Shown: positions 1-31,273 of the stretch, one piece after another
Layout: the number at the start of each line of letters is the position of its first letter
Numbering within the stretch: the stretch's first letter is position 1
Assembly (NCBI RefSeq): GCF_026151205.1
Contig: NC_087076.1
Coordinates: 12,130,902 to 12,162,174, forward strand
Length of the DNA stretch: 31,273 bases
Direction of reading: 5' to 3'
DNA from: Bolinopsis microptera
Lineage: Eukaryota > Ctenophora > Tentaculata > Lobata > Bolinopsidae
Notes under the pieces: generated by a model
The model's database searches: none
Told to the model about the DNA's origin: nothing
What the model saw: the letters and a program-made list of their open reading frames with translations, nothing else
Translations under genes and position numbers: made by a program

Positions 1-10
1 CGAACAAGCG

Positions 11-44
11 CCGTGTAGCATTTTTAGCGACAATTGCTACACGG
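11..44. repeat. Perfect 10-bp stem hairpin at left edge
   Basis: CCGTGTAGCA and its exact complement TGCTACACGG are separated by 14 bases. It lies beside the other hairpin-rich repeats of this region and is probably part of the same repetitive tract. No function can be assigned. Confidence 0.5.
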
Positions 45-162
45 TGGATTTATTTTATTCACATTTTTAGACAACTTTTGGTACCAAATTTATCGAAATC
101 GGGAAAAAAAAGTTCTGTGCTCGCGCTTGGCGCTTATTACACTGACTAGTTAGAGTTGGGTG

Positions 163-262
163 TTGGGGTTAGGGTTTATGTAAAACCGTTTTGTACGGCT
201 GCAAAACCATAGAAACCAAAGTCACGTGAAATTTTTGGGCGAGCGAATTAGTAAGAGCCAAA
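163..262 (-). repeat. Telomere-like/TIR repeat copy (partial)
   Basis: Read on the minus strand this is GGCTCTTACTAATTCGCTCGCC, broken here only by description, followed by CACGTGACTTTGG, the segment TACAAAACGGTTTTACATAAA and CCCTAA-type repeats. The same order occurs on the plus strand at 9480-9590 and 9847-9960. It is therefore a third copy of that repeat in opposite orientation; homology stops near 163. Confidence 0.7.
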
Positions 263-284
263 TATAATAGCCTGAGGTCCGGTT

Positions 285-375
285 GTCATACGTTGTATGA
301 CCCGCCGCGCACGAGTGCGCGGCTCCCCTGTATCGTAGAAACTCTACAGGGGTAGAGTTTCACTATTATAGTGAA
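285..375. repeat. Cluster of four short hairpins (repeat block A, copy 1)
   Basis: Four stems follow each other: GTCATAC/GTATGAC (285-301), GCCGCGCAC/GTGCGCGGC (304-323), GAAACTCTA/TAGAGTTTC (338-361) and CACTAT/ATAGTG (361-373). The first two recur at 692-740. The first three recur, degenerate and inverted, at about 10765-10850. The dense stems suggest a small foldback-type repeat family; no coding potential is seen. Confidence 0.7.
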
Positions 376-548
376 TGGTGAAGCAACAGTGGGAGTCACC
401 ACGTAATACAAAGGTCCGGTCCCCAGGTAAATACGATACGTATGAAATATGTTAATAGGTTTCCAGCGCGATGCGTTACTGTGCCACGCTGCGCACTCAA
501 TGACTATGAGGCTTCTCACAGCTAGATCGGTTGCTCTAATTGACGGGT

Positions 549-665
549 GTTACTCGTCTAAATTTCTTCGAAGTAGCGCGCGCCGCTTTCTTCTCGACGG
601 CAAGTGCTACGAAGTAGCGCGAGCCGGGCCAGACCATTAACAATGGTCAAGGTTGCTCTAACCAG
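549..665 (+). repeat. GC-rich dispersed repeat block B (copy 1)
   Basis: The block contains TACTCGTCTAAATTTCTTCG, GTAGCGCGCGCCGC, GACGGCAAGTGCTACGAAG and the stem GACCATT-AAC-AATGGTC (630-646). A close inverted copy lies at 10385-10502. No gene is seen in it. Confidence 0.7.
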
Positions 666-689
666 AGCCCTCTCTCTTGCAGTACACAG

Positions 690-815
690 TAGCGTTGTCA
701 TACGTTGTATGACCCGCCGCGCACGAAGTGCGCGGCTCCCGCCATAGTGAAACGACCCCGCCATAGTTAAACGACCGTGGGGGGTGAAACGACCGTGGGG
801 GTCGCAACGTGATAC
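690..815 (+). repeat. Hairpin repeat block A (copy 2) with GGTCGTTTCAC-type tandem
   Basis: The GTCATAC/GTATGAC and GCGCAC/GTGCGC stems of block A are repeated. They are followed by three or four variants of a CGCCATAGTGAAACGACC-like unit of about 18 bp. The matching inverted segment is at about 10725-10855, where CCCCCACGGTCGTTTCACTA is recognisable. Confidence 0.65.
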
Positions 816-932
816 AACGAAAGCCTTGGCGCCTTGCCACTGGTCTTGCCACTGGTCCATCACGGTATGAACTAGGTATGAAGGGTAAGTGTCAAATCTC
901 GGTGCTCATTTATTAACTGAGCGGTAAAAACA

Positions 933-1113
933 GGGGGGGGGGGGCAGAGGTTCTCCACCGCCTCCTCCACCACCACCACTACCTCCCCCACCACCTCCTC
1001 CTCCACTGCCTCCTCCTCCACCGCCTCCTCCACCACCTCCCCCACCACTACCTCCCCCACTACCTCCTCCACTGCCTCCTCCTCCACCACCTCCTCCACC
1101 ACCACCTCCTCCA
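933..1113. repeat. Poly-G run plus CCTCCACC low-complexity tract
   Basis: A run of 12 G (933-944) is followed by about 160 bases of CCTCCACC/ACCTCC-type triplet repeat. The open frames across it code only glycine, valine and glutamate strings and are not genes. Confidence 0.85.
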
Positions 1114-1141
1114 GCCCGGTACCTCCCTGAGAATACAATTT

Positions 1142-1222
1142 GTAAAAACAGTTCATGGTAGGAAAGTGAAGTGTGACCTAAAGAATTGTTAATAAAATGG
1201 TGGTTCAAGACCAAGGCCATCT
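1142..1222 (+). repeat. Dispersed repeat, copy 1 (ends at a poly-G run)
   Basis: About 80 bases, including AAAACAGTTCATGGTA, AAGTGTGACCTAAAGAATT and GGTTCAAGACCAAGG, are shared in the same orientation with 3502-3575. The two copies lie on either side of the decayed minus-strand LINE. Confidence 0.7.
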
Positions 1223-1225
1223 TAG

Positions 1226-1226
<1 letters not shown>

Positions 1227-1253
<27 letters not shown>
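1227..1253 (+). repeat. Poly-G homopolymer (27 G)
   Basis: An uninterrupted G run ending in GCG, one of several long G runs in this window. It could form a G-quadruplex, and its length is unlikely to be exact in the assembly. Confidence 0.9.
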
Positions 1254-1257
<4 letters not shown>

Positions 1258-1789
1258 TAATTGTTGTTTGAATGTGGGACTACAATCTATTCAAGGTTGG
1301 TCAGCTGCCAAAAAAGTTGGCTAAGTTTCCGGTACTCACGATGCTATCATCACTTTAGCAGACCAGTGAACAATGGCTGGTTCCACATCAAATCAATATA
1401 GCTTATTTTCTATGGGGTTAATCGAGCTAGAGAACATTACATTAGCTAACTGTAATGTAACTGGAATGTAAACAAACGGATCTTTGTTTATTCAGTCTGT
1501 TCAGTCTTGTTACCGAATTTAATGAGGTCAGATCGTCATCTTCTAATACAGCGTTCGATGTCTGTGTGAAGGTGAAATGGTGACATCCTCTGGATCAGTC
1601 AGAGGTCGAGTGTTATCGGGTATACTTCTGTAGTGGTTGTACAGCAATACTAAGGCAATGGGACTACTGCGGACTCTCCACCGAATTAACGGGAATCCAT
1701 TTAGCCAAGGATTATACAAATTTGAATCGTCCTTTCAAGTCGCCATTTTTTTGTCTTCGTGTGTTTTATTCTTTTTCGATTGTAATTGT
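1254..1789. other. Intergenic, nothing recognised
   Basis: About 530 bases with no credible coding exon, RNA gene or repeat structure, moderately AT-rich. Confidence 0.4.
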
Positions 1790-3350
1790 GTAATGATTAT
1801 TGTGTAATGATTCTTATCACATTTATAAATTCAATAAGTGATTTTATAAATCTTTTTCCTTACAGCACATCTTATAGAACCAGTTTACTTCTAGTTATCC
1901 TAGTTTCATCCCAAGTTCAAACTTACTTTGAGTACTTTGAGTAGGTTTGGCTGGGATCGCTTCAGGACAACAGTATCAAGTACGTCCTCCTATCACTCCA
2001 CTGGGATCTTTTTGTAAGTACCATTCCAAGGGTAAGTTGTTGTTAGTAGCGGTGTATCCTTTAGTCGGAGGCCTGTCGGGGAATTCTTTAAGGAATTTAG
2101 CCAGTGACGATTTAAACGGGTCCAAAGTAGAGATGGAATTTATTTCTTTGGGAAGAAGATTCCACAGCTGTGCCGCTTTCACTCCGAATGAGTTTTTATA
2201 CTGAGTTGCCACAGAGTGAGTTGCCACAGAGCGCTGTGATGTGTTGTTCAGTGCCGGTACAGTGGCTTTTATTCCATGTCGGGGGTTGTTTTTGAACAGC
2301 ATGCCAATATCATTTCGGGCCAGGCCATTGAGAATTTTCCATGTGTGGATAAAGATGTACCTTTCTCGACGTCTCTGCAATGATATGATATTTATATTGA
2401 GTTTCGTGAGACGTTCCCAGTAGTCTAAACCACTACATCCGTTAATGCGTCGGATATATTGTCGTTGAACGTTTTCTATAGCCTCTATGTCCTTGTATTG
2501 GTCTTGGCTGGATTCCAGACAGGGCAGCAATATTCTAGCTTACTCCGCACCATAGTTTTGAAGTTTTGAAGAGTGTAAGCATTAGAAATTGTTATCTGTC
2601 CTTAAAGACACTTAGAACCCAGGATGACATAGTGCTTGCTGATTGGATCATTTTCTGGATGTTGGGAGTCCAAGAGCAGTTGTTTGATAAAATCACCCCA
2701 AGTCCCTGACAGTTTCTGCTGGCTCAATTATTTGACCTGTTGTAAGACTGTAACTGAGCAGATCATTTGTAAATGGCAGATTTCGTAGCAGAAGCGAATT
2801 ATTGAGCGTAAAGTCGAGGATCTCAAATTTGGCTTCATTGAGCTGCATATTGTTTCTTCGAGCCCAGGCAATGACATTGAAGAGGTCTTCTTGTAGCGAT
2901 GCTTTGGTGGCCAGGTCCAATATTTTACCGATGAGTTTGGTGTCATCAGCAAATATCTTTCCAAGAGAGGTAAGCAGTGCGTCCAATTGGTCATCGAAGT
3001 AGAGAATGAACAGAATCGGTCCCAACACTGTACCTTGTGGTACTCCACTTATCACCAGCTGGAAGGATGACTTAGTTCCTTCAACGACCACTGTCTGGAG
3101 ACGGTTTGTTAGGAATTCACTTAAACACTGGAGTATGTTTCCATGAATTCCGTAACGTTTTGCTTTTGCAAGTAGTATGTTGTGGTCTACCTTATCAAAC
3201 GCTTTGGCGTAACTTGACATCTACTTCTTCGCCACTGTTCAAGCTTTTCAATATGGTATCTACATAGTCTAAGAGTTGAGTTAGGCAGCTTCTCTTTTTG
3301 CGAAATCCATGTTGATGCGATACCATATCAGTACTATAATCGTGTCTACT
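1790..3350 (-). pseudogene. Decayed CR1/Jockey-type LINE ORF2 (reverse transcriptase)
   Basis: Read on the minus strand, this is the C-terminal half of a non-LTR retrotransposon ORF2. From its 5' side it shows a QHGFRKKRSCLTQLL block (about 3310-3270), then KAFDKVDH, SGVPQGTVLGPILF and the catalytic FADDTK (about 2965). Next come VRDLG, a SKLEYCCPVWNP segment, and the usual distal YWERLTKLNI / RRRERYIF / LWNLLPKEI region, with a stop at 1976-1978. The frame breaks at about 3222, 2696, 2580 and 2500, so it cannot code for an active enzyme. The 5' end, including the endonuclease, is missing, as expected for incomplete target-primed reverse transcription. The bases down to about 1790 are probably its 3' untranslated tail. 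Family placement is by motif only. Confidence 0.9.
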
Positions 3351-4134
3351 GTCTAGATTATAAGTTTGTAGAATTTATTCGTATCTAATATACAGTTGGC
3401 AGTAATATTTTGTATTTCTAAGGGTTGTAATGCCCGTTTAATCTACGATTTTAGGATTCGATTTATGGCATTTATTAATTCCAAGCTGAATTTGTCGCAA
3501 TTTATGAAAACAGTACATGGTAAGAAATTCCAAGTGTGACCTCAAGAATTAAATGGTCGTTCAAGACCAAGGTACTCTACATGATATACCTGCAGCAGGC
3601 ACCTGATCCTACCCTATATCTGCTGGCTACCATATATTATATTATGCTAACTGCCAAAGTTTTTTAGTTCCCGCGACATTTCTAGTGTTAATTGTGCTGA
3701 TTTCAGTTCCGGTAATGGTTGGATATGGTTGATATAAACGTTTAGTTTAGATTCTTCTCGCTACTATACTACTCCACAGACATTATACACAACCTTACAA
3801 CAATAACCATAGCAACCATCACTAATCTCTGTGCTGGAATTGAGGCAATGCCTGCAGACAGTAACACTTATAATATTTGCAATTTAGAAATAGAATGAAA
3901 ATAAACAATGCGTACAAATTTATTCCTTTTAGTTTGCTGACGTTATCTACTTCTCTGCACTTTGAATTTTCTGCTTAACTTTCTGGCGCACTGTTCATTT
4001 GATTTGTTTCGAAATGTTCCTTCGTTTGATAAGAATCGTTTTTGGACCCATTCATTTATGATGTTTTTGTCGATTGCAACAATTGTTCAAACATTTCGCA
4101 CTCATACATATTTTATCCTTTTTGTACATTTCAG
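3351..4134. other. Upstream region of the TRPA-like gene; dispersed repeat and probable 5' UTR intron
   Basis: No coding exon is seen. Bases 3502-3575 are the second copy of the repeat at 1142-1222. A strong acceptor (TTTGTACATTTCAG, ending at 4134) lies 17 bases before the channel start codon, so an untranslated first exon and the promoter should lie in this stretch, perhaps before 3950. I could not fix either. Confidence 0.45.
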
Positions 4135-4151
4135 GTTTGAGCTTGCTCAAG

Positions 4152-7100
4152 ATGGCAGAAGATCCGGAACAGGGAATAGAAATAACAATTCTTCCCCACC
4201 AAGATAACAGCCATGTAAACAGAGAAGCTTCCTGTCTCCTCCCACCACGAAGCAGCAAGATAGACTTTGGTAATGGAACCTGTCCACTGGACGAAGTAGC
4301 TAACCCACTGGACGAGGTAGCTAGCTCCGAGAACGAAGAGCAGGAGTTCATACCGGAACTTCTCAGGTATGGGAACCTTTCCCGCCAGGTATGGGAACCT
4401 TTCCCGTCATTTGAACGCTCCAATAATCAGAGTAATGGAAAAGATAACCGGTACTGGAGTCCTCTCCATGAGGCTATTGATCAGCCGGATTTGAAAAGGA
4501 TACAGGGGATGGGTCCTAAAAGGAAATTTTTGAAGGATTATATTATGATCGAGGATCCTGAAAAAGGCATGACCCCGGCACACGTAGCAGTTTCTAAAGG
4601 TAAACTTTACCTTGTTAAAATCTTACTCGAACAAGACCTTGATTTTACGGAGAAGCAAAAAAACAGGCTAAAAAAAAAGAATTTTTACGGTAGGACAGTC
4701 CTACATGAAGCTTGTATGTTAGGACATTTAGATATAGTAACCTGGTTATGTGATGAGAATGGTTGGGTTGGCTGGGATCCAGCAGATAAAAACAGTTTGA
4801 ACTGCAATGCAGCTTTCTTCGCAGCATCTTATGGTCATTTGGATGTCTTGAAGTATTTGCTATCACGCTGTAGCGAAGAAGAAAAGATTAAACTGATTGG
4901 TCAGCGACACAAACAGAAATACACGATACTGCACGGGGCTGTTTACTACAAGAAGCTAGATGATTTAGATCTGGAGACGGAGGAAAAAGAAGCGGAGGAG
5001 ACGGAAAAGCGGAAGCTTCTTCAAAAAAGAAATGAGGATTTGGAATTAAAGAAGCAAAAGCCTAAGAAAATGACCATGTTTATGTTAACAAAAGCTGTGC
5101 AGCTGCATGCATCAATGAAAGCGGAGGAGCGTACAAATGCCGAAGAAGAGGAAGAAAGAAAACGAGAAAAAGAAAAACAACGGATTGAAAATGCTCAAAA
5201 ACAGGAGGTAATCGACGAAGAGAGGCTTGAGCTTGTTCAATACTTGGTTGATGAGATTGTGAGACTGCAGATATTTAAAATAATGGATAAAAAGTCAAAC
5301 ACAGAAAAGATAACTGCATTGTATCTTGCCGCAAAGCTGGGTCACGTGAAGCTTGTCGCGTTTCTGTTAAAGTACGTGACAAACATTGAGGTGGACTGCC
5401 GGAACGTTAACAATGCAATAATGCTGCACGATGCTGCAGGGCACAACCGAGTAGACGTTGTAAAGTATCTTTGTGAGGAGTCTGTTTTCAAGGACTATAT
5501 AATGGATAAAGAGAATATTTGGGCCGCTATCCCTTTCAGCGGGGCAGCTTCGGGCAACAACCCCAAGATAATGAAAATGATCCTCGACTACGGTAAAGAA
5601 GTAGGAATAGCTGAACAAGATATGATCCTCGACCAGAACCGTTTTTATTGGTCATCTCTACACGAAACCGCAGTGAGAGGACACATTGAGGCCACCAAAT
5701 TCTTATGTAATCTGCACAAGGACGGAATCAACATTGTTCATCTGAGGGATAGTTTCGGCAGTTTAGCTTTGCACCTGGCTGCAATGGGGGGACATAACGA
5801 TATCTTAAAGATCTTGTTTCCACTGACCGAAGCAATCAACGAGAAGAACAACAAGAGGAACACATCGCTGCACGAGGCAGCCTCTAGATAGTAGAGGCTC
5901 TTACGGGCAAAAAGACGTGTTTTCTGCTACGAGTTTAGAGACCTAACCGCTAATTGGACACAATAGTATGATGTCTAAGGATCGATAATATGTTAAGAAG
6001 TATAAATTTGGCCTTATTAGTCACGTGCTATACCAATGCGCGTTATTAACTTTGACAGTCTATTACTCTAAGGCAACTAGAGTAATTATATTCATATTTT
6101 GTCAGCAATAAGATCACATTATTTTCTATTTGGTGTGAAAATATGAGCTAGAACGGACATAATCTCGCTGAGTTATAGCTGTTTGAAATTTATGATGAAC
6201 GCGCGGGTGCCAATTGATAACAACTAAATGCTTTTGCGCGTAGTGCGCGTCGAAAATTTGTTAAAAACGCTTGCGGAGTGACAATATTTAAACTTCGATA
6301 AAGTATATGAAGTGGGTACTTCTCGGAAAGGAAAAATTTAGGCAAACACGATGTGACTATTTTTGGGTTGATTTAATACAACTGCAAAAAATTATTCAAA
6401 CTTAAAGCAAAAAAGTCAACATTTTTACCACTTTTTTGGATTTTTACCTCAGAACAAATAGAGGGATTTGTTTTATTTTTATACAATCTTGTGCGGCTGT
6501 CTTTTAACTATCTTCATGCAAGTTTTGCCGACATGCCAACAAAATTAACTTGCTCAAAATATCAAAAAACATGGTTTTTTGGCCTATTTTTGGCCCAAAA
6601 ATCGGTTTTTTGCAATTTTACCCCAGAACAATCAGTCCAATCATCTTGAAACCACTTTTAATCGATTCTACGGTCAAAAATACGTCTAGGAAGGTGTATC
6701 TGGGGTCCCTAACGTTTCAACCAGACAATGCCCGTAAGAGCCTCTACTAAGAGGAAGATCTGAAACTGTCCAACTCTTTCTTGAAACCCCTCACGTGTTC
6801 CTGTTTAGAAGAGGACAAGATGGCTCCTCTGTGCTCCACGAGGCAGTCCGATCAGGCTCCACGGATTGTGTGCGGAGGTTTCTGGATTTCAAAGACAAGA
6901 TGCGTTTACCTTTAACCATTGTGACTAAAATAGACGGCAATACTCCACTGCATCTTGCTATATCCTTGCAGTACACGGAGATTGCTCTAATGTGCCTGGA
7001 AATGGAGACAGGTGGGGAGCAGTTATTCCGTGCTGTCGATAAAGTAAATAAGAAGGGACTGACCCCTTTAGCTCAAGCTGCTATGGCTGGTAACTTCACT

Positions 7101-8726
7101 ATAGTCGATGCTATCATGGCAAGGATTGAAAAAATTGAGTTGACGCCGTACAGAACACAAAGATCAGATTTTAACTACGGAGATTACAATCCTTTTGGTA
7201 CATTTCCTTGGATATGTGAGGAGGGAAGATCCGAATTTATCGAGAAAAATCGAACACCCATCAAGTTTCACGGGAATGACATTATTAATGAGACCTCTCC
7301 GATTAATTGTCTGATTCGAAAGTACCCAGATGTAGTTGTGGTAGCTTTGGATAAATGCTGGTGTCACCACCTGACTAATGACGAGGAAAACAAGAAGCCA
7401 GGGCAAATCGGGTCAATAAAAGGAGAAAGAGTGGATCCGGAAGGCGCTGGAAAAAGTGATGATGAATTAAAGAGTATCGCTGACTACTTTCGAGTAATCA
7501 TTGACTTCAACATGATTGAAAAATATGAAATGAAGACTAAAACAGTCAACGGCAAACAAATTGTCGATAAAGGAAACTCCTTCAAAACAATGGGAAACCC
7601 CTACAAACCTGGTGCTTACATAGAAGATGAAGCACCACTTCAAGTAATGTCCCGTGAAAAGAACGTCGCGCTGTTGACTCACCCTGTAGTACAAGCTCTA
7701 GTCGACATCAAATGGCGGAATTATGGGTTCCACTACTATGCTAGCTCAGCATTAGTCAAGCTCATTTTTGTAGCTCTTCTTCTCAGCTACACTCTCATAG
7801 TTCACAACGACGTGTTCAAAGATTCAACCTGGAATTGTACAAAGCCTAGTAATGAAACCTCGCAAACAGTGAAATGCACGATGCTGTTATCCAAGAAGTC
7901 AGATACCGCTTCAGATCTGGGTATTGCCCTACTGGTTTTAGTGGTGGTGCTACTACTAGCAGAGCTTGTAGACTTTATAGACGACATTTTTGATAAGAAA
8001 CGAGGATTACAAAAATACTTCCAATACAATCTGAATATCGTAGAAAGCGTTTCCTACATTGTAGCGCTGGTATCTGTCTCTATGACAGTTTTCTCCGACG
8101 AAATCTCGTCTGGAATGTGGCAAGTGAGCGCCGCAGCGGTCGTGTGCTCCTTCGTAAATGTTCTCTTTACTCTCCGGGCGATCAGCTTCCTCAACATAGG
8201 TCTACACATCATCATGTTCTTCAAGATAGTGATAACATTTATCCGGAGCATTGGACCCCTGTTGGTGGTGTTCGTGTTAGGGTTCGTCTGTGTGTTCCAT
8301 ATCCTATCTGCGGGAGGTATAAACTCTCAGTACTCCTCGTTTACCACCTGGTCCGCGTACTATAAGACCTTGTCTATGGGTGTGAGTGGAGTTGCGTACG
8401 AGGATTATGATTCCGGTGAGGAGGACATTGCCATGCAGCTCATAAACGGACATGTGGTGGCTTTGATATTTTTTGCGATTGTGATTCAGATTCTCTTCAT
8501 GAATCTTGCTACTGGTTTGGCTATAGAGGATGTGAAGGAGATAAGGGATAACTCTAAAGTGGAGGTTAACATTGTAAAGATTCGGAATATCTACAAAACT
8601 GAACAGCTTCTTCTGAAACTTGGAAGGTTCCTGAAGACAGATTTCTTCCAGCCAAAGCTTGTGGGTGAACTAAGAAAGTATGTGAATATTCCTCTCTCAG
8701 ATTTCAAAATCAAACACGATACCTGA
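4152..8726 (+). pseudogene. TRPA1: TRPA1-like ankyrin-repeat cation channel, coding exon split by an 861-bp element
   Basis: TRPA channels are tetrameric plasma-membrane cation channels that sense irritants or temperature. Coding starts at the ATG at 4152 (MAEDPEQGIE), just after a splice acceptor. It runs to 5888, is interrupted at 5889-6749, and resumes in phase at 6750-8726, about 1237 residues in all (human TRPA1 is about 1120). About 14 ankyrin repeats are visible, with cores such as TVLHEACMLGHLDIV (~180), SLALHLAAMGGHNDIL (~536), NTSLHEAASR (~570-579), SVLHEAVRSGSTDCV (~606) and NTPLHLAI (~644). A charged insertion occupies residues 271-355. Six transmembrane segments follow from about residue 905 to 1175. 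A pore helix (WSAYYKTLSMGVSGVAYEDY) lies between S5 and S6, and S6 contains FMNLATGLAIEDV. Apart from the insertion there is no frameshift or stop. As it stands translation ends at the TAG at 5889, inside the ankyrin domain. TRPA membership is firm; orthology to TRPA1 itself is inferred. Confidence 0.88.
5889..6749. mobile_element. 861-bp non-autonomous DNA element with 21-bp perfect TIRs inside the channel exon
   Basis: The element begins TAGTAGAGGCTCTTACGG and ends with the exact reverse complement, a 21-bp perfect match (5889-5909 and 6729-6749). AGA flanks it on both sides (5886-5888 and 6750-6752), consistent with a 3-bp target duplication. Deleting the element plus one AGA joins HEAASR to GRSETVQLFL and gives a normal ankyrin repeat, which supports these boundaries. 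A TA duplication with 19-bp TIRs is an alternative reading, but restoring that site would leave an immediate TAA stop. No transposase or long open frame is present, so it is non-autonomous (MITE-like). The superfamily cannot be named. Confidence 0.85.
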
Positions 8727-9479
8727 TAGCTGAGAAAAACTTTTATTCATCCGATGCAATTTCTAGGCTTGATGTACTAAAATATAATGTATGTTGTGAC
8801 GAGATGTGTTTCCATGGCGACGTTTATATTGATAATTAGCTGTGTTTTGTTAACAAAGAGGCATTGTGACATTCACAAAATACACATTGTACCATTGTCC
8901 GATACAGACGTGCATTTTGTAGGGCTCACTTTTTAATTTTATGAGTTTTATCTTTCATTATATCAGCATGCAGAATTATGCTTAGACATAAAACAAAAAT
9001 CCTTTATAGTGGTATCCATTAGAATTTAGTTAAATTTTTAGAAAAACCAAAAAAGTTAGCTTTTTTTTCATTCATTAGGTATTTTCTTATTTGGGTTTCA
9101 GACAGATACAGTTGTTTTATTGTGCTATTATTCATACTGATACATTGTATTGAACAATTTATACATGCTAACGTTTTATTTTGTCTCTAAAATATGATAT
9201 TGAAATGGTCAACCTGTCTCATTAAAGCATTAACTACAGTCTGATAAACAAGTTGTACCACGTCGTACTGGTCACCATGACAACTGCCTTCACCTATCAG
9301 TCACGGTCTAATAAATGATAGGATCAGTCGATCGAGCATTTCATTATTATATGGTTTGACGGTATATTGTACGTGGTTGTGAGACAATACTATTGTCAAT
9401 AGCATCGTTTTTTTAACAGCTTTTAAAATGAGGTTTCTGCGAAAACGGAAAAAGGCACATGTCCAAATCTGCTTGTTCT
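8727..9479. other. 3' flank of the channel gene
   Basis: AT-rich with no coding exon. ATTAAA at about 9221 and AATAAA at about 9311 are candidate poly(A) signals, so much of this stretch may be 3' UTR. Nothing else is recognised. Confidence 0.4.
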
Positions 9480-9486
9480 GGCTCTT

Positions 9487-9846
9487 ACTAAATCGCTCGC
9501 CCAAAAATTTCACGTGACTTTGGTTTTTCGGTTTTGCAGCCGTACAAAACGGTTTTACATAAACCCTAATCCCAACCCTAACCCTAACCATAACCCCGAA
9601 GCTATCCATAATTTTAACCACAACCCTAACCCTGACCCGAGCCCTAAATAATCGAATTCACGTTTTACTAGCCTGTCACGTGACCAAAACGGTTTTTTGC
9701 CCATAAATCTCCAGGGAAGCATTTTAACCCTACGTCATGGGGGGTGATTCGAAATCAGCGTCCAAAAATACACCGATCTAGATCACATTCATGCCTAAAG
9801 GGCCTTTTTACAAGAATTTTCTTAAAATTTGGGCGAGCGATTTAGT
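9487..9846 (+). mobile_element. 360-bp TIR element with internal CCCTAA-like repeats (unit 1)
   Basis: The ends are ACTAAATCGCTCGCCCAAA and its exact complement TTTGGGCGAGCGATTTAGT, a 19-bp TIR. Inside are a CACGTGAC site, TACAAAACGGTTTTACATAA, imperfect CCCTAA/CCATAA telomere-like repeats (about 9561-9650), a second GTCACGTGACC site (about 9675) and CAGCGTCCAAAAATACACCG. A diverged sister copy follows after 7 bases. No transposase is encoded, so it looks like a MITE. Confidence 0.75.
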
Positions 9847-9853
9847 GGCTTTT

Positions 9854-10202
9854 ACTAATTCGCTCGCCCAAAAATTTCACGTGACTTTGGTTTTTCGGTT
9901 TTGCAGCCGTACAAAACGGTTTTACATAAACCCTAATCCCAACCCTAACCCTAACCATAACCCCGAAGCTAACCATAACACATAACCCTTACCACAACCC
10001 TAACCCTAACCCGAGCCCTAAACAATCGAATTCGTATTTTACTAGCCTGTCACGTGACCAAATCGGTTTTTTGCCCATAACTCTCCAGGGAAGCATTTTA
10101 ACCCTACGTCATGGGGAGTGATTCGGAATCAGCGTCCAAAAATACACCGATTGCCATCACTTTCATGGGCCATTTTCTTGAAATTTGGGCGAGCGATTTA
10201 GT
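9854..10202 (+). mobile_element. 349-bp TIR element with internal CCCTAA-like repeats (unit 2)
   Basis: This is a sister of unit 1 with the same inner order and the same type of ends (ACTAATTCGCTCGCCC... and ...GGGCGAGCGATTTAGT). The two copies are in direct orientation, offset by 367 bp and separated by GGCTTTT. The facing ends form a hairpin at about 9831-9868. A third, partial and inverted copy is at 163-262. Confidence 0.75.
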
Positions 10203-10289
10203 AGGAGCGCGATTTAGTAGGGGCGGCTTGTTCTACGAGCGTGCTAAATCAATATACACTCGAACTTCGAGATTTTTTGACCATATAAG

Positions 10290-10311
10290 GAAATTAGTTA
10301 GGGTTAGGGTT
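10290..10311 (+). repeat. Short TTAGGG-type interstitial tract
   Basis: GTTAGGGTTAGGGTTTTAG, about two and a half telomere-type units in the opposite strand sense to the CCCTAA tracts of the neighbouring elements. Too short to be a telomere. Confidence 0.6.
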
Positions 10312-10384
10312 TTAGTATATGCTTCAGTGAAGAATTATGTTATTGGTTATGGTTTGAGTAATCCCTCCAGCTCCGTCCAGAGAA

Positions 10385-10502
10385 CTTGACCATTGTTAAT
10401 GGTCTGGCCCGGCGCGCGCTACTTCGTAGCACTTGCCGTCGGGCCAACATTTCGAGAAGAAAGCGGCACGCGCTACTTCGAAGAAATTTAGACGAGTAAC
10501 AT
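10385..10502 (-). repeat. GC-rich dispersed repeat block B (copy 2, inverted)
   Basis: It contains the stem GACCATT-GTT-AATGGTC, then GCGCGCTACTTCGTAGCAC, CTTGCCGTCGGGCC, GAGAAGAAAGCGGC and CGAAGAAATTTAGACGAGTA. These are the reverse complement of 549-650, with one small insertion (CCAACATTT). Confidence 0.7.
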
Positions 10503-10721
10503 GACATCCTTCAACCAGAGAACGCGCTTCAGTGTTAAAAAATAAAAAGATATCGCCATCTCACAATCGACACTTATATTTGATGATGTCTATTTCATTA
10601 TGTATTTGATGTTTGTTTACATTTGTTTTCCGACTTGTGGTAGCGCGCGACCGCCGAAGGCGGCACAGGATTCTACTTATTGAAAAAAGCGCGTCACGCA
10701 TGGCAGTAAGCGTAGACTTTT

Positions 10722-10855
10722 GTATCACGTCGTGACCCCCACGGTCGTTTCACTATGGTGAAATCCTGTAGAGTTTCTATATTCTGATCTACGATACAGG
10801 GGAGCCGTGCACTCGTGCGCGGCGGGTCATACAACGTATAATATAGTATGACAAG
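10722..10855 (-). repeat. Hairpin repeat block A (copy 3, inverted)
   Basis: The segment holds CACGTCGTGACCCCCACGG, GTCGTTTCACTATGG, TGTAGAGTTTCTATATTC, ACGATACAGGGGAGCCG, a GCACTCGTGCGCGGCGGG stem remnant and GTCATACAACGTATAATA. It mirrors block A at 285-375 and 690-815 but is more degenerate in its stems. Confidence 0.65.
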
Positions 10856-10898
10856 TAAACTCGTGGTTATAGCATATATGAAATCATAAAGTGTAGAA

Positions 10899-11340
10899 AT
10901 TAGGCGGAATGACAGGCTGAGCGCCGCCTACTACAGCCAAGTAAGATAAGTTGTGAGGGAAATGATTTCAGATCTGACCGTTGTTCATAAAGTTAATAGA
11001 CGAATTGTCAATTCTTCACAGCTCGGCGAGGCCCAGTAGCACATTTTGCGAAAAGAATTACCTGAGGACTTCAGGCTATTATATTTATGCCTATAATCAT
11101 GGAGATTAGGAGGAATAACAGGCTGAGCGCCTCAGCGCCGCCCGGTAAAGAATTATTTGATGCGCGGCCGCGCGGCCCAGTAGTGCATCGCGCTCAATTT
11201 CCCGACCCGTGATTAGTGATGGCGTATTTTATTATATTCCATATAACCTGGGTCCCCACCCAGTCTTTATTGTTTATAAACATGTAAATATGGCTGGTAC
11301 GTGGAGTGACAGACCGAGCGCAGCCTAGTTAATTCCACAT
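10899..11340 (+). repeat. Diverged tandem repeat, about 200-bp units (three copies)
   Basis: A motif like ATTAGGCGGAATGACAGGCT followed by GAGCGCCGCC starts at about 10899, recurs as GGAGGAATAACAGGCTGAGC at about 11109, and again as GTGGAGTGACAGACCGAGCG at about 11302. A second shared motif, GGCCCAGTAGYRCAT, appears at about 11029 and 11175. The units differ by small indels. No coding frame is present. Confidence 0.55.
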
Positions 11341-11984
11341 CGAAAAGTAGTATATAATAGTAGTGCAGTAAAAATAGCAGACGTAGATATAAATTTAAAG
11401 CCAGTACATTTGACATTGAATCGGCTAATTTTACTTCAAAGGGTTTTTTAAAAGTTTATTCAGATATTCATTGATTTTTGAAGGGCTTTTTAATTAGTGT
11501 TCTGAAACGTTAATTTAAATTTATGAATTTAGAAGTTTATTAATAGAAGTATACTATATAATATGTTATAGTTAGACAATTACCATTTCTGAATTTATTT
11601 ATACATGTGTTTGAATGAATCTAATTAAACATGCATAAAATGACTTTGTTTTATTGATAACTTTTTTATTGACAATGATTTAAGCAGATAGTTGTAAAAC
11701 AGTGTACTAATTGTTTTTATCTGTAGTTCCACTACATGCTCATAACCAACTTCCAACAAAAGGGCAACAATGCTGATAAGGCTAGGCTTAATATATCAGC
11801 AAGAGGATTGTGCTCTGCCAATTGCATCACTTGATTTAATTTATTGTCTACATGCGCATAATAACCTGTGAAGATGATGTGGACAAGTGATGTGGACAAG
11901 TGATGTGGACAAGGTGAGCTTAGTTTGACATTTTCCTGATGTCAAGGTGTTCTAAACAGCTTGATTATGTAGATTGATACGTGT
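11341..11984. other. AT-rich intergenic DNA with a 13-bp minisatellite
   Basis: No gene is seen. At about 11879-11913 a GTGGACAAGTGAT unit occurs nearly three times. The stretch before 11985 may hold further decayed sequence of the LINE that ends at 12317, but no frame is readable. Confidence 0.4.
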
Positions 11985-12317
11985 ATGAACAAACTCCCTT
12001 CAGATGTCAAGAACTGCTCGACAGTTTTAAGCTTTAAAGTTAGATTGGAAGGATTTAAGAAAGAAATGATTTCTAAAAACAGTGTAAATGATTTTTATTT
12101 TTGGAATGTTTCGAATGAAGTTTTAGGGAATTGTTTTTATCTATAAGGAAAGCTCTCCTCATGCATTAATTGTGCATCATCATATCATAGCTCTGTTAGA
12201 AGTTCTCTAGAAGCCACAATACATCTTACAAGGTAACACATTGTAAGAATTAGTTATCCTAGTGTGGGTTTATGTTAAGATTCTAGGGAATAATTGTGAT
12301 GATTGATTGATTGATTG
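11985..12317 (+). mobile_element. 5'-truncated LINE: last ORF2 residues, 3' UTR and (GATT)n tail
   Basis: The 53-codon open frame at 11985-12146 begins MNKLPSDVKNCSTVLSFKVR and continues LEGFKKEMI. This is the 'NxLPxxV...FKxxL' block that closes the reverse-transcriptase ORF of CR1/Jockey-type LINEs, directly upstream of the stop. About 150 bases of 3' untranslated sequence follow, then a GATTGATTGATTGATT microsatellite, the kind of tail such elements carry. Everything 5' of the block is missing or unreadable. Confidence 0.65.
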
Positions 12318-12618
12318 GGAACTGGGTTTTACTACCCCAGTTAATGTTTACTAAAAATAGATATTGAACAGCAATTTAAAATTGTAAATATACATATAAA
12401 AGTATGTATAAAGGCTGCACCAGCTGACTAAGAGTAATGAAACAGCGATCTCTGAACAAGATTCGCCTAAAACCAGATTAATCCCTTGAAAACTATACAG
12501 TTTTGTATAAGTGAAATAAAATGGTTAGATCCTTCGACAAAAACTAAGCACACAGAAGACAAATACTCATAGAGCTAAACTTTTTGATTTGCTCACAACA
12601 CGAAAAATATTTAGAAAC
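12318..12618 (-). other. 3' flank of the minus-strand ORF1 gene, with a 7-bp stem-loop
   Basis: No open frame is seen. AACTGGG (12320-12326) pairs with CCCAGTT (12336-12342) around a 9-base loop, next to the (GATT)n boundary. If the ORF1 element ends here, this would be its 3'-end hairpin. No ORF2 lies between it and the next element. Confidence 0.4.
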
Positions 12619-13494
12619 TCATTTTTGCCTCTCAAGGCTACAAATCTTCCCTTCACGAATGAAGAGTTTTTTGTCCTTCTCAATACCAGCTCTTCTTTTT
12701 AGCTCTAGGACAAGTTCTTTACGCTGAGCTCTCTCTTCTGCTGTACGATCTGGAGCTAGGAACACCCTCTTAAATCTCTCTGTTCCACACAGTTTACTCG
12801 ACTTCTTCAGTATTTGTTGCACTATCGAAGAACTGGAAAAGGAAACTTTAACCGGTCTTGCAGCTGACGGTGATTTCTTGCCGATTCTACAAGCCTCAAC
12901 TCGGGGTTTCTCTCCCAATGATTCCAATACTTCAGCGACTTTTGTATTGATCTCCTCATTGACCTCCTCGCATAGCCCATAGACCATGATGTTCCTACCC
13001 AACTCCTCCTCCAAAGCAATTTGCTTGGCAACTGATTTAATGGATTCTGTAGAAATCGCAGCTGAGTTCTCGATACTACCGGATTTCACCACATCGCTAA
13101 AACTTTGTTTAACTGAACTGACTTCTTTCTGAACACCCTCAAAAAACTCAGTCTTGAGATGTTCGTTAAACTCTATCGCCTTAGAAAGTCCTTCTTTTGC
13201 AGATAATAGTTGCTCCTGTAGTTTTATAACTTGGTCCTGCAGCTGTATCATACCAGACTGATACTGACTAACGTGTACCCTCTGATTTATGATCATGTTA
13301 TGCTGTCTCTCAATGAGCTGCATGGCTTGCAAAAACTTTGCCGCTAAATCCCCCTTGTTACCAATTTTGTTCACGCTCTCATGATTTAGTTCTTGAACAC
13401 AATCGACTTTACACTGTTTCACGGTATCAAGTAGGAACTTTTGTCCATCGGTCTCTACTAAGTCAAATTTGAAACGTTCTGCTACTGTCGGCAT
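12619..13494 (-). CDS. LINE ORF1-type nucleic-acid-binding protein, intact, no ORF2 after it
   Basis: An unbroken 291-residue frame starts at the ATG at 13494 (MPTVAERFKFDLV). It has an N-terminal coiled coil at about residues 75-140 (LQDQVIKLQEQLLSAKEGL...), then an RRM-like core at about 165-245 (NIMVYGLCEE, VEACRIGK, RPVKVSF, QQILKKSSKL). A distal block follows: VFLAPDRTAEERAQRKELV, then LELKRR and FIREGKICS. This order is typical of ORF1p of animal LINEs, an RNA-binding chaperone that packages the element RNA. Normally a reverse-transcriptase ORF2 would follow; here only about 300 non-coding bases come before an unrelated LINE end. It is either a non-autonomous ORF1-only element or a retained gene. 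A homologous, different copy lies at 30973-31273. Confidence 0.8.
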   Translation of the reverse strand: MPTVAERFKFDLVETDGQKFLLDTVKQCKVDCVQELNHESVNKIGNKGDLAAKFLQAMQLIERQHNMIINQRVHVSQYQSGMIQLQDQVIKLQEQLLSAKEGLSKAIEFNEHLKTEFFEGVQKEVSSVKQSFSDVVKSGSIENSAAISTESIKSVAKQIALEEELGRNIMVYGLCEEVNEEINTKVAEVLESLGEKPRVEACRIGKKSPSAARPVKVSFSSSSIVQQILKKSSKLCGTERFKRVFLAPDRTAEERAQRKELVLELKRRAGIEKDKKLFIREGKICSLERQK

Positions 13495-13950
13495 ATTGTT
13501 GATCAGTTATACACAGTGTATAGTATCCGTAAAACAAGCTGTAGCTGCGAGTATGAGATAGTTGTTGAGATGATAAGCGCTGCTGATAACAGAGGCACAA
13601 ATTAGCAACGAAATAAAAGCGTGTATAACTGCACTGCATATAATAATGTGTTATCAAACTACATCTTTACGTTTGAAGAGCTAACATTAATTTAACAAGA
13701 TATCCATGCTTTCAAAACAACAATATTGTTGTTAGATAAAAATGTTATTGCTAATAATTTTACATTTCAGATCACATAGTGTTGAACAGACAGTAATCAT
13801 CCTGCACCTTCTACTCCACATTACAGTGTATTTTTTAACGTTTTTTGAGCTTTTTCAATGGTATATACGTATTGCTTATATCCGTCCTGAAACATTTATC
13901 ACCGCCAATACTGCCAAAGCAGTTAATGATATCAACCTCCACTATAATAA
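13495..13950. other. Intergenic, between divergently transcribed genes
   Basis: Hydrophobic open frames here look accidental. A splice-acceptor-like TTTACATTTCAG ends at about 13770 and ACTGTTAG at about 13976, so an upstream exon of the next gene may exist. I could not identify one. Confidence 0.35.
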
Positions 13951-14878
13951 AATAATACTGAGAAAGTCACTGTTAGTAATGTGGAGCAAGTATTCTGGTC
14001 TAATTATCCAGAATATGAAACAGAAACTCTTGATCGCACTAGTGTTTATAGGGTGCCTTTAGATGCTCCATTCAGCAGTTCTAACCCTTGGCCAGACATT
14101 AAAGCAATATACTGTGTTAGACTACCATGCTTTTGTCTTTTTAAGGACAACCGGCGGAAAGCACGTGACATTTGATAAACTGAGAGACGGTATACATGTT
14201 TGTTTTGGGATAGAGTGCCTGTTTTCCTTTGATGGAAAACAGCGTGCAGATCCTATCGTCGGGGTGATTAGTGCCAACTCTGATTCATCCCTTGGTAACA
14301 TTGTCAGCTATTTGAAAGACATACTAGCAACGAATAGATATCACGTAGTGAATGACAACTGTCAGCATTTTGCTAAAGACATCTTCGCTAGATTTAATGC
14401 AGTTAACGCAAAATGGGTTTTTAATTCATTCACTGATATTATGCTCAACCCGAGCTTATTATTATTATTTAATGGAGAAACTTTACTTCACTCACTGCTA
14501 ACGTTTGCTTTTCTTATCTACGAGCTGTATCTTCTGATCTATGAGAAAAGAGACTTTGTAATTTTTCAGTTCGCTTTTTATGTAATGATACCAGTCTCAC
14601 AGTTGATACTATTTATCCACGATGAGAATACGATGAGGTGGTTTATCTCGGTAACATGGATGACGTTAATCTTTGCTGTGTTATTGGAATGTATATTCTA
14701 TACTCCTCTCGGTGCTTATAGAAAGCGAGTAGTTTACTATATTGAGATGTGGCGGAGATCTGATTCTACGTTCTACAAATATGTTATGTTACCACTGTGT
14801 TATGTGATGGTTTATGTGTCTTGTATTATCAAAATGTGTCTACTGCCTCTATGTGTCTTGTACTACTATGCTTCATAG
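13951..14878 (+). CDS. LRAT/NlpC-like (H...NCxHF) multi-pass membrane protein, with an apparent frame change
   Basis: The main frame starts at the ATG at 14063 and codes 271 residues. DYHAFVFLRTTGGKHVTF carries a candidate catalytic His at 22, and YHVVNDNCQHFAKDIF a candidate Cys at 100. This H-then-Cys order with an NCxHF box is that of permuted papain-fold enzymes (LRAT, HRASLS phospholipase/acyltransferases and relatives). The C-terminal 130 residues hold about four hydrophobic segments (near 141-160, 164-184, 191-213 and 240-269), so it should be a membrane protein. Upstream, another frame open from 13951 reads like real protein (VFWSNYPEYETETLDRTSVY, then RVPLDAPFSSSNPWPDIKA). It would join the main frame near 14110-14120 if one base were skipped. 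Either this copy carries a frameshift or the protein starts at 14063 and the upstream frame is accidental. Exact family and substrate are unknown. Confidence 0.6.
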
Positions 14879-16615
14879 TGTGTTGGAGTACCTGACTACA
14901 CGTGTGTCTGGTTGAACGATAAAGTTGTAAATTATAGAGATTTAATTATGTACCTAAGTTTACAGGACTAGGTAACAGGTTTCATTAACTTTTCCTAGTC
15001 TGGTCGAGCTCAAGTGTAGAATATATGGCTAATCACCATTATTAATCCCAACCCCTTCGGCTTTTCCTCAGTTACCTTCCATTTCTCAAGGTTGACCAGT
15101 CAGAGGAATTATTCAAATGCGATCTATCATAAACTCTTATATATAAAATATTTCCTGTAACTTCGTTCATTGCATGTTACGTGACTGAAGAACACTCACT
15201 ATGTCACATAGTGACGAACACTCACTATGTCAGATATAATGCAATTAATAGCAAGTTCCCCTTTATTGTCAATCCATCAACATTATAACTGGTATATAGA
15301 AACATGCTTTTCTAATTTAAGGTTTAACCATTCTTGAAGGATTTGGTATATACTTTTAAATTTATATTTTGTTCTTTTAAAAAAGTTGTGTTTTATTGAA
15401 ATTAGAAACCTGTACACCACCACTATTGAGATGCTGTGCTGACCCTGATGATTAATTTGCTAAGTATATAAATAATATCTCATTTCAGCTCAATATGTAC
15501 TCACCACCAAATGCGATATATGAGCTATGATAAATCCAATTTCTTGCAAAACACGAGCTTAACTGATTAGTTAATTAGTTACTCATTTTCAGCAAATTTA
15601 AACATGGCTGCAATATCCGAGCGTGAGTTGGGAGTATTTAAGGCCAGAGGGGGGGGGGGGGGGGGGGGGGGCGTGAATATAAGATTAATTGTCTTAAAAA
15701 AGAAAATTAGGGGCTAAGTTAACCTCATATTTCAAGAACAGAGGCAAATATCAAATTCTGTACAATAGAATTGTGTGAAAACAAGGAACACCTGTGCCAA
15801 GTTTTAGGTCCTGGGTGTGGCCAGTCTTTTCCAAAAGTTGAGCTCTATCTGAAAAAAGATATAAAGAGTTAAAGTTAAAGTTTTACATGTAAAATTACAG
15901 GTAAACCTCAAATTTTGGCGCGCAGTATCTCAGCAACGTAAGGTCAGATATTTATGCGTTTTTTCCCTACTTTTTCGTCTCTCCAGCAGCTCAATCACAT
16001 ATGTGAAAATTGGAAAAATGTAAATTTACCCTCCACCCCTCTGTCCTTAAGTTTACAGCTGTTTGCAGTTCAATGTTGGATACATTTTAATATCTGCATA
16101 CCATCGCGGAGAAGAACTGTGGATTTAAATATCTACAGTTAATAAAACAAATATTTTAATAAAACAAATATTTATTTTTACGGCACAATCAAACAATATC
16201 GATAATAAATAAATCAGGGGAGGTTTGAAGAGGTTTCAACCTTCAAGTGCCGAAGGCCACTGCTTATCTTTAGGATTTGAGAGTGACCTGTGCTTGAAAC
16301 CCCCTCAACCATCCACTACTACTATACGTCAATATACTTATTATACAAATATAGAAAAATATAATTATCTAAGCTAAAATTGCTTATTGGTCTAGTTTGG
16401 TGACATAGGAGAGCCCAGTTGAGTTTTAGTTTAGGTTTGTGTTTTAAATCATAGTTTGAAAGGTTAGCCATGTTTCATGGCAGAGAGAGATATCATGTGT
16501 GCAGAGCCGTACCGGATGTAGAATATGAGATATATTATAGATTAGTTATATTATTAACTTGTTTATATTAACTTATTTATTATATTATATTTACTAGAAC
16601 ATTATAACAGGCACC
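14879..16615. other. Intergenic and presumed promoter/5' UTR of the NUF2-like gene
   Basis: AT-rich, with no convincing coding exon. It contains a tandem GAACACTCACTATGTCA pair with a CACTATGTGACATAGTG-like palindrome (about 15190-15232), a 23-base poly-G run (15649-15671), and an AATAAAACAAATATTTT duplication (about 16140-16172). CATTATAACAG just before the start codon at 16616 resembles an acceptor, so a 5' UTR intron is possible. Confidence 0.4.
15649..15671 (+). repeat. Poly-G homopolymer (23 G)
   Basis: An uninterrupted G run preceded by AAGGCCAGA and followed by CGTGAA. It resembles the context at 1213-1256 (AAGGCCATCTTAGA...CGCC), which hints at a shared repeat origin. Confidence 0.9.
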
Positions 16616-19600
16616 ATGTCTATCTTCGATGAAGACGAATGTGGAAATATAGGAGAGGAAGTTTTGGGAATTTCTGCGTTTGAAATTCTGTCAATTATCA
16701 GAAATCCGATAAAGATGAAACCTCAACTCCATAACCTGTATTACTGCGTATGTGTTTATTGTTAAATTCTTGAACAACTTTTTAATTAATGATTATCATA
16801 ATTATTTTAACATCAGCATAGTAATCAGTAGAATCGTTTGGAATAGTAACGTTGATAATGTCAGTTATTATAATATTATGTTCTTCATTAGTGTGTTTTA
16901 AAAATCATAATTTTATTATAATATAAGTTGTAAACTTTATGCTTCCTCAGCTCCTACAAAGGCTGTGCCCTCATTTGCCACAGTCGTTAGCTCACTTGGG
17001 AGACTTACCCTCACTTGATGTTGCTAGCATTTGGCAGCCACACAGGTTGGTAGAGATTTAAATAATTTAATTTTAATCAATTAATTTTAAATAATTAATT
17101 TAATTTTAATTAATTAATTAAATTAACTAATTAGTTTGGGTGGTATTTTTTCGTTCTCGATTAAATAGTGGTTCCCAATACTAGTATACCTAGTATGTTT
17201 AGTTTAATATCAATCATATTATAAGAAACATTTTTGATTACATTGAATACATGATATTATAGAATTGTTATAGATGGCATATTATGGTGGCATATTCTGA
17301 GGAAACAAGCGATTAGTGAACTAACGAAGCGCCTAAATAAAATCATTAATCTACAGAATTAAATTAAATTTCTTCTATTTCAGTTCAATCAACTTTGGTC
17401 TGACACGCTTAGGAGGCTTACTGACGAAGAAGCTAAAAGAACTTCATACAGACTACGTATTCACGTTTTCTGATTTAATTAAACCCAGAAAGTCAAGAAC
17501 CCTCGAAATTTATTCGTTTCTTCTAAATGCAGCAATATTCGACCAAGCAAACAGGTAGGTTATTTGTGATCTAATCAGGGTCCTTATTTGTTGCTGAAAA
17601 AATTGTTTTAAGTCATTAATTTCTCTTTCCCTCGTTATAAATGGATTTATTAGGTTGGGAAGGTTCATCAACTTCCATTTTAGCCCTTCAAATTCTTTGC
17701 ATTCTCTTTTGGGCTTGTCAGGGTAACCACAACAATAATCTTCAGAGCGGAGAGAGATACAGGGTTTGAAAATATCAAGAAGCTGAAAGAAAGAAAGAAA
17801 CAACTGTCTCAGCGTAATAACTTCGACAAGGACATCAGAGATAGAAATGAAAGAACAATCAATCAAGTAGGGAACTTGCAACGAATTCAATTATGATAAT
17901 TATTACTGGATAGTGGACCTGAATCCATAATTATTGGACCTGTTTTCATAATAACCTGACTTAAAACCATTGGTAGCGATTAATAAATTAAGAACAGTGC
18001 TGCAGCGGGCACAAGTCTTTTGTATTTATCAACACAACATATTTATGAGATCTTTCTTATTGCAGAAGGAATACGCCTAATCTCTTAACAATAATAATAT
18101 AATAATATTTAATAAAAATAATTAATTAATAATTAATAATATAATAACTACCTTAAACTCAGTTGAATGAAGCGCTCAAGGAAAGGAACGCAAAGAAGAC
18201 AGAAAATAATGATACAAATCGCGACAAATGCAGTGTGAGTAACATTCAAACTTACATCTTTAGACTTTAAAAGTGGGGGGGGGGGGTTGGGGGGGGGGTT
18301 TGGGGGGGGGGGGGGGGCGTAGTATATTGTGGGCCCTGTAGATATTTAATAAACTATGCAGCATATCGTCTCCGGTGTTGGTGAACAAATCAATTAGTAT
18401 AGCCATGATAACAACGGTGTCGTTTCCACTCTGAAAGGTGACTGTGGAAATAAAACCTTCCATAAATTGAAAATTCACAGGAATCTTAACACTGTTTTCA
18501 TTTGCAGGAGTATCATACAGTGAGTGGTGCTGTTGCGCAAATCGAACAGAACATTAATCTGAGGGACGAAGAGATCCAGGAGTGCAGAATGATTGTGAGT
18601 AGATATTTTGGGGAGGAGGGGGGGGGGGGGGCGGGGGGGGGGGGGGGGGGGAGGAGGGGGGAGAAGGGGGGCTGTAGTGACTAGTGTCCCAAACTGTTTT
18701 AGAAATTAGAGTTTCTTCAAGCCTAAACTGACAGATATTTTAAGGAAAGGATTTTAATTGAGAACTTTGATTAGATCGCGGAGAACTTATCACCGAAGAT
18801 TGGGACGTTAAAGGTACAGTTACTCGACCCTAACTTGGATGAAAATGTTGAGAAAGCTACGCTGGATGTGGAGAAGTTGATGGAAGAAAATGCGATTAAT
18901 AAACAGGCCATGAATAACAAACATAAAACGGTAATTGTCAATTCAATGTATAACTTTTATTTTTTAAATTTTAGATTTTTTATTAATATCTTAGTTATCT
19001 AATTTTTTCATTCTATCAACAACACTACAGGATTCATACCAACTAAACTGTATGTTTTCACTTAACACGAAGGTTCCACAAAATTGACTCGAATCAGTCG
19101 CCCCTTTATTGAATTACTAATTAATTATCATTACTAATTATCATTAACTAATTATCTATTTTCTAGGAGGAGTGTTGTATTAACTTTGATGGGCAGATAA
19201 CAGCTACCAGAAGCCATTTAAAGGAGACAACTAGGATCACCAAAACTAACGAGGAAAGATTCTCTGAGTCGCTCTCACTCCAGGTAATATACGTAGGGAG
19301 GCTATGTTGCTCATATCTGGACACGTGATATCTGGACACGTGATATCTGAACACGTGATATCTGGACACGTGATATCTGGACACGTGATATCTGGACACG
19401 TGATATCTGGACACGTGATATCTGGACACGTGATGTCGTGACTGCAATTGCTATTTGGTCAACACACTCAAAGCAATCACGTTTCTATAACATTTTGTTC
19501 AACATTTGGTCCAACATTAATTTTTTACATCTACAACAAATGTATGCAAACTTGAAAGGTTGAATTTTTCTCATTCTGAAATATCCGAAATTCATGTTCC

Positions 19601-22600
19601 AGCGTAATGAAACTTTTAAAGTTAACATACTTTTGTAACTACAGAAACAGGAAGACAGGATAGAAGGTGAGCTTGACGAGCTGAGACGAGAGATAGAACT
19701 AGTTCAGCAGATGGAGAGGAAGACTGAGAAGGAAGAAATTGTTTTTAAAACTAAAATACAGAAAGCAAACCACACGGTTAGTGAAGTAGGAATTATCTTT
19801 CTGGTGATAATTTCAAACCATTCGTTTAGTTAGTAAAACCGATATTTTCCTCTTATGTTTAACTCTTTGAACTGTTTAATCACCTAATTTTCTAATCTAT
19901 GATCACTGAAACCAATCTAGGTGGAGGAGATGCTGAAATTAGAGCGGGAAGCGGACCAACAGCTGAGTGGTAAGATTGAGGATCTGGGGGAACGCTACAC
20001 GGTATGGTTGAAGGTGAAGAGTGAAAGAGAGGATTTGAAAAACGAAACTGAAACTTCAAACGCTATCGAGGAGCACGTTTCGGTGTTTTTTGGTGGGTGG
20101 TTCTTAGTTGATTGTTTACGGTTTAAATAATGATGATTTTAAAAGCACAATATCATTGTATCACAAGGGTTATGGGATTTATTTGTTCCTTTCTTCAATT
20201 AAACAGCATTCAAATATCCTTTCTTCAATTAAATAGCATTCAAATATCTTTAGTTCAATCAAAACTACAATGGGACACGCCCTTAATTAATTTCATTAAA
20301 TTTTATGATCCTGTAGTTTCGCTTCCTTGAAGCTTAGAAAGTGTCTTAAGAAAGTTACTAAGTGCTAATTTATCCTGCTCTCTGTAAAACAAATAGGTAT
20401 AGGTATTTATGAGGTTGTCCCCCCCCCCCGGCCCGTCCCCCCCCCCCCCCAAACCCCATGTAACCATTACCCTTCCAGACGAGTATACCAAGTTCCGGGA
20501 GTCACTAGAGGAGCCTGGCCGTATATTAACAGCAGCTCTAGTAGTCAACAAGAAACAACTTCAACGTGTTTCTCAGGTAAATGCACCTTTTTTGGGACGA
20601 TAATATTCGTGACGAAATGTTGCCCGAACCACACCACACATTTCATTTGCAATTCTATAAAATCTATTTCTAGTAAATTATAAAGATAACATTATATAAC
20701 TTTGTATACATTTCACAGATTACTAAAGTTCAATTTCCGGGCATAGCTGGACTACTAAGCAATACTGTCAGGGACATCAACCTGCATCTCATAAAACCAA
20801 ACGCTGGTATGCGATTTATTAGTAATTAATTAATTAATTAGTTGATTAATTAGTAATACGTTAATTATTATTATTAGTACTTATTAAGAAATTAAGATTA
20901 AATTACATTCTTAAAACTTAAAAGTTTGCCTTTGTCTCGCTGACAAGTTTCCATTATTTGATTTATTTGTGATAGAGCGGGTTTCTTTATATTATAATTC
21001 ATAGCTTAATATCAATATTCAATAAGAATCTAACCATTAACATGTTGGTCAGGTAAAGATTACTTTGATTTGGCTGGTATTGATAGTATCGCTAATTTAG
21101 TGTCTCTTCTCGTGACCAAGTTCAAATTCGTACAAAACGAGTTTAAAATGCAACGGTAAGATGTCCCCTCTTGTTCAGTAAAGTTATTGAATAATATTTC
21201 TTGCTACCGCAGAATTTCCAGTTTCCCTCTTCCATTCTTGTCTTAAAGTATAATCCCTTAAAACTGTTAAAAGTTAATATCACTTTATTTCCAAACAGGG
21301 TTATTGACACATCCTCGATAGTAGAACTATTCGAGCAAGTTCTTGCTGATATCGACTCTACTAACGATAAAGGTAGGTTCTACAATCTACATAATATTAT
21401 CATTATTCCAACTTATGCATTAAAATATTTTAAATGCAATATGTATACTTACTACTTGGGCTGAAACGGTGCGCTTTCGAGGAACATAAATTAAACACTT
21501 GTGATATGAAGACGTTTGAAATCAATGCTCAACTTCAAACACAAGATATTATTTTATACACTTTATACGGTCTCAAATTTTGAGAATGACAAGTAAGACC
21601 ACACTCGTTAGGATCATTTCTACAGTATGTGTCCCACCTTAGTCTTCTACAAAAGACAACCGATTCAGTCACGATGATGAGGTTATCCTTTGTTCCTGAG
21701 CATGAAACTAGCTTCTTCTGAAGCATTGATGATTGTTCACCTGTTACCTTGTGTGACGGGGAGGGAGCAAAGGCAGCCTGAGTGGCCCATTATATAGTTG
21801 AAGTAAAATTGAAAAGTATCTTCTCGGTGAACTTGGCCAACAGTCATTTCAAGCTAATTAATTACCCCACAGATTGATACTGTAAAAACCAACTGAATAT
21901 TACATCACAAAAACTTGTTAACAGGATAAATCTTTATCAGATGAAGCAGATTTTATGCCCGTTCTGAAAACAACTCTAAAAGCCCTGAACAACAAGCTGC
22001 TGACAATAAAAGTAGAGGACAGCAAATCTTGTGATGTTCCTAAAGTAATTCCTGTCAACAAGTTCCCTGTGGTTCAGTCGAACAAGGGGGATTTCAACAA
22101 AATATTACAGCTCATCTCAAGTTTGGGTGAGTTATCTCAGTGGGAATTTTACTGCTGAAGACCGACAGCAATAATGTTTGCTGAATTGCAAGTTCTACTC
22201 GTCAGTTTAAATAAAGTTCACAATGTACTAAACTTTTGAAGTTCACACGATCGTCGTTAATCTGTATTTCCCGTATTTTTAAGCTGTGAATTAATGTTTC
22301 AGAGGAAGACTACAAATCTTTGGAATGTGTACAAAACCTCGCTGAGCAAGCTAATTCTGAAAAGCAAAGTACCCAGTGTGAGTTATTCTTTAATACATCT
22401 GACTATGTAATGTTGAATCATTAAATACGGTCCGGTAATAAAGTTGTTTATAAAACTCCGATCAAAATGTGACCTGCTAACCCCCCTACAGTGAGGGATG
22501 TAAATTTGATATAATACACTTTTGTTCAATAATAACTGAACAGTTATTATTTTAGTTCCTAACATAAAGCTGTATTATTTTATTTTCTAACAGAAATTTC

Positions 22601-25600
22601 TTAAAATAATTAATAACCCCCCTACAGTGAGGGATGTAAATTTGATATTAAACACTTTTGTTCAATAATAACTGAACAGTTATTATTTTAGTTCCTAACA
22701 TAAAGCTGTATTATTTTATTTTCTAACAGAAATTTCTTAAAATAATTAATAACCCTTCCCTCAGTTGCTATTGACTGGATCAGTGCTGTAGTGGAGGCAT
22801 TTGACAGTGTACTACTGCACGGAGTTGACAGACATGGACTTCAGGGAGGCAATGTTTTACTGGGTTAGCTAGTCTACATTTTGATATAATATATATTCGA
22901 TATGAAAACAGGAACATCTTTAGCATTAACGTTTCAATCTAACAACAACCTAAAGGTGAACTTTTAAAAACCAATCCATTTATCTTATCTGGGTGTTACT
23001 TCTAGATTTACACCCACAACTAATAACCATAGAACTATCAGTAGTTCAAGTAATAATCTTTAATCATTACTCTTATCGCAGAGTACGCCCAAGAGCACGT
23101 CATAACTCAAGCCAAGTTCAGACAACAAAAATTACAAGAGGAGTCGGACCAGATTAAAGCTGATCGAGTCGCACGCCTTCTTCGACAAAAGATTGGGGAG
23201 GAGGAGAAAAAACTTGCTGATTTCAAAGCTGAAAAGAAGATACTTGAAGAGCGGCATAAACTGGAAGAAGAGGAGGAAAGAAAGTTTCAAGAAAGAAAGA
23301 GGCTTGATGAAGAAAGAAAGCTCGAGAAGGAAAGAAAACTTGAAGAAGAAAGGAAAATTGAAGAAGAGAGAAAGCTTGAATGGGAAAGAAAGCTTGAAGA
23401 AGACAAAAAGGTTGAAAAAGAAAGAAAGATTGAAGAGGAAAGAAAACTTGAAGAAGAAAGGAAAATTGAAGACGAGAGAAAGCTTGAAGAGGACAATAAA
23501 ATTGAAGAAGAGAGAAAAGTTGAAGAGGAAAGAAAAGTTGAAGAAGAAAGGAAAATTGAAGAAGAGAGAAAGCTTGAAGAAGAGAGAAAGCTTGAAGAAG
23601 CGATAGAGCTTGAAAAAGAGAGAAAACTTGAAGAAAACCTCACTCCACCTACTGACAAGGAAAATGCCGATGCGAGAAAAGGGAAGATAAGAAGGCAGAC
23701 TTTCAACGTAACTCAACCCGCCAAAATGAGGAGACTCTCGGAAGATCAGGAAAATAAGCCAAATAATAACGCTACTTTCACCAAAAAGAGGGTGGAGACA
23801 ATGGTTACTAACAACACTTATACCAAAGAATTAGAAGTGGAGACTGTCTCGAGATCTAGTGCTCCTTTCCCTGATTCAGAGATAAGTTTTAACACTCCAA
23901 AAAAGAACGAAACCGTTGTGGTTGGCAAGAGCAAACACGCGGCTGCTGACCGCCGTAAAACTTACAAAGTACCCTCCCCAGTCGATGTTAACCTTATCAA
24001 GAATTCTACCAGAAGATCCAGTTTAGTGTTCACTCCGGAACTCATGAAAAATGCAACACGTCCCTCCAATATTTTACCTAGATCCGGTACACCACTTCTT
24101 AGATCCGGTACACCACTGCCTAGATCCGGTACACCACTGCCTAGATCCGGTACACCACTGCCTAGATCCGGTACACCACTGACACCGCAACAAGAGAAGC
24201 TAATCATGAAGTATAGCAATGTTGTGACGTCTGATACACCACGGAGACGATCCAAACAAGGTCGTATGTCTTCTGCTCCCTGTACTCCACTGTTCAGGAT
24301 GGCTTTTAGCAGACAGACGTGCCCTAAAACTGAACCCCCTAAATACACCTGGAGAACTCCCCAGGTATCCAGGTTGAATGTCACCGCTCAGTCCCACCCG
24401 TCTCTGTTCAGTGAAGCAGATTTTCAGTTATCCTTTGCCTCGAGAGTAACGCTGGATGAAATTGATTTGACCCCAGGAGGTGAGGAAGTTTCCAAATCAG
24501 TGAACAACTTCAACTACACACCATGTGCTCCCCGCATGGCAGAGGCTAGATCTCTGGTTCCCCCCACCTCTAGTGGTAAACTTGACTTCTCCTCATCTGC
24601 TAAGAAACCTGATATAAGCACGTTAAGAAGAAGAGCTCCTTCATACGAATCTCCTATGAAATTGGAACAGCCTGATTTTTCCAAAGATGAGATCAGCTTC
24701 AACATGGAGAAGAGTGGGACTGAAGATGTCGCTCCTCCTCAAACTGGTGAAGAAGAGGAGAAAGAAGAGAAGGTGTCCTCAGAAACATCAAATATTGAAA
24801 CTCTTAATAAAGAAGGTGCCAGTTTAGACCTTAGTTGTCAAACTGACGAAGACAGAATGTCAGTCGAAGAAGAAGTTCAAACAGATCCAGTTGCTCACGA
24901 TGTCGGTTGTGGATCAGATAACTCTCAAATAGACTTTGAGACAGCACAAAATGAGGAAGATGAGCCAGAGCCAGTCAGTAAAGATGTGGCATGCGGTAGG
25001 ACGATTATTGGGGAGTGTTTGGAAACGTCGGTGGCATGTGGTACATCCTTCTTTGATGAACGCAAAAACAAGTCTGTTGCTTGTGGTAGAACTATTATCG
25101 AGGATAAGACTATCGTTGAGGATAAGACTATAATGGTCGGAACTGATCACCAAGCTAGGTCACAGGCTCCTAAACAATTAAATCCATTCTGTCTGACTCG
25201 CTTCTGCCTGAGGTTATGCCTGAAGAGAGGATGTCTCCTGAGATTATGCCTGAAGAGAGGATGTCTCCTGAGGCTATGCCTGAAGAGAGGATGTCTCCTG
25301 AGGCTATGCTTGAAGAGAGGATGTCTCCTGAGGCTATGCCTGAAAAGAGGATGTCTCCTGAGGCTATGCCTGCAGAGAGGATGTCTCACGAGGCTATGCC
25401 TGAAGAGAGGATGTCTCTTGATGCCAAGGTAATGTCTCCTGATCAGCCAGCTGCAGATCCTATCGCTTCAGACCATGATGGTCTCCAAGATGCCACTTCT
25501 GAAGAGCATATCCTGGAGGAACCGGTAACAGCTGAATCTGTACCAGACGAAGCTACAGCAGAGAGGGAAATTGCTCTGAATGCTCCATCTAGCCGCAAAA

Positions 25601-25737
25601 GAACTCCACCTGTTGACAATTCTTCGACAGAATCAGGCTCGAAAAGCAAAGAGAAGACTAAGCAATCAGGTGTGAAAAATACAATCGTTGATGGGCCCAG
25701 AATGAAGCAAGTGAACTTTGGTCAAGCATTCTGTTAA
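16616..25737 (+). CDS. NUF2: NUF2-like kinetochore gene with a long C-terminal extension (18 coding exons traced)
   Basis: NUF2 pairs with NDC80 in the outer-kinetochore complex that binds microtubules. I traced phase-consistent exons at 16616-16747, 16951-17045, 17384-17554, 17746-17866, 18163-18234, 18508-18594, 18775-18930, 19167-19283, 19645-19776, 19921-20092, 20479-20576, 20719-20806, 21053-21155, 21299-21372, 21941-22126, 22303-22377, 22765-22863 and 23082-25737. The sum is about 1544 residues if one missing base in the last exon is allowed for. Exons 1-3 match the NUF2 calponin-homology domain. KPQLHNLYYCLLQRL fits its 'NPKPEVL..IY' helix, and FSDLIKPRKSRT (residues 104-115) fits its signature 'ADIL.PK..RT'. 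Exons 4-10 are charged coiled coil. Normal NUF2 ends near residue 450. Here exon 10 either reads through to a TAA at 20128-20130 (430 residues, normal size) or splices at the GTGGGT at 20093 into about 1,100 further residues. I favour the spliced form because phases agree, but two adjacent genes remain possible. Confidence 0.72.
18275..18317 (+). repeat. Intronic G-tract cluster
   Basis: G runs separated by TT and TTT, ending in GCG, inside intron 5 of the NUF2-like gene and upstream of exon 6. Strong G-quadruplex potential on the coding strand. Confidence 0.85.
18611..18670 (+). repeat. Intronic G-tract cluster next to a splice donor
   Basis: About 60 bases of nearly pure G, broken by A and C, begin about 17 bases after the donor of exon 6 (GTGAGT at 18595). 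It could fold as G-quadruplexes in the pre-mRNA. Run lengths are uncertain. Confidence 0.85.
19316..19434 (+). repeat. 15-bp minisatellite carrying eight CACGTG E-boxes
   Basis: Eight copies of ATATCTGGACACGTG (one reads CTGAACACGTG) lie in the intron between exons 8 and 9 of the NUF2-like gene. Each holds the palindrome CACGTG, the core site of bHLH-ZIP factors such as MYC/MAX and USF. Whether it binds anything here is unknown; it may be only a minisatellite. Confidence 0.85.
20187..20250 (+). repeat. Intronic 30-bp duplication
   Basis: CCTTTCTTCAATTAAAYAGC followed by ATTCAAATAT occurs twice in tandem in the intron after exon 10, with a third degenerate start (TTTAGTTCAATCAA). Confidence 0.7.
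20418..20451 (+). repeat. Poly-C tracts ahead of exon 11
   Basis: Two C runs separated by GGCCCGT lie 25-60 bases upstream of the acceptor CCTTCCAG at 20478. They may act as a pyrimidine tract. On the minus strand they are G-tracts. Confidence 0.8.
22481..22752 (+). repeat. 136-bp tandem duplication inside an intron
   Basis: The segment starting CCCCCCTACAGTGAGGGATG repeats with an offset of 136 bases (22481 and 22617) and differs at only a few positions. Both copies carry an acceptor-like TATTTTCTAACAG. It lies just before exon 17 of the NUF2-like gene (acceptor ending at 22764). Confidence 0.85.
23082..25737 (+). CDS. Last exon of the NUF2-like gene: KER-rich helix, TP-rich linker, repeat tail, one frame break
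   Basis: After the acceptor at 23081 the frame opens with EYAQEHVITQAKFRQQKLQE. It then runs for about 160 residues (23150-23640) of ERKLEEERK-type heptad-like repeats, a likely single alpha-helix or coiled coil. The rest is predicted disordered: five RSGTPLP repeats (24080-24183), many SP/TP sites that could be phosphorylated in mitosis, blocks such as SFASRVTLDEIDLTP, and repeated DVACGRTII/SVACGTSFF motifs (24985-25110). Near 25175-25190 the frame shifts. The original frame continues as unlikely cysteine-rich repeats to a stop at 25432. The frame two bases on gives about eight MPEERMSPEA repeats (from 25216) and a natural acidic, serine-rich C-terminus ending in VNFGQAFC at 25737. One lost base before the repeats explains this. 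Function of this part is unknown. Confidence 0.7.
25216..25432 (+). repeat. 30-bp coding minisatellite (MPEERMSPEA units)
   Basis: About seven copies of a 30-base unit (ATGCCTGAAGAGAGGATGTC plus TCCTGAGGCT) with scattered substitutions. All three forward readings avoid stops for much of the tract, which is why a second, cysteine-rich frame is also open here. Confidence 0.9.
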
Positions 25738-26700
25738 GTTTCGAGTTCAAGTTAACTCGGAAGCGAGACTTATCCTCACATTGAATAATTGGTTATTTGA
25801 ACCCTCATAATTAACTAATTATTAATATTCTGATAGTGGTGAATTTAGAGTCGAATTTCTCATGTTAATTTTGACTTATTTTTAATGAATTGATCTATAA
25901 ATCGGGGAATCGCAAGTTCTCTTGAAGACAATTACCAGACGACCGAGAAACATGTAGCAATGTCAATGGTGCCACTTTGTTATTGGCTAAAACGGCAAAT
26001 ACAGTACATTTATCATGTTTACTGTTTAGTTAGCAAATTGATCTAGAATTGTTTAAAGAAGAATTATAGAATAACAATAAATACAACTTTGCACGATGGT
26101 GTTGCCCGCCGGACACTTTCTTATTTCGATTGTTGTTTTATTCAAAGTTGTATGATATTTGTTTATCATTGATACAGATGTACCTTTCTATGCGAATTTT
26201 GAATCATCGATAATATGTTTTTTCTGATTGAAATTTGGATAGCATTACTGTAATTTTCCAAATTGTATTTTAATGATCAAAAACAAAATGATACGGTGTA
26301 TCTTTTATTTGCACAAGGTTTTTTCAATAATAATTTGCACATCACTATCCCGTACTTACCAAAATTAGAGCAATGGGATAAAGGAATGTGATCGTGTGTT
26401 ATGATGATTTGGTTCTCAGGAATCAATAATCATGATGATATATGCTGAATGTGCAATTCCGAGAAACTGAACCCACAAAATTTAAAACGGTCTTCTCAAA
26501 AAGAAAACGTATGGCGCAATGAAGTACTTTGTAATGCTTCAGCGTTTCCCGCCAGATTACGATTGATCGAGTTCAGCGCGCGCACTAGATCAGAAAGCGC
26601 AATATTATTGGGGGTACACAGCGCATGCATACTTTTATTCCAAATCGTGTTCTGGTTCATCTATTGTCATGTTTTTAAATGATTTAATTTACCAGTTAAA
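25738..26700. other. 3' UTR of the NUF2-like gene and intergenic DNA
   Basis: AATAAA at 26076-26081 is the best poly(A) signal and would give a 3' UTR of about 350 bases. The rest is AT-rich with no credible gene. Confidence 0.5.
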
Positions 26701-26760
26701 TCGCCTATGATATCAGCTACCACACATGTTAAGTGGCCGACCATGCACCTAGTGCTCCTT

Positions 26761-26767
26761 TATAAAG
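26761..26767 (+). promoter_or_regulatory. TATA box of the intronless gene at 26863
   Basis: CTTTATAAAG with TATAAAG at 26761 lies 102 bases before the start codon, so transcription should begin near 26790. TGCACGTGCA, a palindrome with a CACGTG core, follows at 26775-26784. Confidence 0.55.
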
Positions 26768-26862
26768 ATGCAGTTGCACGTGCATGATTGCCTTGTGCAT
26801 TGTCAATCTAGAAAAAGTTCCAGAAATTGTTCTCTTGATCTAAAAAATCTACCTATCTAAAG

Positions 26863-27453
26863 ATGATTCTTTCATTGTTAGACAGACGATCTCGATACGA
26901 GATAACCCGAGTGGAGGAAATCAGGATAGAACCTGATTTCATGAGAAGAGCTTCATCGCTGGACTCTTGTTCCGATGAAGTTGATAACCTGCCCGTCAAT
27001 TTTGACACACACAAGATCGCTGACAACGGTCGAGGTGTGTTTTGGATCGAAGAAATAAACGAGGTTGAAGGTTTAACTTCATTTATTCTTCCTGGGAGTA
27101 TCGAGGATGAGCCGGATGAGAACGATTGGAGTGATTCCTTCAATTACACCGAAGAGACCAAAGTTAAACAGCCCTTCAACTTACTTCCTAACGGGAAGCG
27201 AAAGAAAAGTGTTCGGGCTAAAGTAAAGAACATGTTTAGGAATAAATCTTACAGTCGACGAGCAGCGTATGCATTCGACAGTAAATCGACATCACTCGGT
27301 GATGGGCTTGCTGCATCCTTGGATAAATTGAAGGTGTTCATGAGAACTCTATTGAACGTCTCCGACGATCAGAACCGTCATGGCGTCGTGGACCCTGGAC
27401 AAACTTTGACGACGTGTTCAGTCATGGAGGGAACAACTTTATTCCTTTCATGA
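26863..27453 (+). CDS. Intronless gene of unknown function, 196 residues
   Basis: A clean ATG-to-TGA frame (MILSLLDRRSRYEITRVEEI...). A well-placed TATA box lies upstream, and an AATAAA lies about 40 bases after the stop, so I take it as a real gene. I recognise no family. Visible features are an RRASSLDS site that looks like a basophilic-kinase/14-3-3 site (about residues 28-35), an acidic middle (EDEPDENDWSD, about 90-100), and a strongly basic stretch KRKKSVRAKVKNMFRNKSYS (about 117-136) that could be a nuclear localisation or membrane/nucleic-acid contact region. There is no signal peptide or transmembrane segment. It is probably a small soluble regulatory or nuclear protein, though that is inference from composition alone. 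Confidence 0.6.
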   Translation: MILSLLDRRSRYEITRVEEIRIEPDFMRRASSLDSCSDEVDNLPVNFDTHKIADNGRGVFWIEEINEVEGLTSFILPGSIEDEPDENDWSDSFNYTEETKVKQPFNLLPNGKRKKSVRAKVKNMFRNKSYSRRAAYAFDSKSTSLGDGLAASLDKLKVFMRTLLNVSDDQNRHGVVDPGQTLTTCSVMEGTTLFLS

Positions 27454-27491
27454 ATCTAACTCCTGCCACTCGATGGTAAGGAAGATAACGA

Positions 27492-27498
27492 GGAATAA
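27492..27498 (+). terminator. Poly(A) signal AATAAA
   Basis: GGAATAAAAG lies about 40 bases after the stop codon of the 196-residue gene and gives it a short 3' UTR. Confidence 0.5.
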
Positions 27499-28479
27499 AA
27501 GATAAGGACTAAAGATCATGGAAATGGACTGAAATGAAAAACGGAACCTGAAACCACTACAAATGTGCTTTTACAACCACATACCGGATTTTACTACTAC
27601 AATACCGATTTTACAACTACAAATCGGATTTTAGAAACCTTTAAGACTTAAGCAACCACAATATAGATGTCTAAGTCATTTTATTTTAGTCGGCCTTATG
27701 CCACAGTGGGGGGAGCAAGATAGAAAAATTACTTGCTCTTCGTGCCAGCCTCGTAGCTCTGCTAGATCATGTCGTGTGACAGGGTCTAAAAGAACTAGAG
27801 GTCCCACTGCCGCGGATCTGATCTGGCTGATGATCCTGGAGAGCGGTCATCTCCATTAATTGTCTTATTAATTAACCAATGACATAATATTAATATGTCA
27901 ACCAGTCGCCATTTCATTTCAAAGTATGTTATACTTCAAATCTTATAGAGCAAAAATTCTGATTCAGAAGAATCTTTTTAAATCTCGTCTCCATCAATCA
28001 CTGCAACTAAACATGTAACAGGTTTAAATTCAAAATCTAAATTTTCCTTACCTATCATACTATATAATATATACTCGTAGTCCATCAATGGCCCCAAAGG
28101 TTTTGCTCTATTATGGGTTGACCTAGGATGCTGCAGATTCAACTCTGTACATTCAGACCGTCTGTGCGTGGTGAAGAGCCACATCCTGCTCGAGGTGGGG
28201 CTGCATGCAACTCCAGCGATGGAGTTGTAACTGAACACAGCGGATCTAGGGGTGCAACCCCGAAAAAAAGCCGGGCATCCTCAGAACAAGCTCGTGATGA
28301 TGGTGATTTGGGTTAATTAAGATGTAACAGATTCCGGAACTATGGGAGCACCATCTGTCATCTTTCCGCTTTATTTACTGTTTGTGGGAACATCTACTGA
28401 TGAAGTAGCTATCAAGAGAGCCATTCCAGTGGCGCAGGTGGCTCACGTGTCACATAGCCAACACTAACAGAAAAGAAAC
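27499..28479 (+). other. Flank and probable 5' leader of the RTE element
   Basis: At 27560-27650 a TTTTACWACTACAAA-type motif repeats loosely. From about 27700 the base composition becomes less AT-rich, as in the RTE body. A small open frame at 28128-28316 (GGAACNSSDGVV...) runs just ahead of ORF1. This stretch is likely the 5' untranslated part of the element, but its exact start was not found. Confidence 0.35.
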
Positions 28480-30645
28480 ATGATGAATAGTTCTTACAGC
28501 ACTAGGGTATCAGCCCCTACTTTTGTTTCTGGACGTGAAGGTGGTAATGATTTCACCAACTTAAATCCGAATGGAAGGTTGGTGAATGATGAGCCTAATC
28601 AACCTGAAACACTCAACAGCATAAACGAAAACAACAAAAAAAGTTTATTTTCATGTACCGACATTACCTGGGTAGGCACTCTTAACACTAGAACGATAAG
28701 AACTGCCCAGAGGAAACTGGAGATGGTACATCTTTTCGAGAAGAGTGGAGCAGAGATTGTAGGTATCCAAGAGCACAGGATAGTCCATGAAGAGCCTGTC
28801 AAAGTAGAGAGAGTTGGCAAGAGCAGCTATCTAATTACTTCATCAGCTACTAGGAATCGGGCCTAGGCAGCAGTGGGCGGAGTGGGATTCATCCTAACTA
28901 GCAAGGCATTTGACGCAACTACGGAGATAACACCAGTGACGGAGAGAATCCTTAAGATATCTCTAAATGGTAATCCTACACCAACCTTCGTCTGTGTCTA
29001 CGGACCTACGGAGGCAGATAGTGTAGAAGCAGCAGAGAAGTTTCATACCGATCTAAGGTGTGCAGTCTCACAGATCCCTGCTCACAACTTCTTGGAGGTG
29101 ATTGGGGATTTTAACGCTCACCTATCAAAGAGGGACGAGAATGACTTTGGTTGGTATTTCCATGAGAGAACCAACAGAAATGGGGAGCTGCTTCGGGAGA
29201 CTGCCCTGGAATGTAATCTGGAGATTACAAACACCAGGTTCAGAAAGAAGCGGGGTAAGATGTGGACTCACCTATCGGATGGAACCCTGAATAAGTCTCA
29301 GTTAGACTTTATTCTAGTGAGGAAGAAATGGAGGAACAGTGTCAAAAATACTGAAGTCTACAGCTTCTTTAGTACACTGGGTACTGATCATAGACTTGTT
29401 TTGTCTAAGATCAAGCTATCTCTTCGACGAGCAAAAAAGCAACCCAAGAAAACCTGGTATAATTGGGGAGCACTAAAATCGGATGAAGACCTACAGAAGA
29501 GATACGCAGTAGAAGTTAAGAATCGGTACTCCGCTCTATGCGAGCAAACCGATGAAAGTGAGGTTACGGAACTGTATGGGCATTTTGTTGATGCGATTGC
29601 TGATACCAACAAAGCCATACTGCCTAAGAGAGAAAAGAAGAGACGTGACGATTTCGCGGGTGATCAGCGAGTTCAAAACGTGCGTACAGCCTTGCAGCAA
29701 GCTGAGAGTGAGACTGTTTATCACCGGGATCCTAGTGAAGACAGTCGACTGTCTGTTAAGCTACTAAAAACTGAACTGGATCAGGTGTACCAGGACATCT
29801 TTGAAGAAGATCTAGTTGCCAAGGTTAGAAGGGTCGAAATGGCTGCAGACAGATGCAAAAACAAAGAAAGTTGGAATGTCATAAATGAGATAACTGGCAG
29901 GAAGGCCAAGGGGGCAACTCAAATAAGGGGCAACGGAGCCGAAGAAAGGAAGGAAAATTGGCTTAGGCATTTCACGAATCTGTTCGGGAGTACACCGGAT
30001 GTGGAAAACGAGCATCCTAGGATCGAGACTCAATTTGAAGGACTCAACATCAGTACAGAACCTTTTACACTGGAGGAGCTTAAAGCTGCTAAACACAGGA
30101 TAAAAGAAGGTAAAGCACCAGGTGATGACGGCATACCACCTGAAGTCCTCAAAAGATGCGACCTGGATGAAATCGTGCTGTCCTTCTGCAACAAAGCCCT
30201 GACAGATGGTATTGCGCCAGATCAGTGGAGGATAAGCAACATCATCCCGGTCCCCAAAAAGGGAGTCTTGACCAACCCTGGAAACTGGAGGGGGATATCT
30301 TTGACTTCACTTGTAGCTAAGACTCTTAATAGAATGGTGCTTAATAGGATCCAGCCGGCTATAGAGGAGGTACTTAGGGACACTCAGAATGGTTTTCGGG
30401 AAGGACGGTCCACTACAAGTCATATCTTGGCACTCAGAAGGATTCTAGAGGGGGCTAGACAGAGAAATTTACCGGCAGCTATGGTGTTTGTTGATTTTAA
30501 GAAGGCCTTTGATTCACTTCACCGGGGAATTTTGATGCAAATACTAAAGGCCTATGGAATACCGGACAGTATTGTAGATATCATTAATCTTCTCTATGTC
30601 AACACGAAGGGCAAAGTTATAACACCAGATGATTTTTTGATTTGA
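28480..30645 (+). pseudogene. RTE-clade LINE: endonuclease and partial reverse transcriptase, one in-frame stop
   Basis: One reading frame carries an apurinic-type endonuclease and the first half of a reverse transcriptase. Endonuclease motifs in order are VGTLNTRTIR, IVGIQEHRIV, CVYGPTEAD, EVIGDFNAHLS, SQLDFILVRKKW and GTDHRLV. RT motifs are KHRIKEGKAPGDDGIPPEVL, ISNIIPVPKKG, NWRGISLTSLVAKTLNRMV, QNGFREGRSTTSHIL and AMVFVDFKKAFDSLHRGIL. A TAG at 28864-28866 interrupts the endonuclease (NRA*AAVGGVGF) with no frame change. After YVNTKGKVITPDD (about 30630) homology stops, before the catalytic DD box, where a minus-strand ORF1 element begins. The copy is therefore inactive, but otherwise well preserved and fairly young. 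Confidence 0.92.
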
Positions 30646-30972
30646 AACTTTTACAAAATAGCAAATATACAAATGTACAGCAAATCGAACAAACATATAA
30701 ATTGGGCCGAAATGTATAAATGCTATAAAGCGTGGGTCAGTGAAACAAGTACAGAGAACAAATTTTAAAACAGGAGTTTTTGGCCGCCCAAAGTCTCAAT
30801 AACATCACCTCCACCTAGTAATAAGATTATGAAATGTGAAAAGTGTGAAACAATCAAATAATAAAGTATTTAAATTATATAATTGTCTCTCAAATACAGA
30901 TAACATCCGAAAACTCATAAAATTCTCATCACTCCTACATATACTGATCAGTGTCCGAGAGACATAAATAAC
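30631..30972 (-). other. Probable 3' region of the minus-strand ORF1 element inserted in the RTE copy
   Basis: AT-rich and non-coding, it lies between the point where the RTE frame ends and the stop codon of the ORF1 fragment. It begins with TTTTTTGATTTGAAACTTTT on the plus strand, which reads as an A-rich end on the minus strand. Confidence 0.45.
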
Positions 30973-31273
30973 TCATGATGGCTTTTTATCACGGCTACAT
31001 ACCTTCCCGTACCGGATATAGTGGTCGAGATGAGTCTGTTCAGCCCTCTTCTTCTTCAGGTCAGTTACCAGATGCTTCCTTGTTGCTCGTTCTTCGCAGG
31101 ATCTGTCTGGACATATCCATACATCTTTGTGCGACTCAACTAGCCTCAGTCTCCCTGTTTTCATCAGAATCTGATGAACTGCTGTGGAGCTTGGGACGGT
31201 GATCTTGACTGGTCGGATAGCCGTACTACCTGGTCTCTTCCAGCCGATTCTAGTCGCTTCGAAGTGAGGTTTC
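30973..31273 (-). pseudogene. LINE ORF1-type protein, C-terminal part, runs off the window
   Basis: The minus-strand frame is open from the window edge to a stop at 30973-30975. It reads FEATRIGWKRPGSTAIRPVK, then SSTAVHQIL, DVWICPDRSCEERATRKHLV, DLKKK and IRYGKVCS. It lines up segment by segment with the distal half of the ORF1 protein at 12619-13494 (EACRIGK..., RPVKVSF, VFLAPDRTAEERAQRKELV, FIREGKICS) at moderate identity, so it is a different subfamily of the same ORF1 type. Again no ORF2 follows downstream on the minus strand. Whether the N-terminal half is intact cannot be seen. Confidence 0.7.

Follow-up and report, generated by a model that had tools for sequence, protein, structure and literature searches.

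Probable recent disruption of one of two duplicated TRPA-like genes by an 861-bp MITE-like transposon in Bolinopsis microptera

We analyzed a 31,273-nucleotide stretch of the Bolinopsis microptera genome (contig NC_087076.1, positions 12,130,902 to 12,162,174; hereafter the window), in which a long TRPA-like coding exon is interrupted by an 861-bp element with terminal inverted repeats (TIRs). The features of the locus are presented in Table 1. The position of the element on the forward strand of the window at this C5 locus was confirmed to the exact base, and the perfect 21-bp inverted repeats with AGA on either side, which had been described in the original prediction, were both found where it had placed them. 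The same prediction had stated that the flanking frames of 579 and 658 codons are undamaged and that removal of the element together with one AGA restores the reading frame. Both frames translate without a stop, and the flanks joined with one AGA translate through, reading ...TSLHEAASRGRSETVQLFLE. The element and the duplication together comprise 861 + 3 = 864 nucleotides, and their exact removal preserves the frame in the joined translation. The 5' frame starts at the ATG at position 4152, with a TTTCAG just upstream that resembles a splice acceptor by eye. The in-frame codon after the left AGA is TAG, formed by the element's own first three bases, so that translation proceeding into the element would stop at once.

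Table 1. Features of the interrupted TRPA-like gene and of the inserted element, in window coordinates
Feature	Position	Strand	Basis
Segment shared with the C11 paralog, which is without the element	3452..9140	+	Within C11:5995000-6001800, reverse strand; blastn
5' part of the interrupted TRPA-like coding exon, 579 codons, ankyrin repeats	4152..5888	+	Translation, Pfam
Left copy of the target-site duplication, AGA, 3 bp	5886..5888	+	Sequence; single AGA in the empty paralog
Non-autonomous TIR element, 861 bp	5889..6749	+	Without any frame of at least 150 aa inside
Left TIR, 21 bp	5889..5909	+	Perfect pairing with the right TIR
Right TIR, 21 bp, 100% complementary to the left	6729..6749	-	Inverted-repeat comparison
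Right copy of the target-site duplication, AGA, 3 bp	6750..6752	+	Sequence; comparison with family copies
3' part of the interrupted exon, 658 codons and stop; last ankyrin repeats, TRPA1-like channel region	6750..8726	+	Translation, Pfam, structure matches

Ankyrin Pfam models matched both halves of the window gene, and no ion-channel Pfam model matched either half at an E-value of 0.1. A comparison of the 3' part with solved structures gave, as its nine best matches, eight entries named TRPA1 (best E-value 1.1e-19) and, in ninth place, 3j9p, whose listed name ends in 'channel subfamily'; these were followed by ankyrin entries and then by TRPV6 at an E-value of 5.3e-10. As judged from these matches, the window gene has the predicted layout of a TRPA channel, in which ankyrin repeats precede a channel region of the TRPA type.

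The paralog on C11 matches the window over 3452-5888 with 92.8% identity (2450 aligned columns) and over 6739-9140 with 94.1% identity (2405 aligned columns), both by blastn. Its empty site reads CTCTAGAGGAAG with a single AGA, and its frame of 1,228 codons is intact from the equivalent ATG to the TGA. Over 1,227 aligned codons, the two genes are separated by about 186 substitutions, with a dS of 0.098, a dN of 0.040, and a dN/dS of 0.40 (0.53 for the 5' part and 0.33 for the 3' part). By this measure, each half of the gene evolved under constraint during some of the period after the duplication, in one or both lineages. At about window positions 4365-4408, near the gene start, the window gene has 21 bases more than the paralog, which leaves the frame intact, and a 22-base stretch is repeated there head to tail, with the period estimated by eye. 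Two further TRPA-like fragments of the same family, both with stop codons, lie at C11:6002829-6003167 and C11:10538603-10539206; to judge from their sequences, they suggest repeated duplication and decay on C11.

Further copies of the element flanked by 3-bp duplications, for which the original prediction had proposed a genome search with the terminal repeat, proved to be numerous in the assembly (264.7 Mb in 232 contigs). The 21-base TIR, allowing up to 2 mismatches, was found at 482 forward and 466 reverse sites, compared with 0 and 0 for the reversed-pattern control, and the inverted repeat is thus not a chance occurrence. Searching with the whole element gave 46 matches, comprising 5 partial ones and 41 full-length 861-bp places, the latter number being a lower bound for the family since 40 of 726 first-look candidates were scored. 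Among the first 100 TIR places listed, 34 adjacent TIR pairs span 667-868 bp, 17 of them exactly 861 bp. We examined 38 of the 41 full-length copies; these stand closest in sequence to the window copy and do not form a random sample of the family. The ends TAGTAG...CTACTA are present in all 38, and an exact 3-bp duplication flanks 36 of them, with 21 different sequences among these duplications; the two exceptions are L025 and L034.

Three features expected of a transposon insertion were found, namely TIRs conserved among copies, a duplication of fixed length (3 bp), and an empty site in a homologue. The 94% identical paralog runs uninterrupted through the site, which argues both for a real insertion and for the two halves being parts of one gene. 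Judged on these sequence features, the 861-bp element is a real insertion of a non-autonomous DNA transposon. With the class of MITEs and non-autonomous TIR transposons it shares the TIRs, a common length, hundreds of TIR sites in the genome, target-site duplications, and an interior without a frame of at least 150 aa, although 861 bp is long for a MITE. A literature search with 12-base words from the TIR returned one match, in a paper on feather growth, which we take to be chance; transposon databases lie outside that literature, and the single match is therefore no evidence that the family is unpublished.

The assignment of the family to a superfamily was considered with respect to PIF/Harbinger, which is defined by a 3-bp TWA target-site duplication. 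The 861-bp family shares with it the 3-bp duplication and a mild lean toward T-W-A. The duplications lean to A/T, with T in the first position in 37 of 72 and A in the third position in 37 of 72 when the strands are pooled. In contrast to the PIF/Harbinger definition, just 7 of the 36 duplications are TTA or TAA. The genome contains 114 matches to Harbinger-type transposases, including 15 on C1 and C2. Within 23 kb of 12 of these Harbinger-type (DDE_Tnp_4) matches on C1 and C2, none of the first 100 TIR places listed was found; the three other matches on these two contigs lie beyond the end of the TIR list at C2:16.0 Mb, and the comparison was confined to C1 and C2.

The first 100 TIR places listed also include six adjacent pairs in plus/minus orientation that are more than 1 kb apart, the sixth with its ends separated by 87 kb. 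The other five were read: A (L016), B (L017 and L018), C (L019 and L020), D (L041 and L042), and E (L043 and L044). Elements A (9.0 kb), B (10.4 kb), and E (14.8 kb) form one large family, each sharing approximately 340 bases of the right end of the 861-bp element. These three carry GGGTCA-type tandem arrays, and LINE-like frames were seen by eye in some of them. Element C (C1:8341262-8353074), an 861-type copy, has reached 11.8 kb through a tandem array in which a 355-bp unit is repeated 28.5 times. Here a transposon harbors a satellite array, and an ATA duplication lies outside the element. At D (C2:2639842-2652544), an 861-type copy contains a further element of 11.8 kb, whose TIRs are almost the same and which is flanked by ATA duplications. 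A second copy of this inner element ends at C2:4226913 (L065), with 97% identity over the 3.0 kb read. Judged by its sequence, this inner element may stand nearer to the autonomous source.

Six-frame Pfam scans, which covered A and the inner element of D (two tiles) out of the five, recognized no transposase. They gave weak matches to a reverse transcriptase (E-value 0.0031) and to Serglycin (E-value 0.0011), both under the curated cut-offs. A further 16 TIR places with no near mate in the list were read 3 kb inwards. Seven of them (L058, L059, and L066-L070) correspond to the 861-bp element over all or almost all of its length, and at the remaining nine the match is limited to a part of it or of the ends of A and B; no transposase was recognized by eye among the frames longer than 100 aa at these 16 places.

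The age of the insertion was estimated from the relatives of the window copy. It belongs to a group of four with the copies at C6:6848018, C10:7085077, and C12:12021456, from which it differs by 4, 5, and 8 positions out of 861. Each member of the group departs from the majority of the 38 copies at 17-19 positions, 14 of which are common to all four. Two changes, at element positions 516 and 802, are absent from the other three and are the window copy's own, approximately 0.23%, a figure that applies to the window copy within its group in a 38-copy sample biased toward similar copies. With only two changes of its own in 861 positions relative to its three closest relatives, the window copy is, by this sequence estimate, young.

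We further assessed whether other copies interrupt reading frames. The joined flanks exceeded the 99% level of shuffled sequences in two of the 38 copies and stayed within it in the remaining 36. In both of these copies the frame is open throughout approximately 600 bases, with 199 codons in the window gene and 198 codons at C7:7448332. The frame at C7:7448332 resembles by eye a LINE reverse transcriptase, and, by a crude test of a biased sample, the window copy alone among the 38 interrupts a coding exon of the host. Long LINE-like frames were also seen by eye in the window itself, at 1976-3220 and 12619-13506 on the reverse strand and at 28867-30645 on the forward strand.

Based on these results, we consider it very probable that an 861-bp non-autonomous, MITE-like transposon has recently inserted into one of two duplicated TRPA-like genes. 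The family copies, the empty paralog, and the few changes own to the window copy bear out the original view of a recent TIR-element insertion in a TRPA-like exon. In the proposed course of events, a transposase supplied in trans by an autonomous relative would cut the target with a 3-base stagger and join the element in, after which gap filling would double the AGA; the target was the long coding exon in one of the two duplicated genes. The AGA duplication was demonstrated by comparison with the paralog, whereas the enzymology of cutting and joining is taken from established knowledge of TIR transposons. Since the large TIR elements scanned yielded no transposase, the mechanism is drawn from the element ends and the duplications.

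Unless the insert leaves the RNA, the allele would encode only the N-terminal 579 residues, consisting of ankyrin repeats with no channel. The insertion is therefore probably disabling, as far as the predicted translation indicates. We infer that the loss is probably tolerated, given the intact 94% identical paralog on another contig. That the flanking frames are still open follows from the youth of the insertion and does not necessarily mean that the gene is still in use. At an age of two changes per 861 positions, a coding sequence of 3.7 kb under no constraint would be expected to gain approximately 8.6 substitutions. In the model used, 4.5% of random changes create stops, and it is assumed that indels make up 12% of changes and that 80% of the indels shift the frame. 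The chance that an unconstrained gene has acquired no further disabling change is then about 0.3 (0.30), and it ranges from 0.86 to 0.01 over the Poisson range of 0.24-7.2 changes. With a chance of about 0.3, the absence of other damage demonstrates neither that the gene is in use nor that the allele is polymorphic.

Besides a very recent insertion, the original prediction had named a heterozygous or polymorphic state and removal from the RNA as possible readings. The insertion could nevertheless be polymorphic, a reading to which we assign slightly less than an even chance. It holds that the sequenced haplotype is filled and other chromosomes are empty, so that the gene would be intact in many individuals; it concerns the frequency of the allele rather than the mechanism and is compatible with the insertion explanation. 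Both the low divergence from the sister copies and the open flanking frames fit an allele young enough to be segregating. On the other hand, a search of the assembly with the 386-base left flank matched two places only, the window locus and the C11 paralog. This search found no empty copy of the C5 locus, although a missing match is no proof of absence. An assembly usually keeps one haplotype, and the missing empty copy is for this reason consistent with polymorphism.

An alternative that would allow the channel protein still to be made is removal of the element from the RNA, in which the paired TIRs would form a hairpin that is cut from the mRNA, with the ends ligated by RTCB independently of the spliceosome ("SOS splicing"). 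TIR pairing is reportedly the trigger of this process, and CAAP1 and AKAP17A are further SOS splicing factors. In the predicted fold of the transcript, which included 40 bases on each side of the element, all 21 of the 21 TIR bases pair and the exon ends lie side by side. The minimum energy of -235.6 is lower than that of any of 20 shuffles (-206.2 +/- 6.8). Removal of exactly 864 nucleotides would also preserve the frame, and RTCB exons are present in the genome (seven matches at C3:3326849-3331042), as expected for an animal. Such a fold is, however, unspecific to SOS splicing, since any TIR transposon can form a hairpin of this kind, and the youth of the insertion makes the undamaged frames unsurprising without rescue. 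No match to CAAP1 or AKAP17A was found here or in any of the control genomes, and the result for these two factors is consequently uninformative. In a review, SOS splicing is described as the excision of transposable elements from animal mRNA by unknown endonuclease(s), with RTCB performing the ligation in metazoans (PMC13247085). The window case resembles such substrates in having a DNA transposon with pairing TIRs inside a host exon and RTCB in the genome. Those substrates are DNA transposons excised from animal mRNA (Zhao et al., Nature 2026, cited in PMC13247085), whereas the window case is described here from DNA and a predicted fold. We regard removal from the RNA at this locus as improbable.

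Introner-type DNA transposons are known from other eukaryotes, and there is a very slight chance that the element acts as a new spliceosomal intron with GT...AG at or near its ends. The length of the element with its duplication is divisible by three. However, for the frame to be restored exactly, the removed segment would have to begin at 5886-5889 and finish at 6749-6752, and GT...AG results from none of these four choices. Use of the GT at 5891 would leave TA in the codon, giving TAA or TAG with the nearby downstream AGs in a non-exhaustive inspection by eye. Judged by eye from the element ends, a spliceosomal intron is unlikely. The possibility that the two halves are separate adjacent paralogous gene fragments, which the original prediction had named as a potential refutation and which the fragments with stop codons on C11 might seem to favor, can be practically dismissed, since the C11 paralog matches the two halves in the same order and runs through the site without a break.

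The probable disruption of one of two duplicated genes by a young DNA transposon is a clean but ordinary event. At the same time, a natural exonic insertion with perfect TIRs makes the locus a ready-made test of the removal of inserts from mRNA. The near-identical empty paralog provides an internal control, and the approximately 186 substitutions between the two genes distinguish their transcripts. Removal would be supported by an RNA joint in which ...CTCTAGA is followed by GGAAGATC and which has variants specific to C5 on either side. If true, RNA excision at this locus would be an example from nature, maintained in evolution, in an animal that is not among the laboratory models.
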